DNA of 64,000 nucleotides, from the NCBI RefSeq assembly GCF_000478825.2, contig NZ_CP007542.1:496001-560000 (forward strand). The letters are read 5' to 3'. Source of the stretch: Synechocystis sp. PCC 6714 (GTDB lineage: Bacteria > Cyanobacteriota > Cyanobacteriia > Cyanobacteriales > Microcystaceae). Position 1 is the stretch's first letter; every line of letters starts with the position of its first letter. Below are positions 1-64,000 of this stretch, one piece after another. A program made the position numbers and the translations under genes. The notes beneath the pieces are model-generated. The model was not told the origin of the DNA, did no database searches, and saw nothing but the letters and a program-made list of their open reading frames with translations.

Positions 1-1727
1 CTAAATCCCAGTTGACCCATGAAGTGGACGCCCTGGGGGGGGAAATTGGCAAGATGGCTGACCGCACCTATCTGCAAAAGCGGGTGTTAAATATTTCCAG
101 AGGCCCAGCGGTGTGGGCGTTGCGAGCCCAAACGGATAAGCGAGAATATGCGGCGGTGATGAAAAATATTGTTGAAAATCAGCCCAATTTGTCCATTCGA
201 GAGGGCATGGTCACGGATTTGGTGCTGGGGGACAATGATGAAATTGCCGGTGTGCAGACCTATTTTGGCTCCTGTTTTGGGGCCAAAGCAGTGGTGATTA
301 CCACTGGAACTTTCCTAGGGGGCAGAATTTGGATTGGCAACAAATCTATGCCAGCGGGGCGAGCTGGGGAATTTGCGGCGGAAGGGCTTACGGAAACCTT
401 GAATGAGCTGGGCTTTGAAACAGGTCGTTTAAAAACAGGAACTCCGGCCAGGGTGGACCGGCGATCCGTAGATTATAGTCAACTGGAGCCTCAACCCCCA
501 GACGAGCAGGTAAGTTGGTTTAGCTTTGACCCGGAAGTGTGGGTAGAGCGTGAGCAAATGAACTGTTACTTGACTAGGACTACGCTAAAAACCCATCAGC
601 TTATTAAAGATAATCTCCATTTATCTCCTATTTACGGCGGTTTTATTGACTCCAAAGGGCCCCGTTATTGTCCTTCCATTGAGGATAAAATTGTTCGTTT
701 TGCTGACAAAGAAAGCCATCAAATTTTTATTGAGCCAGAAGGTCGAGATATTCCGGAATTGTATATCCAAGGTTTTTCCACCGGGCTACCGGAAAATGTG
801 CAATTAGCCATGTTACAAACTCTACCGGGGCTGGAAAATTGCGTCATGTTGCGGCCGGCTTACGCAGTGGAATATGATTTTTTACCGGCTACCCAGTGTT
901 ACCCCAGCTTGATGACCAAGAAAGTGGCGGGACTATTCTGTGCGGGACAAATCAACGGTACTACGGGCTATGAAGAAGCGGCGGCCCAGGGCTTGGCAGC
1001 GGGTGTGAATGCAGCTCGCCATTGTCAACAAGAACCTTTAATAATCTTTTCCAGGGAAGAAAGTTATTTGGGCACATTGATTGACGATTTATGCACCAAA
1101 GATTTGCGGGAACCTTACCGTATGCTCACCAGCCGTTCCGAATATCGTTTAATTTTACGTTCTGACAATGCGGATCAAAGGTTAACCCCTTTAGGACGGG
1201 AAATTGGCCTAATAGATGATCGCCGTTGGCAATTATTCCAAGCAAAACAGGCCCAGATCACGGCGGAAAAAGAAAGGTTGTATAGCACTCGCATTAAGGA
1301 GCAAGATACAGTAGGTAAAGAAATTGCTGATTATACCCAACAAAAAATTAAAGGTTCCATCGTTTTAGCAGATTTACTACGGCGGCCGGGCTTTCACTAT
1401 CCGGATTTAGAAAAATTTCAATTGGGTAATCCTGACCTAAGGCCAGAGGAAAAAACCAGTGTGGAAATCGAGATTAAATATTCCGGCTACATCAAACGGC
1501 AACAAACCCAAATTGACCAAGTTAGTCGCCATAGCCAAAAACGTTTGCCCGCTAGCCTGGACTATATGACCATTGAAACCCTGTCTATGGAAGCTAGGGA
1601 AAAGTTAAATCAATTTAGACCCCTTACCATTGGCCAAGCTGGTCGTATTGGGGGCGTTAACCCCGCCGACATCAATGCCCTTCTGGTCTATCTAGAAACC
1701 CAACTACGGCGATCGGTTCCTCATTGA
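1..1727 (+). CDS. mnmG: tRNA U34 carboxymethylaminomethyl-modification flavoenzyme MnmG (GidA), 5' truncated by window edge
   Basis: MnmG works with the GTPase MnmE to place the (carboxymethyl)aminomethyl group on wobble U34 of certain tRNAs, using FAD and methylene-tetrahydrofolate. The reading frame is already open at base 3 and runs to a TGA at 1725-1727. About 573 codons are present out of roughly 630 in the family. The missing N-terminus would hold the GxGxxG FAD-binding loop. Two family signatures are visible: [12 protein letters not shown] (near codon 215) and [16 protein letters not shown] (near codon 312). The C-terminal helical MnmE/tRNA-binding domain is complete and ends in the typical [15 protein letters not shown] stretch. 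The stop overlaps by 7 bases the stop of the convergent histidine kinase gene. The fold is shared with TrmFO, which is encoded just beyond that kinase. Confidence 0.96.
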
Positions 1728-4700
1728 AGAGCAGAGGCTAGAAAAGAAGGGCTGAGGGGGATTTTAATTACAATTGTCGTCCCCTGACCCTCCACTGAGT
1801 CTACTTCTACTTTCCCCCCCTGAAACTCCACATAGCGCTTGACAATGCTCAATCCTAGACCCGTACCGGGAATGTCCCCCACATTACTGGCCCGGTGAAA
1901 GGCTTCAAACAATTTTTCCTGGTCTTGGGGGGGAATACCGATGCCTTGATCCTTCACCACAAAAAGTAAATGATTGTCTTGTTTATTAATATTTAGGCTG
2001 ACGATACTGCCGGGGGCGGAATACTTAATAGCATTGCTCAAGATATTTTCCAAGGCATGGCGGAGAAGCTTCACATCCACCAGGGAAAGTTCTTCCGGCT
2101 TCAAGTGGTAGTTAAATTGCAGATGATGTTCACTGCCCAAGCCACAGCGAAAACCTTCTATCAAATCATTACCCAAGCTCCATAGGTTGACATTGCCCAG
2201 ATTAATTTCTAATTTATTGGCATCGTAACGGCTGATGGAAAGCACATCATCAATTAACTGCTTCAATCGTTGGCTAGCATTTTGGATATTGCTGATGTAG
2301 TGTAGTTTTTTTTCTGGGGAAAGACGGTCAAAATATTTAGATAGTAGTTCTCCAAACCCAACAATGGAAGTCAATGGAGTACGAAATTCATGGGAAACAA
2401 TATCCACAAATTGGCTCTTTGCTTCATTTAACTCCCGTTCTTTAATCAAAGAGCGACGTATTTCAATTTCCGCCCGTTTTGTATCAGTAATGTCTTGGGC
2501 AAATACCACTACCCGCGCTGATTCTGATAGATCATCTACCAAAAATTCAATGGCCTGCACCCAAATTTCTGTACCATCCTCTTTTTCCATGGAAAAGACT
2601 GTCCATTCTCCTAGGGAAAAACTGTCTTGCCCCAGATTTTCTGATTCCTCTCGTCGGTGAAATTTTTGCCAGAGAGTTGGGTCGCTATACATTGCCTGGG
2701 GAGTGTGACCCGTTAAGTTTTCAAAAGCAGGATTAATATAGTACCATTTGCTGAAATCCATCGTCCTCATCCCAAAGAAAATTGGTAAATTCTCCACAAT
2801 ACAGCGCAGGGTAGCTTCGTTATCCTGGATAATTTGCAGTTGTTTTTTTTGTTCCGTAACGTCGTGGATCAGAGCTAAAACATTAGTTTGTTTGGCAGAT
2901 TTAATCAGCGCAGTGGAAATTTCGATAGTCCGCAATGCCCCGTCCCGGCGCATAATTTGCCACTCTTCCTTGATCATATCCACCCCAAAAATCACTCCTT
3001 TCATTCTGGCGATCGCCCGTTGTTGGGATTGGGAATCAGGGTATAGAGTATTGTACCAACCATATTGATTAATTTCTGCCTGACTATAGCCAGTGATGGC
3101 TTCCATAATCGGATTCCAAACAGTAAATTGGAGGAAAGGAAATTCATCAATGGGCTGGTAAACACATAGCCCTTCCACCATTTTTTCTAACAATTGCTGA
3201 CGGAAATAGTTTTCCCGTTGCAGTTGGGCTTGAATATTTTTTTGCAGAGTTATATCATGGACTATACACTGAATAATTGAATGATTTTCATAGGTGATTA
3301 CACTGGCTGAAATATCTACGGAAATCAGCTCGCCAGTTTTTTTCAAGACCTTGACATCAGTTAACTCTGCAATTTTCTTTCTTTTCAGAGTACGCCAAAA
3401 TTTACGTTGTTGCCCATAGAATTCCAAAGGTAAAAACTCAAAGTCCTGTAAAGAACGGCCAATTAATTCCTCCTGGCTGTAATCAATTAAGTCCACTGCT
3501 CGATGGTTAACTTCTAAAATAACGAAATCAACCGTAATTAAAATAATAGCGTCACTGGCATACCGCACCAGAGCTCGGTATTTTGCTTCTTGGGTGGCAA
3601 GGTCAACGCTAACTTGCTCCTTTTCAATAATTTCTTGCAATAGCTGACGGTTACTCGCTTCCAACTCACTAGTTCTTTCTTCAACTAGAATTTCTAGGTT
3701 TTCATTGATAGTTTTGAGCTGGATTTCAGCCTGCTTACGTTCCGTAATGTCAGCAAAGGTGACTATCACTTCCTGGATAGTATTTTGGTTATAAAACTCA
3801 GGGTAAGCGTTAACCTCAGCCCAAAATATTTGCCTAAGATCGGCACGATAGAAACCCATTTCAAAGTTTTTAAGGGGTACCTGCTTAGCTAAAACCTGGG
3901 CTATGGGAAAATCTTTCTTTTCTAGCATTTCCCCTTCTTGATCAAAAAAGAGCCAATGCTTATCATCTAAATTTCTTCCTTCTAAATCCGTTAGCCCCAG
4001 GAATTTTTCCGCTTTAGAATTAGCATAAATAATTTCAGTATTGGCTTTATGAACTACTACTCCGTTATCAAGATTTTCTAGAAGACGATAATATTTGTCT
4101 TGATTTTCTCGTAACTCGTTTTCCATGCATTTACGATCAGTAATGTCCCGTAGGGAAACTAATTTTGCTGGCTTTCCATACCATTTAATCTCTGTCAAAC
4201 TGACATCAAAAGTATATCTAGTATTGTCATCTCTAGATAAAGTTAGTTCAATATTTTGCTCAGGGCTCCAAATTTGATCGACTAATTCCTCCAGGGGACG
4301 GTTAAGTAACTCTACTGCCTGGCTGTTGGCGTAACAAATATAATCATCTTGGTCTAAAACTAAAAGACCATCACTAATATTGGCAAAAATATCGCGGAAG
4401 TTAGCTTCACTGTTTCTAATAGCCTGTTCTGTTCTGGCCAATTCAGAAATATCTCTGCAGTCGTAGAGGTAGATGCCATCGTCAATGGCAACTTTTTTAA
4501 CATTAACTAGTAGGTGATGAATTTTGCCCTGCTTATCAAGGATGTCGTGAACCAGGTTACAAATTTCTCCTTTCTCTTTTAACTCATACTCGTTGAAGTT
4601 GAATTCTCCCAACAAAGTTTTGATATTATCCATGGCTTCTACTTCTGGTAAAGAATAGCCAAAAATAACGTGAACATTAGGAGAAATAAAAGTCAAATCC

Positions 4701-5236
4701 CCCGACAAATTAGTGATAAAAACAGCGTCGGAGATATTGGCTAGAACTATTTTATTTAGTCTTTCTGATGAACTGAATTCATTTTCTAGTTGTTCGACTT
4801 CTACCAAGCTTTTAAGATAATCATTTTGGTGTTCTAGAGCTTGCTTCTGCTGAAAAAAATCTAAATAAAATTTAACTTTGTTGCTAAATAAACTGAGATG
4901 AAATGCTTGAGAAAGAAAATCAATTGTGCCCAAGGTCTCAATCTCTGCTGTCGCTTTGGTAATGATTTCTTGATGGGCGAAAAAAACAATAGGCGTTTGG
5001 TTTGCCAGGGGAAAGGAGCGGAAAATTTTAATTATGTCCAGTGCTCCCCACTCTGATTGGGTCTCGGTCAGGATAATGAGGGCGAATTCCGTAGTGGCGA
5101 CTTTGGCGATCGCCTCTTGGCCAGAGTTGAATATCACTAGCTCCATGGGCAGATGTTGCAGGGCCTGTATTATGGCCTCCGGCTGAGGATCCACCAATAG
5201 GACTTTGGGGCTAGGAAAAATCGGCATGGGTTTCAA
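1721..5236 (-). CDS. Multi-PAS sensor histidine kinase with degenerate N-terminal receiver
   Basis: Cytoplasmic sensor kinase of 1171 residues with no membrane segment. Residues 10-130 form a receiver-like fold with one acidic pocket residue (D16), but Thr57 sits where the phospho-acceptor Asp should be and Gln110 replaces the conserved Lys, so it probably cannot be phosphorylated. About six PAS/PAC units follow (roughly 150-265, 270-370, 375-495, 540-660, 675-795, 800-915), with a short coiled coil near 500-540. The kinase core has an H-box SHEFRTPL (His949), an N-box around Asn1064 and G-boxes DQGIGIP and GTGLGLSIV. There is no C-terminal receiver, so it should signal to a separate regulator not seen here. 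It is transcribed convergently with mnmG and divergently from trmFO. From memory of neighbouring locus numbers it may correspond to Slr0210 (Hik9) of PCC 6803. The stimulus is unknown. Confidence 0.92.
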
Positions 5237-5373
5237 GTTCGACCGTTAATAAGCAGTGAGACGAGGAAAATTCCGGTCTTCAGGAGGAGATGTCGGCTTT
5301 CCCAGCGGGCTCTGCACTATCCCCTGGACTAGAATGTTAGTCTCTAACAATTTTTGAATTTTCAAAGTTCCCT

Positions 5374-6744
5374 ATGACCACTTTAACGCCCATCCATGTC
5401 ATCGGTGGAGGTTTAGCTGGTACGGAAGCCGCCTGGCAAATTGCCCAAGCAGGGGTTCCCGTTATTCTGTCGGAAATGCGCCCTGAGCGCCTCAGTCCGG
5501 CCCACCACAGTCAGGATTTGGCGGAGTTGGTTTGTAGCAATTCCTTTGGGGCTAAAGCCGGCGATCGGGCGGCGGGACTTTTGCAAACGGAGTTGAGGCA
5601 ATTAAATTCCCTGATTATCACCACAGCTGATCGCTATGCAGTACCAGCCGGGGGAGCTTTAGCGGTGGATCGGGGGGTTTTTAGCCAAGCCTTGACCGAA
5701 AAAGTGGCCAGCCATCCCCTGGTGGAATTACAACGGGGAGAAGTGGCGGCAATTCCCCAAGACGGCATTACAGTACTGACTACGGGGCCCCTCACCAGTC
5801 CAGCGTTAACGGAGGATCTCCAGCGGTTCACTGGCATGGAATACCTGAGCTTTTTTGATGCGGCTAGCCCCATTGTGGTGGGGGATTCCATCGATAAGGA
5901 GGTGGCGTTTTTTGCTTCCCGCTATGACAAAGGAGAAGCGGCCTATCTCAACTGCCCTTTTAATCGGGAACAGTATCTCCATTTTTGGCAGGCTTTATGT
6001 AGCGCCGAACAAGCACCGCTCAAGGATTTTGACCGGGAAACGGCCAAGTTTTTTGAAGGTTGTTTGCCCATAGAAGAGTTGGCCCAGCGGGGAGAAGACA
6101 CCATGCGCTATGGCCCGTTAAAGCCCGTTGGTCTATTCGATGCTCGTTGGGGGGATTTTCGAGATCCGGCCAATAAACAGAAAAAACCCTACGCAGTGGT
6201 GCAATTGCGCCAGGAAGACCGGGCAGGCAATTTGTGGAATATGGTAGGTTTTCAAACCAATCTGCGCTGGGGAGAACAGGTAAGGGTTTTCCGGTTAATT
6301 CCCGGCCTGGAAAATGCTGAGTTTGTCCGCATGGGGGTAATGCACCGTAACACTTTTATTAATTCACCCCAACTATTAACCCCTAGTCTCCATTTTGGCG
6401 ATCGCCAGACTTTATTTGCGGCCGGACAGTTAGTGGGAACAGAGGGCTACGCGGCCGCCACCGCCGGAGGATGGCTAGCGGGCACCAATGCGGCCCGATT
6501 AGCTTTGGGTTTACCCTTGCTCACGTTACCCGTTACCACCATGATGGGAGCACTATTTAACTTTATTAGTTCTGCCGATCCAAAGCATTTTCAGCCCATG
6601 CCACCTAATTTTGGCATTTTGCCAGAATTACCCCAACGTATTCGCAATAAGCGGGAACGTTACGGTCAATATCGGGATAGAGCTTTGGCCGATTTACAAA
6701 CTTGGCAAGTAGGTATTAAAGATTTAGCCCTGTGTCAGGTTTAA
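5374..6744 (+). CDS. trmFO: Methylenetetrahydrofolate-tRNA-(uracil-54) methyltransferase TrmFO
   Basis: Makes ribothymidine at position 54 of the tRNA T-loop, using methylene-THF as carbon donor and FADH2 as reductant. At 456 residues it has the usual length. The FAD loop [10 protein letters not shown] is at residues 11-20. Cys54 (in [11 protein letters not shown]) and Cys230 (in FEGCLP) correspond to the two cysteines important in the Bacillus enzyme. The C-terminal FAD-contact segment [20 protein letters not shown] is the TrmFO equivalent of the MnmG signature. The ATG at 5374 is the natural start. The gene is divergent from the histidine kinase, with 137 bases between them. MnmG and TrmFO are related flavoproteins, so their closeness may be ancient, although a kinase separates them. 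Confidence 0.97.
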
Positions 6745-6926
6745 GTAAAACCTTTGTCGAGCTTCCCAAACGTAACAAAGATGTTCAATTTCCCCCCACC
6801 CCCACGCAAAACTCCGAGCAAAGCAATAGATCAAAAATGGCGATCGCCTTTTGCCTAGCTGGTGATAGCAACTACAAAAAATATCAGTCTAGAATTGAAA
6901 CAGAACCACAATTAAAGAGGAATCCA

Positions 6927-7166
6927 ATGACAGACACGGCCCTACTAGAAAAAATTAATGCCCTCCCCGATGCCATGAAACTTGAGGTGGAACACTTTGT
7001 CGAGTTTTTATTGGCTAAGCAGACACACATCAGTCCAGAACAAGCTCTATCTAGCCATCAGACCAATACCAGTAAAAAACGAGATGGCTTTGGTATCCTT
7101 AAGGGAAAGATTTGGATGGCGGATGACTTTGATGCTCCATTAGAAGAAATGCAGGAGTATATGTAA
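6927..7166 (+). CDS. DUF2281-type antitoxin-like protein
   Basis: Protein of 79 residues, read from the ATG at 6927, which has a good Shine-Dalgarno (AAAGAGG at 6914-6920). The open frame extends further upstream, but that part overlaps trmFO and looks non-coding. The N-terminal half (LLEKINALPD..., then EVEHFVEFLLAKQ) is the DUF2281 pattern. The C-terminal half (GILKGKIWMADDFDAPLEE) is the short linear segment typical of antitoxins paired with PIN toxins. The PIN gene starts 3 bases after its stop, so the two are surely co-transcribed. Inferred role: neutralises the PIN RNase and represses the pair. No classical DNA-binding motif was recognised in the protein. Confidence 0.85.
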   Translation: MTDTALLEKINALPDAMKLEVEHFVEFLLAKQTHISPEQALSSHQTNTSKKRDGFGILKGKIWMADDFDAPLEEMQEYM

Positions 7167-7169
7167 GCA

Positions 7170-7565
7170 ATGCAAGTTATTTTAGACACGCATGTTTTTA
7201 TTTGGTACATCGAGGGAAATCAAAAACTTTCTCCACCACTGAGGCATGTGATTGAATTTGCGGCCGATGAGATTTATTTGAGCATCGTTAGTCTCTGGGA
7301 GATTGCTATTAAACTCAGCATCAACAAACTGAGGCTCAATTATGCATTTGCTGGTCTAGAGAATTTGCTTGCTAATCTCAATATTTCGGTTTTGAACATC
7401 ACATGGCAACATTTGGAAGCTTATCGAAATTTGCCCTTGCATCACCGGGATCCCTTTGACCGCATGATTATCGCCCAGGCTCAGCACCACAATTTTTCCG
7501 TCATTAGCAAAGACGGGAATTTCAAAAAATACAACGTTAATTTAATCTGGGAATGGGAACAATAA
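7170..7565 (+). CDS. PIN-domain ribonuclease toxin (VapC-like)
   Basis: A 131-residue single PIN domain. VapC-type toxins are Mg-dependent endoribonucleases. The acidic active-site residues are all visible: Asp6 (ILDTHVFIW), Glu44 (SLWEIAIK), Asp94 and Asp97 (HHRDPFDRMIIAQA), and Asp115 (ISKDGNF). The domain is therefore probably active. It lies directly after the DUF2281 antitoxin gene, forming a type II pair placed between trmFO and the convergent glyS. The ATG at 7170 follows the antitoxin stop by 3 bases, which indicates translational coupling. The RNA target cannot be told from sequence. Confidence 0.9.
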   Translation: MQVILDTHVFIWYIEGNQKLSPPLRHVIEFAADEIYLSIVSLWEIAIKLSINKLRLNYAFAGLENLLANLNISVLNITWQHLEAYRNLPLHHRDPFDRMIIAQAQHHNFSVISKDGNFKKYNVNLIWEWEQ

Positions 7566-7604
7566 CCCATTGATTATTGATTTTTATTCCCTAAACTTTA
7601 TCGA

Positions 7605-9752
7605 TTAAATGCCTTTGACTATCGCCCCGAAATCCCCCAAGATTAGGGCATAATTACGAATCAGACCGAGTAAATTAAGGCGATTTTGCCGTAGTTCGTT
7701 GTTTTCCGCCATCACCAAGACACTATCTGGCCCGTCGAAGAAGTCTGCTACGGTGGGAGCTAGCTCGTGCAAAGCATTCACCAAGGTTTCGTAGTCGCGG
7801 CTTTGCTGCACTTCCACTGCTTTGGGGTAAATGGCCAACAACGCTTGATAAACTGCTTTTTCCGAATTTTGTACTAGTTGAGGCGCATCAATAACCGGGC
7901 GAGGATCCAGTTGATCCGTTGGCAAAGTCCCCTTACTAGCTAGCTTGGTGGAACGATTAACGGTGGGATAAATCGCTTCTAAATGACCATTGTCCCGTAA
8001 TTCCTGTAGATATTGAGCCCGCTCCTTACCATCCTGTAAATCCGTTAATAGGCGGGCACCATAGTTGGTTTCTCCGTTGCCCAGTACGGCATTGACTAAG
8101 TCGTAATCGATGCCCTGTTCATCCTGGAGTAGGGTTTGCAAACGTTGTAGGAAAAAAGTTTTTAAAGCTTCCAGGGGTGATTCTTTGTCGGGGTGGGAGG
8201 TGACAAAATCCTGGCAACCCTGGGTTAATAACGCCAACAGGTCGATGTCTAGACCGGCCGCCCAGGCCACGTTAATCACTGCATTAGCTGCCCGCCGCAG
8301 GGCAAAGGGATCGGAAGAGCCGGTGGGGAGTAAACCTAAACCAAAAATGCTCACCAGGGTATCAAGGCGATCGGCCATGCCCACCACTTGACCCGGTAAA
8401 CCTTGGGGCAAATCATCATCCTGGTGCCGAGGGAGGTAATGCTCCACAATGCCCTGGGCCACCGCAGCCGATTCACCGCTGACGAGGGCATATTTTTCCC
8501 CCATAATGCCTTGTAGTTCGGGAAATTCGTACACCATTTGGGTGACCAGATCCGCTTTACAGAGCATGGCGGTGCTATCGATTTCCCCCCGTTGTTGCTC
8601 CGTTGCCCCCAACTGATCGGCGATCGCCGCGGCCATTTCCATAATTCGGTCCACCTTATCTCGCATGGTGCCCAATTCTTCTTGGAAGGTAACTGTTTCT
8701 AGTTGGGGCAGGTAACTATCAAGGCTGTCGTCGCAGTCCGCTTGGTAGAAAAATTTAGCATCGGCTAGGCGAGCCCGGATTACCCGGCCGTTACCCGTCG
8801 CGATAATCTCTCCTTTACTGGGATCACCGTTGGCAATGGTGATGAAATGGGGCAATAGCTGGCCATTGTTGTCCACCACGGGAAAATAACGTTGGTGGGT
8901 GACCATTACGGTGGTAATCACTTCCCGGGGCAAGCTGAGAAATTCTTGGTCAAAGGTGCCTAACACTGCGGTGGGATATTCCACCAACTGCTCCACTTCA
9001 TCCAGCAAGTCGTCATAGATAATTGCTTCCCCGGCAATGGCGGCGGCTTGGCTGGCGATTTGTTCGAGGATTATGGCCCGGCGCTCCTCTGGGTCCACCA
9101 CTACCCCCGCTTGTTTTAACTGGGCTAAATAATTCTCTCCATGGTCTAAGCTAACTGGTTCTGGATGCAAAATGCGGTGCCCCCGGGACAGGCGATCGCC
9201 GACTAGGGTGGTGGAGCCATTGTCAATTTGCAAAGGCAAAACCTGGTCATCCAACAGACAAACCAACCAACGAATGGGACGGGGAAAGCGCCAATCTCCG
9301 TCTCCCCAACGCATGAACCGTCTTCCATCAAGGGTTTTAAGCCAGGTTAAGGCCAAACTGGGTAATAAATCCCGGCTAGCCTGGCCCCGTAATTGCTTAT
9401 TGACAAAAATAAAATCCCCTTTGGGAGTAGAACGGACTTCAAAATCCTCCGGGCTAACCCCCTGTTTTTTAGCAAAGCCCAAGGCTGCGGGGGTGAGTTG
9501 ACCATCCTTAAAAGCCGCACTGGCCGGTGGTCCCTTAATCTCTTCTAGGCGATCGGGCTGTTGGGCGGGCAAACCCTTAATTAATACCGCTAACCGCCGG
9601 GGGGTGCCATAAATTTCCACCGACTCCGGTTGCAAAAATTCCGCCGTCAAACTTGCGGGAATGGACCCTTGCCACTGGGTGATCGCACTGCGAACAAAGT
9701 CGGCGGGTAACTCTTCGGTGCCAATTTCAAATAGAAAAGTTTGCGGGGGCAT
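7605..9752 (-). CDS. glyS: Glycyl-tRNA synthetase beta subunit
   Basis: Beta chain of the bacterial alpha2-beta2 glycyl-tRNA synthetase. It carries the tRNA-recognition part, while the alpha chain (not in this window) holds the aminoacylation site. I place the start at the ATG at 9752 because the family begins with MPPQTFLFEIGTEELPAD. An in-frame start 12 codons upstream (9788) would add an unlikely tail. The product has 715 residues, typical for the family. The body contains the HD-like region and the C-terminal DALR anticodon-binding segment (LRQNRLNLLGLIRNYALILGD region). It is divergent from the rfbA-like gene and convergent with the PIN toxin gene. Confidence 0.96.
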   Translation of the reverse strand: MPPQTFLFEIGTEELPADFVRSAITQWQGSIPASLTAEFLQPESVEIYGTPRRLAVLIKGLPAQQPDRLEEIKGPPASAAFKDGQLTPAALGFAKKQGVSPEDFEVRSTPKGDFIFVNKQLRGQASRDLLPSLALTWLKTLDGRRFMRWGDGDWRFPRPIRWLVCLLDDQVLPLQIDNGSTTLVGDRLSRGHRILHPEPVSLDHGENYLAQLKQAGVVVDPEERRAIILEQIASQAAAIAGEAIIYDDLLDEVEQLVEYPTAVLGTFDQEFLSLPREVITTVMVTHQRYFPVVDNNGQLLPHFITIANGDPSKGEIIATGNGRVIRARLADAKFFYQADCDDSLDSYLPQLETVTFQEELGTMRDKVDRIMEMAAAIADQLGATEQQRGEIDSTAMLCKADLVTQMVYEFPELQGIMGEKYALVSGESAAVAQGIVEHYLPRHQDDDLPQGLPGQVVGMADRLDTLVSIFGLGLLPTGSSDPFALRRAANAVINVAWAAGLDIDLLALLTQGCQDFVTSHPDKESPLEALKTFFLQRLQTLLQDEQGIDYDLVNAVLGNGETNYGARLLTDLQDGKERAQYLQELRDNGHLEAIYPTVNRSTKLASKGTLPTDQLDPRPVIDAPQLVQNSEKAVYQALLAIYPKAVEVQQSRDYETLVNALHELAPTVADFFDGPDSVLVMAENNELRQNRLNLLGLIRNYALILGDFGAIVKGI

Positions 9753-9987
9753 AGGGCAAGGGATCAATGGGTCGGTTCGGGACAGCAAAAGTCACCACCA
9801 ATAACCATATCAGGCAAGTTGAGATGGGGCATAGGGATTTTTAGCAATGACATGAAATCAGTCAATTTACGGGCAGATGCTTGCACCATCATTTCTGGAC
9901 TAGGTTTTAATGGTCAGTGTTGACCGTTGACCAATGGCTGCCTACTGAACCCTAGACCAAAAACATAACCTTAATACCAAAGTTTTT

Positions 9988-11073
9988 ATGAAAGCCCTCA
10001 TCCTCTCCGGTGGCAAAGGAACCCGATTGCGTCCCCTCACCTACACCGGGGCAAAGCAGTTGGTACCTGTGGCCAATAAGCCAATTCTTTGGTATGGCAT
10101 TGAGGCGATCGCCAAAGCTGGCATTAAGGACATTGGCATCATCATCAGCCCGGAAACGGGGGAGGAAATTAAAAGTGTTACCGGCAGCGGGGAAAAATTT
10201 AATGCCCAGATTACCTATATTTTGCAATCGGAACCCCTGGGATTGGCCCATGCAGTGAAAACAGCGGCGGATTTTCTGCAAGACTCTCCCTTTGTTATGT
10301 ATTTGGGCGATAACTTAATTGAAGACGACCTAGCACATTTTCTCAGCCATTTCCAAAGCAAATCCCTAGATTCCTTAATTCTGTTGCAACAAGTTCCCAA
10401 TCCCGCCGCCTTTGGGGTAGCCACGGTTGATAACCGGGGTAAAGTCCTGGCCCTAGTGGAAAAACCGGAGCATCCCCCTTCCAACTTGGCCCTAGTGGGA
10501 CTGTACTTTTTTGCCCCCACTATCCACCAGGCGATCGCCAACATCGAACCGTCGGGCCGGGGGGAATTAGAAATTACCGATGCAATCCAATATCTGATCA
10601 GCCACGGTTATGGGGTGGAATCCCTACAGCTAGAAGGATGGTGGCTGGATACCGGTAAAAAGGACGACCTACTGGCCGCCAATCAAATTATCCTCGATAG
10701 TCTGGTGAAGAAAAGCATTCAGGGTACCGTAGACCATCAAAGCAAAATTTCCGGTCGGGTGACCATTGGCCCCCACAGTCAAATTATCAACAGCGTCATC
10801 CGCGGTCCCGTGGCGATCGGCAGCCATTGCCACTTGGAAAACTGCTTCATTGGCCCCTACAGTAGTATTGCGGACAGCGTAATAATTAGGGACGCAGATT
10901 TGGAACATAGTGTGGTGCTTCAGGGAGCCTCCATTGTGGCCATCCAGCAAAGAATTGTGGATAGCGTCGTTGGTAAAAACGCTAGGATTTCCCCAGCACC
11001 CCGCCGTCCCCAGGCGCTCCGTTTCCTCATTGGTAACGATTCCCAGGTGGAGCTAATTGGTCCACCGTCCTAG
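9988..11073 (+). CDS. rfbA: Glucose-1-phosphate thymidylyltransferase, long form
   Basis: Nucleotidyltransferase activating glucose-1-phosphate with dTTP (or a related NTP), normally for dTDP-rhamnose and cell-surface polysaccharide. The N-terminal 240 residues hold the sugar-nucleotide fold, with the signature GGKGTRLRPLT at 8-18, KPILWYGIE and the metal/sugar site YLGDNL. Residues 250-350 are hexapeptide-like repeats (SKISGRVTIGPHSQI, IRGPVAIGSHCHL) of a left-handed beta-helix. This marks the long RmlA subfamily common in cyanobacteria and archaea, whose sugar specificity may differ from short RmlA. No rfbB, C or D lies nearby. It precedes the alkane genes in the same direction, with a 258-base gap. 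Confidence 0.9.
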   Translation: MKALILSGGKGTRLRPLTYTGAKQLVPVANKPILWYGIEAIAKAGIKDIGIIISPETGEEIKSVTGSGEKFNAQITYILQSEPLGLAHAVKTAADFLQDSPFVMYLGDNLIEDDLAHFLSHFQSKSLDSLILLQQVPNPAAFGVATVDNRGKVLALVEKPEHPPSNLALVGLYFFAPTIHQAIANIEPSGRGELEITDAIQYLISHGYGVESLQLEGWWLDTGKKDDLLAANQIILDSLVKKSIQGTVDHQSKISGRVTIGPHSQIINSVIRGPVAIGSHCHLENCFIGPYSSIADSVIIRDADLEHSVVLQGASIVAIQQRIVDSVVGKNARISPAPRRPQALRFLIGNDSQVELIGPPS

Positions 11074-11235
11074 CCCCAACGTCCAAACTACCCAGCAACC
11101 TAGACCAGTTTTGCTAGAATGGTGCCAATCTAAATCCCGTGGACCTAGCCATGTAGATTAATAAATCAACGGGATAGGTGCTCTCTATGGTTAGCCGACC
11201 CTTATTCACCGGGATTTGCATTAATCTAGAGTCTG

Positions 11236-11241
11236 TATTAT
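11236..11241 (+). promoter_or_regulatory. Possible -10 box of the ado promoter
   Basis: TATTAT preceded by TG two bases upstream, about 90 bases before the ado ATG. No well-spaced -35 box was found (TTGCAT upstream is spaced too closely), so the call rests only on the -10 match and its position in the 258-base gap. A single promoter here would leave a leader of about 80 bases. Confidence 0.3.
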
Positions 11242-11331
11242 AAAGACAACCGTGGGTTAGTTTCTTAACCTTTCTTAACTTTGATCCCTAGTGATCCTTT
11301 AACCGTCCATCCACAGGAGTCCAACGCCCCT

Positions 11332-12027
11332 ATGCCCGAGCTTGCTGTCCGCACCGAATTTGACTATTCCAGCGAAACCTACAAAGACGCCTACAGCCGC
11401 ATTAACGCCATTGTCATTGAAGGCGAACAGGAAGCCTACAGCAACTATCTCCAGATGGCGGAACTCTTGCCGGAAGACAAAGAGGAGTTAGTCCGTTTAG
11501 CAAAAATGGAAAACCGTCACAAGAAAGGGTTCCAAGCCTGCGGCAACAATCTCAAAGTTAGCCCCGACATGCCCTACGCCCAGGAGTTCTTTTCCGGTCT
11601 CCACGGCAATTTCCAAAAGGCCTTCGGCGAAGGAAAGATTGTCACCTGTCTGTTGATCCAAGCCCTAATTATCGAAGCCTTTGCGATCGCTGCCTACAAC
11701 ATTTACATTCCTGTGGCGGATGACTTCGCCCGGAAAATCACCGAAGGGGTAGTTAAGGACGAATACACCCACCTCAACTATGGGGAAGAATGGTTAAAGG
11801 CTAACTTTGCCACCGCCAAAGAAGAACTGGAACAGGCTAACAAAGAGAATCTCCCCCTAGTGTGGAAAATGCTCAACCAAGTCCAGGGGGATGCCAAAGT
11901 TCTGGGTATGGAGAAAGAAGCCCTAGTGGAAGATTTCATGATTAGCTATGGCGAAGCCCTGAGCAACATTGGTTTTAGCACCAGGGAAATCATGCGTATG
12001 TCTTCCTACGGTTTAGCCGGGGTTTAA
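11332..12027 (+). CDS. ado: Aldehyde-deformylating oxygenase (cyanobacterial alkane synthase)
   Basis: Ferritin-like di-iron enzyme converting fatty aldehydes to n-alkanes plus formate, with O2 and reduced ferredoxin. From the ATG at 11332 the protein has 231 residues, the family length. An upstream in-frame start at 11281 would add 17 residues not found in the family. All six iron ligands are present: Glu32, Glu60-x2-His63, Glu115, Glu144-x2-His147. The conserved Cys70 region (QACGNN) is also kept. Compared with the PCC 6803 protein as I remember it, residues near 74-102 differ (for example LKVS rather than LQVT), which argues for a different strain. It is followed by a clear terminator and then by aar, its substrate supplier. 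Confidence 0.97.
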
Positions 12028-12066
12028 ACCCGGTCGAGCACAGATCAAACCATTGAAACCACTAAG

Positions 12067-12104
12067 CCCACAAATCCTTAAACTGTCTGGATCTGTGGGT
12101 TTTT
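12067..12104 (+). terminator. Rho-independent terminator after ado
   Basis: An 11-base-pair stem with one A-C mismatch (12067-12077 pairs with 12089-12099), an 11-base loop, then five T. It separates ado from aar, implying that aar has its own promoter in the remaining ~150 bases. This agrees with published transcript mapping of these genes in cyanobacteria as I recall it. Confidence 0.8.
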
Positions 12105-12251
12105 CCCTGTTTTTAGAGTTCTTTAGCAAAGCTGGCCCATGCCAACGGGAAGACCGTCAAATTGTGCCATACTGTGTAAAGCTTTATGGCTACTGGAGTC
12201 GTTAACTGAGCGGAAAGCGATACCTTCCCCCATCTATTCTGACTATCATCA

Positions 12252-13274
12252 ATGTTTGGTCTTATTGGTCATCTTACGAGTTTAGAACACGCCCAAGCCG
12301 TTGCCGAAGATTTAGGATATCCTGAGTACGCCAACCAAGGCCTGGATTTTTGGTGTTCTGCTCCCCCCCAGGTAGTGGATACTTTCCAAGTAAAAAGTGT
12401 GACGGGGCAGGTGATTGAAGGTAAATATGTGGAGTCCTGTTTTTTGCCAGAGATGTTGACCCAACGGCGCATTAAGGCAGCCATTCGCAAAATCCTCAAT
12501 GCCATGGCCTTGGCCCAAAAGGTTGGTTTGGACATTACCGCCTTGGGGGGATTTTCCTCCATTGTTTTTGAAGAATTTAACCTCAAGCAAAATAATCAAG
12601 TCCGTAATGTGGAACTGGATTTTCAGCGGTTCACCACCGGGAACACCCACACTGCTTATGTCATTTGTCGTCAAGTGGAAGCAGGGGCCCAGCAGTTAGG
12701 CATTGACCTGAGTCAGGCTACGGTGGCCGTTTGTGGTGCAACGGGGGATATTGGCAGTGCGGTGTGTCGTTGGTTGGATAGCAAACATCAAGTTAAGGAA
12801 TTATTGCTCATTGCCCGTAATCGCCAGAGATTAGAAAATCTCCAAGGGGAATTGGGTCGGGGCAAAATTATGGATTTGGAAACGGCCCTACCCCAGGCAG
12901 ACATTATTGTTTGGGTGGCTAGTATGCCTAAGGGAGTGGAAATTGCCGGTGAAATGTTGAAAAAGCCTTGTTTGATCGTCGATGGGGGCTATCCCAAAAA
13001 TTTAGACACCAAGGTACAGGCGGAGGGGGTGCATATTCTCAAGGGGGGTATTGTGGAGCATTCCCTCGATATCACCTGGGAAATTATGAAAATTGTGGAG
13101 ATGGATATTCCTTCCCGACAAATGTTTGCCTGTTTTGCGGAGGCGATCTTGTTGGAGTTTGAGGGCTGGCGCACTAACTTTTCCTGGGGCCGCAACCAAA
13201 TTTCTGTCAACAAAATGGAGGCGATCGGTGAAGCTTCCGTTAAGCATGGCTTTTGTCCCCTTGTGGCCCTGTAG
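12252..13274 (+). CDS. aar: Long-chain acyl-[acyl-carrier-protein] reductase
   Basis: NADPH-dependent reductase turning acyl-ACP into the fatty aldehyde used by the deformylating oxygenase next door. The length is 340 residues, as in the family. A Rossmann motif [11 protein letters not shown] near residue 163 binds NADPH. The catalytic cysteine that forms the acyl-thioester is Cys294 (in MFACFAEA). The N-terminal substrate-binding half ([14 protein letters not shown]...) is typical. It starts 224 bases after the ado stop, with a terminator in the gap, so the two are linked in function but probably transcribed separately. Confidence 0.97.
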
Positions 13275-13521
13275 GCTTGGGAAGCTAATTTTGTAAGTGG
13301 GAAATTGCAACTCGGCAAACACTTTCTAGGGAAGGAGATTTGGTGCTTGGGATCACAATTGTTAACTTGCTCTTTACCTGGCAATTGCGGGGAAGGGTTA
13401 TGCTGACTTTTGATGGGATCTGGCTTCATATGGGTAATGCCTGAACGGTTCAAGTAAGATAGTTTCCCCATGCAGATTAAGCCCGATCGCCTGGATTGAT
13501 TTTTGAGAGTTGCCTGATTTT

Positions 13522-14139
13522 ATGTTTGTCAACAGTTCCCCGATCGCCGATGGCCTGATTGCCTTGGCAGGATTAGATTCCCAACCCCTCCAGTTCTATG
13601 GCAAGGGTGATATTATTCCGCCCAAAGAAAAAGGTTGCTGGCAAATTTACCGAGGTATTCTACAGGTCAGTCAATGGACCGCCGGGGGGGATGAGGTGCT
13701 GATGGGCTGGGCCCAACCCGGTAGTTTTGTGGGGCTGGATTTCACTGCCAGCCAACGGGAAACCTATCAAATTCGTGCTTTGACGGATGTGTATTTACGG
13801 GGCTATTCCCGGGAAACCATCACCAACAATAGTCAACTCTGTCGCTTGGTGCTTGACCAAACCCTACAACAGGTACGCCAACGGGAGGCTTTACTGGCGA
13901 TCGCCGGTTATAAACGGGTGGATGAACGGCTGCAGGGATTGTTGAATCTATTGGGGCAGGAGTTGGGGCAACCGGGGCCGGGGGGTATGCATTTATCGGT
14001 GCGGCTCACCCATCAAATGTTGGCCAATGCCATTGGCACCACTAGGGTCACCGTCACCCGTCTCCTGGGAGAATTTCAGACCAAAAGAAAAGTTAGTTTA
14101 GATGGCGATCGCCATTTGGTCATTGCTTTAGAAGACTAG
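13522..14139 (+). CDS. Crp/Fnr-family transcriptional regulator
   Basis: About 205 residues from the ATG at 13522; a TTG at 13510 would add four. Residues 15-120 are a cupin-like sensor domain ([31 protein letters not shown]) without the RXS phosphate-binding cassette expected of cAMP-binding members. The C-terminal winged helix ([22 protein letters not shown]) closely resembles the recognition helix of NtcA, so it may bind a similar palindrome (GTA-N8-TAC type). It lies 247 bases after aar in the same direction. Whether it regulates the alkane genes is unknown. Effector unknown. Confidence 0.88.
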
Positions 14140-14210
14140 ATTCTGGATTTCAACCGGATTGGTCGGAGGTTTTTTGCTAGCCTGGATCCAGTTGTTGCAC
14201 AGTTGAGGAA

Positions 14211-14657
14211 ATGGCTATGGTCTGGGCAAACCTTGGGCACCGTTGTCGCTGGGTAGGGTTTCTAACGGTGGGAAGCACAGTACTGGGTTTGATACCAGCC
14301 CATTTAGCTAACTTAATTACCCCAATGGCGATCGCCGCCCCACTGACTGGGTTGCAAACATTACCATCCCAATTTTTACTGGCGGAAATTATTCGGGGTT
14401 GTCCCAGGGCAGAAGTGGTTGAAGCCTATGAGACTAAAACCTATCTAGCTTATATTTGCCAAACTTATGAGGGACAATTTTTCTACCGGGGTGTCAATAA
14501 GAAAAATGGCGACCAGATCAATGTGATGGATGTGCTCAGCACCGACAGCGGCACCTACTATGCCACCAATGGAGCCTATACCTATTGGGTTGATCGAAAA
14601 CAATTGCGGGTCACTAAGAATGGTAAAACTATTTTCTCTGAACCTGTTCTAAGGTAG
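14211..14657 (+). CDS. Hypothetical exported protein
   Basis: Not recognised by family. It has 148 residues, starting at an ATG preceded by GAGG. Residues 1-45 contain a positively charged start and two hydrophobic stretches (VGFLTVGSTVLGLIPAHLA and a second near 37-45), consistent with a signal peptide or anchor. The mature part holds two cysteines (CPRAEVV... and YICQTY) that could form a disulphide, and is rich in Tyr/Thr with an alternating pattern suggesting a small beta domain (TYYATNGAYTYWVDRKQLRV). It is probably periplasmic. It sits between the Crp-type regulator and a creatininase-family gene, all in one direction. Confidence 0.7.
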   Translation: MAMVWANLGHRCRWVGFLTVGSTVLGLIPAHLANLITPMAIAAPLTGLQTLPSQFLLAEIIRGCPRAEVVEAYETKTYLAYICQTYEGQFFYRGVNKKNGDQINVMDVLSTDSGTYYATNGAYTYWVDRKQLRVTKNGKTIFSEPVLR

Positions 14658-14693
14658 ATGGAACTAGTTAGCTCTATTTAGCCCAAGTCCACC

Positions 14694-15434
14694 ATGCAAT
14701 TGCACCTCTCCACCTGGCCCGAAGTTGAAAGCTATTTACAATCTTCCACCGGCATCATTTTCCCCATTGGTTCCACGGAACAACACGGCCCCACCGGTCT
14801 GATTGGTACAGATGCCATTTGTGCAGAGGCGATCGCCAAGGGAGTGGGGGAAACTACCGGAGCCATGGTGGGGCCAACTATTAACGTGGGCATGGCTTTG
14901 CATCACCTTGCTTTTCCCGGCAGTGTCAGTTTGCGTCCCAGTACCCTGATCCGAGTTGTTGTCGATTACGTGAGTGGTTTGGCCAATGCCGGTTTTAGCC
15001 GTTTTTACTTCATCAATGGCCATGGGGGGAATATTGCCACCCTCAAAGCCGCTTTTTCCGAAACCTATCACCATTTGGGCAACCTTGGCCATGGCCAAGA
15101 TGTCCGTTGTCAGGTGGGCAATTGGTTTATGGCCAGGGGCGTTTACCAGTTGGCCAAAGAACTCTACGGCGATCAGGAGGGTTCCCACGCCACCCCCAGC
15201 GAAGTGGCCCTAACCCAATTTATTTACCCTGAAGCCATTAAAAACGCACCGTTGAATCCGGAAGTTGCCTCAGGCCACAGCATCTACAGTGCCCAAAATT
15301 TTCGGGAGCATTATTCCGACGGTCGCATGGGTTCTAATCCGGCCCTGGCCACCCCAGAGCATGGCCAAAGGTTCTACGAAGTGGCAGTGCAGGAATTAAG
15401 TGAAAGTTATCAGCGTTTTTTAGCGGAAAGTTAA
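14694..15434 (+). CDS. Creatininase-family amidohydrolase
   Basis: Metal-dependent amidase fold of the creatininase family (creatinine amidohydrolase, MftE and ArfB belong here), 246 residues. Metal ligand motifs are visible: GSTEQHGPTGLIGTDAICAE near residues 25-45 (Glu, His, Asp), NGHGGN near 110-115, and a Glu in DQEGSHATPSEVA. The substrate in cyanobacteria is not established. Creatinine itself is unlikely, and hydrolysis of a cyclic amide such as a flavin or pterin intermediate is more plausible. It begins 36 bases after the preceding exported-protein gene. Confidence 0.85.
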   Translation: MQLHLSTWPEVESYLQSSTGIIFPIGSTEQHGPTGLIGTDAICAEAIAKGVGETTGAMVGPTINVGMALHHLAFPGSVSLRPSTLIRVVVDYVSGLANAGFSRFYFINGHGGNIATLKAAFSETYHHLGNLGHGQDVRCQVGNWFMARGVYQLAKELYGDQEGSHATPSEVALTQFIYPEAIKNAPLNPEVASGHSIYSAQNFREHYSDGRMGSNPALATPEHGQRFYEVAVQELSESYQRFLAES

Positions 15435-15603
15435 CCAGCAATGTCCCAAGTTTTCCCAATGGAAAATCCTTAAACTTTTTGTGTTGACCGCCAGTAACAA
15501 ACCCTAGTAACCCTAGTAATAAACTAAAGTGCTGGATTGGCGATCGCCAAGGGGACCTAGCCGGGTTAAGGTGAACATTGCCCCCGTAGTTGATGGTCTA
15601 TCC

Positions 15604-16698
15604 ATGCCCGCCATGTTGGAAGAACTTAAACAATCCCCCCCCTGGCTCCGGCTGAGCTTACTGTTTCCCCTCTTTTTCCTCAACGGCTGGTTGATCTACA
15701 AAGCCTTAGGTTTTCTGCAACCCCTCAGTAGTTTGCTGGTGGCGGCGGCCCTGCTGGCTTTTTTGCTTGATATCCCTGTGGGAATATTGGCGGAAAAAGG
15801 ATTTAAACGACCCTGGGCGGTAATTGCTGTTCTACTCATTGCCCTGATTGTCATCAGTTTGTTTTTATTAATTGTCATTCCCCTGGCGATCGATCAATTG
15901 GGGCAATTGTTGGATAACTTGCCCGGTTGGCTCCGTTCCGGCAATGCCCAACTTTTGGTACTACAAGCCTGGGTGAATGAGCATTACGCTAACTTACAGG
16001 TGGATCTCCAGCCCCTCATTAGTCAAGTGATTCAGAAACTGAGCCTGATTCTCAACTCCCTTGGTAATCAGCTATTAGGGCTAGTGGGGGTCACCATCAG
16101 CACCAGCATAAATGGGCTAATTTTATTGGTACTGACCATTTTTCTAGTTCTCGGGGGAGAAAAAATTTGGGATGGCATCTTTAGCTGGTTTCCCCATCCT
16201 TGGCAGAGGGATTTACAAAATTTAATTCGGGACACCTTCGAGGGTTATTTTGCTACCCAGGCAATTTTGGCTGGCATTCTAACAGTGGCGCAAATGGTGG
16301 TCTTTAGTTTGCTCCAAGCTCCCTATGCCATTCTTTTTGCCATCACCATCGGTTTAAGTACCCTAATTCCTTTTGCCAGTGGGTTAAGCATTATTACCAT
16401 TAGTCTTTTACTAATGTTAGAAAACTTTTGGTTAGGGGTGAAAATCCTCTTGGCGGCAGTGATTGTGGGGCAGATTAATGATAACGTTATTTCCCCTCGT
16501 TTAATGGGTAACCGCACTGGTTTGAACCCCGCTTGGATCATTGTTTCCTTGTTTGTGGGGGGCAAATTAGGGGGAGTTTTAGGGTTGTTGGTGGCGGTGC
16601 CCCTGGCCAGCGTCATTAAGGCCACCAGCGATCGTCTACGGGGATTACCGGAAAAATCCTTAGATCAAACCGTGGAAGTTTCCGTTCGCTCAACATAG
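15604..16698 (+). CDS. AI-2E/PerM-family membrane transporter
   Basis: Polytopic membrane protein of the AI-2E exporter (UPF0118) family, about 364 residues from the ATG at 15604. A GTG at 15529 would add 25 polar residues. The order is typical: two or three helices near the N-terminus (LLFPLFFLNGWLIYKALG, SLLVAAALLAFLLDIPVG, VIAVLLIALIVISLFLLIVIPLA), a polar periplasmic segment with LQPLISQV, then the conserved helices and the family motif INDNVISPRLMGNRTGLNP near the end. Members export small molecules or act as Na+/H+ antiporters; the substrate cannot be inferred. Confidence 0.85.
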   Translation: MPAMLEELKQSPPWLRLSLLFPLFFLNGWLIYKALGFLQPLSSLLVAAALLAFLLDIPVGILAEKGFKRPWAVIAVLLIALIVISLFLLIVIPLAIDQLGQLLDNLPGWLRSGNAQLLVLQAWVNEHYANLQVDLQPLISQVIQKLSLILNSLGNQLLGLVGVTISTSINGLILLVLTIFLVLGGEKIWDGIFSWFPHPWQRDLQNLIRDTFEGYFATQAILAGILTVAQMVVFSLLQAPYAILFAITIGLSTLIPFASGLSIITISLLLMLENFWLGVKILLAAVIVGQINDNVISPRLMGNRTGLNPAWIIVSLFVGGKLGGVLGLLVAVPLASVIKATSDRLRGLPEKSLDQTVEVSVRST

Positions 16699-16784
16699 GT
16701 TTTCCAACATAGGTTTAAGCCTGACAATTTTCTTTGCAACTATCCTTTAGTTTTTTGGCTTTTTGCCCATTGCTAATTTTCCCC

Positions 16785-17891
16785 ATGGACCAGGATCAAT
16801 ACCTCAGTAGTTACGATTACCAACTGCCTCCCCAATGCATTGCCCAAAGTCCCGCTGTCCCCAGGGACCATTCCCGCCTGTTGGTGGTCAAAGATCAATT
16901 CACTGTGAACCACGAACATTTTTACGATTTGGGGAATTATTTGAATTCGGGGGATTTATTAGTTCTTAATGACACCAAAGTAATGCCAGCCCGGCTACAC
17001 GGTAAAAAGGACAACGGCGTGGCGGTGGAAATTTTACTGCTGACAGAATGTAGGGAAAACCAATGGATTGCCCTGGTTAAACCTGGCAAAAGATTAAAGC
17101 TGGGGGCAAAAGTTAAATTTACTGCTCGGGATGGGGAAAAGCCCGATCTCTGGGCTACTATTCTGCAACGGGACGAGGCCACTGGGGGGCGATTGCTCGA
17201 GTTTGCGTTGGAGCCAGGTCAACGGCTTTGGGACGTACTCCCGGACTATGGCGAAATTCCTTTTCCCCCCTACATCGGCGATCGCCAAGCTACGGATGAT
17301 CAGTATCAGACCATTTATGCAGAAAAGTTAGGGGCAGTGGCGGCCCCCACAGCGGGATTGCATTTCACCGAGGAATTGTTCACAAAACTAACTCAACAAG
17401 GGGTACAAACAACAAAGGTTACCCTCCATGTGGGCATTGGTACCTTCCGTCCGGTGGAAACAGAAAATATTCTCAACCACGTTATGCACCAGGAATGGAT
17501 AGATGTGCCCCCAACGGCGGTGGAGGCCATTGCTCAAACTAAGGCCAATGGAGGGAGAATTTTTGCAGTGGGCACCACAGTGGTGCGCTGTTTAGAAGGC
17601 ATGGCCCAGGAGTGCAATTTCCCCTCGCAGCCGTTGCAACCCTTTCGAGGCCAGACGGATCTGTTTATCTACCCTGGTTACCAATGGCGCTTGGTGGAGG
17701 GATTAATTACCAACTTTCACTTGCCTAAGTCCAGTTTGCTGATGTTGGTCAGTGCCCTGATCAGTCGCCCCCGGTTAATGGCAATTTACGAAACGGCGAT
17801 CGCCAAGGGTTACCGGTTTTATTCCTTCGGGGATGCCATGGTAATTTTGCCGGAAGCTTGCCAAGGTAGGGAAACAGCGGAAAAAAGCTAG
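16785..17891 (+). CDS. queA: S-adenosylmethionine:tRNA ribosyltransferase-isomerase QueA
   Basis: Transfers and isomerises the ribosyl moiety of SAM onto preQ1 at tRNA position 34, forming epoxyqueuosine. The start is taken at the ATG at 16785 ([16 protein letters not shown]), which fits the family and gives 368 residues. A start at 16734 would add 17 hydrophobic residues. Conserved segments include the [12 protein letters not shown] region at the N-terminus, [27 protein letters not shown] and the C-terminal [16 protein letters not shown]. It is convergent with bioD, with only 45 bases between them and no obvious terminator hairpin. Confidence 0.96.
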
Positions 17892-17936
17892 AGGGCAAAC
17901 CAGTCCAGAAATTAGTCTAGGTTCAGTGAAGTTTTC

Positions 17937-18650
17937 CTAGAAGTAGTCCAGTTTTTCCAAGTCAAACTGGGCCGTTACCTGGGCTAAACAGTCTAAATTT
18001 TCCCGCTCAGTATCTGTGAGATAGGGCACAATTCCCACAACGGGCAAATGGGTAAAGGACTCCAGCATCGACGGAGTGGCCCAGTCCTCTAACTTCGCCT
18101 CAGCATCCGGGGTAGCACAACTAAGCACCAATCCCTTTAGTTTCACCTTTGTTTCCCTTGCCAAGGCCACCTGGGCGATCGCCTGGCCCATGGCCCCCAA
18201 TTGCACCGGCACCACCAAAATGGTTTCCAAGTGCCAAAGGCCCGCAATATCCGCCACCGTCAGCTCATGGGTGACGGGGGACCCCAAACTCCCCAGGGCT
18301 TCCACCAGCACATGGCCATGGTTTTGTTGCATTGTCTGCAAAGTCTGCCACACTACCCCTAAATCAATGGTTTTGCCTTCCTGGTCAGCGGCCAAAGGAG
18401 GGGCTAGGGGAGCGGCAAATTTCAGCGGCGTCACCACATCCCAATGGGTTAGATGGCCAAATAATTTTTGGTAAAGTTCATCATCCCCCAGCCCTGTTTG
18501 CATCAGCTTCATTAATCCGAAAGACTGATCTTTGCCATACCTCTGCCAGTAGGCCGCCAAGGCTGAAGTGGTGACCGTTTTCCCCACCCCGGTGTCGCAA
18601 CCCACAACTAACAAAGTTTTTTGGTCAACGGCTCGGGAAAAATTCGACAT
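17937..18650 (-). CDS. bioD: Dethiobiotin synthetase
   Basis: ATP-dependent carboxylation and ring closure of 7,8-diaminopelargonate to dethiobiotin. About 237 residues from the ATG at 18650 (MSNFSRAVDQK); another in-frame start lies three codons earlier. The P-loop GCDTGVGKT is at residues 17-25, followed by the substrate region KLMQTG. The later EALGSLGSPV segment corresponds to the family's EGAGG-V-P loop, with changes (EALGSLG), as seen in divergent cyanobacterial BioD proteins. Other biotin genes in this window (birA, bioB, bioY) are not adjacent. Confidence 0.88.
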   Translation of the reverse strand: MSNFSRAVDQKTLLVVGCDTGVGKTVTTSALAAYWQRYGKDQSFGLMKLMQTGLGDDELYQKLFGHLTHWDVVTPLKFAAPLAPPLAADQEGKTIDLGVVWQTLQTMQQNHGHVLVEALGSLGSPVTHELTVADIAGLWHLETILVVPVQLGAMGQAIAQVALARETKVKLKGLVLSCATPDAEAKLEDWATPSMLESFTHLPVVGIVPYLTDTERENLDCLAQVTAQFDLEKLDYF

Positions 18651-18795
18651 GGGGAGCAAAAACAGAGGGGGAAAGTTATTTTGGACTTCGCAAAACTTAA
18701 GCAGATAGGCGAGGAAAGAATCCGCTATGATTGGATGGGAACCCCTTGGTTAGTCTGGGGGGAACACCGTTAATTTGCCATGACATGGGGGTAAA

Positions 18796-19797
18796 GTGTC
18801 TGCCGTGAGCCGTATCGCCACTTTAACACGTCAATCGATGCTGTCTGCCTTATCTGACAACAATCGTTTACGTCTTTTTTCCGGATCATCTAACCCATCT
18901 TTATCCCAAGAAGTGGCCCGTTACCTGGGCATGGACATCGGTCCAATGTTGCGTAAACGCTTTGCCGATGGTGAACTCTACATCCAAATTCAAGAATCGA
19001 TCCGGGGCGGTGACGTTTATTTGATCCAGCCCTGTTGCCATCCGGTCAACGATAACCTGATGGAATTATTGATCATGATCGATGCCTGTCGCCGTGCCTC
19101 AGCCCGCCAGATCACTGCAGTCTTGCCCTATTACGGTTATGCCCGGGCAGATCGTAAAACCGCTGGCCGGGAATCCATTTCCGCTAAGTTGGTGGCCAAT
19201 CTAATTACCGGCGCTGGAGCCCAACGGGTGTTAGCCATGGATCTTCATTCGGCCCAGATCCAAGGTTACTTTGACATTCCCTGTGATCATATGTACGGTT
19301 CCCCCGTTATTATTGACTATCTAAAAAGTAAGCAACTAAGTGACTTAGTGGTAGTTTCCCCGGACGTAGGGGGCGTAGCCCGGGCCCGGGCCTTTGCCAA
19401 AAAGCTAAACGATGCGCCCTTAGCCATTATTGATAAACGTCGTCAGAGTCATAACGTGGCAGAAGTATTAAACCTGATTGGCGACGTGGACGGAAAAACC
19501 GCCGTGTTAGTGGACGACATGATCGACACCGCTGGTACTTTGTCGGAGGGTTCCCGTTTGCTCCGGGCCCAGGGGGCTCGCCAGGTATATGCCTGTGCTA
19601 CCCATGCTGTTTTCTCGGAGCCGGCCATCAATCGTCTTTCCGGTGGCTTGTTTGAAGAAGTGATTGTCACCAACACCATCCCCGTACCCGACGACCATCA
19701 ATTTCCCCAACTGACCACCCTTTCTGTGGCTAATTTAATTGGAGAAGCAATTTGGCGTATTCACGAAGAAAGCTCCGTCAGCAGTATGTTCCGCTAG
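18796..19797 (+). CDS. prs: Ribose-phosphate pyrophosphokinase
   Basis: Makes PRPP from ribose-5-phosphate and ATP for nucleotide, His, Trp and NAD synthesis. 333 residues from a GTG at 18796; an ATG at 18838 would remove 14 residues of a poorly conserved N-terminal extension. Visible motifs: GRESISAKLVANLI, the metal/flexible-loop region MDLHSAQIQGYFDIP, and the PRPP loop VLVDDMIDTAGT. C-terminal half PDVGGVARARAFAKKL is classical. The C-terminal SVSSMFR tail is typical of cyanobacterial enzymes. It is divergent from bioD. Confidence 0.97.
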   Translation: MSAVSRIATLTRQSMLSALSDNNRLRLFSGSSNPSLSQEVARYLGMDIGPMLRKRFADGELYIQIQESIRGGDVYLIQPCCHPVNDNLMELLIMIDACRRASARQITAVLPYYGYARADRKTAGRESISAKLVANLITGAGAQRVLAMDLHSAQIQGYFDIPCDHMYGSPVIIDYLKSKQLSDLVVVSPDVGGVARARAFAKKLNDAPLAIIDKRRQSHNVAEVLNLIGDVDGKTAVLVDDMIDTAGTLSEGSRLLRAQGARQVYACATHAVFSEPAINRLSGGLFEEVIVTNTIPVPDDHQFPQLTTLSVANLIGEAIWRIHEESSVSSMFR

Positions 19798-19888
19798 AAA
19801 AAATTGTTGTGGACAATGGTAAAGCTGGATAACTGGACTGGCCGAAGCTGGGACGGGGTGATAGTCTTGGTTAAGTAATTTGAAGCTA

Positions 19889-20053
19889 ATGCCGTCCTGG
19901 GCCATGCCTTGGTTCGGCGTTACCTTTGGCTATGCTAGTAGTTGGGTGGTCAATGCCGTCATCCAGTTATTATTTTGGGATTTGTTTGCCAGCTTTGCTC
20001 TGCGCCTAATTCTATTGCCTCAATTGCTCAGTCTTGAGGAATTCTCAATATAG
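19889..20053 (+). CDS. Possible small membrane protein (54 codons)
   Basis: Lies in the 309-base gap between prs and the DUF2808 gene. From ATG 19889 (or ATG 19904) it reads to a TAG at 20051-20053. The translation has a hydrophobic, Trp/Phe-rich stretch (VVNAVIQLLFWDLFASFALRLILLPQLL) ending in an acidic tail, which looks like one membrane helix. No strong Shine-Dalgarno is visible and I do not recognise a family, so it may be chance. The rest of the gap shows no other feature. Confidence 0.3.
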   Translation: MPSWAMPWFGVTFGYASSWVVNAVIQLLFWDLFASFALRLILLPQLLSLEEFSI

Positions 20054-20106
20054 ATTTCCACTGGGCATTTCCCCTTTTCCATCTCAATTTCCTCGGAGGC
20101 CAAGCC

Positions 20107-20667
20107 ATGTCTATGCCATCTATACCTAAATTTTCCCAAGCCAAATTTTCTAAAAAACTACTCGCGCTCCTCTCCCTCAGTGGTGTTTTAGTGATGGGCT
20201 TGCCTGCCATCAGTTTTGCCCAGGGCAACTCTGGGTTCACTATTTTTAGTGGGGTGGATAATCGTAGTGATATTTTAGATTACTACTTACAATTCAACGG
20301 TCGTTCCGGCCAAAGGGATCGCTACAAATTGTATATCCCAGCTAAAAAAATGACCCAAGGGGCGAAGGTTTTATATGTTTCCTATCCCGAAAATTTTGAC
20401 GGTACCTTCGATGTGGAGAAAGTTCGGGTAGAAACTAAACGCCAGGGTAACATTGAAATTGAAGACGTAGTTTGGGACAAAGAAAGCCGCTTTCTACAAA
20501 TCGTTTTGGCGCAACCAGCAGAACCCAATAGCCAAGTGACCATTACCCTTTCCAATGTTACTAACCCCAGCTTAGGAACTTATTACATGGTGGCCGATGC
20601 CATGGTATCCGGTGATATTCCCGTCCGAGTTTATTTAGGTACTTGGATTGTGAGCATTAACCGATAG
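20107..20667 (+). CDS. Exported DUF2808 protein
   Basis: A 186-residue secreted protein of the cyanobacteria-typical DUF2808 family, function unknown. Residues 1-38 form a signal peptide: basic start, hydrophobic core LLALLSLSGVLVMGLPAIS, cleavage expected after SFAQG. The mature domain has the family pattern of a beta-rich fold, with YLQFNGRSGQRDRYKLYIPAKKM, VSYPENFDGTFDVEKV and a late NPSLGTYYMVADAM. A strong SD (CTCGGAGG at about 20091-20098) precedes the ATG. DUF2808 proteins are often found in the periplasm or cell envelope. Confidence 0.88.
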   Translation: MSMPSIPKFSQAKFSKKLLALLSLSGVLVMGLPAISFAQGNSGFTIFSGVDNRSDILDYYLQFNGRSGQRDRYKLYIPAKKMTQGAKVLYVSYPENFDGTFDVEKVRVETKRQGNIEIEDVVWDKESRFLQIVLAQPAEPNSQVTITLSNVTNPSLGTYYMVADAMVSGDIPVRVYLGTWIVSINR

Positions 20668-20875
20668 TTGGGTTACCCCGTGGGAGACTTTTCCGGGGTT
20701 TCAATTTACAACGCTTTTAAAGACCGGTCAAGAAGAATTGTTGTCCGTAACTTCTGATCCTGTGAGTTTAAATCATCCCTCAGGTTGGATTCGCGGTATG
20801 TAATCTTGCTTGTGTGATTTTTGCCAATGGCATTTCCTTGGTTTTTAGCAATTGTATTGACTAGCGAGAATTTTG

Positions 20876-22930
20876 ATGATTACCCATTGCCGCCGAACCA
20901 TTGCGGCTATTTTTCTGGCAATTTTTACTTGGCCGATCGCCCCTGGGCAAGCTTCTCCTCCGAGGCCGGTGGACAGGACGGTGGAGTGCGAAATTTTGGT
21001 GGTAGGCGGGGGATTAGCCGGCGCTGCGACAGCCTATGAAAGTTTGTTGGCGGGAAAAAACGTTTGCATGACGGAATTAACAGACTGGGTAGGAGGACAG
21101 TTAACCTCCCAGGGCACCTCTGCGCTAGATGAGAAGCCGACCCAAACAGATAAACTATTCTATCCCCGGGGTTATCTGGAGCTAAGGCAACGGATAAAAG
21201 ATTTCTACGGCGTTCAAAATCCCGGTAAATGTTGGGTAAGTCGCTCTTCTTGTTTTTTACCTAAAGATGGCCATGACATTTTGATGGCCATGCTCAAGGA
21301 TGCGGAAAAAAAAGGCCGAGGTACTCTGCAATGGTTCCCCAACACTGTCATCAAAGAACTAGTTTTAGCCCCCACCGCCCCAGGGGAAGAAGGAGAGGAA
21401 ATCATCCAGGCGATCGCCATTCAGCATCAACCAGCCCCCAACGCACCACCGTTGAACAGTCGGTTTTTATCTCAGACCATCGAAGATAGTTACCGTTACG
21501 AAAATTCAGAGCAACTCACTAAAACCATCATTAACTTCACCGCTCCCCAAGCTAACCAGGGTAGAACAGCCCAATGGTTGGTGGTGGAAGCCACGGAAAC
21601 GGGGGAGTTAATTGCTCTGGCCGATGTGCCCTATCGGGTGGGAGTGGATCCCCGCACCTACCTAGACCCGTCTTCCTCCAGTGTGGAAGGTTTTGCCTAC
21701 TGCACCCAGGGCTTCACCTACACCTTTGCCATGGAGGCCACCGCAGAGCCCCAGCCCCAACCTGAACCAGATTTTTACCAAAGATTTACTCCCTATTACA
21801 GTTACGACCAATCAAGATTTGATTTCGATGCTTTATTTACCTATCGACGTATTTGGAGTCCCGATGGGCTAGGTATTTTTGAGCCGGCTACCCCTAACCG
21901 GCCGAAAAATCGTTTTGGGGTCAGTCCCGCCCAACCGGGGGAAATTTCCATGCAGAACTGGTTGCCGGGGAATGATTACACTCCCGGTACCCCAAAGGAC
22001 AATTTTGTTTATACCAGGGAGCAACTGCAACAAACGGGACAACTGGAACCAGGGGGATGGTTGGGAGGCCTGCGGACGGAAAGCCTAGCTAATGGGGAAA
22101 AAATTGCCTTGGGTTTCTATCATTGGTTAGTGGCGGGTGATACGGACGCCAAGTTGGGGAACAACGTCAAAAAGCCCAACCCTAATAATCGTTTGCTGAC
22201 GGGGCTGGATAGTCCCATGGGTACGGAGCATGGTTTATCAAAATTTCCCTATATGCGTGAAGGACGCAGAATTATTGGTCGTCCCGATTTCATTTATCCC
22301 AACGGTTTTGAAATCAATGAAACAGATATTTCCCGCCAGGATTTTAAAGACGATTTTTACCGGCAAAATCTTTCTCCCCGGGATTACCGTCGTTTACATG
22401 CAGAGCTAGCGGGCATTGACGGTTTGGATGTGCTGGATGGGAACCTTTCCCCCGATGCAGTGGAGCGTCGTCAACGGGCCACCATGTATCCTGATTCCGT
22501 GGGCATTGGCCATTACAACATTGATTTTCATCCCTGCTATTTGGAATATCCAGTGGAAAAACCGGGTAACATTGAACGCCCAGGGGAACGGCAAGCCCAT
22601 ACTCCCTCCTATCCATTCCAAATTCCCCTGCGGGCTATGATTCCCCAACGCATTGATAATCTCCTTGTCGTGGGCAAAACCATTGCCACTAGTCATATTG
22701 CGGCGGCGGCTTATCGAGTCCATTCTTTTGAATGGTCTTCTGGGGCCGCGGCGGGTATTGTGGCGGTGGATGGGTTGCAAAATGATTATTTGCCCTATCA
22801 ATTGGTAAATCAAACCGCTTTAATTGCTAATCCAAAATTGTTGCAACTACGGCGCAAAATTGACGGCACGGACAATCCCACTGTATTTCCCAACACATCC
22901 ATTTTCACCAGCTTTGAAAACTGGAAGTAG
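20876..22930 (+). CDS. Exported FAD-dependent oxidoreductase
   Basis: 684 residues from the ATG at 20876. An N-terminal signal-like segment (RRTIAAIFLAIFTWPIAPGQASPP) is followed by the dinucleotide loop ILVVGGGLAGAATAYESLLAGKNVCMTE and the motif WVGGQLTSQG, characteristic of the FAD_oxidored (PF12831-type) family also seen in 'xanthan lyase-like' flavoproteins. The C-terminal FAD contact is IDNLLVVGKTIATSHIAAAAYRVHS. Substrate unknown. A long insert (residues ~170-480) is less conserved. Export of a flavoprotein with a Sec-type rather than a twin-arginine signal is unusual; RR occurs at residues 6-7 but without a full Tat motif. It follows the DUF2808 gene by about 200 bases. Confidence 0.85.
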   Translation: MITHCRRTIAAIFLAIFTWPIAPGQASPPRPVDRTVECEILVVGGGLAGAATAYESLLAGKNVCMTELTDWVGGQLTSQGTSALDEKPTQTDKLFYPRGYLELRQRIKDFYGVQNPGKCWVSRSSCFLPKDGHDILMAMLKDAEKKGRGTLQWFPNTVIKELVLAPTAPGEEGEEIIQAIAIQHQPAPNAPPLNSRFLSQTIEDSYRYENSEQLTKTIINFTAPQANQGRTAQWLVVEATETGELIALADVPYRVGVDPRTYLDPSSSSVEGFAYCTQGFTYTFAMEATAEPQPQPEPDFYQRFTPYYSYDQSRFDFDALFTYRRIWSPDGLGIFEPATPNRPKNRFGVSPAQPGEISMQNWLPGNDYTPGTPKDNFVYTREQLQQTGQLEPGGWLGGLRTESLANGEKIALGFYHWLVAGDTDAKLGNNVKKPNPNNRLLTGLDSPMGTEHGLSKFPYMREGRRIIGRPDFIYPNGFEINETDISRQDFKDDFYRQNLSPRDYRRLHAELAGIDGLDVLDGNLSPDAVERRQRATMYPDSVGIGHYNIDFHPCYLEYPVEKPGNIERPGERQAHTPSYPFQIPLRAMIPQRIDNLLVVGKTIATSHIAAAAYRVHSFEWSSGAAAGIVAVDGLQNDYLPYQLVNQTALIANPKLLQLRRKIDGTDNPTVFPNTSIFTSFENWK

Positions 22931-22948
22931 ACAATTCTTGGTAGTTAT

Positions 22949-23878
22949 CTAGATGAAAAACAGCAGAATTTGATCCACCAAATCGACTTCGTCGAGGGCG
23001 ATGAGGGCTACCCCAGCGGTGATTACACTAATACCAAGCCAACGGGCCAGAGGAATGGTTTCCTTGAGCAAAAATTTCGCCCCGAATAAACTCATCACGT
23101 ACCCCAAGGCCCCCGCCGGCCGGATCAGGCTAATATCCGTCCAACTGAGCAGGGAAATAAAAGTAACAAAACTGATGGTTTGACAACCAATACCCCCTAA
23201 AACCGAAGGATGGGAAAGAATACGACCAATTAACCTGACCATTTTCAGGGGCGATTGCAACCTCACAGGGCCAATTTGTTTCATGCCCCGGGCAATGAGT
23301 ACGTCCCCGGCGGAGTCGGTGAAAATTAAAATTAAAATACCCAACCAAACCCTAGAAAGGGCGATGCCCACAGGAAATAACCACAATGGCGATCGCCGGG
23401 AAGAATTAACGGTAACAGAAGGAGTTGGGGAAGAACCAAACTTTTCCCCCATCAAGCGAGAGCGGTTGCGATGTTCCGACCAACAGACAATAAAAACGCC
23501 ACTGGCGATCATGAAAGTGGCCAGCCAGCGATAAAAGGACACATCTTCCCCCAGGATTAGCCAAGCGAGGAGGGCATTGAGGATATAGCTAGAAGAAAAG
23601 AGGGGTAAAACTAAGCTCAGATCCAGTCGGGATGTGGCGGTGAAATATAAAAACAGGGCAAACAGTAAGGTGATTACCCCAAAGACAATCCAAGGGGAAG
23701 TGAGCAGATAAAGAAATAGACCCCACAAACCCCAGAGGCTATAGTCCTCCACCGCGCCGAACACTTTCATGCCCCGGCTGAGCCAAATATCCCCCAAAAC
23801 CTGGGTGGTGACCATGGTTAGCAGTAAACCAATGGTTTTCCACTCCGTTAACGTTAAACGTTTAGCTCCACTGAGCAA
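22949..23878 (-). CDS. EamA/DMT-superfamily transporter
   Basis: 309 residues, ten predicted membrane helices in two repeated halves of the drug/metabolite transporter superfamily. In the first half, LSLVLPLFSSSYILNALLAW plus ILGEDVSFYRWLA is the EamA end signature. It is mirrored in the second half by ISLIRPAGALGYVMSLFGAKF plus LLKETIPLARWLGISVITAG. A polar linker (residues ~140-165, rich in Ser/Arg) joins the halves. The substrate is not predictable. It is convergent with the FAD oxidoreductase gene, with 18 bases between stops. Confidence 0.87.
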   Translation of the reverse strand: MLSGAKRLTLTEWKTIGLLLTMVTTQVLGDIWLSRGMKVFGAVEDYSLWGLWGLFLYLLTSPWIVFGVITLLFALFLYFTATSRLDLSLVLPLFSSSYILNALLAWLILGEDVSFYRWLATFMIASGVFIVCWSEHRNRSRLMGEKFGSSPTPSVTVNSSRRSPLWLFPVGIALSRVWLGILILIFTDSAGDVLIARGMKQIGPVRLQSPLKMVRLIGRILSHPSVLGGIGCQTISFVTFISLLSWTDISLIRPAGALGYVMSLFGAKFLLKETIPLARWLGISVITAGVALIALDEVDLVDQILLFFI

Positions 23879-23935
23879 GGTTGTCCTCCACCTCGTAAAT
23901 GCTGACGTTCAATGTTTCCCACCATTAACTAAAAA

Positions 23936-24610
23936 TTAGCCCACGAACATGGCCAGGCCATCTGTGGCCTTAAGCTGGTGATCAGCTGCCCGTTCAGGAT
24001 GGGGCATCATGCCCAGCACATTACCTCCACTATTGCTGATACCAGCAATATTGTGCAGAGAACCGTTGGGATTGCTATCTGCCGTCAATTCCCCCTGGGT
24101 GTTACTGTAGCGGAAAAGAATTTGGCCGTTATCTTCCAAAGCTTTTAAGGTATCTTCATCGGCAAAGTAGCGGCCTTCCCCGTGGGCAATGGGGAGAGTA
24201 ATTACCTGTTGGGATTGGTAACCTTTAGTCCAGGCGGTCTGGTTGCTTTCCACCCGCACGGTCACCCGGTCGCAAATAAAATGTAAATCCCGATTACGAA
24301 TTAAGGCCCCCGGCAATAGCCCCACCTCCGTTAGCACTTGAAAACCGTTACAGATACCCAACACCCTTTTTCCCGCTTTGGCGTGGTCAATGATCGCCTG
24401 CATAATGGGGGAAAATCTGGCGATCGCCCCGCAGCGGAGATAATCACCATAGCTAAAGCCCCCTGGCAAAACCACCACATCCACCCCTTGGAGATCCGTT
24501 TCCTGATGCCAAATGAATCGGGTTGGCCGGTCCAACAAACCGGCGGTGACAGTGGCAATGTCCCGGTCGCAGTTAGAACCGGGGAAGACAATAATACCAA
24601 AGCTGGTCAT
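23936..24610 (-). CDS. purQ: Phosphoribosylformylglycinamidine synthase subunit PurQ
   Basis: Glutaminase subunit that feeds ammonia to PurL in step four of purine synthesis. 224 residues. The class I amidotransferase nucleophile is Cys87 in GICNGFQ, with the His-x-Glu partner in MMPHPERA near the C-terminus. PGSNCDRD at the N-terminus is the PurQ signature. Its ATG overlaps the purS stop by 4 bases (ATGA), so translation is coupled. purL is not in the window. Confidence 0.97.
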
Positions 24611-24882
24611 GGCGTGACGGCGCCTTCTAGGGCGGTAATTTCAAAGCAATAATTTTCGATCACCGTATTGGCCAATAGTTGGTCACACATGGTGTCCAGT
24701 TGTTGGGAAGCGGTGGCTTCGTCCGGGGCCTCGAGGGTCAACTCAATATATTTACCAATTCTGACTTGGGCAACGGAATCGTAACCCAATTGTTGTAAAC
24801 CTGATTGCACTGCGGTACCGGCCGGATCGAGCACAGAGGGACGCAGGGTGACGTAAATACGACAATGGTAGGAATGGGACAT
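24607..24882 (-). CDS. purS: Phosphoribosylformylglycinamidine synthase subunit PurS
   Basis: Small bridging subunit of the three-part FGAM synthase complex (PurL-PurQ-PurS). I use the ATG at 24882 ([20 protein letters not shown]), giving 91 residues as usual. The open frame extends 34 codons upstream, but that part is not PurS-like. Conserved features: [23 protein letters not shown] and VRIGKYIEL. It overlaps purQ by 4 bases. Confidence 0.94.
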
Positions 24883-24984
24883 GGAGGGCCTTACCGGGGA
24901 ATCTGCCACTGTTAATCCTGCCTTAGAAAGTCTTTCTCGGCAAGGTTTGTGCTTCGGGGGAGCTTCGATGGGGATGCTTGGCAA

Positions 24985-25797
24985 TTAGTAACCTAGGCTG
25001 ATAGCACCGGGCGGGATTATTGCTCGCCCCTGGTTGACCAATACCACCAGTTCTCCTTGGGGAGTAATGGTTTCAATGATACCAAGGCCATTAGCCCAGC
25101 TAATTTCCCGACCTCGATGGGCAAATAATTGGAGATAATCTGCCAGAATAGCTGAAATTCCCTGCCGTTGATAACGTTGCCAACCAAGGGTGAGCCCCGC
25201 TAGGGTAATTTCGGCCAAATCCGTCAGGTTAGTTAAACTGTCAATTGATTCTGCCTCGCAAAATGGCCCTAGGGCAATGCCGGTAGCCGGTGGGGGGTTA
25301 ATCCAGTTAATGCCCACTCCAATGATGGCATTGGTGATTATGCCCTCACTGATTTTGCTTTCCGTTTTAATCCCGGCCAATTTTTTACCCTGCAACAGTA
25401 AATCATTGGGCCATTTGAGTCGTACAGGAATACCGTGTCTAACCAGAGCATGGGCAATGCCCCAGGCACTCCATAAAACTAGGTGAGGGCTATTTGCCGC
25501 AGGTAAGTTGGTTTCCAACCAGAGGGATAGGTACAATCCTCCCGGAGCAGAGTGCCAACTACGCCCCCATTGCCCTTGGCCAGTGGTTTGTTCCCTGGCG
25601 ATCGCCACTAGGGGGGGTTGATAACCCTGATGCCGTAAATTCCACAGGAGTTTGTTAGTGGAGTCGGTGCAGACAGGGGCAATTACCTTTAACCCGGAAA
25701 TAATATCCGGACAAGCTAGGGTCATGGGTTGGCCATGGCCTTCCTGCCAAGCTTGGTTTAGCCAATCCCCGCTCACCGTGTTGTTGATTTCTGCCAT
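24985..25797 (-). CDS. birA: Biotin-[acetyl-CoA-carboxylase] ligase, monofunctional
   Basis: Attaches biotin to the acetyl-CoA carboxylase carrier protein. 270 residues with only the catalytic and C-terminal beta domains and no N-terminal winged helix, so it is not a biotin repressor. The biotinyl-AMP loop reads TTGQGQWGRSWHS instead of the usual GRGRxGRxW, i.e. Gln at two positions where Arg/Gly-rich residues are usual. KWPNDLLLQGKKLAGIKTE carries the catalytic Lys. It is upstream of purS on the same strand, with a 102-base gap to the chosen purS start. Confidence 0.9.
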   Translation of the reverse strand: MAEINNTVSGDWLNQAWQEGHGQPMTLACPDIISGLKVIAPVCTDSTNKLLWNLRHQGYQPPLVAIAREQTTGQGQWGRSWHSAPGGLYLSLWLETNLPAANSPHLVLWSAWGIAHALVRHGIPVRLKWPNDLLLQGKKLAGIKTESKISEGIITNAIIGVGINWINPPPATGIALGPFCEAESIDSLTNLTDLAEITLAGLTLGWQRYQRQGISAILADYLQLFAHRGREISWANGLGIIETITPQGELVVLVNQGRAIIPPGAISLGY

Positions 25798-25817
25798 GGC
25801 AGTTTGAACAGAGAACC

Positions 25818-26228
25818 TTAGGGCACCACCATTACTGGACAGGGAGAAAGATTAATCACCCTGGCGGTAACACTTTCCGCGGCCCCTTCCGTGGTGAGGC
25901 CCAAACCCCGACAGCCCATGATAATCAAGTCCGCATTTACTTCATCGGCCACATCACAGATAGTGAAGGAAGCCATCCCCTCCCGTTCAATGGTTTCTGT
26001 GGCAATGCCCTGTTGGGAAAAAACAGCCCGGGCCGCCTCCAACAATTCGGCCACCATTTGGGGGGAATTCATCCCGTGGGCTTCATGGTCTTGGCCAGGG
26101 GGATTTTTTTCCACCACCGACAGCAAAACCAAACGGCTTTGGTGGATCTTGACTAAATCCGCCACCATCTGGGCCGCATCCCTGGCTTCCCGGCTCCGGT
26201 CTAGGGGAAATAAAATGGTTTTGAACAT
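25818..26228 (-). CDS. Universal stress protein (UspA family)
   Basis: 136 residues from the ATG at 26228, which sits behind a very good Shine-Dalgarno (GGAGGTGTAATT just upstream on the minus strand). Family pattern: start MFKTILFPLDRSREARDAAQ and the nucleotide-binding GCRGLGLTTEGAAESVTARV near the C-terminus (G-2x-G-9x-G-S/T type). This suggests the ATP-binding subclass, although the second Gly region reads AESVTARV. Stress-linked; exact role unknown. It is 20 bases upstream of birA on the same strand. Confidence 0.9.
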   Translation of the reverse strand: MFKTILFPLDRSREARDAAQMVADLVKIHQSRLVLLSVVEKNPPGQDHEAHGMNSPQMVAELLEAARAVFSQQGIATETIEREGMASFTICDVADEVNADLIIMGCRGLGLTTEGAAESVTARVINLSPCPVMVVP

Positions 26229-26352
26229 AATTACACCTCCGCTATCCTCTACCAATAACGCGATTAGGCGATCGCCAGCAATTAATCGACATCAAATTTT
26301 ACAGGCATTGCCGGATCGTTTGATAAACCGAGAAGATTCAAATGCTGTTTAA

Positions 26353-27081
26353 CTAAGAATTAATCCCTTTCTCTGCGACTAAAACCCCCATTAAACCAGC
26401 GGCAATGGGATAGTGGGTTGCCTTGGTAAAACCAGCCCCCAGGGCAAGTTTGATTTGGGCAGAACCACGGGGGAAGCGGTCTAAACTGGGTTGGAGATAG
26501 GCATATTCGTCGGTTAACTGCCATTGTTTTGCCATGGGCACCACCACATTGGCCAGGTACCAACGCTGAAAATTTTTCACTAGGGCATTGCTGGGTTGAT
26601 GGAAGTCGAGAATAGCTACTTTTTTGCCTGGTTTCACAACCCGGTGCAATTCCTTGAGGGCCTGGGGAATATCCCCTACATTCCGCAGACCGTAACCCAT
26701 GGTGGCTCCGTCAAATTCATTATCAGCAAAGGGTAAGGCCAAAGCATCTCCTTGCACCCATTGCATCGGTAATTGAGTATATTGGCGTTGATGTTTGCCA
26801 GCGGCGATCGCCAATAGTTCAGCACAAAAATCCACCCCCACAACTACTCCACTGGGCCCGACCACCTTTGCCCCCTGGAAAGCTAAATCCCCACTGCCAC
26901 AGCACACATCCAGGAGGCGATCGCCAAGGACAACACCGCTCCATTTCACGGCCATGGCTTTCCAAATATGGTGCTGGCCAAAGCTTAAAAATGAGTTAAG
27001 GTCATCATATTGGGATGCAATGCGGGCGAAAATTTTCCGCACATTCTCTTGGGTCGGCTGGGCTTGGGGGGAATTACTCAT
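26353..27081 (-). CDS. menG: Demethylphylloquinone/menaquinone methyltransferase MenG (UbiE family)
   Basis: SAM-dependent C-methyltransferase of the UbiE/COQ5 family. In cyanobacteria it makes phylloquinone (vitamin K1) for photosystem I from 2-phytyl-1,4-naphthoquinone. 242 residues. Motif I is DVCCGSGDLAF, the post-motif VVGVDFCAELL follows, and family signatures YDDLNSFLSFGQHHIWK and ATMGYGLRNVGD are present. C-terminal GLMGVLVAEKG is typical. Confidence 0.95.
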   Translation of the reverse strand: MSNSPQAQPTQENVRKIFARIASQYDDLNSFLSFGQHHIWKAMAVKWSGVVLGDRLLDVCCGSGDLAFQGAKVVGPSGVVVGVDFCAELLAIAAGKHQRQYTQLPMQWVQGDALALPFADNEFDGATMGYGLRNVGDIPQALKELHRVVKPGKKVAILDFHQPSNALVKNFQRWYLANVVVPMAKQWQLTDEYAYLQPSLDRFPRGSAQIKLALGAGFTKATHYPIAAGLMGVLVAEKGINS

Positions 27082-28058
27082 CCAACTTTCCGGATTCTTT
27101 TTGACGTCACGTGAATTACTAATGATCCTGCGGTACAGGAAGTTTCATTATTTATCCGCAAGAGCACAACCAATAACTGCTTACGCTTTTTTGAACTTTC
27201 ACCACTATATCGCTCTTCTATCAGAGAAGGAAAGACAAAATAGAGAAAAAGAGCTGAAAGGCAGAGGTCCTATATGATTGCGCCGCGAGAAGCAAAAGAA
27301 ACAATAGAATTTATAGACAAATATTGTGAAGCCTACAGAGACTTGTTTCCAGAAGTGAGAGGTTTCGAATATTTCAAATATTTACATTTAGAATTAATTG
27401 TAGATATAAAAAGGAGAAGATTTGCAGAAATGGCGAGGGTAGTGGGACTAGAAAATAGACAATGATTTGACTATTTCTTTAATCATATTTCCTGATAAAT
27501 AGAGGAAGCAGGAAGAATTAATATAACTTTGAATTTGGCAGAATGGGAAGCGATACCAATCATTATTGATAAAACAGTAGTCAAAAAAGAAGAGAAAAAT
27601 AGACTATATAGCCCGCCATTATATTGGGAATCCAGGAAAAATAAAAAGCGGTTGAGCAAAATTATTGTATGCCCAAATACTAGGGATGTGTTAGATTAGC
27701 CATTGTAAAATTTTAATAAATTGTGCTCATTGATCTAACGTAAGCTTGAAATCAATACTGAGATAACGATATGTGACCAAACTCACCTAATTTTTCTGCC
27801 AAAACAGAAAAGAACAGAGCTAAAACAGTCAAGAAAGCTTCATCTTACTAATTAATTTACTATCTCCAAACTGCCCACGGAGGAAGTGTGTAGGCGGTGA
27901 AGTTGAAGGGAAAAAGTGGTGGAGAGCAGGTAAAAGCCTTATTTACCGAGGATTTAGTCCCCATCTATGGAAGCCTGAGAATAGGTCGATTAGCTATAAT
28001 GACGGACATTGCCCATGTCTGATTTTTCGCCGTTCACACTATCTACCGCTGATTTTTT
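27082..28058. other. 977-base AT-rich gap containing an insertion-sequence relic
   Basis: Between menG and the small conserved gene at 28059. It holds the IS701-like fragment at 27274-27465 and, after stops, another openable stretch ending at a TAG near 27699 whose translation (ITLNLAEWEAIPIIIDKTVV...) I do not recognise. From 27700 to 28058 I see no gene. Base composition is visibly richer in A/T than in the neighbours, in keeping with decayed mobile DNA. I could not identify terminal inverted repeats by eye. Confidence 0.6.
27274..27490 (+). pseudogene. Fragment of an IS701-family transposase
   Basis: The 63-codon frame from ATG 27274 matches the N-terminal segment of IS701-type (DDE, IS4 superfamily) transposases: APREAKETIEFIDKYCEAY, FPEVRGFEYFKYLHLELI, and IKRRRFAEMARVVGLENRQ. 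It is cut by a TGA at 27463; reading on in the same frame gives FDYFFNHIS and another stop, which would continue the family pattern. The catalytic DDE part is absent, so this is a dead remnant. Recognition is from memory of the family. Confidence 0.65.
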
Positions 28059-28271
28059 ATGTTTCTTGAAGAACTGAAACCCATCACCCGTGAGCTTTGC
28101 CAACAGCCGATCGCCTTTGCTGGGGGATTTGTGTCCGGGGTACTGCGGTTAAAATTGACCGATGATCCCCTGAAAAAATGGTTACAAAAACAAGGGGTAA
28201 CGGACTTTTCCGGTGCGGACATTGACCAGAATTCCCGGGATAATCGCCCCCAAAGCATTGACATCGACTGA
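28059..28271 (+). CDS. Conserved small cyanobacterial protein
   Basis: 70 residues, starting MFLEELKPITRELCQQPIAF. Short proteins with this start, followed by a glycine-rich hydrophobic patch (AGGFVSGVLRLKL) and DDPLKKWL, occur widely in cyanobacteria as conserved hypotheticals, from what I recall. The patch could be one amphipathic or membrane-associated helix. The acidic tail (DFSGADIDQNSRDNRPQSIDID) is less conserved. No function known. It stands alone, convergent with recO. Confidence 0.75.
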   Translation: MFLEELKPITRELCQQPIAFAGGFVSGVLRLKLTDDPLKKWLQKQGVTDFSGADIDQNSRDNRPQSIDID

Positions 28272-28315
28272 TATTGAAATACCGCTATGGGTTCCAGGGG
28301 AAGGTTACACCTCCC

Positions 28316-29131
28316 CTAAAAGTCCACTTCCCACATACTATCGAGCAAAACAGCAGCCCGGAAGCTTTTACCCAGTTGACGTTGGGCGTAGTAACGCATC
28401 AGATTTTCCGCCTTAACCCAGTCCCAAGCACGAAAATTTTTCTGGGCGATCGCCGGTAGGTATTGCTGGGGGTTAGGGAGAGAACTTTGGTTTAATTGTT
28501 GCAACAGGCTCAGTTCCATGGCCGTTAACCGTCGCAGGTGGGGAATAGGCCCCATATCCCCGGAACTACAGAGATCGACAATGCCCCCTAACTCTGGGCT
28601 AAACCCAACCCGCCATTGGCGATCATAAAAATTAGGACTAACGCTTTGGGCCGTGATGGCACAGTGATGAAATTGGGGTGCAAATCCTTCCGCACCGAGG
28701 CAATGGAATAGCGCTTGGGCCAAATGGCCGTAAAGATTTTCCCCGGTGGCTTCCGTTTCTAGCCGCCGCAAGTGCTCCGTAAATAGCTCGTAAAGGGATG
28801 CTTGGGCACTGGCTTCCGTCCCTAGGGCCAGAATTAGTTCGATTAAATATTGCCCCGCCGCCAAGTTACAGACATTTTGTCCCAGGCCAGGATAGGAATA
28901 TTGGGTTTCCGCTTGATTAATGCGGTCTAAATTTTTACCTGAAAATAACAGAAACTGGTTAACCACAAAGAGCTCCGTGCGACCCCTGAGGCTAGATTTA
29001 GGTTTTCTTGCCCCCGGAGCAATGGCACGGATTAACCCATGGTCAGGCGAAAAAATAGTAACCAGGCGATCGGATTCCCCAAAGGCCATACCTTTAACAA
29101 TAATGCCTAGGGTTTGGTACGTACGGCTCAA
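28316..29131 (-). CDS. recO: DNA repair protein RecO
   Basis: RecF-pathway mediator that anneals ssDNA and loads RecA with RecR. 271 residues. The N-terminal OB fold begins MSRTYQTLGIIVKGMAFGESDRLVTIFSPDHGLIRAIAPGA, the standard RecO start. The helical C-terminal part has a long loop but none of the four-cysteine zinc motif seen in some RecO proteins. It begins one base after the LD-carboxypeptidase stop, so it is the last gene of a tight minus-strand operon (30460 down to 28316). Confidence 0.94.
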   Translation of the reverse strand: MSRTYQTLGIIVKGMAFGESDRLVTIFSPDHGLIRAIAPGARKPKSSLRGRTELFVVNQFLLFSGKNLDRINQAETQYSYPGLGQNVCNLAAGQYLIELILALGTEASAQASLYELFTEHLRRLETEATGENLYGHLAQALFHCLGAEGFAPQFHHCAITAQSVSPNFYDRQWRVGFSPELGGIVDLCSSGDMGPIPHLRRLTAMELSLLQQLNQSSLPNPQQYLPAIAQKNFRAWDWVKAENLMRYYAQRQLGKSFRAAVLLDSMWEVDF

Positions 29132-29132
29132 A

Positions 29133-30071
29133 TTAATCTTTGATCATTAACTCAGTCTTTGGCGTTTCAAGAAAAGTCAAACTGCCCTTTTCTCCGTCCA
29201 ATTCTACTTCACCACCCACCGCTAACACTGCATTAACAGCACCATGGCCAAAGGGTAAATCCGCCACAATGGGTATACCTAAATTCCCCAGGCGATCGCC
29301 AAGTACCTCTTCCACTGTGCAACTGGGGAAACCGTTAGGAGCCTCACAGCCACTGAACTGCCCCAGGGCAATACCCGCCAATTTGCTTAAATTGCCCGAA
29401 GCTCGCCATTGGGTTAACATACGGTCAATGCGGTAGGGCGCCTCCCCCACATCTTCGATCGCCAAAATTACCTTGTCAAAATTCGGTTGCCAGTCAGTAC
29501 CCAAAAAATGGGTGGCAACGGTTAAGTTACCAGCGATTAAACGCCCTTGGACCTTCCCTAGGTGCCAACCTTTGCCTGTCAATGGGGCGAGGGGAGAACC
29601 TTGGAGATAATTATGGAGTCGTTCCAAGGCCCAATCCGGCTCATCGCCGAGGGTGGTTAATACTGGCCCGTGGAGGCTAATAATGCCCGATTTCAGCAGA
29701 CTCCATAAAAGGCCAGTCACGTCGGAAAAACCAATTAGCCATTTGGGTTGATCAATTTCTGGCCATTGCCAATTTTCCAGTAGCCGGGCCGAGCCATAAC
29801 CCCCCCGACTGCATAGAATACCTTTGCAATCTGGATCCAACCAGGCATTGAGTAAATCTTCCCGCCGTTGTTGATCCGTTCCCGCTAGGTAACCAAGGCG
29901 ATTTTCGTAGCCCTGGCTGAAGGTAACTTCGTAACCCCACGATCGCCAAATTTCAACCCCTTTTTGAAAGTCCACCAATTCCCGCAAACTACCGCTGGGG
30001 GAAACCACCGTTAGGCGATCGCCTGGTTGCAGGGGGGCAGGTTGACGAAATTTTTCGGGCAAGGAAAACAT
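29133..30071 (-). CDS. ldcA: LD-carboxypeptidase (peptidase family S66)
   Basis: Cytoplasmic enzyme that removes the terminal D-Ala from murein tetrapeptides during cell-wall recycling. 312 residues. The nucleophile Ser116 lies in IGFSDVTGLL. The catalytic Glu is in AIEDVGEAPYRIDRML and the His in LPFGHGAVNAVLAVG. CSRGGYGSARLLE near 87-99 is the second family signature. The recO start follows with one base between. No signal peptide is present, as expected. Confidence 0.92.
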   Translation of the reverse strand: MFSLPEKFRQPAPLQPGDRLTVVSPSGSLRELVDFQKGVEIWRSWGYEVTFSQGYENRLGYLAGTDQQRREDLLNAWLDPDCKGILCSRGGYGSARLLENWQWPEIDQPKWLIGFSDVTGLLWSLLKSGIISLHGPVLTTLGDEPDWALERLHNYLQGSPLAPLTGKGWHLGKVQGRLIAGNLTVATHFLGTDWQPNFDKVILAIEDVGEAPYRIDRMLTQWRASGNLSKLAGIALGQFSGCEAPNGFPSCTVEEVLGDRLGNLGIPIVADLPFGHGAVNAVLAVGGEVELDGEKGSLTFLETPKTELMIKD

Positions 30072-30112
30072 TTTTGAAAGACTTGTAGGAATTTATGGAA
30101 CAGAATTTCCAT

Positions 30113-30460
30113 CTAACCATGTTGGGCTAAATATTCCGCCAAATCCTCAATCAGTCTGGGTAATTCCGCCTCTGTGGTTAAACGAATGCGCTCATCCCGC
30201 ACTGTTAACAACACCTTGGCCGCAAAGGGACTGGGGTAAATATTAGGATTACAAAACACCTCCAGAAACACTTCTCCACTGTGGCAATATTCCAAATTCC
30301 TCTGTTTTTCAGGCCTGCCCCCTTGGTTCACCTGGGCACCGATGGCTTTTAACTGATTGACTAACTGGTTAATTTCCCCCTGGAGGGCGATCGCCGCTTC
30401 AGTACTAAAGGGAAAACGAACGGAACCTTGGAGCAAGTTGAGGGTGAGGGGAGCTGTCAT
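30113..30460 (-). CDS. Conserved cyanobacterial hypothetical protein
   Basis: 115 residues from the ATG at 30460; a GTG two codons earlier is possible. No known domain was recognised. It has an amphipathic helix near residues 20-45 (ALQGEINQLVNQLKAIG) and a compact C-terminal part (VLLTVRDERIRLTTEAELPRLIEDLAEYL). It is the first gene of a probable operon with ldcA (41 bases on) and recO. Cytoplasmic, no signal. Function unknown. Confidence 0.75.
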   Translation of the reverse strand: MTAPLTLNLLQGSVRFPFSTEAAIALQGEINQLVNQLKAIGAQVNQGGRPEKQRNLEYCHSGEVFLEVFCNPNIYPSPFAAKVLLTVRDERIRLTTEAELPRLIEDLAEYLAQHG

Positions 30461-30633
30461 CGGCACAATGGGGCGGGGAAGTTGGTTGGCAGAACTGGAA
30501 AAGACAAACTTTGGCTTTCAGCATCTTTTCCAGGGTACTGCGCTGAATGGAAATTGGAGCAGAACATCTTTAGGAATCTTCTTTTACCATGGAGGCATGA
30601 TGTTGATATTTCCGCCCAAGGGAGAAGGTTATT

Positions 30634-31500
30634 ATGTGCCAAAACTGCGGTTGTAGTGCGGTGGGAACCGTTGCCCATAGCCACCACCATGGAGACGGAA
30701 ATTTTACCCATAGCCACGATGACCATTCCCATGCCGGACATCATCACCATAGTCACGCTCTAGAATCCATCCCCAACAACGGTTTAGACCAGCAGACGGT
30801 GACCATTACCCCCGATCGCCAGTCCATCACCATTGGCCAAGAGATTCTCAGCAAAAACGATCATTTAGCGGCAAGAAATCGAAGCTACTTCCAGGCTAAA
30901 GGTTTACTGGTAATGAATTTCCTTTCTTCCCCTGGGGCCGGCAAAACTGCCCTAATCCAAAAAATGGTCGGCGATCGCCAAAAAGATCATCCCACCGCAG
31001 TCATTGTGGGGGATTTAGCTACGGATAATGATGCCCAACGTCTCCGCAGTGCCGGGGCGATCACCATTCAGGTAACCACGGGCAATATTTGTCATTTGGA
31101 AGCGGCAATGGTGGCCAAGGCGGCCCAACAGTTGGATCTAGACAACATCGAAGAATTGATTATTGAAAATGTCGGCAATTTAGTTTGTCCCGCCGCCTAC
31201 GATTTGGGGGAAGATTTGCGGGTCGTACTATTTTCCGTTACCGAAGGGGAAGATAAACCCCTCAAATATCCGGCCACATTTAAATCAGCCCAGGTTATTT
31301 TAGTGACAAAACAGGACATTGCCGAAGCAGTGGGTTTTGATGAAGAGTTAGCCTGGCAAAATCTGCGTCAGGTAGCTCCCCAAGCCAAAATTTTCGCTAT
31401 TTCCGCCCGCACTGGAGCAGGGTTACAGCCCTGGTATGACTATTTACACCAATTTCGATTGGAACTCCCATCTCCATCTGCCGAACTAGCATTGGCCTAG
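30634..31500 (+). CDS. hypB: Hydrogenase nickel-incorporation GTPase HypB
   Basis: GTPase that, with HypA, delivers nickel to the [NiFe] hydrogenase large subunit. 288 residues; ATG preceded by GGAGAAGG. The N-terminal CxxCxC nickel site is Cys2-Cys5-Cys7. Residues 16-43 form a histidine-rich nickel-storage stretch. The P-loop SSPGAGKT is near residue 90, GDLATDNDA follows, and [15 protein letters not shown] contains the metal site. Cys-His metal residues (GNICHLEA) are present. No hypA or hydrogenase genes lie nearby, which matches the scattered hyp genes of Synechocystis as I recall. Confidence 0.96.
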
Positions 31501-31516
31501 GGGGCTGGGGGAAAAC

Positions 31517-33109
31517 ATGACTTTGACGCACCAAGGGCTCCAGGCCGTAGTTAGTGCGGCCCAAATGCAGAGCATTGAAAACTGGTTATTTGACCGGGGT
31601 ATGCCCGTGGCAGCGTTGATGGAAAAGGCAGCTCTGCACATAGCCAACAGATTGCAAGTCCTCTATCCCCTAGCTAAATATCCCCGCATCGGTGTAGTGG
31701 TGGGGCCAGGCCATAACGGTGGCGATGGCTTGGTGGTGGCCCGGGAGCTCACTTTGCATGGCTACCACGTTAAAGTTTTCCAATCCTTAGAACAGTTAAA
31801 ACCCCTGACCCAAAACCATACTAATTACGCTAAAAGTTTAGGTATTCCTTGGCTGGATGGGGTCAACGCTTTGGCCCATTGCGATCTAATTATTGACGGG
31901 CTGTTCGGCGTTGGTTTAACTCGACCGATCACCGGGGCGATCGCCGATCTGATTACAACCATTAATATTCTCCCTATACCCATTGTTAGCATCGATTTAC
32001 CATCGGGTATCCATACGGATACAGGGGAAATTTTAGGCGTGGCGGTGCAGGCGGAGCGGAGTTTTTGCCTTGGCCTCTGGAAACGGGCCCACTTCCAAGA
32101 CAGGGCTTTGCCATACCTAGGACAAACGGAATTGCTCAATATTGGTTTACCCCCCCAGGCGATCGCCGAGGTTTTGGGGCATGGCTGGCCGCTACAAGTC
32201 CTTAGCTCTGACCAGGGCAAAGAAGCGTTGTTCCCAAGGCGGCCCCTGGTTACCCATAAATATCAGCAGGGTCATTTGTTACTCATCTGTGGTTCCCAAC
32301 AATATGCCGGCGGAGCGTTATTAAGCTGCTTGGGAGCAAGGGCCACTGGGGTAGGCATGGTGACTGTGGCAGTGCCTAAAAGTGTTACAAGCCTCATCCA
32401 TAGTCAATGCCCAGAAATGCTAGTCCACGGTTGTTTGGAAACCCATTCCGGGGCGATCGCCGGGTTAGGAAATTTAAACCTTGCCAGTTATAGCGCCATT
32501 GCCCTGGGGCCGGGATTAAGTCTTGACGTGGGGCCAGTGGTGGAAGAGGTTTTAAATGTTGCCTGCCCCCTAATTTTGGATGCCGATGCCCTGAACAAAG
32601 TCGCCCAACAGAAATTACTGCCCCTGTTAGCCCAAAGGACAGCTCCCACTGTACTCACTCCCCATGGGGGGGAATTTAAACGACTTTTTCCCGACCTTGA
32701 CCAAGGCGATCGCCTCACGGCCGCCCAAACAGGAGCGGTAAGGAGCCAAACTACGGTCTTACTCAAGGGGGCCAAAACCATCATTGCTGACCCCACCGGC
32801 CCCACTTGGCTGATCAAGGACAGTACCTCCGCTTTAGCTCGGGGCGGCAGTGGTGATGTCTTAACTGGATTAATGGGAGGAATCTTAGCTCAACCATCAG
32901 ATTTGCCCCTAGTCCAAAGGGTGGCAGGGGTCGCTTGGTGGCATGCCCAGGCGGGAATTTTTGCCGCCCAACAAAGAACGGTGTTGGGGGTAGATGCCCA
33001 ACATTTAGCTGAGTATCTGCTCCCAACCTACCGGAGATGGACTGCTGGGGAAAGCATCACCGATCGCCCCGGTCTTGTTCCCCGCTGTACTCGGCCTTTC
33101 GATGGCTAA
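31517..33109 (+). CDS. nnrDE: Bifunctional NAD(P)H-hydrate epimerase / ADP-dependent NAD(P)H-hydrate dehydratase
   Basis: Repairs damaged NAD(P)HX. Residues 1-220 are the YjeF_N epimerase domain (VGPGHNGGDGLVVARELTLHGY, DLIIDGLFGVGL, SIDLPSGIHTDTG). Residues 235-510 are the ribokinase-like dehydratase (PLVTHKYQQGHLL, LTPHGGEFKRL, and the catalytic ARGGSGDVLTGLMGG). 530 residues, the family length. It follows hypB by 16 bases in the same direction, so the two may be co-transcribed. Its last 53 bases overlap the convergent lspA. Confidence 0.96.
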   Translation: MTLTHQGLQAVVSAAQMQSIENWLFDRGMPVAALMEKAALHIANRLQVLYPLAKYPRIGVVVGPGHNGGDGLVVARELTLHGYHVKVFQSLEQLKPLTQNHTNYAKSLGIPWLDGVNALAHCDLIIDGLFGVGLTRPITGAIADLITTINILPIPIVSIDLPSGIHTDTGEILGVAVQAERSFCLGLWKRAHFQDRALPYLGQTELLNIGLPPQAIAEVLGHGWPLQVLSSDQGKEALFPRRPLVTHKYQQGHLLLICGSQQYAGGALLSCLGARATGVGMVTVAVPKSVTSLIHSQCPEMLVHGCLETHSGAIAGLGNLNLASYSAIALGPGLSLDVGPVVEEVLNVACPLILDADALNKVAQQKLLPLLAQRTAPTVLTPHGGEFKRLFPDLDQGDRLTAAQTGAVRSQTTVLLKGAKTIIADPTGPTWLIKDSTSALARGGSGDVLTGLMGGILAQPSDLPLVQRVAGVAWWHAQAGIFAAQQRTVLGVDAQHLAEYLLPTYRRWTAGESITDRPGLVPRCTRPFDG

Positions 33110-33572
33110 CCGGCTGGAAATTAGCCCAGAGTAGGGCCGCAATGCCAATGTTAATGGAGACGTCCGCTAGGTTGAAAATGGGGAAATTAATTAGGCGGAA
33201 ATCCAAAAAGTCGATCACATGGCCGAGGAAAAATCGGTCAATGCCATTGCCCACGGCCCCCGCCAGGATACAACCATAGCCCAATTGTTCTAGCTTCCGT
33301 AGGGGAACCTTACCGGCAAAGATAATTAAGCCCACACTTACCCCCAGGGAAAGCCATTTGAGCCAACCCGCTCCTCCCCGAAAGGCGCTGAATGCCGCTC
33401 CGGTGTTGAGCACATAGGTGAAATGAAACACCCCCGACCAGAGGGGCAAACTGGTGCCCACGGGGGCCATGGCCTGGCTGACCCAGAGTTTACTGAGCTG
33501 GTCCAAAACAATACCGGCGATCGCCACCTGCCAGAAGAGGGGATTTTTAGCGAGGGAAAAAGACCGGGCCAT
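33057..33572 (-). CDS. lspA: Lipoprotein signal peptidase (signal peptidase II)
   Basis: Inner-membrane aspartic protease that cleaves prolipoprotein signal peptides. 171 residues from the ATG at 33572, which overlaps the bioY stop (TGATG). Four membrane helices. Catalytic Asp residues lie in AGAVGNGIDRF and FNLADVSIN, with the NTGAAFS motif between helices. The C-terminal tail (HRKAEYSGEQDRGDR) is encoded inside the convergent end of nnrDE. It is the last gene of bioB-bioY-lspA. Confidence 0.95.
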   Translation of the reverse strand: MARSFSLAKNPLFWQVAIAGIVLDQLSKLWVSQAMAPVGTSLPLWSGVFHFTYVLNTGAAFSAFRGGAGWLKWLSLGVSVGLIIFAGKVPLRKLEQLGYGCILAGAVGNGIDRFFLGHVIDFLDFRLINFPIFNLADVSINIGIAALLWANFQPVSHRKAEYSGEQDRGDR

Positions 33573-34225
33573 CAATAAAATAAAATTCTCCGCAAAAAGT
33601 AAGCCAACACGGCGGTTAAACAGACCAGGATAATCTGGCCGGGCAGGGCCATGAGGGAAAAGGTGATCAGGGCCTGGGGCAAGGCTGACAAGGGCAAAAT
33701 GGGGGGATTACCCAGTTTTAGTAAAGCCATCAGCACCAGATAAACCATACCGGCACCGTGGATGACGCCCAAACCCGCTAAGCAACTGAGGGCTAGGCTT
33801 TCAATTTTGGTGGGGGAACGGTAGGCTAACCAACCACAGAGCCAAGCTCCAGGAATAAAGCCCAACAGATAGCCAAAGGTGGGTTGTTGCCAATAATCCC
33901 AGCCCCCCCCATGGGCAAAAATGGGCAACCAGGCTAGCCCAAGGGTAATGTAGCCCAACTGGGCGATCGCCCCGGCCCTACTGCCCCCCACACAGGCTGT
34001 GAGCAACACTGCACCCACCTGATAGGTTGTGCCAAGGGGATGGGAGTAAATGCCCGCCTTCCACCATTGCCAAGGGGGATTGGTGGCAAATACCTGGACA
34101 AAAGTACAGAAAATAGTCAACAGCAGTCCGGCGATCGCCAACAGGACTTCTGCCACCAGGGAAGGCTTGGGGAGTTCAATCTCCTCCGTCACTAGGTCGA
34201 GGTCAGACTCAGGATTGGTATTCAC
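33572..34225 (-). CDS. bioY: BioY biotin transporter (S component)
   Basis: Membrane protein that binds and takes up biotin, alone or with an ECF energising module (none here). About 217 residues from the GTG at 34225. A TTG at 34258 is also in frame and would overlap bioB by 50 bases. Six helices; family motifs GAVLLTACVGGSRAGAIAQLGYITLGLAWLP and TFGYLLGFIPGAWLCGWLAYRS are evident. The stop overlaps the lspA ATG by one base. Lying between bioB and lspA, it is probably translated by coupling. Confidence 0.9.
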   Translation of the reverse strand: MNTNPESDLDLVTEEIELPKPSLVAEVLLAIAGLLLTIFCTFVQVFATNPPWQWWKAGIYSHPLGTTYQVGAVLLTACVGGSRAGAIAQLGYITLGLAWLPIFAHGGGWDYWQQPTFGYLLGFIPGAWLCGWLAYRSPTKIESLALSCLAGLGVIHGAGMVYLVLMALLKLGNPPILPLSALPQALITFSLMALPGQIILVCLTAVLAYFLRRILFY

Positions 34226-35297
34226 CGGGGATAGGGGCTTCTCCCCCTTGGAGGCCAAGGGATGCCAATAATTTTTGATCTTGTTCTGGGGGTTGGCCCA
34301 GGGTAGTTAAGTAATGGCCCACTAGCATAGCGTTAATGCCTGCTTTTAGCCCTAAATCCTGTAGTTCCCCCATCACCGCCTCCCGGCCCCCGGCATAGCG
34401 AATAATCTGCTGGGGCAAAATAAAGCGAAAAATGGCGATCGCCTTGAGGGCATCATAGGGATTTAACTTTTGTTGTTCCCCCAAAGGAGTACCGGGACGG
34501 GGATTGAGCAGGTTAAGGGGCACCGATTCCACCTCCAGTTCCCGCAGAGCTAAGGCTAGATCGATACGGTCTTCCCAGCTTTCCCCCATGCCCAAAATAC
34601 CGCCGGTGCAAGCTTGAATGCCCGCCGCTTTGAGGTTTTTCACCGTATCTACCCGGTCTTGCCAAGTGTGGGTAGTGACAACTTTGTCGTAATAGTTAGC
34701 CGATGCTTCCAGGTTATGGTTATAACGGGTTACCCCGGCTTCCCTCAACCGTTGGGCTTGTTCCGGGGTTACTTCCCCCAGGGCACAGCAGGGCTTGATG
34801 TTGGTTTCCTGGACAATTTGCCGCACCGTGGCGAGAATTTGTTCAAATTCTTTATCTTTAGGGCTATGGTACTTGGGGCCCCGACCCTGGCTAACTAAGC
34901 AAAAGCGTTTGGCCCCCGCCGCCGCCGCCGCCCTTGCCTGCTCTAAAATCTCGGCTTGGGTTTTCAGACCATAAATGGGGGAGTTGGGGTCTGGATGGTG
35001 ACTGGATTGGGAGCAAAAGCCGCAGTTTTCCGAACAGTTGCCGGATTTAACATTGATGATGCTACACAGATCCACTACGTTGCCACAGCAGGCTTGGCGA
35101 ATGTTATTGGCCGCTTCACAGAGCAAAAGAATATTCTCTTCCCCCTCGATCGCCGCCAACTGCAATGCCTCTTCCCGCGTTAGGCGATCGCCGTCGATAA
35201 TGCGCTGACTAAGGCTGGTCAACCAGGTTTCCATTGCCTCGCTGGGCTCAGCCGGGGAATTGGTGGGGGAAGGAGGACGAGAAGATGCTAGAACCAC
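34209..35297 (-). CDS. bioB: Biotin synthase
   Basis: Radical-SAM enzyme inserting sulphur into dethiobiotin. 362 residues from a GTG at 35297; an internal ATG at 35234 would remove a Ser/Pro-rich, poorly conserved start. The [4Fe-4S] Cys triad is in SGNCSENCGFCSQSS. The second cluster region, TRYNHNLEAS and GGILGMGE, and the late RYAGGRE are typical BioB signatures. The extra C-terminal 40 residues (after LVGHYLTTLGQPPEQD) are as in other cyanobacterial forms. Its end overlaps the start of bioY. It completes the pathway step after bioD, encoded 16 kb away. Confidence 0.96.
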   Translation of the reverse strand: MVLASSRPPSPTNSPAEPSEAMETWLTSLSQRIIDGDRLTREEALQLAAIEGEENILLLCEAANNIRQACCGNVVDLCSIINVKSGNCSENCGFCSQSSHHPDPNSPIYGLKTQAEILEQARAAAAAGAKRFCLVSQGRGPKYHSPKDKEFEQILATVRQIVQETNIKPCCALGEVTPEQAQRLREAGVTRYNHNLEASANYYDKVVTTHTWQDRVDTVKNLKAAGIQACTGGILGMGESWEDRIDLALALRELEVESVPLNLLNPRPGTPLGEQQKLNPYDALKAIAIFRFILPQQIIRYAGGREAVMGELQDLGLKAGINAMLVGHYLTTLGQPPEQDQKLLASLGLQGGEAPIPGEYQS

Positions 35298-35373
35298 GGC
35301 AATGTTGGGTTAGGGGTCTGAATCGAGATTAAAGGGCATTTTATCACGGTGGGCAAAGGTGCCAGAGGTTGGG

Positions 35374-36876
35374 CTAATCCTTACCCCGACGTTTGAGCTC
35401 CATTTTCACTGCTTCCACCACCGTTTCAATTACCTGTACCCGGGCGAAATATTTATCATTGGCGGATACTACCGTCCAGGGAGCAGCAGGAGTATTGGTG
35501 CGGGCCATCATTTGGTTCACCGCTACGTTGTAAAGGGGCCATTTTTCCCGGTTACGCCAATCCTCATCGGTGAGTTTGTATTGCTTAAAGGGGTTGTTTT
35601 GCCGTTCTTCAAAGCGGGCTAACTGTTCTTCGGGACTAATATGGAGGAAAAATTTGACCACCACATAACCTTCCGCCGTTAATTCCGCTTCAAATTCGTT
35701 GATTTCCCGGTAGGCTCGCAACCATTCCTTTTCCCTAGCAAAACCTTCCACCCTTTCCACCATCACCCGGCCGTACCAACTACGGTCAAAAATACCAATT
35801 TTTCCACCGGGGGGAATCCGGCGCCAGAAACGCCAGAGGTAATGGAATCGGGCTTCTTCCTCCGTGGGGGCAGCGAAAGTATTGACCTGGTAACTGCGGG
35901 GATCTAGGGTATCAGTTAACCTTTTAATGGCTCCCCCCTTGCCCGCCGCATCCCAACCTTCAAATAAGGCAATTACCGGCACCTTTTCCTGGTAAATTTT
36001 GGCTTGCAGTTTACGCAATTCAATCTGGCTGTCCCGCAATTTTTGTCGATAGTCATCTTTACTTAATTGGACAGTCAAATCCACTTTGGCTAGAAAATTA
36101 GGTTCCGTGGGCAAAAGTTCGCTCTGGGAGGGGAGATGGGCGACTTGAGTGTTGGCTCTGACCCGTTTTTGGTCTAAGGCTTGGACAATCACCGCCACCA
36201 ATTGGGACAATACTTTTACCCGAGACCACCGTTCACAATCCCCTTCCACCAAAGTCCAAGGGCCGTAACCGGTGCTGGTGTAGGTGAGCATTTCCTCCAC
36301 TAGGGCGGCATATTCCTGGTAGCGTTTTTCCTGTTGCCAATCCTCCGGCCGCACCCGCCACATTTCCAGCTCGTCTGCTTCGTACTTTTTCAGGCGTTTT
36401 TTCAACTCTTTTTGACTGATATGCACCCAAAATTTGGCGATCGCCGCTCCATCTTCCACTAACTGACGCTCAAAGGCGTTGATGTCCCGCATGATTAGGG
36501 GGACCTGGGGGGCCGGCACCCGGCCGAATAATCTTTCCTCTAGGCAATTGGTGTACCAACTGTGATAAAAAAATCCCAAACTTCCTTTGGGGGGAAGCTT
36601 TTGCCAAAAACGCCAGAGCACAGGGTACATTCGCTCCTGTTCGTTGGCCGCAAAGGTGGGGTTAACGGAAAATCCCCTCGGGTCCATATAGTTAACGATT
36701 TTCTTCAGCAATGTACCTTTGCCGGCGGCGGCCCAGCCTTCCAAAACAATAATCACCGGAATTTGCTCTTCCCAGCAGGACTGTTGCAAACTCCGCAACT
36801 GTTGCATCAAATCTTCCAGCTGTTCTTTATAACTTTCTTTATCTAGTTTGAGGGAAAGGTCAAGGGCGTCTAACAT
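35374..36876 (-). CDS. Two-domain polyphosphate kinase 2 (polyphosphate:AMP phosphotransferase-like)
   Basis: 500 residues made of two tandem PPK2 domains, the architecture of class II PPK2 (polyphosphate:AMP phosphotransferase), which phosphorylates AMP with polyphosphate. The C-terminal domain (residues ~270-495) has an intact P-loop EGWDAAGKGGAIK (307-319), DPRSY and the Walker-B type IFDRSWYGR (362-370). The N-terminal domain (1-235) has EGWAAAGKGTLLK but lacks the DR pair (FFYHSWY at 102-108, i.e. Tyr104-His105), so it is probably not catalytic. It sits alone, 76 bases beyond bioB on the same strand, with bioB downstream. Function from the family; the direction of the reaction is not provable from sequence. 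Confidence 0.88.
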   Translation of the reverse strand: MLDALDLSLKLDKESYKEQLEDLMQQLRSLQQSCWEEQIPVIIVLEGWAAAGKGTLLKKIVNYMDPRGFSVNPTFAANEQERMYPVLWRFWQKLPPKGSLGFFYHSWYTNCLEERLFGRVPAPQVPLIMRDINAFERQLVEDGAAIAKFWVHISQKELKKRLKKYEADELEMWRVRPEDWQQEKRYQEYAALVEEMLTYTSTGYGPWTLVEGDCERWSRVKVLSQLVAVIVQALDQKRVRANTQVAHLPSQSELLPTEPNFLAKVDLTVQLSKDDYRQKLRDSQIELRKLQAKIYQEKVPVIALFEGWDAAGKGGAIKRLTDTLDPRSYQVNTFAAPTEEEARFHYLWRFWRRIPPGGKIGIFDRSWYGRVMVERVEGFAREKEWLRAYREINEFEAELTAEGYVVVKFFLHISPEEQLARFEERQNNPFKQYKLTDEDWRNREKWPLYNVAVNQMMARTNTPAAPWTVVSANDKYFARVQVIETVVEAVKMELKRRGKD

Positions 36877-37315
36877 AGGCGATCGCCAGGGGTAGGATTA
36901 ATTATTAGGGCTAAGTTTAACTTTTAAGGGATTTGGAGGCCATGGGCGGCCAATCCCCTAAGTGCCTGTTTTAAAAGTAATGTTCTCCCACCCCACATCT
37001 CCAGCAAATTTGGGGGACGTTGAAGATTTTTCTCCCGAGAATCAGGGGCTAGGGAAGTTTTTCAAACACTTTTTAAACGCTGAAGGGATATTAGCAAAGG
37101 ACAGGTCATAGCGGAGATTTACTCGGGTTGGGGTTGGCTCGATTGTTGGAAAATGCCCCAGATGGCTTGGCCGACGCCATGGAGTAACACCATTCCGCTA
37201 TAGCCAATATTATGTGTACGATATTGAGTTACGGTAATTAGCAATAAAAGAATTTAAGTTGTTTTATCCGAAGCTGAACTCGATCAGTACTGGAGAGGTG
37301 GAAGGGCGCTTTAAG
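36877..37315. other. 439-base gap with degenerate repeat and possible short gene relic
   Basis: Between the PPK2 gene and the downstream end of the dppB-like gene. A short frame on the minus strand (about 37122-37245, TTG start possible, ending in SSQPQPE and TAA) could be a fragment of a lost gene but is not recognisable. Around 36990-37075 there is a stretch with TTTGGGGGACG and TTTTTCAAACAC that also occurs in part near 59165-59216 (see repeats). A HIP1 site lies just upstream of the PPK2 start. Nothing else seen. Confidence 0.4.
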
Positions 37316-38329
37316 TCATTTCAAATCAGCCAATTGAATGCGAGGGTCGGTGAATTTCAGTAATAAGTCCGCCAGGAGATTGCCCACAATCAGTAGGGTT
37401 GCCCCCATCATTAAACTACCCATCACTAGATAAAGATCCTGGGCTGTCACCGCTTGTAAAATCAGGCGGCCCAAACCGGGCCAATTGAAAAAGAATTCGG
37501 CAATGAACGCGCCACTGAGGAGACCGGCAAACTCAAAGCCCAGGATGGTGATTAGCGGATTGATAGCATTGCGGAGGGCGTGGACGTAAATAACTCGGTT
37601 TTCTGGCAGACCTTTAGCCCTCGCTGTTTGGATATAGTCTTGGCGCAACACATCTAACAGTTGTCCCCGCATTAGCCGTTGTAGCCCAGCAAAACTAGTA
37701 ATACTCAAGGCCAGGGTAGGTAAAATCATGTGCCAAGCAATGTCCCAGACTTTGTGGGGCCAGGAAAATTCGGCAAAATCAATGCTGGTCATGTCCCCCA
37801 CCGGCAATAGGGGAGAAACGGATTGAGCAAGGAATAACAGGAGCAAAGCTGTGATAAAGCTGGGAAATCCTTGGCCAATGTAGCTAATTACCCGCAAACC
37901 TCGATCTAACAATGTATTTTGCTGAACAGCACCCACAATACCCAAAGGAATGGCGATCGCCCAGGTGAGAATGATGGACGTGATGGCCAACAGTAGGGTG
38001 GCAGGAATCCGTTCCATTAATAAGGAGGCAACAGAACGGTTATAGACAAAACTTTCGCCAAAATTAAATCGGGTCACCACTTGGGTGAGCCAGCGCCAAT
38101 ATTGCACATACCAAGGTTGGTCTAGGCCAAATTGAACTTTTAGCTGTTGGATGGTTTCCGGGGAAATTTTCGGATTTTGCTGGAGGGTATCGAGGTAACT
38201 GCCGGGGGCCAACTGGATAATGGCAAAGCTTAATAGGGATGCCAGTAGTAAGGTAATCAGTCCTTCTATTAACCGCTGGACAACATAGGCCAAGTCGTCA
38301 TTTTGGAGCCAACGGAGGGGATTACGCAT
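37316..38329 (-). CDS. DppB-type ABC transporter permease
   Basis: Inner-membrane permease of the peptide/nickel (DppB/OppB) family, 337 residues with six helices. N-terminal LLASLLSFAIIQLAPGSYLD and the LKVQFGLDQPWYVQYWRWLT segment are standard. The EAA loop that contacts the ATPase reads RAKGLPENRVIYVHALRNAINPLIT. No partner permease (DppC), ATPase or substrate-binding protein lies nearby, so its partners must be elsewhere. It is divergent from hisS with 167 bases between. Confidence 0.92.
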   Translation of the reverse strand: MRNPLRWLQNDDLAYVVQRLIEGLITLLLASLLSFAIIQLAPGSYLDTLQQNPKISPETIQQLKVQFGLDQPWYVQYWRWLTQVVTRFNFGESFVYNRSVASLLMERIPATLLLAITSIILTWAIAIPLGIVGAVQQNTLLDRGLRVISYIGQGFPSFITALLLLFLAQSVSPLLPVGDMTSIDFAEFSWPHKVWDIAWHMILPTLALSITSFAGLQRLMRGQLLDVLRQDYIQTARAKGLPENRVIYVHALRNAINPLITILGFEFAGLLSGAFIAEFFFNWPGLGRLILQAVTAQDLYLVMGSLMMGATLLIVGNLLADLLLKFTDPRIQLADLK

Positions 38330-38496
38330 GGATTAATTGACCAAAAACTGCTGGTTAGATCCTGTCTAGGGATTGCTCCTAGCCAATATACCCTAAGGCT
38401 TTTATCGGTGCAGATGCCGATCGCCAAGGGGCCATGGGTCATCGGAATCCGCTAAGGTTAGGAACGTATTTTGTTTGACAGGAACTGAGCCGAACT

Positions 38497-39780
38497 ATGG
38501 GAGCTATCCAAGCCATTCGTGGAACCCGTGACATTGTGCCCCCGGAAACCAACTATTGGCAATGGGTAGAGGCGATCGCCAAACGCATTTTAGACCGGGC
38601 TTTATACCAAGAAATTCGCACCCCTATTTTTGAGCAGACCACTCTGTTTGAGCGGGGCATTGGGGAAGCCACCGACGTTGTGGGCAAAGAAATGTATAGC
38701 TTCACCGACCGGGGCGATCGCCCTATTACCCTAAGACCCGAAGGCACAGCGGGGGTGGTACGGGCTTATATTGAACAGAATTTACAGTCCGCTGGAGCAG
38801 TACAACGATTGTGGTATACCGGGCCTATGTTCCGCTACGAAAGACCCCAGGCCGGTCGGCAAAGACAATTCCATCAATTGGGGGTAGAAGTATTGGGCAG
38901 TGCCGATCCCAGGGCTGACGTGGAAGTGATTGCCTTAGGCACCGACATTCTCAAAGCCCTTGGTTTGAGTAACCTTTCCCTCGCCTTAAATTCCGTCGGT
39001 AATGGCGGCGATCGCCAAAGATACCGGGAAGCTTTGATCGCCTACTTAACCCCTTTCAAAGATGAACTAGATCCCGATTCCCAGGACCGGTTGGAGCGCA
39101 ATCCCCTGAGAATTTTGGACAGCAAAGCTAAGCGCACCCAGGAAATTGTCCAGGATGCCCCCAGCATTTTGGATCATCTCGGAGCGGATTCCCAACGGCA
39201 CTTTGACCAAGTACAACAATTACTGACGGACTTAGGCATTGCCTACCAACTTACCCCCACCCTGGTGCGGGGCTTGGATTACTACACCCACACTGCCTTC
39301 GAAATTCAATCCAGCGATCTGGGGGCCCAGGCCACCGTTTGCGGTGGCGGTCGTTACGATGGCCTAGTGGCGGAATTGGGCGGCCCCGTTACCCCTGCCG
39401 TGGGCTGGGCCATGGGATTGGAGCGTTTAATTATTCTTTTGCAACAAATGGCCACGCCTCCCATTGCTGGCCCGGATTTTTACCTTGTTTCCAAAGGAGA
39501 AAAAGCAGAACCCCAAGCCCTAATTTTGGCGCAACAATTACGCAACCAGGGATTATCCGTCGCTTTAGATCTCAGCGCCAGTGCCTTTGGTAAACAATTT
39601 AAGCGGGCTGATAAATCCGGGGCGATCGCCTGCTTAGTGTTGGGGGAAGGGGAAATGGCAACAGGCACAGTACAACTTAAATGGCTGGCCAGCAAAACCC
39701 AAGAAACAGTGCAGTTGGAGGATTTAATGGGGGACATTACGGAACTCAAACAACGTTTAGCGGGACATAGGGGAAAATAA
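38497..39780 (+). CDS. hisS: Histidyl-tRNA synthetase
   Basis: Class II aminoacyl-tRNA synthetase, 427 residues. Motif 2 is FRYERPQAGRQRQFHQLGVE, the His-specific loops are RGLDYYTHTAFE and GGGRYDGL, and motif 3 is AVGWAMGLERL. RPEGTAGVVRAY is in place. C-terminal anticodon-binding domain (LSVALDLSASAFGKQFKRADKSGA). The next gene follows by 34 bases. Confidence 0.97.
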   Translation: MGAIQAIRGTRDIVPPETNYWQWVEAIAKRILDRALYQEIRTPIFEQTTLFERGIGEATDVVGKEMYSFTDRGDRPITLRPEGTAGVVRAYIEQNLQSAGAVQRLWYTGPMFRYERPQAGRQRQFHQLGVEVLGSADPRADVEVIALGTDILKALGLSNLSLALNSVGNGGDRQRYREALIAYLTPFKDELDPDSQDRLERNPLRILDSKAKRTQEIVQDAPSILDHLGADSQRHFDQVQQLLTDLGIAYQLTPTLVRGLDYYTHTAFEIQSSDLGAQATVCGGGRYDGLVAELGGPVTPAVGWAMGLERLIILLQQMATPPIAGPDFYLVSKGEKAEPQALILAQQLRNQGLSVALDLSASAFGKQFKRADKSGAIACLVLGEGEMATGTVQLKWLASKTQETVQLEDLMGDITELKQRLAGHRGK

Positions 39781-39814
39781 CCCCACCTCACCTCTAACTT
39801 TTCTGTGACCTGCC

Positions 39815-40933
39815 ATGACCCCATGGACGATTTGGTTTAAAACCGCTGACAACCAAAGTTGGCAACCCCTGGATTCCTGCCGCTCTCTCCCCCTGGGCCA
39901 TTACCGTCTAGCGGCCCGTCTGGCAGTACCCCATAAGTATGTGCAATGGCGTTGGAAATTTTTTTCGGCCACCGGCAAAGTTGAAAACCACGATTTCCAG
40001 GGGCGCACCAACCAAGAAGGACTTATTTCCCTGTTGGATCTGCACACCGTCCAACCCGGCACCTGGCAACTGAATGCCCAGCCAGACTTATTTGATCAGC
40101 TTTGTGGAGAAACCTGGCAAATCCGTTTTCAATTCCAAATTGTTAGTCCTGCCATGGCTACGGTCACAGTACCGAAATTGAATGCTGAACCAGAGGAATT
40201 TGAGCCGGAGCAGGAAACAGAGGCAGCAAATAACGCCATTGTGCCCCATCCCATGCGTCCTATGGTGGTGCCAGAGCTTGATCCAGAGCCCGTCCCGGTG
40301 CTTCAGTGGCACAGAAAAACAAGGGTAAAATTAACTGAAAATGAAGCAGTAGAGTCTAGTAACTCTCTGGAAATAATAGGGGTAGAGGGAAATACAGAAA
40401 ACATAGAAAACAGAGTGGAGGAGAAAACTGTGGAATCGATGGCTACCACAGCCCCGGGCACTGAGAAGACGATGGAGGAAAATATGGACGATCAAATCCT
40501 TGAACCGGTGGTAACAATCGCCGCCAATGTCGAAGCAAGGGAAAAACAAGTAAAAGAAACAGTACAGGAAGAAATTCTAGAGCCGGTGGCGGCCATGGCC
40601 TCGGATGTTTTTGCAAAAAAAGAAGAAATACCAGAGGATCAACAGCCAGAAGCTTTGGTAGTAGCAAAGTCATCAGCTGATACTGATGCCGAAGACCAGT
40701 TAGAAAAATCAGAGCGTTTTAACCCTTTCCGTTCCATCAGCTACTCTGTGGAGCTAATTTATCCAGAATTGGAAAATCCCATCCAGGTGGACATCACGGT
40801 TATAGTGGACGAAAATCGCCGCCCGGCCAATCTGAATTTGCCCGATCCCCGCAGGATGATCAGTCCTTTGCATCGACGGCCCAACAAGTCCCGATCGCCT
40901 CTGCCCCCCAAATTAACGTCTACGGTGGATTAA
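39815..40933 (+). CDS. Hypothetical protein with acidic repeat linker
   Basis: 372 residues, no known family. Residues 1-110 are a compact Trp-rich domain (WTIWFKTADNQSWQPLDS, YVQWRWKFFSATGKVENHDFQG, PGTWQLNAQPD) that looks like a beta-sandwich. Residues 125-305 are Glu/Val-rich, low complexity, with two imperfect repeats (ILEPVVTIAANVEAREKQVKET and ILEPVAAMASDVFAKKEE). The C-terminus returns to an ordered segment (YSVELIYPELENPIQVDITVIVDENRRPANLNLPDPRRM) and a basic Pro-rich tail. No signal peptide. It probably acts as a scaffold with two ordered ends. It is likely co-transcribed with hisS. Confidence 0.75.
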   Translation: MTPWTIWFKTADNQSWQPLDSCRSLPLGHYRLAARLAVPHKYVQWRWKFFSATGKVENHDFQGRTNQEGLISLLDLHTVQPGTWQLNAQPDLFDQLCGETWQIRFQFQIVSPAMATVTVPKLNAEPEEFEPEQETEAANNAIVPHPMRPMVVPELDPEPVPVLQWHRKTRVKLTENEAVESSNSLEIIGVEGNTENIENRVEEKTVESMATTAPGTEKTMEENMDDQILEPVVTIAANVEAREKQVKETVQEEILEPVAAMASDVFAKKEEIPEDQQPEALVVAKSSADTDAEDQLEKSERFNPFRSISYSVELIYPELENPIQVDITVIVDENRRPANLNLPDPRRMISPLHRRPNKSRSPLPPKLTSTVD

Positions 40934-40982
40934 TTTCAATGCCAAATGGGGGAAATTGAGTTAGAGACTGGAATTGCCTGAC

Positions 40983-42005
40983 TCAAAAACAGATCCCTGT
41001 AATATTGCAGAAAACACCCTGAATTAGTGAATTGCCCCCAGACCGGTTGTAATAATCATCGTTATTAAGGTTACTATTGTACCGATTAGCTTCGGGACTA
41101 TTAACAATTTCATTCCTCACATTTTCAAAGGTACTGCCTGCGATGACGGCATTGCGATAACCCTGTAATCCTTGTGAGTCAGCGTTACGACCTAGGTATT
41201 CTTGGTAAACCACATCCAATGCTTGCTTGAAGTCTTGGCTATTAACCAAATCCCGGCGGGCTTGGGCTAGGGAATAATTAGAATTATTTACAAACTGATT
41301 ATAATTCCTTAACTCACTGGCACTGGAATTGCGTCCCAATACCTGGATATACATATCATTGAACTGCCGCTGATGTTCAGAATTATAATTGCCTTGGTTA
41401 TAGTTATCACGGTTATTATAATTGCGATTTCGAGCTTCGGTACTATTGCTAATCTCATCCTTAATATCAGCCAAGCTTCGACCATTAACAATTAAATTAC
41501 GGTAACTTACAAGGCTGTTATTATCAAGATTTTGTCCTAAATATTCCCGATAGAAATTATTAATGGATTGATAAAATTCTTCACTATTAATTAGGTTTTC
41601 ACGAACCTGTACCGAAGACCAACCTTGACTGTTAATAGTTTGGGTAAAGTCTCGGATTTCATTACTGGTGGCATTGCGTCCCAACACTTGCAGGAACAGA
41701 TTGTTAATTTCCGACTCACGATTATAGCGAATGTTAGACCGCCTATTGTTATTGGCTTGATAGCGGAAACTGCCATAGTTGGGGCAATTAATAACATTAT
41801 TGTTCCGTAGACAACTAATCTCAGTCGGGCGGGAATTATACCGGTGATTGTTATTGGTTTGATAGCGGAAACTGCCATAATCGGAACAATTAATTACATC
41901 ACTGTTCCTTACGCAGTTAATGGTTTCAGATTGCGCCATTGCCGGAGCTATGCTAGTCAGGGATAATAATAGGAGAGTAGCTGTAGATAAAGTTAAAGTT
42001 TTCAT
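40983..42005 (-). CDS. Exported DUF4214 protein with internal repeats
   Basis: 340 residues from the ATG at 42005, which begins a clear signal peptide (MKTLTLSTATLLLLSLTSIAPAMAQS). A longer open frame (to 42158) is not needed. Residues 25-95 contain two 34-residue repeats with pattern I-x-C-x-RN-x3-VINC-x2-YGSFRYQ-x-NNN, each with two cysteines. Two DUF4214-like units follow (LFLQVLGRNATSNEIRDF to EYLGQNLDNNSL, and MYIQVLGRNSSASELRNY to EYLGRNADSQGL), separated by an Asn-rich linker. DUF4214 occurs in secreted and S-layer/phycobilisome-linker-like proteins; role unknown. The sequence is Asn/Tyr rich. Confidence 0.82.
   Translation of the reverse strand: MKTLTLSTATLLLLSLTSIAPAMAQSETINCVRNSDVINCSDYGSFRYQTNNNHRYNSRPTEISCLRNNNVINCPNYGSFRYQANNNRRSNIRYNRESEINNLFLQVLGRNATSNEIRDFTQTINSQGWSSVQVRENLINSEEFYQSINNFYREYLGQNLDNNSLVSYRNLIVNGRSLADIKDEISNSTEARNRNYNNRDNYNQGNYNSEHQRQFNDMYIQVLGRNSSASELRNYNQFVNNSNYSLAQARRDLVNSQDFKQALDVVYQEYLGRNADSQGLQGYRNAVIAGSTFENVRNEIVNSPEANRYNSNLNNDDYYNRSGGNSLIQGVFCNITGICF
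41751..41950. repeat. Tandem 102-base direct repeat in the DUF4214 gene
   Basis: Two near-identical in-frame units with a period of 102 bases: the segment starting at 41751 recurs from 41853, sharing GATAGCGGAAACTGCCATA. They encode the two Cys-containing 34-residue repeats. Their closeness in DNA, not only in protein, suggests a recent duplication. Confidence 0.8.
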
Positions 42006-42161
42006 TGATAAAATACGAATTCCTATGTCTTGATCTTGACAAAGAAGTGGGTCATTTATCGTTGGAATTGTACAAATTGATTGACTACAGTGATAAATAT
42101 ATTTAGATGTTGAAAATATAGTCTCAATAATCCAGGGCAAAATAATAAATAATGCCAATCC

Positions 42162-43064
42162 CTAACCTAATTCCAAACAGGCCAGGCCGTAGATGTCTTC
42201 CAAGGGGAGTTGGGGCGGATTGCCCTTGTACATGCGTAAATTTAACAAGGCCAGTTCAAAGCCCCGTTCTTCCAATAGATAAATGGCATCTTGATTCACC
42301 TCTGGCACATCAATAAATACTGGCCCCTGGCGATCGCCGAGTAATACATCTAGCAAAGCTCCTGCTAGGGCGGTACTATCAGCCATCAAGGGACCCAACC
42401 GCCAGCCCTGGGGACTGCCATCATGGTCATCGGGCAATAAACATGGCCGAATGCGACCGTAGCCACAACAATCCCCTTGGCTATCTAGGATAACCATTAC
42501 TTTTCCTTCGGGGCGTTGTAACCATTCATGCAAAAACAATGGCCGGGGAGTGGCTTCGTGGCGGGCATCGTAGGCTTGCACTTTGGCTTCCATTAGTTCA
42601 TTCCCAGCCATGAGTTGATAGCCAGGGGGTAGATCTGGAGCAAAACTTGGCCGGACACAGGAACGGCGATCAGCAGGGGGTAAACGATAGCGGCGGGTGT
42701 AATAGGCGGGATGAAAGCCCCATTTTTGATAATCTTCCACCCTAGTTAAGGCCGCTTCCAGACCAACACAGCCCACGTCCTGCAAATGGTCGATCGCCGT
42801 TTGCCACAGAGCCACCCCAAAACCCCGACCTCGATATTCCGGCTGGACTAGAAACAGGCCAATAAAGCCGTAATTGTAGTCGTAACGAACCCCGGCAATG
42901 CAACCCACCGGCACTCCTTGCCATTCCCCTACCCACACCCCAGCGTTATCGGTGTCACAAAAAATCCCCACATCCCCTATGCCTGGACAAAAGCCTTCTT
43001 GCTGGGCCCAACGGGTTACCAACGGGCGATCGTCAACTTCCATGGGACGAATTAGGTAACTCAT
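42162..43064 (-). CDS. GNAT-family N-acetyltransferase
   Basis: 300 residues. The N-terminal GNAT domain (1-140) has the acetyl-CoA loop EYRGRGFGVALWQTA (residues 76-90) and the strand GFIGLFLVQP before it. The C-terminal half (170-300) is an Acetyltransf_18-like or second GNAT-like domain (GYGRIRPCLLPDD, VFIDVPEVNQDAIYLLEERGFEL). Substrate unknown. On the minus strand it appears to be the last gene of an ancestral ygiB-ygiC-diiron-GNAT operon. A remnant of the di-iron gene 3' end lies directly upstream, and a second copy of the first 13 codons lies at 45987-46025 (see junction repeats). Confidence 0.88.
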   Translation of the reverse strand: MSYLIRPMEVDDRPLVTRWAQQEGFCPGIGDVGIFCDTDNAGVWVGEWQGVPVGCIAGVRYDYNYGFIGLFLVQPEYRGRGFGVALWQTAIDHLQDVGCVGLEAALTRVEDYQKWGFHPAYYTRRYRLPPADRRSCVRPSFAPDLPPGYQLMAGNELMEAKVQAYDARHEATPRPLFLHEWLQRPEGKVMVILDSQGDCCGYGRIRPCLLPDDHDGSPQGWRLGPLMADSTALAGALLDVLLGDRQGPVFIDVPEVNQDAIYLLEERGFELALLNLRMYKGNPPQLPLEDIYGLACLELG

Positions 43065-43130
43065 AGATTAGGGCGAAACAAAGGAGGAATCAGTCAAGGA
43101 TTTTATAACATCGGTGCCAGGGCGATCGCC
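43024..43130. repeat. Junction repeat X, left copy
   Basis: Holds the first 13 codons of the GNAT gene, its start, and upstream of that a 3' fragment of a gene like the di-iron gene at 46031 (GDRPGTDVIKSL then a stop just before the GNAT ATG). The right copy is at 45987-46084 in the same orientation, roughly 80% identical with a gap of several bases. Similarity of the di-iron part ends exactly at the HIP1 site at 43121-43130. Confidence 0.85.
43066..43130 (-). pseudogene. 3' remnant of the di-iron protein gene
   Basis: Minus-strand translation GDRPGTDVIKSLTDSSFVSP then TAA, against GDRPSTAVIKSLTLVLP then TAA at the end of the complete gene at 46031. Only the last ~20 codons survive. The similarity stops at the HIP1 palindrome. 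Confidence 0.75.
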
Positions 43131-43161
43131 ATTATTGTGAGTTGTAATTTTTCGGCGATCG
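43119..43161. repeat. Repeat Y, left copy (bounds the RT island)
   Basis: A 43-base unit made of HIP1, about 23 spacer bases (ATTATTGTGAGTTGTAATTT type) and a second HIP1-like core. It recurs at 45953-45995 in the same orientation with two mismatches. The two copies lie at the two ends of the segment carrying the reverse transcriptase and Uma2 genes. Confidence 0.85.
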
Positions 43162-43389
43162 TCTACTACAAGATATTTATAATCATGGTGCATTCCCAAC
43201 AATCTATTAGCTGAGTAGGAGTAGGAGAAATTTCACCACAAGATCAGCGATCAAACTAAACTAATTTAAATTTTTATCCCTGTGCAATAAATCCAGAGAG
43301 GTTTTTGGGGATATAAAATATTGCTTCATGCTCACTAAAAAATATTTTCTGATGATATACTTCTACCGATACTTAAAACAGTGTTATCT
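43162..43389. other. AT-rich leader of the reverse transcriptase gene
   Basis: With the repeats before it, the gene-free stretch spans 43065-43389 (325 bases). A TATACT at about 43355 could be a -10 box, but no good -35 was found. No clear hairpin array or tRNA was recognised. Since some defence RTs use an adjacent non-coding RNA template, this stretch and the gap after the gene are candidates, though nothing in them proves it. Confidence 0.35.
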
Positions 43390-45030
43390 ATGTCACTCAC
43401 TAGATTTCTAACCCATGGTTATTTTCCATATGAGTTACCTCAATGCTTTTCTTCGAGTTCATATGGTCAGTTGATTGGCAATCTAAATAGTACAAGTGCT
43501 ATTCCGAATAGTTTGCTAAAACCAACAGTACCAGGTAGTAGTAATCGTTTTAGAACCGCACCTCTACTCAAACATAATTTAGCAAGAGTTAATAGATTTC
43601 GTCGAATTTTAGGTGTTCCTAATCCCATTCTCTACATGAATTTATGTAAAGAAATTACAGACAATTGGGAAGAGATTAATTCATTTATAAAAGGAAGCTC
43701 GCTCTCTTATACACAACCAGCTTTCACTAATAACGGAAATAGGGCTTTTAATTATAATTCTCTGCCTTCTAATCTTCCACAAATTAGGGCACATCATCGC
43801 AGTAATGGGAAATATCTTCTTGTAACGGATATACAACAATTTTATCCTTCTATCTATACACACTCTTTACCTTGGGCACTTCATACAAAAGATGTGGCAA
43901 AAAGTCAAAGAACAAACTACCAGTTAACTGGGAACCGACTGGATAGATGTGTTCGTAATATGCAAGATTCGCAAACTATGGGATTGCCATTAGGTCCTGA
44001 CTCTTCAAGAATATTGTCTGAAATGTTATTGACTGCTGTCGATATGGAATTACTCAAAGAATACCCTGATTTAAAAGGATTTCGAAGAATAGATGATTAT
44101 GAATTGACCTTTAGAACAAGAAGTGAGGCAGAGACAGCACTGGGCATTTTGCAGGGAATTTTGTCGGAATTTGAATTATCTCTTAATGAATCAAAAACAC
44201 AAATACTAGAGTTGCCTTTACCTTTAGAAGAGACATGGACATTTACATTTAAGAATTTTAACTTTGAAGCAAGATCTCCTTTGTCAATTATTCAAAATTT
44301 AACAAGCTATTTTGGTTTAGCTTTCGATTTAGCACCTAAGCATCCACAAAGCTCAGTTATTGGTTATGCCATATCTCGTATTAAGAATGAAGATTTTTCT
44401 AATAGGTTGGTCTGGAAAGTTTATCAGAATTTATTGATACAATCAATGATCGCTGAACCAGGAGCTATTCGATATGTCTTGTTTGAGCTTCAGAAATACA
44501 AGAAAAAATTTTCTCTTAGAATCGATCAAGACAAAATTCAGGATGCTCTAGAACAGATGATTCAGTCACATTACGCTTTAGGCCATGGGAGTGAAATTGC
44601 TTGGTCTATTTGGGCTACAATTATCCTAAACGTACAACTAAGCGAATTGTCATGCAATATAATTAGTCAAATTAATGAACCATTAGTCCCTTTGTTAGCT
44701 TTACATGCTGAGTCTTTAGGGTTAACTAAAATCGCTTTAGATCACACACATTGGTCTTCCTTAATGACTGAAGAAGAATTATGGGGAAATAACTGGCTAC
44801 TATGCTATGAAGCAAATGTCAAAAATTGGCTGCCATCTGTTGGAAATGTAGATCATGTTAATAATGATCCTGCATTTTCATTCCTCAAAGAAAACAATGT
44901 AGTATTTTATAATCTTAATGCAATTAGTATAGCTCATTCTCAATGGGAATCTCGTTTCTCCATTTCAGACCTTGTTGGTTATACTTCCTCTGATGAAGAA
45001 AATATGGGTGAGATGAATTCTGATTTTTAA
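43390..45030 (+). CDS. Stand-alone reverse transcriptase of the Abi/unknown-group (defence) type
   Basis: 546 residues from the ATG at 43390; a GTG three codons before (43381) is possible. RT motifs in order: motif A VTDIQQFYPSIYTHSLPWAL (catalytic Asp147), motif B QTMGLPLGPDSSRILSEM, motif C RRIDDYELTF (Asp235-Asp236, IDD in place of YADD), and LSLNESKTQI (263-272). The rest (about 290-546) is helical, with no maturase X domain, HNH, Cas1 or nitrilase, as in Abi-type RTs (AbiA, AbiK) and several DRT classes. The FYPSIYTHS form of motif A and the GPD-x-S form of motif B are also those of phage-defence RTs. No group II intron ribozyme or obvious retron msr/msd is seen. Base composition is much more A/T-rich than the neighbours, and the gene sits inside a repeat-bounded insertion. 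Defence function is inference; the exact class is not assigned. Confidence 0.88.
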   Translation: MSLTRFLTHGYFPYELPQCFSSSSYGQLIGNLNSTSAIPNSLLKPTVPGSSNRFRTAPLLKHNLARVNRFRRILGVPNPILYMNLCKEITDNWEEINSFIKGSSLSYTQPAFTNNGNRAFNYNSLPSNLPQIRAHHRSNGKYLLVTDIQQFYPSIYTHSLPWALHTKDVAKSQRTNYQLTGNRLDRCVRNMQDSQTMGLPLGPDSSRILSEMLLTAVDMELLKEYPDLKGFRRIDDYELTFRTRSEAETALGILQGILSEFELSLNESKTQILELPLPLEETWTFTFKNFNFEARSPLSIIQNLTSYFGLAFDLAPKHPQSSVIGYAISRIKNEDFSNRLVWKVYQNLLIQSMIAEPGAIRYVLFELQKYKKKFSLRIDQDKIQDALEQMIQSHYALGHGSEIAWSIWATIILNVQLSELSCNIISQINEPLVPLLALHAESLGLTKIALDHTHWSSLMTEEELWGNNWLLCYEANVKNWLPSVGNVDHVNNDPAFSFLKENNVVFYNLNAISIAHSQWESRFSISDLVGYTSSDEENMGEMNSDF

Positions 45031-45135
45031 CTAAGATCGTAATTTACAATAAATCATAAATTTTCAAAACTACACATGTTCAGATCGTGTAGTCAATGAA
45101 ATGTAACGCGCCATATTTTTAATGACAGTAATCAA

Positions 45136-45852
45136 TTAATCAAGAGTTTCTGGATCAATGCCCAACTCCCGCAGTTTTGCTACTAACTTTTCCGCTTTTT
45201 CTTCAGCTTGAATCACTTTTTCTTCTGGATTAGGTAACAGCTTTCCTTGAAGATCCCACCACCGTAACCAAGGCAATTCCATGTTTTGATAGGTTCCTTG
45301 CCAAATGCCTAGCGCAACTTTTAATTCTGGAATTTCATACTTTCCATAGGCGTTCGGATTCATTAATTCATAGTGGCTACCGACCAGGTAATATAGCTCA
45401 ACACTCGCCTTTTCCACCTCGTAGATCCCGTAATAAGCCGGACGAATAACCGTTTCGTAGATCCAAAATTTGCCAGTCCAAGGGGTGCGATCACGTTCCT
45501 CAGAACCATCACCAGAAACGAACTCTAAAACGATCTGCGGCGGGATGATTTCTTGCCATAACACATAGGAGCGTCGGCCCTTGCCATTGAGTAACGGCGG
45601 CACATTTGGCACATAAAACCAGTCTGGGGCTTCGGCTCCCCGCTGTGGTGGTTCGGTTAAACGCCAATAAATGCCGCTATCTTGACCGATGGTGTACTGT
45701 CCATCAGCATGAATTTGATCCAAGACTGGACGGATCGCACTGGTCAGCAAAATACTTTGGGGATGTTCCTGAAAATTCTTCACGAAAGTACCGTCTTCAC
45801 AAGGAAGCTGGGTGTGATCGGGCAGGGGCGTAAATGTTTCCTTGGCAAGCAT
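45136..45852 (-). CDS. Uma2-family (DUF820) endonuclease-like protein
   Basis: 238 residues of the Uma2/DUF820 family, a PD-(D/E)XK-like fold very abundant in cyanobacteria. Core: APDWFYVPNVPP (Asp), PQIVLEFVSGDG (E-x-x-S), then YYGIYEVEKASVELYYL. The C-terminal segment, LRWWDLQGKLLPNPEEKVIQAEEKAEKLVAKLRELGIDPE, is the usual coiled-coil tail. Role unknown; often near mobile DNA. It lies tail-to-tail with the RT gene (105 bases), inside the same repeat-bounded segment. Confidence 0.88.
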   Translation of the reverse strand: MLAKETFTPLPDHTQLPCEDGTFVKNFQEHPQSILLTSAIRPVLDQIHADGQYTIGQDSGIYWRLTEPPQRGAEAPDWFYVPNVPPLLNGKGRRSYVLWQEIIPPQIVLEFVSGDGSEERDRTPWTGKFWIYETVIRPAYYGIYEVEKASVELYYLVGSHYELMNPNAYGKYEIPELKVALGIWQGTYQNMELPWLRWWDLQGKLLPNPEEKVIQAEEKAEKLVAKLRELGIDPETLD

Positions 45853-45952
45853 GGGACTATGCTCCTTGGTGGTTGCCTAATGTTCCTTGATCCTAGCGAA
45901 TTAATGTCTTTGGCGTAGAAAATTTAAGAGCCTTTCAAATTTGGCAAGAATC

Positions 45953-45995
45953 AGGGCGATCGCCATTATTGTGAGTTGTGATTTTTAGGCGATCG
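45953..45995. repeat. Repeat Y, right copy
   Basis: Same 43-base HIP1-spacer-HIP1 unit as at 43119-43161 (two differences), same orientation. It lies immediately inside the right junction repeat. Confidence 0.85.
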
Positions 45996-46084
45996 CCAAC
46001 TTCCATGGGAGGAATTAAGTAACTCATAGATTAGGGCAAAACAAGAGTTAAGGATTTAATCACAGCAGTGCTAGGGCGATCGCC
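45987..46084. repeat. Junction repeat X, right copy, with a GNAT 5' fragment
   Basis: Contains, on the minus strand, the true 3' end of the di-iron gene, then after TAATCT an ATG followed by 12 more codons (MSYLIPPMEVGDR) matching the GNAT start MSYLIRPMEVDDR. The GNAT similarity ends at the HIP1 site at 45988-45997, where repeat Y begins. This is therefore a cut-off second copy of the GNAT 5' end. Confidence 0.85.
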
Positions 46085-46840
46085 AAGGTTTAGCTCAGCC
46101 AAAATTAACTGGACAATAACCTCGCTAAAATAGTCGGGAAAACGGTGCATTTCCTGGGCATGGTCTAGCAAAAAGGTGTGGTAATAATGCCCCAGGGATT
46201 TTTCTAGTTTGATGAGGCTCTGGAAAAAATCTGGTAATTCTCGGAGACGGTGGGGATAATTATGCTTGAGAATGTTTAAAAAATGGCGAAAATGACTGCC
46301 TTCATCCTGCACCAAATGTTGAGCGACTCTGGCAAAGCTTTTACCAAAGGGTTGGTAATATTCCCGTAGATCTCGACGATAGGAAAACATAGACCCCAAC
46401 TCGTCAAATACCAGGGTACTAACAATGGTAAACTCGTCTTGTAAAACCCAAGCAATAGGTTCTAAGCTAGGCGATCGTTGCTTAAAATTGGTCTCTATGG
46501 CGGTAACACTAAGTCCAGATAAACAACTATAAATGTGTCGTAAAGCTTGATAATGCTTTTGTTCATCTCCCAACCACAGGGGCAATAAAGCCATCAAATC
46601 TGGGGACAATTCCCCTGAACGAGATAGGAGATAATTGTAAAGAAATTGAGCATCACCCTCTGAGTAAACGTCCTGACTGAGTAGAACGCAAAAATTACTT
46701 TTAAGGGCAGGATTTAAACTCTCTAAAATACTTGGGGATAGTTGATAATTCAGAAGTGCTGAATGATAATAAAGTTCACTATGGTTAACTTTTGTTGCTT
46801 TGCTTAGGGCTTTACCAATGTCTAATGAGTATGTTTTCAT
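46031..46840 (-). CDS. Putative ferritin-like di-iron protein
   Basis: 269 residues, no named family recalled. The sequence shows the class I di-iron carboxylate ligand pattern: Glu61 (YSEGDAQ), Glu93-x2-His96 (DEQKHYQ), Glu136 or Glu147 (LQDEFT, FDELGS), and Glu180-x2-His183 (QDEGSHFRHF). The helix spacing of 32 to 33 residues within each half fits a four-helix bundle oxidase or desaturase-like enzyme. The role is therefore inferred as an iron-dependent oxidase or oxygenase. On the minus strand it lies just upstream of the original GNAT position. A truncated paralogue is encoded at 50096, directly after a glutathionylspermidine-synthase-like gene, so its ancestral partners were probably that ATP-grasp ligase and GNAT. 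Confidence 0.72.
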   Translation of the reverse strand: MKTYSLDIGKALSKATKVNHSELYYHSALLNYQLSPSILESLNPALKSNFCVLLSQDVYSEGDAQFLYNYLLSRSGELSPDLMALLPLWLGDEQKHYQALRHIYSCLSGLSVTAIETNFKQRSPSLEPIAWVLQDEFTIVSTLVFDELGSMFSYRRDLREYYQPFGKSFARVAQHLVQDEGSHFRHFLNILKHNYPHRLRELPDFFQSLIKLEKSLGHYYHTFLLDHAQEMHRFPDYFSEVIVQLILAELNLGDRPSTAVIKSLTLVLP

Positions 46841-46920
46841 TTTTGTTTTTTGATATATGACGTTCTATATCAACTGTTTATACCCAACTTCTGCAAAAAA
46901 CGCCATAAAGATAATATACT

Positions 46921-48318
46921 TTATTTAATGCGAGCATCATAAAACCCTCTAAACCCTTTCCACACCTCCCCACCTTGTCTAACATTATTGTTGGCTAAAC
47001 ATACCCAGTATTCGTTCATTTCATCATTGTTAGCATATTTTGGCAAAGGGAATTTTTCCATAGATTGCAAAAAAGATAATTGCTCTGAAGATAGCATTGG
47101 ACATTTTTTTTGGTATTCAATTTGAGATAAATCCTGCATTGTTAATTTTATATTTAATTCCACAACTTCACCAAATTTTAAAATTATGGGGCTAAAGACA
47201 ACACCCATCCAGATAAATGTCAATAAAAAGTTTACTTTAGTGAAAAACTTTGAAAGTTTAAATGCGAGCCAAACAAAACCCAAAGGAACAAGAGCCATGG
47301 ATGCGACCCATTGTCTAGTCATTATCCAATAATTACTCCTGTAAGAAATATAAGATATAAAAACTGATATTATTAGAGCGAAAGTTATTAGAAGAATGGG
47401 AGTTGTAATCTCTTTAATATAAATTTGCTTATATTTTGGTAAATAAAGAACAACTAAAACAGAAATAAGACTTATGAAAATCACCGGATATATTAGCTTT
47501 TGTAAAAATTCAAAGTGAGTTAATTCAAAAAATACTTGTAGCAGTTTATCTATTTTTATCCATTCAAAAGGATCGAATGATGTTTTAGCAGTGGGGTTTC
47601 CCCTTAACCAAGTTAGTGATCCAACTAAAATAAATAACCCTGATCCAAATAAACATAAAGGAACATTAATATGCTCTAAAATAGATTTAATGGAAATTTC
47701 TTGTTCTGTTTCAATTAGTTTTTGTAAATATGTAAATAGTATTATTCCTAACCAATAAAGGCAAAAATATGGATGGAAAAGAATTCCCATTGAAATGGAA
47801 AGTATTCCAAAAATTTTAAAAATTAATTTAGATCTTACATCCAAAAGAGTACTGTAATAAGCAAGACTACAAACAACAGAAGAAACTAATGGCATATATG
47901 GTCTTGCTTCGCCAACAAAGTACATTAACTGAGTCTGAGAAGATAAGGCAACAATGCCCATAAATTGCCACAGAAATGGCATCTCCCAAAGACGAAAAAG
48001 ATAAAGTACTGCTAACATCATCGCTAAACCAGAAAATAGACTAGGAAATCTTAGCCAAAAAGTATTAGCTCCAAATATTTGCATTAACCAGTAGTCAATA
48101 AGCATATAAATACCTGTTTGGCCGTGATTAATTCCTAATATAGACTGGCGGATGACTTGCCAAGATTCTCCGGTTGTTTGGTATGCTCCCAAAGCAAAAT
48201 GTAAAAATTCATCTATCCAAAGTGGTCTGCCAAAAGATGAATACAGAGCCAGACAAAATAAACAAAAAACGAATAAAGTAACATAATAAATATTGAAATT
48301 AGTTAGTTTAACTCTCAT
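46921..48318 (-). CDS. Membrane glycosyltransferase of the GT39/GT83 type
   Basis: 465 residues with around ten membrane helices. The first loop motif PLWIDEFLHFALGAY carries the Asp-Glu pair expected of polyprenyl-phosphate-sugar-dependent transferases (PMT/ArnT-like, GT-C fold). The C-terminal ~70 residues are soluble. It probably transfers a sugar from a lipid carrier outside the membrane. Last gene of a three-gene A/T-rich cluster with a methyltransferase and a GT2 enzyme that could make the lipid-linked donor. Acceptor unknown. Confidence 0.82.
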   Translation of the reverse strand: MRVKLTNFNIYYVTLFVFCLFCLALYSSFGRPLWIDEFLHFALGAYQTTGESWQVIRQSILGINHGQTGIYMLIDYWLMQIFGANTFWLRFPSLFSGLAMMLAVLYLFRLWEMPFLWQFMGIVALSSQTQLMYFVGEARPYMPLVSSVVCSLAYYSTLLDVRSKLIFKIFGILSISMGILFHPYFCLYWLGIILFTYLQKLIETEQEISIKSILEHINVPLCLFGSGLFILVGSLTWLRGNPTAKTSFDPFEWIKIDKLLQVFFELTHFEFLQKLIYPVIFISLISVLVVLYLPKYKQIYIKEITTPILLITFALIISVFISYISYRSNYWIMTRQWVASMALVPLGFVWLAFKLSKFFTKVNFLLTFIWMGVVFSPIILKFGEVVELNIKLTMQDLSQIEYQKKCPMLSSEQLSFLQSMEKFPLPKYANNDEMNEYWVCLANNNVRQGGEVWKGFRGFYDARIK

Positions 48319-48337
48319 GACTTTTTGTTTAATGTAA

Positions 48338-49033
48338 TTAAAATTTTTTCCATACAGCTAAAATAGACTTGCCAAATTTATACTTCAATATGGGATCAAA
48401 GACTTTTGAAACTGGAATCATCCATGTATCCCATAGTTTGACTTGTTGTAAAGTTGGTATGCTTTGTTTTAAAAAATGATTACTTGCCGAGGCAATTAAT
48501 CCAACAGAATCAATATATTTTAAGTTGACTAACCTAAGTTCTGGTGGTGTTAATCGTTTGATCGTTTGACGATTATATCGGCGGAAGTGACCTACGGATT
48601 TATCAAAAGGGGAAAATAACCACTGGTGGGCTGGAGCTAATACAACTAAAAAGCCCCCTGATCTCAAATTTGCCGTTGCTCGCTTAATTTCAGCAAAGTC
48701 ATCTTCAATATGTTCTAAGACATCAATATAAATGATTGAATCAAAACAATAGTCAAATGAAATATTAGCTAGTGAACCATGTTTAATTTCACAAATTTGT
48801 GGAAGATTTTTTTCTGATTTAAGCATATCAATCATCAATTCATCTGGCTCTAAGCAGACCCACTTTTGTTGGTTCTGACTGCAAAGTATTTTAGTTGTAC
48901 TTCCAATGCCAGCCCCTACTTCTAATACATTTTCACCTAAATATGAGTAAATTATTCTATGATAATAGTTTTTCCAATTTCTGGCTAATCTAAATAATTC
49001 TAGCTCAGAGCCAACGTAGCTATAATTTTCCAT
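48338..49033 (-). CDS. Class I SAM-dependent methyltransferase
   Basis: 231 residues. Motif I VLEVGAGIGSTTKILC, acidic loop CLEPDELM, motif II/III DSIIYIDVLEHIEDDFAEI and GGFLVVLAPAHQWLF. The family is close to methyltransferases found in surface-polysaccharide loci (Methyltransf_11/23 type). It lies 3 bases from the GT2 gene end and 19 bases from the GT39 gene start, so one transcript is likely. Substrate unknown; a sugar or lipid-linked glycan is likely. Confidence 0.87.
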   Translation of the reverse strand: MENYSYVGSELELFRLARNWKNYYHRIIYSYLGENVLEVGAGIGSTTKILCSQNQQKWVCLEPDELMIDMLKSEKNLPQICEIKHGSLANISFDYCFDSIIYIDVLEHIEDDFAEIKRATANLRSGGFLVVLAPAHQWLFSPFDKSVGHFRRYNRQTIKRLTPPELRLVNLKYIDSVGLIASASNHFLKQSIPTLQQVKLWDTWMIPVSKVFDPILKYKFGKSILAVWKKF

Positions 49034-49036
49034 AGG

Positions 49037-50044
49037 TTAGAAAATATCCTCTACTGATAATATAAAATAAGAATAATCTCTACTTGGTATAAAACCGATA
49101 TTATTGCGTCCTACTAAAACTAAAAAGATAAATGAAAGCGCAATCATAAATACTTGTAAAATAAGAGATAATAAGATAGTTACTATGTAAGAAGTCCATC
49201 CAGGTATAGCAAGGTTTGTGGTTAAGCGGATTCCCACAACTATGAGTATGGCTATTATCATCAAACAGATCATCATACAGGAAACTATTAATAAACGAAC
49301 TCCAACTATTTCACCATGAACAGAGATTGCACTTAAACCATGGGTAATAAGCGATGTAAAGTTCATTTGAGATTTACCGTAATAACGAGTCCCTCGACGG
49401 GTATTTATATCATCATTCATCAACTTTGATTTTAGAACACCTGCAGCATAATGATTCCACAATTCGGAAACAACTACTAATCTATGGAGCAGATTAAATG
49501 GAATGATGCTAAAGTTGCCAACCCTAATATCAAAACCAGTTAATAAATGGTAGGTTGTATAATATGCGCGATAGAATAATTTAAACAGAAATGATTCTGA
49601 TCTCTGGCTTCGGCGGGCAAAAATAATTTTTCTGTAGTCGTTTTCCACACATTTTTGAATTAGAGCAATACAATCTTGAGGTGTATCCTCGCCATCTGCA
49701 TCCATAACTAAGACCATATCTCCTGAGTAAAAAGCTTCAGTATAGGCTAACCCGATAGTTATCGCGCGTTGATGACCGATATTCCTTTTGAGTCGAAGAA
49801 TTTTAAAATTTTTGATTGCTCGCAAACCCATATTGTCAAATAGTCTTTGTTCTTCTGGGAAATTTGACGCATCGTCGACTACTAATATACTTGCCAAAAT
49901 TTTGTAACGAGTTAGTAGAGTATCTAAATCTTCTAATAGTTTTCTGACAGATTTCCAATCATTAAAAACCGGAATAATAAAAATAACCTCTTGAGAGTTA
50001 TCTTCTGTTGAGATAAAATTATCATGAAATTCTATGTTAAACAT
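49037..50044 (-). CDS. GT2 glycosyltransferase (polyprenyl-phosphate sugar synthase type)
   Basis: 335 residues. GT-A domain with IIPVFNDWKSVRKLLEDL, LVVDDASNF and the DxD site VMDADGEDTP; two C-terminal membrane helices follow (VRLLIVSCMMICLMIIAILIVVG and a second near 290-315), as in DPM1/GtrB-type enzymes that load a sugar on undecaprenyl phosphate. It would then feed the GT39-type transferase of the cluster. First gene of the cluster; the truncated di-iron gene lies 51 bases upstream. Confidence 0.87.
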   Translation of the reverse strand: MFNIEFHDNFISTEDNSQEVIFIIPVFNDWKSVRKLLEDLDTLLTRYKILASILVVDDASNFPEEQRLFDNMGLRAIKNFKILRLKRNIGHQRAITIGLAYTEAFYSGDMVLVMDADGEDTPQDCIALIQKCVENDYRKIIFARRSQRSESFLFKLFYRAYYTTYHLLTGFDIRVGNFSIIPFNLLHRLVVVSELWNHYAAGVLKSKLMNDDINTRRGTRYYGKSQMNFTSLITHGLSAISVHGEIVGVRLLIVSCMMICLMIIAILIVVGIRLTTNLAIPGWTSYIVTILLSLILQVFMIALSFIFLVLVGRNNIGFIPSRDYSYFILSVEDIF

Positions 50045-50095
50045 AAACTTTATTGAACTTATTTATTTGATTAATCAAGACCAAGAAAAGAACTC

Positions 50096-50677
50096 CTATA
50101 ATTTCTGAATAATTTTTCTATAGCTTCCCAGCCGATGGTGTTGAATAGGTTCCTTCTCTGTGTTAGTTGATTGTTGTTGAATGATGAATTTTGCTGACTT
50201 TTTTAAGATTTTTTCTGAAACTTTAGTTGAGTTACGCCTATTTGCAACCAAATGATCTGGTGTATATTTAATCGATTTTTTTAATATTTTCAATTTTTTC
50301 AATCCTGGCGATCGCCGATGAAAATCTTCATCCATAGCGACAAAATCTAGCCCGGACAAACAACGATAAACCCGCCGCAGAGCTTGATAATGTTTTTGTT
50401 CATCTCCCAGCCATCGGGGTAATAAAGCTAAAAAATCTGGGGATAATTCCTGTGAATGAGATAATAAATAATCAGATAAAAATTGAGCATCCCCTTCAGA
50501 ATAAACATCTCGACTTAGTAAAATACAAAAATTATCTTTTAACTGAGCTTGCCCACCATTAAAAGTATTTATCGGTAGTTGATAATCCCTGGTAAATATT
50601 TGGTCCACATCCCAATCATTTAAGCAAATTTTTTGGCTGTGATTTATTGGATTATTGTCCAAATCAATAATTTTCAT
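50096..50677 (-). pseudogene. 3'-truncated paralogue of the ferritin-like di-iron gene
   Basis: 193 residues from the ATG at 50677. Colinear with the complete protein (46031-46840) through residue ~124: shared DNFCILLSRDVYSEGDAQFL, SPDFLALLPRWLGDEQKHYQAL and RRSPG. Glu61 and ExxH at 93-96 are kept. After the RRSPG codons, which are formed by a HIP1 site (50307-50316), the sequence changes completely to a Lys/Ser-rich tail and ends, so the second half of the iron site is missing. It probably does not bind a di-iron centre. It lies 36 bases after the glutathionylspermidine-synthase-like gene and 51 bases before the inserted glycosyltransferase cluster. Confidence 0.78.
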
Positions 50678-50713
50678 AATCAATCACTTATCCTAAGCTT
50701 TAACACAGATTAT

Positions 50714-52057
50714 TTAACCAATTGATAAAAATTCTTCTGCCACGATATGGGGAATAATCAAACAATGACGACCTGTAATTTGAGAAGTATCTCCCCGTAA
50801 AATAATGCCAGCCGCCGTATCATCAATAACCCAACTCCCCACCATGTAGTGATAGTCAAAGGCCTGGGGCAGTTCAATATATTCTTGGATAATAAAACCC
50901 TCTTCACCATAACCATAGGTAGGCCGTTTTTCCACTGCTCCGGCCCCCAACTCAATGGAAACACCAATGCCTTCCATACCTAACAAAGGTTTACGAACGT
51001 GTAAACCCTGCAATAGTAAACGGGTTGCTTCGAGGGAAATATCGCTCTCAAAATAAGTGGGCAGGAGATATTGAGCATACTCACTATCTTTAAACCGTTG
51101 CCAAATTAAAGCCATCGCCCCTTTGTTAGATAAAATTTGTTTCCATAAAGGTTCAATTACTTTTGTATCTCCCACGGCTAGGCGTTGGGCTAACGCCTCA
51201 GTGCAGCCAGCATTGGCCATATCATTTTGCAAATCTGACCAGTCATACATTTTCCATAAAATTGGAATTCTTTCGTTAGCATGGTCAATGAAATAACCAT
51301 CTTCATCTAAACCCAAACCCCTTTGAGTTAATTGACCCCGATCATTTTCTAAACCCCTTAGATAAACCAATTGGGTGTAAACATTTTCATCCACCTCATC
51401 GTGGAGAATTTGGATTAATTGCATTGCCATTTCACTATCTTCTTCTAGTTGTTCATCTACCAGAAAGGAAATGCCTGTGCGGAGTAAATCATATTCTTCA
51501 TAAATTCTGCGCCATTGCCCCGCCGTTCTTTCCCAATATTCATTAAACTGACTAGCATTGGCCGGTAAAGCATAGGCCCCTTGATTGTGGTTGCGTTGGT
51601 AGTCCACTAACCAATTCCATTGGTAAACCGTTTCCGCTCCCAACAGTGGCGTTTCCCCATTAATTTCAATTAATTTAATCTGACCATCTTCGGTGACCAC
51701 TAGATCAAAACGGGTAGCTAAACTTAAATCCTCCACCGGGTCGGTGCGATGCCAACTATTTTTCAGGGCAGGCCAATATTCAGGGCGAATTTTTAGCTGG
51801 GCCAATCTTGCGTCAACGGCAGAGTCATCATCCTCATCAAAAAACCAGTCCAGAAATTCCACACACATTTGCCATAGTTTTTCACTAGCAATGGCGATCG
51901 CCGTTTCTTCTTGGGGGGTGAATTGGATGGCAAAGGGTTGGGGTAGGGCTTCCACCCAATATTTTTGGGCTGGATCACTGAGCACATCAGCTTGGTAAGC
52001 ATTATCCTGAATATGTTGGCGCCAGCGGGGACGACGGCTAATTTTTATCGGTTGCAT
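50714..52057 (-). CDS. Glutathionylspermidine synthase-family ATP-grasp protein (YgiC-like)
   Basis: 447 residues of the GSP_synth family: an ATP-grasp amide ligase related to the C-terminal half of glutathionylspermidine synthase and to E. coli YgiC/YjfC. Family landmarks: TRFDLVVTEDGQIKLIEINGETPLLGAE (metal/ATP), ILWKMYDWSDLQND, HVRKPLLGMEGIGVSIE, EEGFIIQEYIELP and the C-terminal GRHCLIIPHIVAEEFLS. It probably joins a carboxylate to an amine; the substrates are not known for YgiC. The ATG overlaps the stop of the YgiB-like gene by one base (TAATG), so the two are coupled, as ygiB-ygiC are in E. coli. Confidence 0.92.
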   Translation of the reverse strand: MQPIKISRRPRWRQHIQDNAYQADVLSDPAQKYWVEALPQPFAIQFTPQEETAIAIASEKLWQMCVEFLDWFFDEDDDSAVDARLAQLKIRPEYWPALKNSWHRTDPVEDLSLATRFDLVVTEDGQIKLIEINGETPLLGAETVYQWNWLVDYQRNHNQGAYALPANASQFNEYWERTAGQWRRIYEEYDLLRTGISFLVDEQLEEDSEMAMQLIQILHDEVDENVYTQLVYLRGLENDRGQLTQRGLGLDEDGYFIDHANERIPILWKMYDWSDLQNDMANAGCTEALAQRLAVGDTKVIEPLWKQILSNKGAMALIWQRFKDSEYAQYLLPTYFESDISLEATRLLLQGLHVRKPLLGMEGIGVSIELGAGAVEKRPTYGYGEEGFIIQEYIELPQAFDYHYMVGSWVIDDTAAGIILRGDTSQITGRHCLIIPHIVAEEFLSIG

Positions 52058-52806
52058 TATTTACCTCCCCGGCCAGTGCCCTTAAAAGTAGAACCAAAAC
52101 CCTTATTGCTACTGCGGCCTGAAATAGTGCCCTTCGCGGCGGTGCCCGATGGCCTAGGGGGAGCGGGGGCAGTGACAGCTTTGGAAGTGGAAACTTTGCC
52201 CGTGGTAGTGCGGGGCACACTAACGCCATTGGGGGTAATTAACTGATCCGGATTTGTCCCCCGATACACAATGGATGGTTGCAACACCCGCCGTTGTACC
52301 CCGCCAGAGTAGATGTAGGTGTAATTACTGCCGTAGGGATAAAAGTAAGCTCCGCCAAAAATCGGACGATAACCGCTGGTGTGGTAGCCACTGGGGGTAG
52401 GCTCACAAATTACCCCATCATTTTGACAATCGGCTCGACTACCATAAACCGGGGCATTCCGTTGGTGTTCCTCCTGGGCCGCTTTCATTTGGGCTTCGCA
52501 ATCTTCGGGCCGAATGGGAGGAGGTGTGGGGGCGTTGGTCAATTTGCCCGCTTTATGGGCTTCCGTCAGGGCTTTATACTCATTGGCCTGATTGGCCATA
52601 TCCTTTTTGCATTCCGCCACGCTGGTGTAGTAAAGGGCTTCAATTTTTTCTTTACTTTCAGCAGCGCCACCCTGGTTGGTTTTGGGATTATTGTCTTTAC
52701 AACTGGTGCTTACCATGGCCAACACCGCGACCATCGCTAGATATTGCCTAACCTGTTTACGATAAATGGGCCGAGAAATGTTATCGGGGAAATGATTTGG
52801 TTCCAT
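52057..52806 (-). CDS. YgiB-like (DUF1190) lipoprotein-like protein
   Basis: 249 residues. A hydrophobic segment (YLAMVAVLAMVSTSCKDN) ends in a Cys preceded by VSTS, resembling a lipobox-type cleavage site. Two Cys-containing segments (SVAECKKDM, DCEAQMKAA; SRADCQNDG, ICEPTPSG) and a Tyr/Gly-rich region (GGAYFYPYGSNYTYIYSGG) follow; the C-terminus is Ser/Gly/Thr rich. The pattern of paired Cys, QMKAAQ and a glycine-rich end matches DUF1190/YgiB. The YgiC-like ligase gene follows immediately. This is the first gene of the ancestral operon. Confidence 0.82.
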   Translation of the reverse strand: MEPNHFPDNISRPIYRKQVRQYLAMVAVLAMVSTSCKDNNPKTNQGGAAESKEKIEALYYTSVAECKKDMANQANEYKALTEAHKAGKLTNAPTPPPIRPEDCEAQMKAAQEEHQRNAPVYGSRADCQNDGVICEPTPSGYHTSGYRPIFGGAYFYPYGSNYTYIYSGGVQRRVLQPSIVYRGTNPDQLITPNGVSVPRTTTGKVSTSKAVTAPAPPRPSGTAAKGTISGRSSNKGFGSTFKGTGRGGK

Positions 52807-53027
52807 GGCGATCGCCGGGTTAGGCAGTAATGATGGAGTTATTGTATTGAGATTTTCTGGGGATAAACTAATCGGTAAAAATTATTTACGAAAGAATCAC
52901 AAAGATTGACTAATTTCAGCGCCATTGGTGCCAAATACGAGTTTTGAATAGGGTTGATAGGGGTCGGGGATTGTTAAGCTAGGGAAATATGGACTGCTAA
53001 ATTGTCATTCAATCTTGAGAAAACACC

Positions 53028-53510
53028 GTGCTAGACGAACAAGCCAAGAAAACCCTCCTACGCAAAATTCCCCACGGCCTCTACGTCTGTGGTGTTAGGT
53101 CCGGAGAGGAGGCCAATGGTTTCACCGCCAGTTGGGTGATGCAGGGTTCCTTTGACCCCCCCCTGGTGGTTAACTGTGTGCGCTCTGATTCCATTTCCCA
53201 TCGGCTATTGCAGGAAAGCGGCCAGTTTGCCCTCAGTTTTCTGGCGGCGGACCAAAAAGATGTAGCAGCGCAATTCTTTAAGCCCCAACGACGGGTGGGG
53301 GACAAGTTTGAAAATTTTGACGTGCTTGATGCCCCCGAAACCGGTTGTCCTGTGCTCAAAGACTGCCTCGGTTATGTGGAATGCCGAGTGGTGGGGTCTG
53401 TAGCCCACGGCGATCACACCGTTTTTGTTGGTGAAGTCATTGGCGCCCAAGTCTTTAATGAGGGCAAGCCCCTATTACTAGAAAGCACCGGCTGGAACTA
53501 CGGCGGCTAG
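53028..53510 (+). CDS. Flavin reductase-like (FMN-binding split-barrel) protein
   Basis: 160 residues from a GTG at 53028. The fold is that of NADH:FMN oxidoreductases, as in the C-terminal module of cyanobacterial flavodiiron proteins. Motifs: IPHGLYVCGVRSGEEANGFTASWVMQGSFDPPLVVNCV at the start and GDHTVFVGEVIGAQV near the end. Cytoplasmic. It probably reduces free FMN/FAD or acts as an electron-transfer partner. It stands alone, divergent from the ygiB-like gene and convergent with sbcD. Confidence 0.87.
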   Translation: MLDEQAKKTLLRKIPHGLYVCGVRSGEEANGFTASWVMQGSFDPPLVVNCVRSDSISHRLLQESGQFALSFLAADQKDVAAQFFKPQRRVGDKFENFDVLDAPETGCPVLKDCLGYVECRVVGSVAHGDHTVFVGEVIGAQVFNEGKPLLLESTGWNYGG

Positions 53511-53607
53511 TTAAGGCTAGCTAGATAGTTATTAGGTTAGACCCCTAAGAAGGTCTTTAAAACGCGCCTTGCTCCCCAAGTTTGGGGGAAACGAGACAAA
53601 AGTCTCA

Positions 53608-54858
53608 TCAATCCTCCACAGCTTCTAGCCAATTGTCCCCATTAGTATGGAGTAAATGCTCAGCCGCTTCCATTAAGTCAGGCATTAACTCTTTAATATC
53701 TTTTTTGTTTTCCAGGTAGGTTTTGAGGGCTACCAGGGGATCAAGGGCGGAACCTACCCCCAATTCTGGCAATCGCGGCCGGGCCAATTGGCTGACTAAT
53801 TCTGGGCGGATGGTGTAGGAATGGCTCGATTTCAAACCCTCCTGTAATTTGCGATTATCTATTTGTTCTAACTGTTCAGAGCGGATTTGGTAAATTAGCC
53901 GTACCACCGCACCATCAATGGTTGTTTTGGCGATCGCCATTAATAATTCAGCCTGGGGATCTTCGGCCTCCGTCACATCGACCTTAATGGTTTTAAAGGG
54001 ACGGGCGGGCAGGGGACAAAATTGCCAATTTACTTTTCCCTTGCCAATTTCCAGCCAAATATAGCCTTTATCTTCCTTTTCTTCACCAAAGTCCACCCGC
54101 TCAATGCTACCGGGATAAACAATGGGGGGATTGTTGTGGGGATTGAGATTTTGGTGTTTGTGGACATGGCCCAAAGCAATGTAATCAAATTCGGGCCGAT
54201 TAATTAAAGCTAGGGGAATAGTAAAACCTTTACCTACGGAGAGGGTTTTTTCTGCCCCAAAGGTGGCTCGATCCGCCATTAAATGCCCCAGCAAAATAGT
54301 GGGCAATTGGGGGTCTAGGCTCCGAATTTCTGCCTCCAAAATTGGCTGTAACTTTTTCAGTAAGAGCAAATTAATAGCTTCTAGGGATAACCCCTCCGTT
54401 TCCGGCCGGGTCAGCAGAGTGGAGCGGGTCAACCAAGGCAAGGTGATAATTTGTAGATCTCCATTGGCGCTGGGAATTAGATGGGTGCCAAGGCGATCGC
54501 CAACGATGAAGCCAGGTACCGCCAGGGTGCGATAGATGCAAAGACTAGCTCCCCCACTGCCCTGGGAATGCTGATCATGGTTGCCCACTAATAGGACAGT
54601 GGGAATATGGGCATCGGCCAAACGGCGAAATTCAGCCGCAAACGCTTCCTGAACGTAGGGGGGCGGGGTGGCATCGGGAAAAGCATCCCCCCCAAAGAGC
54701 ACCACATCCGCCGGCTCTTGAATTGCCCGGTCAATGCAAAGCCGTAAACTCTGGATGAAATCTTCTAACCTCGTATTTAGCCCCGTAGCCGGATTAATGT
54801 GCCCATGGGAAAAACCACTGCCCAGATGAATGTCAGAAAGATGCAGGACTTTTAACAT
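53608..54858 (-). CDS. sbcD: DNA repair exonuclease, SbcD/Mre11 family
   Basis: 416 residues of the metallophosphoesterase family. Metal-ligand motifs: SDIHLGS (residues 8-14), GGDAF, GNHDQH, and GHLMAD and GHVHKH later. Nuclease partner of SbcC (not in the window). 5' end at ATG 54858, upstream gene clpC on the same strand. A clear terminator (54889-54913) lies in the short gap, so sbcD probably needs its own promoter or read-through. Confidence 0.92.
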   Translation of the reverse strand: MLKVLHLSDIHLGSGFSHGHINPATGLNTRLEDFIQSLRLCIDRAIQEPADVVLFGGDAFPDATPPPYVQEAFAAEFRRLADAHIPTVLLVGNHDQHSQGSGGASLCIYRTLAVPGFIVGDRLGTHLIPSANGDLQIITLPWLTRSTLLTRPETEGLSLEAINLLLLKKLQPILEAEIRSLDPQLPTILLGHLMADRATFGAEKTLSVGKGFTIPLALINRPEFDYIALGHVHKHQNLNPHNNPPIVYPGSIERVDFGEEKEDKGYIWLEIGKGKVNWQFCPLPARPFKTIKVDVTEAEDPQAELLMAIAKTTIDGAVVRLIYQIRSEQLEQIDNRKLQEGLKSSHSYTIRPELVSQLARPRLPELGVGSALDPLVALKTYLENKKDIKELMPDLMEAAEHLLHTNGDNWLEAVED

Positions 54859-54887
54859 GGCAATAATCTTCCAATAATTCCAACAAA

Positions 54888-54916
54888 AAAGGGAAGACGT
54901 TTTGTCCTCCCTTCAT
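54888..54916 (-). terminator. Rho-independent terminator of clpC
   Basis: On the minus strand, an about ten-base-pair stem (54904-54913 with 54889-54898, one G-U pair), a loop of five bases, then a run of six T. It lies just downstream of clpC. Confidence 0.8.
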
Positions 54917-54947
54917 CCTATGGTAGTGGCCCACTGAGGGGAGCTAA

Positions 54948-57413
54948 CTATTCCACACCGGGGGCAATCAATTCCCTTGTTTCGCCGGGGATGACCACCA
55001 CTTGGTTGTCTTCGCCAATGTCCACCAGCGCTTGGCTGCCTTCCTTGAGACGGCCCGAAAGAATTTCTTCCGCTAACACGTCTTCCAGCAGGCGCATAAT
55101 GGCCCGGCGGAGGGGACGGGCACCGTAGGCGGGGTTAAACCCTTCTTCCACAATGCGTTCTTTGAACTTGTCGGTGACTTGCAAAGAAATTTCTTTTTCC
55201 ACCAACCGGGCAAACACATCCCGCAGAAGGATTTCGGAAATTTCCTTGACTTCCTCTTTGTTCAATTGACGGAAGACGATAATTTCATCCAGACGGTTCA
55301 GGAACTCGGGACGGAAGTAGTTTTTCAGTTCTTCATTGACCAGGGAGCGAATGCGATTGTACTGGGACTCCGCCTGGTCATCGGCAAAGTCAAAGCCCAA
55401 ACCGCCGCCACCTTTTTCAATTACCTTGGAACCGATGTTGGAGGTCATAATCAACAGGGTGTTTTTGAAATCCACTGTGCGACCTTTGGCATCGGTGAGG
55501 CGACCATCTTCCAAAATTTGCAACAGCATATTGAAGATGTCGGGGTGGGCTTTTTCAATCTCGTCAAACAGCACCACCGTGTAGGGACGGCGACGTACTG
55601 CTTCCGTCAACTGACCCCCTTCGTTATAGCCCACATAGCCGGGGGGGGAACCGATCAATTTAGAAACGGTGTGCCGTTCCATAAATTCCGACATGTCCAG
55701 GCGGATCATCGCTTCCTCGGAACCGAAGAAGTAAGCCGCCAGAGCTTTGGTCAACTCGGTTTTACCCACCCCGGTGGGACCGGAGAAAATGAAGCTAGCA
55801 ATGGGACGGTTGGGATTTTTCAACCCTACCCTGGCCCGACGAATGGCCCGGGATACGGCTTTAACTGCATCTTCTTGGCCGATTAACCGTTGATGGAGGG
55901 TGTCCTCCATATGCAACAGTTTTTCGGATTCCGATTCCGTTAATTTGTTAACGGGGACTCCAGTCCAAGAAGCAACGATATGGGCAATTTCTTCGGAAGT
56001 TACTTCCGGTTCACCACTGTCCCCTTCCGCTTTTTTGGAAGAGGCGATCGCCCGGATTTGTTTTTTAATTTCGTCTTCCCGGTCTTTTAGTTCCCCGGCT
56101 TTGTCAAAGTCTTGGTTGCGGACGGCGTCATCTTTTTCTTTGAGAATTTGCCGCAATTCCTTGTCCAACTCCTTGGCGGCGGGGGGCAATTGGGAATTGA
56201 TCAAGCGCACCCGGGAACCGGCTTCGTCAATCAAATCGATCGCCTTGTCGGGCAAGAAACGGTCAGAGATATAACGGTCGGAAAGTTTGGCGGCGGCCTC
56301 CAGGGCTTCGTCCAAAATTTTCAGTTTGTGGTGCTGTTCGTAACGTTCCCGCAGACCGTAGAGGATTTCGATGGTTTCTTCCACGGAGGGTTCCCCCACC
56401 ATCACGGGTTGGAAACGCCGTTCCAGGGCCGCATCCCGTTCAATGTGTTTACGATACTCATCGAGGGTGGTGGCGCCAATACATTGCAACTCACCCCGGG
56501 CTAAGGCGGGCTTGAGGATATTGGCCGCGTCGATTGCCCCTTCGGCAGCACCGGCTCCAATCAGGGTATGGACTTCGTCGATGACGAGGATGATGTTACC
56601 GGCTTGGCGGATTTCATCCATGATTTTTTTCAGTCGTTCTTCAAATTCCCCTCGGTATTTGGTGCCGGCCACCAGCAAACCGATGTCCAGGGTCACCACC
56701 CGCTTTTCTTCGAGGATGTCGGGAATATCTTTGTTGGCAATGCGCTGGGCTAAACCTTCGGCGATCGCCGTTTTACCCACCCCCGGTTCCCCAATCAGGA
56801 CAGGGTTATTTTTGGTGCGGCGGCCCAGGATTTGAATCACCCGCTCAATTTCTTTTTGGCGACCCACCACAGGATCCAACTTTCCTTCGGCGGCCATCTG
56901 GGTCAGATTGGAACCAAATTCGTCCAAAGTCGGGGTTTTGGTGCGGCCACCACTGCCACCACCGGCGGCTACTTCGGCCGTTTCCCCCAACATACGGATC
57001 ACCTGGGTGCGGACTTTGGAAAGATCAACCCCTAGGTTTTCTAATACCCGGGCGGCTACCCCTTCCCCTTCTCGAATCAGACCCAACAGTAAATGTTCGG
57101 TGCCGATGTAATTGTGCCCCAGTTGCCTGGCTTCCTCAAGGGAAAGTTCCAGCACTCTTTTAGCCCGGGGGGTAAAGGGAATTTCCACGGCCACAAAACC
57201 TGATCCCCGCCCGATAATTTTCTCTACTTCGATGCGGGCGTCTTTGAGATTAACCCCCATGGATTTGAGAACCTTGGCGGCGACGCCAGTTCCTTCGCCA
57301 ATCAAGCCGAGCAGAATTTGTTCCGTGCCAACGAAGTTATGTCCGAGGCGACGAGCTTCCTCCTGAGCAAGCATGATTACTTTAATGGCTTTTTCTGTAA
57401 AGCGTTCAAACAT
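54948..57413 (-). CDS. clpC: ATP-dependent Clp protease ATP-binding subunit ClpC
   Basis: AAA+ unfoldase that feeds ClpP and acts in protein quality control. 821 residues. Two Clp_N repeats at 5-145 ([44 protein letters not shown]), AAA-1 with [14 protein letters not shown] near 210, UVR motif region ([34 protein letters not shown]), AAA-2 with [14 protein letters not shown] and the substrate-loop GYVGYNEGG. The C-terminal part [15 protein letters not shown] is the D2-small signature. Upstream neighbour dxr on the same strand is 354 bases away. Confidence 0.97.
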
Positions 57414-57767
57414 AACCTAAATCCATCACCTCAGCGTGCCCTGTGTATTGCTGATTCTAACATAGCGCTTTTACTGTGCTGTTGCCCTGGGTACAGCCGT
57501 GGGTGTAGGTTTAACGGTGGAATGGCGAACTGCGTCTGTGGGGTTTTCCTCACCTCCATTGTTCTGTTAACCACCGATGAAGCTGTGCCTTTAACCGAAA
57601 AAATTGCCCATGGTTTCCCCCCAAATGGTGAAGAATATCTGTTTGAAGTGGCAACGATAAAGTCGGCGATCGCCAGATTTCAGCAATTATTGGCGAGAAA
57701 AACCAGTTGAATTGGACTCTCCAAAATGATTATTCAGCCAATCATTCCGGTGAAAGTGAAAATTGCT
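57414..57767. other. 354-base gap between dxr and clpC, with a doubtful small gene
   Basis: On the plus strand, an ATG at 57522 opens 62 codons to 57710 (N-terminal hydrophobic segment CVCGVFLTSIVLL, then a polar C-terminus). It lacks a strong Shine-Dalgarno and I do not recognise it, so I treat it as doubtful. The clpC promoter should lie near 57420-57500 on the minus strand; no clear pair of boxes was assigned. One HIP1 site near 57667. Confidence 0.4.
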
Positions 57768-58952
57768 CTAGTTGTGGGCTGCAACAGCGGCACTGTTTTC
57801 CAACACAGTTTTCCGGGCCCATTGATCCGCCGCCAAAATAGTCTCTAAATCGGGGTTAGAAGTGTTCTGACCTGCGTAAAGATCACAGGCTTTTTCAATC
57901 AGACGGGGAATATCCAGAAAGCTAATTTTTTCTTGCAAAAACAACGCTACCGCCTGTTCATTGGCCGCATTTAACACCGCTGGCATGGCTCCACCGGCCC
58001 GGCCCGCCGCATAGGCCAATTGCATACAGGGATATTTGTCATGATCTGGCTCCCGAAAACTTAAACTACCAGCTTTAACTAAATCCAACGGCTCCCAGTC
58101 GGTGTAAATCCTCTCCGGCCAGGACAGGGCATAGAGCAACGGCAGACGCATATCAGGCCATCCCAACTGAGCTAACACCGACGTATCTTGTACTTCAATC
58201 AGGGAATGAATAATGCTTTGGGGATGGATGACAATGTCTATATGATCGTAATCCAAGTCGAACAAATAATGGGCTTCAATGACTTCCAAACCCTTGTTCA
58301 TCAAAGTGGCGGAGTCAATGGTGATTTTTTGCCCCATGGTCCAATTGGGATGTTTGAGGGCATCCTGCACTGTCACAAAGGGCAATCTTTCCACTGGCAA
58401 ATCTCGGAATGCCCCCCCGGAAGCGGTCAGAATAATCCGCCGTAATCCCCCGTCCGGGACCCCTTGCAAACATTGAAAAATAGCGGAATGCTCTGAGTCT
58501 GCCGGCAATAACTTCACCCCCATTTTTTCCACCAGGGGTAACACCACCGAGGCCCCAGCAATTAAAGTCTCTTTATTGGCTAAGGCAATATCTTTCCCCG
58601 CGGCGATCGCCGCCATGGTGGGCAATAAACCAGCACAACCGACTATTCCAGTTACCACACTTTCCGCATCGCCGTAACGGGCCACCTCCACTACCCCTTC
58701 CTCCCCCACCACATATTGGGGTTGGTAATTAGTTAGCTTGGCCACTGCCGCTTTTAGATCTGGCAATTTTTCGGATTGGCGAATAGCAACGATTTCCGGT
58801 TGAAAATTGGCCACCTGCTCCGACAATAGGGTCACATTACCCCCAGCGGCCAAACCGACCACCTGAAAAGCCTCGGGATGATGGGTAACAATGTCCAAAG
58901 TTTGGGTACCAATGGAACCGGTGGAGCCGAGGATAGAAATACGTTTCACCAT
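57768..58952 (-). CDS. dxr: 1-deoxy-D-xylulose 5-phosphate reductoisomerase
   Basis: First committed step of the MEP isoprenoid pathway, giving MEP from DXP with NADPH. Start at the ATG at 58952 ([20 protein letters not shown]), which gives 394 residues; the longer frame to 59054 is not family-like. NADPH loop GSTGSIG (residues 8-14), active-site segments [25 protein letters not shown] and [22 protein letters not shown], and C-terminal helix [17 protein letters not shown]. fba lies upstream on the same strand. Confidence 0.97.
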
Positions 58953-59233
58953 TACCGCCGTTGCTTGAGCTAAAACTAATCCTCCCAATCTTAAGGGGTT
59001 GCTGCCCATCTGAGAAGAAAAAACTCCCCCAGGTTTTAACCTAAGGAGGAGCAAAATTATTTATTCTCTATGTTTCCAATAAGCCAAAACTTAGAGGCTG
59101 TTCTATAAAGTTATGACCCGATCCCTAAATCTCCTCACTAAAGCTCTGGCAAGTCAGAAGAATCTCCCCCCACAATTGGGGGGCCGGGGGGGCTTTTCAA
59201 ACACGTTCCTAAAAACGAAAAATTAACCCCAAT

Positions 59234-60313
59234 CTACACAGCAACAGAAGTGCGGGAAGTGGCGGTCAATTCACCTTTGGCATACTTAGCGGCGTAGTCG
59301 TCCAAGGTCAATTGTTTGATCTTAGAAGCGTTACCAGCGGTCCAGAACTGTTGATAGCGGTCAGCACAAACCTGTTTCATGTATTTGATGGAAGGTTTGA
59401 GGAAGTGACGGGGGTCAAAGTTCTTAGGATCCTTAGCGGCGGCTTCCCGGAAAGCGGCCGTGATGGCCAAACGGTTATCGGTATCGATGTTTACTTTGCG
59501 GACACCGCTCTTAATACCTTTTTGAATTTCTTCTACGGGCACACCATAGGTTTCGGGGATAGCACCACCGAATTCGTTAATCATATCGATCCATTCCTGG
59601 GGAACGGAGGAAGAACCGTGCATTACCAAGTGGGTGTTGGGCAACAGGCGGTGAATTTCTTCAATGCGGCTGATGGCCAAAACTTCTCCGGTAGGTTTGC
59701 GGGTGAATTTGTAAGCACCATGGCTGGTACCGATCGCCACGGCGAGGGCATCAACTTGGGTTTTGTTAACGAATTCCACCGCTTCCTCAGGGTCGGTCAA
59801 CAGTTGGGAGTGGTCTAATTTACCTTCAAAACCGTGGCCGTCTTCCGCTTCCCCTTGGCCGGTTTCCAAGGAACCTAAGCAACCCAATTCCCCTTCCACA
59901 CTGGCCCCAACGGAGTGGGCAACTTTTACCACTTCAGCGGTAACGTTAACGTTGTACTCAAAGCTAGCGGGGGTCTTGGCGTCAGCTTCCAAGGAACCGT
60001 CCATCATCACACTGGTGAAACCGTTGCGGATGGCGGAATAGCAAGTGGCGGGGCTATTGCCATGGTCCTGGTGCATAGCAATGGGAATGTGAGGATAGGT
60101 TTCGACCGCCCCTAAGACCAAATGGCGCAGAAAATTTTCCCCAGCGTAGCTCCGGGCACCACGGGAAGCTTGCAAAATCACAGGGCTGTTGGTTTCATCA
60201 GCGGCCTGCATGATCGAAATGATCTGCTCCATGTTGTTGACGTTGAAAGCGGGAATGCCATAACCATTTTCCGCCGCATGGTCTAACAGCAATCGCATTG
60301 GGACGAGAGCCAT
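59234..60313 (-). CDS. fba: Fructose-1,6-bisphosphate aldolase, class II
   Basis: Zinc-dependent aldolase for glycolysis and the Calvin cycle, which also makes sedoheptulose bisphosphate. 359 residues. Zinc ligands lie in MHQDHGNS and later GTSHGAYKF. The phosphate/K+ site is NVNNMEQI and the substrate loop [20 protein letters not shown]. The ATG at 60313 has a strong Shine-Dalgarno (AGGAGGATTT just upstream). A clear promoter lies about 70 bases above (60380-60408). Confidence 0.97.
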
Positions 60314-60379
60314 AAATCCTCCTAAGTTCTATTGCCTAATGTGTATTGGGGTCGCAAGACAAGTCTTTATATGGGTCTC

Positions 60380-60408
60380 ATCTTAGGCTAGTTTCTGTCC
60401 CTTGACAA
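60380..60408 (-). promoter_or_regulatory. Sigma70-type promoter for fba
   Basis: Minus strand: -35 TTGTCA (60403-60408), 17-base spacer, -10 TAAGAT (60380-60385). Near-consensus hexamers at ideal spacing, about 70 bases upstream of the fba start and in the correct direction. Confidence 0.6.
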
Positions 60409-60601
60409 TTTTTAATGATCTTTTTAGTCCTGCCCCAGGGAATTTGTGCTAGGGCATTGAAATCAATCCACACCAACATCCCCACCCTAGTCTATGGCTG
60501 AATAACCAAGTTTAGGATGGGGGAGAATTCGGGTAACTGATTCTGGATTTAGCAATGTTCCGCCCCGGCGATCGCCATTGGGGATCAGGGGATCAAACGG
60601 T

Positions 60602-61903
60602 TCAAAGGGTGGCGAATACTTCCTTGGCCACTGCAATGGTCTGGTCAATCTGGTCTTCGGTGTGAGCCAGGGAGGGGAAACCAGCCTCATACTGGGAAGG
60701 AGCTAGATAAACGCCCCGTTCCAACATGCCCCGATGGAAACGGGCAAATTTATTGGTGTCAGCCAACTTAGCATCTTCATAGTTTCTTACGGGACCAGGG
60801 GCAAAGAAAATGCCGAACATGGCGCTGATGGAACCGCCGCAAACCTCATGACCCGCATCCTTAGCCGCCGTTAGTAGCCCTGCCACCAGACGTTTAGTGA
60901 TTTTGTCTAAATATTCGTAGGAGCCTGGCTTTTGCAAAATTTCCAGGGTTTTAATGCCCGCTGTCATGGCCAAGGGATTACCGGACAGGGTACCCGCTTG
61001 GTACATAGGACCGGCTGGGGCCACCATGGCCATAATGTCTTCCCGACCACCGTAGGCCCCCACCGGTAAACCACCACCAATGACCTTACCGAGGGTAGTC
61101 AAATCCGGGGTAATGCCAAACCGGGCCTGGGCTCCACCGTAGGATACCCGAAAACCCGTCATCACCTCATCAAAGACCAGCAAAGCACCGTACTCCTTGG
61201 TCAGTTCCCGCAAACCTTCTAAAAAGCCCGCATCGGGGAGGATAAACCCTGCATTACCCACCACTGGCTCCAGAATCACCCCGGCAATGCTGTCGGGATT
61301 TTCCACGAACAGAGCTTTAACCGCTTCCAAATCGTTATAGGGAGCAGTCAAGGTTGCTTTGGTGGTGTTACTGGGCACCCCAGGAGAATCGGGAAGACCA
61401 AGGGTTGCCACTCCGGAACCGGCCTTCACTAAGAACATGTCGGCGTGGCCGTGGTAACAGCCTTCAAATTTAATAATCTTTTCCCGGCCCGTGAAAGCCC
61501 GCATCAGGCGCAACACAGACATACAGGCTTCGGTACCAGAGTTGACAAAGCGCACCATTTCAATGCTGGGCACAGCGTCGATGACCATTTCCGCCAACAC
61601 ATTTTCCTGGGCGCAGGGAGCGCCAAAACTGGTGCCCTTATCCAATGCTTCCTTGAGGGCATTGATTACGTCGGGGTGGGCGTGGCCGCAAATGGCGGGC
61701 CCCCAGGTGCCCACATAGTCTATGTATTGATTGCCATCTACGTCCCAAATCTGTGCCCCTTCTACTCGATCAAAAACAATGGGTTGGCCGCCGACGGACT
61801 TAAAGGCCCTCACCGGAGAACTGACACCGCCCGGCATCAGATGTTGAGCCGCTGTAAAAATCTCTTCTGATTTGGTGGTAATAAAAGGGGTTGCGTTAAC
61901 CAA
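60602..61903 (-). CDS. hemL: Glutamate-1-semialdehyde 2,1-aminomutase
   Basis: PLP enzyme making 5-aminolevulinate for tetrapyrroles (chlorophyll, heme, phycobilins). 433 residues. Start is a TTG at 61903, decided by a strong AAAGGAG seven bases before it on the minus strand and by the family's N-terminus ([16 protein letters not shown]). PLP-binding Lys in [18 protein letters not shown]. Conserved [13 protein letters not shown] and [13 protein letters not shown] also fit. 288 bases upstream of fba on the same strand. Confidence 0.97.
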
Positions 61904-62150
61904 TTCGCGTCTCCTTTGGGTGTAAAGACTGGCTATAAAAATTTATCAAACCTGTGCCCGCAACAAAAATAGACGGGGATAACTCCACTGTACAGAATTT
62001 TGGTGCCCCATTGAACAAACTTCCGTTGTACTAGCTGACAATTCTATTCATTGGGGGCGATCGGATGAGAGTTGCTCCCAACCCCAACAACTGTGGAGAT
62101 AAGTTGGGGAAAATTTCCGCTTTTTACCTCCATTCTCCCTAGGGAGTTGA

Positions 62151-63305
62151 TTATTGTCGCAAAAGCAAATAATACATTTTCCCGTTGTCGCTCATTAAAC
62201 CGGCCCGATCGCCAGGGACTTGGCCCGTGCCCATAAAAATATCTACTCGGCCAGGACCTTTGATGGCACTGCCGGTATCCTGATCCATCACAAAACGACT
62301 GACATCAACTTTTTCCCCCCGACAATCGGGGACGGGGGCCGCCAAAACGGCGATCGCCCCTGGGGGCATCAGGGATTTATCCGTGGCAATGGACCGTTCA
62401 GCGGTAACCGGCACACCAATACTGCCCTTGGCGGGGGTGCTGGCGGCGGCCTCTTTGAAGAAAATCATCCGATTGTTACGGGGAATAAAACGACTCATTT
62501 CAGCGGGATTTTGCTCAAAATATTCAATTAGCCTCGGTAAAGTTACTTCCCCTGGCTGAAAAATTCCCTCGGCAATGGTTTCCCGACCCAAACTAACGTA
62601 GGGATAATCCGTGGCACCGGCAAAAGCAATGGAACTTTGGCCCCCACCCACCCAGTTGATTTTGGCGGAACCCTGCACTTGGATTAGATAGGCATCCAAA
62701 CGGTTACGGAACCAGGCAATTTCCCGACCCCGCAACTGACTAGATTTGCCCCGGCCATCAATGCCCTCCAGCTCAACCCTAGTGGGGTGAGGCTTGGACC
62801 AACGGGAAAAATTGGTGGGCAGACCGTAGATGGGATAGCGGTACTCTTCCGTTGGTTGGCGGCTGGCCGTGTAAACCGGCTCAAAATAACCGGTGAAATG
62901 GACGGTGCCCTGACCATCGGTGCCGATCGCCTGGTAAAACTGAAATTCCCTCGTAACGGCGGCTTGGAGTGCCTCAGGGTTGGGGGACTGTTGCAATAGG
63001 GTTCTAAAACGCTGGAGGGAACGGGCCACCCGCTCCCTAGTCACCCCCGGCACAGGATAATTTTGGTAAGCCCTGGCTGCACTGGCGGTTTTCAAATAGG
63101 CCAGGCTGTGGTCAATGGCCCGGAGCAGGGACTGTTTATCCCCCGCTGAACAATGGTTACCCCACAACTGTTCATCAAAACCCACCTGGGGTGCCAAATT
63201 TGTCCCACTCACGGGCATCAAGGGACGGGATTGGGCTCTGAGGATAGGGGCATTGATGCCGAAAACTAACAGCAAAGCCAGTAGTGGGAAAGATTGCTTG
63301 ATCAT
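62151..63305 (-). CDS. mltA: Membrane-bound lytic murein transglycosylase A
   Basis: Cleaves the glycan strands of peptidoglycan to 1,6-anhydro ends. 384 residues with an N-terminal signal (MIKQSFPLLALLLVFGINAP). Mature domain: MltA fold (residues ~120-285) with FTGYFEPVYTASRQ and GYPYVSLGRETIAEG-like segment (DYPYVSLGRE), and C-terminal 3D domain with RFVMDQDTGSAIKGPGRVDIFMG, where conserved Asp residues act in catalysis. A lipobox is not obvious. The downstream gene hemL lies 248 bases beyond the mltA stop. Confidence 0.94.
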   Translation of the reverse strand: MIKQSFPLLALLLVFGINAPILRAQSRPLMPVSGTNLAPQVGFDEQLWGNHCSAGDKQSLLRAIDHSLAYLKTASAARAYQNYPVPGVTRERVARSLQRFRTLLQQSPNPEALQAAVTREFQFYQAIGTDGQGTVHFTGYFEPVYTASRQPTEEYRYPIYGLPTNFSRWSKPHPTRVELEGIDGRGKSSQLRGREIAWFRNRLDAYLIQVQGSAKINWVGGGQSSIAFAGATDYPYVSLGRETIAEGIFQPGEVTLPRLIEYFEQNPAEMSRFIPRNNRMIFFKEAAASTPAKGSIGVPVTAERSIATDKSLMPPGAIAVLAAPVPDCRGEKVDVSRFVMDQDTGSAIKGPGRVDIFMGTGQVPGDRAGLMSDNGKMYYLLLRQ

Positions 63306-63539
63306 TGTTAGATTGTGGAGATTGTCGGCCGTTATCGGCCATGGAAAAATTTGTTGCTCCCCCAGTGGGACGATGGAGATTGCTGTCTAGAGACCTAATT
63401 TACCCTAATGGAATTGTTGAGGACAAAATGTACGGGCCGGTGTGCCAAACTGTCCAGATTACCGGCTTGAAAAAATGCACTCCATTGTGGGCTTTTTAAG
63501 CTAAATCAACTCTAACCAAGGTGGGCACAAATCTTCGAC

Positions 63540-64000
63540 CTAACCTGCCATGGGTAGATTACCCGTTTCCATCACTGTCGGGGTAATAAAACCCCGCAAA
63601 GCTGGCTCCTTCATGGCAGAAGTAAGTGCTTTGCCTTGGAGTAAAACTCCGAATTTACCCAAACCGCTGGGATCAATCAACTGATGCAAAATAGCCCGGC
63701 GGGAAAAAATTTCGTTCAAATCGTACTGCCCGTTCGACAGGGCCGCTAGGCGATCGCCAAGGCCGAGGTTCATCAAAAAAGGTCCCTGTTGGGTAAAGTT
63801 CAAACGGGTCAGACCATAGCATTCTCCCCACCATTCCAGGGCGGTGAAATTAACATGGGCAGTGACGTCCTGTTGGCCCAAATTGACAAAAGGATTATCG
63901 TGGTGCCGTTGTTGGAAATAACACTGCAAAGTGCCCCCTCGGCGTTGGGGATGGTAATATTTCCCCGCTGGATGACCGTAGTCCACCGTCAGGACCCATC
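63540..64000 (-). CDS. MidA/NDUFAF7-type SAM-dependent methyltransferase, 5' end outside window
   Basis: The frame is open to the window edge and ends at 63540; ~153 codons are present of ~390 in the family. The visible part is the C-terminal third of the DUF185/MidA (SAM-MT class, mitochondrial complex I assembly factor-like) family: VLTVDYGHPAGKYYHPQRRGGTLQCYFQQR and DVTAHVNFTALEWWGECYGLT are its signature. It presumably methylates a protein, as NDUFAF7 does an Arg in complex I. It precedes mltA on the same strand (234 bases). Confidence 0.85.
   Translation of the reverse strand, partial: WVLTVDYGHPAGKYYHPQRRGGTLQCYFQQRHHDNPFVNLGQQDVTAHVNFTALEWWGECYGLTRLNFTQQGPFLMNLGLGDRLAALSNGQYDLNEIFSRRAILHQLIDPSGLGKFGVLLQGKALTSAMKEPALRGFITPTVMETGNLPMAG

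Follow-up and report, generated by a model that had tools for sequence, protein, structure and literature searches.

A gene in a 64,000-nucleotide stretch of the Synechocystis sp. PCC 6714 chromosome (hereafter the window) encodes a reverse transcriptase (RT) that almost certainly belongs to the DRT6 family of class 1 UG/Abi RTs. The assignment rests on a UG-type profile, a tree and the fold of a predicted structure, and it places the protein in an already described anti-phage family rather than a new class. The enzyme has an RT-like domain with three catalytic Asp residues followed by a helical domain, groups on the DRT6 side, lacks a conserved partner gene or RNA and is variably present among genomes. 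It is likely to be a single-gene phage-defence system, housed in a variable cyanobacterial chromosomal slot and acting by a mechanism of the type published for DRT4 and DRT6. The features of the gene are:

43390–45030, forward strand: DRT6-family reverse transcriptase gene, 546 amino acids (ORF, UG-type profile, tree, predicted fold)
43828–43866, forward strand: motif A DIQQFYPSIYTHS, with catalytic D147; all 86 aligned RTs have Y156
43981–44007, forward strand: motif B GLPLGPDSS, residues 198–206
44086–44097, forward strand: R233-I-D235-D236, with Arg at a position usually held by Tyr or Phe in relatives
44233–44979, forward strand: helical half, residues 282–530, alpha-Rep-like domain (model, Foldseek)
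44980–45027, forward strand: acidic C-terminal tail, residues 531–546, with the candidate primer Tyr531 and Phe as last residue (pLDDT below 50)

Active site, fold and family of the reverse transcriptase

The frame runs through 546 intact codons from the ATG at 43390 to 45030; a start at the in-frame GTG at 43381 would lengthen the protein by three residues, and the ATG agrees with the starts chosen for relatives. An initial annotation, made from the letters of the DNA, had described the gene as AT-rich and its RT motifs as complete (Asp147, then RIDD at 235-236), and both descriptions hold: the gene has a GC content of 34.5%, compared with 47.2% in the window, and the motifs lie where they were placed. 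These motifs are not a chance resemblance, because Pfam RVT_1 scores 38.9 bits (cut-off 29.6), a PADLOC DRT profile matches at 9.4e-188 and the Asp residues are conserved across the family. A promoter and terminator scan gave nothing above chance, and the octamer GCGATCGC, known as HIP1, has 62 copies in the window, in keeping with its cyanobacterial origin.

Conservation was assessed in an alignment of 86 rows, comprising RTs of at least 120 bits and at least 400 amino acids among the 112 best matches; three entries duplicating the window gene or another row were left out, and two rows that are not on the DRT6 side (L015, L030) and three repeats or near-repeats are included. D147 is kept in 86 of 86 rows and D235-D236 in 85, and the window RT carries the whole triad together with all 33 columns of at least 95% conservation. 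One DRT6 relative from a Gemmatimonadetes MAG (L033) reads MWDE in place of the xxDD found elsewhere, with Glu as the second catalytic Asp.

The most unusual feature of the active site is residue 233, the Y of YxDD, which is Tyr in 55 rows, Phe in 16, Ser in three, His, Ala, Ile and Leu in two each, and Arg, Met, Val and Gln in one each. Tyr or Phe thus occupies this position in 71 of 86 RTs, and Arg occurs in the window RT alone. AbiK Tyr245, two residues ahead of the catalytic Asp247, is reported to stack on the new DNA (PMC9508834), and on our own reading of the sequences it would correspond to residue 233. The loss of the aromatic residue, unique as Arg and matched by Ser in the nearest relative, together with a changed tail, could mark a DRT6 copy that is decaying or has weakened catalysis. 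We regard such decay as unlikely, given the intact frame and the retained Asp residues and conserved columns. Moreover, in a set of 77 DRT6 rows (the 86 without the two non-DRT6 rows, the three that repeat or nearly repeat others, one masked row and three truncated ones) residue 233 is non-aromatic in 12, His being counted as aromatic, with at least seven changes on the tree; aromatic loss therefore recurs in the DRT6 family.

Among PADLOC models, the window RT scores 623 bits on PDLC02177 ('Drt4'), 558 on PDLC03748 ('Drt6', across residues 2–537), 508 on PDLC02179 ('Drt4') and 281 on PDLC03752 ('Drt4'), against 146 for AbiK and 120 for Abi-P2, so that the Abi families are not the best profile. 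We take DRT6 to be UG12 and PDLC03752 to be the UG15 model. The latter assumption is supported by the behaviour of that model: a UG15-like RT (L030), whose nearest PDB chains are UG15/DRT4 at E about 1e-152, scores 751 on PDLC02180, 570 on PDLC03752 and 290 on the Drt6 model, while 13 other DRT6-side RTs that were scanned score 455–598 on Drt6 and 207–306 on PDLC03752.

Taken by its top label, the window RT would be a DRT4 (UG15) enzyme, and UG15/DRT4 structures do come second among its fold matches. This identity is highly improbable, being disfavoured by the curated NCBIfam Drt4 cut-off, which is missed (251.3 against 450 bits), and by the behaviour of the PADLOC models: in 11 of the 13 DRT6-side RTs the better of PDLC02177 and PDLC02179 lies above the Drt6 score or at most 20 bits off (the exceptions, L028 and L029, score lower there), and L030 favours PDLC02180 and PDLC03752 instead. 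In the tree, L030, a single UG15-like row on a long branch, falls outside the starred group that holds the window RT. The initial annotation had proposed a candidate phage-defence RT of Abi/UG type and left open which class it belonged to, or whether the class was new; the phylogeny and PADLOC comparison it suggested place the protein in DRT6, with the Drt6 score of 558 set against 281 on PDLC03752 despite the 'Drt4' label at the top.

Clustering with group II intron or retron RTs, named in the same annotation as contrary evidence, was not found. The group II maturase profile reaches 39.9 of the 300 bits required, and the sole matching retron model 25.4 of 235; Rfam has no match for either, although Rfam need not cover all retron RNAs.

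A single-protein search of genome and viral contig collections returned no relative, and an alignment-based search (A1) of genome contigs returned 339, the best 80 of which were retained. These 80 span Cyanobacteriota, Pseudomonadota, Bacteroidota, Bacillota and others, and the closest among them is an RT of Stenomitos frigidus (L032, 56% identity). In a tree of 89 rows, built by a quick method with SH-aLRT support only, with long branches for L028, L029 and L030 and with no experimentally tested DRT6 sequence among its rows, the window RT is the sister of the Stenomitos RT (100) within the starred group of 39 rows (99), and so clusters with DRT6-side RTs, 13 of which were scanned and carry the Drt6 scores given above. 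L030 branches off at a basal fork that is not resolved and lies outside both this group and one of 71 rows (86) that also contains the window RT. The literature search named no cyanobacterial DRT among the matches listed. A second RT gene is present in the same genome outside the window (L112, G000:C1:715845-716321; RVT_1, 58 bits).

An AlphaFold2 model built on 47 sequences (mean pLDDT 90.3, pTM 0.90) shows an RT-like part to about residue 280 and helices from 282 to 529, the layout of a DRT6 enzyme; residues 530–546 fall below a pLDDT of 50. The helical C-terminal half that had been read from the sequence is thereby borne out, and the catalytic fold, whose loss in modelling would have counted against the annotation, is retained. 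Among 148 PDB matches at E of at most 0.001, the best Foldseek match is 9wy8, 'hexameric DRT6' (E 3.3e-32, TM 0.86/0.95), which is also the nearest PDB sequence (E 8.5e-67). UG15/DRT4 structures (9l9s, 9vdo) follow at TM about 0.75, AbiK at 0.59–0.63 and Abi-P2 at 0.55–0.60; group II RTs reach at most 0.35 among the 50 rows listed.

A lone gene in a variable chromosomal slot

The RT gene lies between a GNAT gene and a Uma2-family gene, in a slot with these elements:

43118–43167, no strand: GNAT-side copy of a direct repeat that bounds the insert; congener G003, whose site is empty, has one copy
43168–45118, no strand: segment with the RT, missing in G003 and G004, the two congeners with the slot
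45136–45852, reverse strand: Uma2-family gene (Pfam), also in congener G004, there without the RT
45952–46001, no strand: second copy of this direct repeat, beyond the opposite end of the insert, with 92% identity

Two observations on this slot are new here: one congener has nothing in it, and another carries an AAA ATPase gene there. In G003, the GNAT gene and a gene matching window positions 46031–46840 lie about 140 bp apart with neither RT nor Uma2, and a site of about 45–50 bp that is single there stands on both sides of the insert in the window's genome (G000). In G004, the same Uma2 gene (93% DNA identity) is accompanied by the ATPase gene in the place of the RT (L126:5456-7754; AAA_21 above cut-off, PtuA-like by PADLOC), apparently broken since it is divided into two ORFs. 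In G001 the sole counterpart is a GNAT relative at 38%, and in G002 there is none. From the slot contents of the congeners and the flanking repeats it follows that the segment 43168–45118 behaved as one unit in its gain, loss or exchange; the repeats are compatible with a target duplication and equally with recombination between such sites. By BLAST, with 40 of 312 candidates scored, the slot repeat was found in three places, all at the RT locus. The bounded insertion that had been proposed for RT and Uma2 together is thus upheld as a variable slot with repeats, but not as a fixed pair, given that in G004 the Uma2 gene stands beside another gene.

A second AT-rich insert (46748–50307), missing from G003 and G004, lies between two copies of one gene (46031–46840 and the shorter 50096–50683). 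By eye it contains glycosyltransferase, methyltransferase and membrane-protein genes, one of which was scanned, with no Pfam match.

The initial annotation had also reported no intron, retron or CRISPR partner, and searches agree: Rfam gave 0 matches in the window at gathering scores, hence neither an intron ribozyme nor msr/msd, either of which would have spoken against it. A CRISPR association was rejected, with no CRISPR-like array in 38000–53000. The one direct-repeat family in that interval has two copies, within another gene; two 86-nt direct repeats (80%) are found at 41734–41921, inside a DUF4214 gene (40983–42158).

An RNA encoded next to the gene was sought by comparing flanks in 53 pairs of relatives at 60–97% identity, 42 of which have 250 nt on all flanks. 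The coding part matches in 42 of 42 pairs, and a flank match of at least 25 nt is absent upstream in 33, downstream in 34 and on both sides in 29; 13 pairs do share some flank. Of the 22 pairs that are at least 80% identical, 14 have no match on either flank, and the flanks of the window and Stenomitos genes show no match beyond chance. A conserved adjacent ncRNA was rejected on the 29 pairs sharing neither flank and the unmatched window and Stenomitos flanks. A conserved partner gene was likewise rejected, as the largest families among 421 neighbouring ORFs of relatives occur at five loci each. By Rfam, neighbours and flanks the system is therefore taken to be a single gene, although a lineage-specific RNA may exist.

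Some neighbourhoods of relatives recur on a smaller scale. One pair of genes recurs downstream in three cyanobacterial relatives (L046, L052, L055); in L046 this pair gives weak PADLOC matches of metallo-beta-lactamase type and clear E2-ThiF-JAB matches. PADLOC run on 10 of the 421 neighbour proteins gave one strong match (E1-E2/JAB), one weak (LmuA, RTasMBL) and eight proteins without a match.

The defence role of the window copy is a prediction, and the genes directly beside it, GNAT and Uma2, have no proven part in defence (Uma2 is a putative restriction endonuclease by Pfam and matches nothing in PADLOC at 1e-30), so a housekeeping or retroelement RT without a defence role has to be weighed. 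We give that reading very little probability, given the patchy presence of the gene (one of five genus genomes, the window's own), the absence of an Rfam match, and the three relatives that adjoin an E1-E2-JAB-like gene and five others that, by eye, lie near an HsdM-methylase-like gene. Across a phylum sample of 386 genomes including its own, 18 have a match at E of at most 0.001; most of these cover mainly the RT core, and matches above 240 bits that extend into the helical half occur in five, its own included.

The C-terminal tail and a candidate priming residue

Beyond Tyr507 the DRT6 tail is variable and acidic, with Asp and Glu making up 27% of its residues in a divergent set of 57 rows (below 70% mutual identity). 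Tyr is the last residue in 21 of 57, against a mean of 2.5 and a maximum of 10 in 2000 shuffles, and Tyr or Phe in 31 (shuffled mean 4.4). A Tyr is found among the last six residues in 34 of 57 (13.7 in shuffles) and among the last 12 in 43 (24.7). None of the 2000 shuffles, which ignore kinship, reached any of the observed counts. Among the 77 rows the last residue is Tyr in 28 and Phe in 12, with at least 13 changes of terminal Tyr on the tree; in the comparison set of neighbouring ORFs, which includes a few RT pieces, 10 of 421 end in Tyr. Any tail Tyr at all is present in 49 of 57 divergent members and lacking in eight. In the window RT the last Tyr is Tyr531, 15 residues before the end, in a tail that the model does not place.

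Priming residues of related enzymes are reported at several sites: Tyr666 in the tail 622–667 of DRT3b (PMC13174585), Tyr496/Tyr498 of a C-terminal loop in DRT9 (PMC12483538, PMC12489045), Tyr44 in AbiK and Tyr61 in Abi-P2 (PMC9508834), Tyr298/Tyr303 in AbiA (PMC11077055) and Ser402 in DRT1 (PMC13275509). The excess of tail Tyr residues, taken with the priming sites of DRT3b and DRT9, leads us to propose tail priming for DRT6. A priming Tyr of the AbiK type was rejected, because no column at window residues 18–79 is strongly conserved as Tyr: leaving out columns that are gapped in the window RT, the highest Tyr count is 29 of 86 rows, at residue 62, where the window RT has His. A Tyr at the very end does not have to serve as primer, as three rows that group with an RT of Abi-P2 profile (L016) also end in Tyr. 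It is thus a tentative proposal, possible but somewhat short of probable, that DRT6 primes from a Tyr on its disordered C-terminal tail, as do DRT3b and DRT9, and not from an AbiK-like N-terminal loop; the window enzyme would be a variant with Tyr531 as primer, an acidic extension and Arg for the YxDD aromatic.

Acidic residues followed by a final Phe resemble the C-terminal tip motif of SSB. The window tail ends DEENMGEMNSDF, and the termini of the host's two SSBs read NNYPDEF and TDDIPF, so that a tail ending in Asp-Phe could instead mimic the SSB tip and dock host or phage partners of SSB, for example exonucleases. Such mimicry appears very unlikely as the function of the tail: a stricter SSB-like tip, although found, is limited to three of 86 rows, the nearest relative lacks such an acidic tip, and the last residue is more often Tyr than Phe. 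Three DRT6 relatives (L070, L076, L083) end DDLPF, EDLPFI and DDIPY, and the tail of an Abi-type RT on an E. faecium plasmid (L128) ends FDDFNDYPF, which is SSB-tip-like.

Proposed mechanism and comparison with known systems

DRT4 and DRT6 are reported to make self-primed, untemplated single-stranded DNA that becomes toxic under protection by a phage protein (PMC13213688, PMC13314766), ORF55 being the phage DNA-binding protein in the DRT4 study (PMC13213688, PMC13314766, reviews). A 2026 review describes DRT6 as a single-gene system whose product chemistry is less resolved than that of DRT4 (PMC13213688). By analogy, the window RT would probably assemble as a hexamer, as inferred from DRT4, DRT6 and other class 1 enzymes, and add nucleotides without a template onto one of its own side chains, most likely Tyr531 on the disordered tail. 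The single-stranded product would normally be cleared by host exonucleases; during infection, a phage DNA-binding protein may shield its 3' ends, and the accumulating DNA would then halt growth before the phage matures. We consider this sequence of events, including toxicity on 3'-end protection and priming at Tyr531, rather probable as a whole; the non-aromatic residue 233, the non-terminal position of Tyr531 and the variation of priming sites among relatives count against it.

The window RT provides a cyanobacterial case of DRT6 in a visible swap slot, and the family-wide result on the tail makes the initiation of DNA synthesis by DRT6 accessible to a concrete and inexpensive test. It also suggests that C-terminal Tyr priming may be common to untemplated (DRT3b) and RNA-templated (DRT9) RTs and to DRT6. 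The swap slot and the tail Tyr are the parts worth following up.

Compared with known systems, AbiK and Abi-P2 share an RT-like and a helical domain and, as the likely mechanism, untemplated self-primed synthesis, but their folds are more distant (TM 0.55–0.63) and their N-terminal Tyr44 and Tyr61 have no strongly conserved counterpart in DRT6. DRT4/UG15 (9l9s, 9vdo, 21ou) has the same architecture at TM about 0.75 and probably the same mechanism; it differs in sequence (E 7e-30, with the best stretch stopping at residue 352), and its curated cut-off is missed. The Stenomitos RT, at 56% identity, has the tail motif LVGY in common with the window RT but ends two residues past the Tyr of that motif, without the acidic extension, and reads SVDD where the window has RIDD. 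DRT6 itself (9wy8), although 29% identical in the structural alignment and reading FRYVDD in place of FRRIDD, matches over the full-length fold (TM 0.86/0.95), with an RT and a helical domain in what the review describes as a single-gene system.
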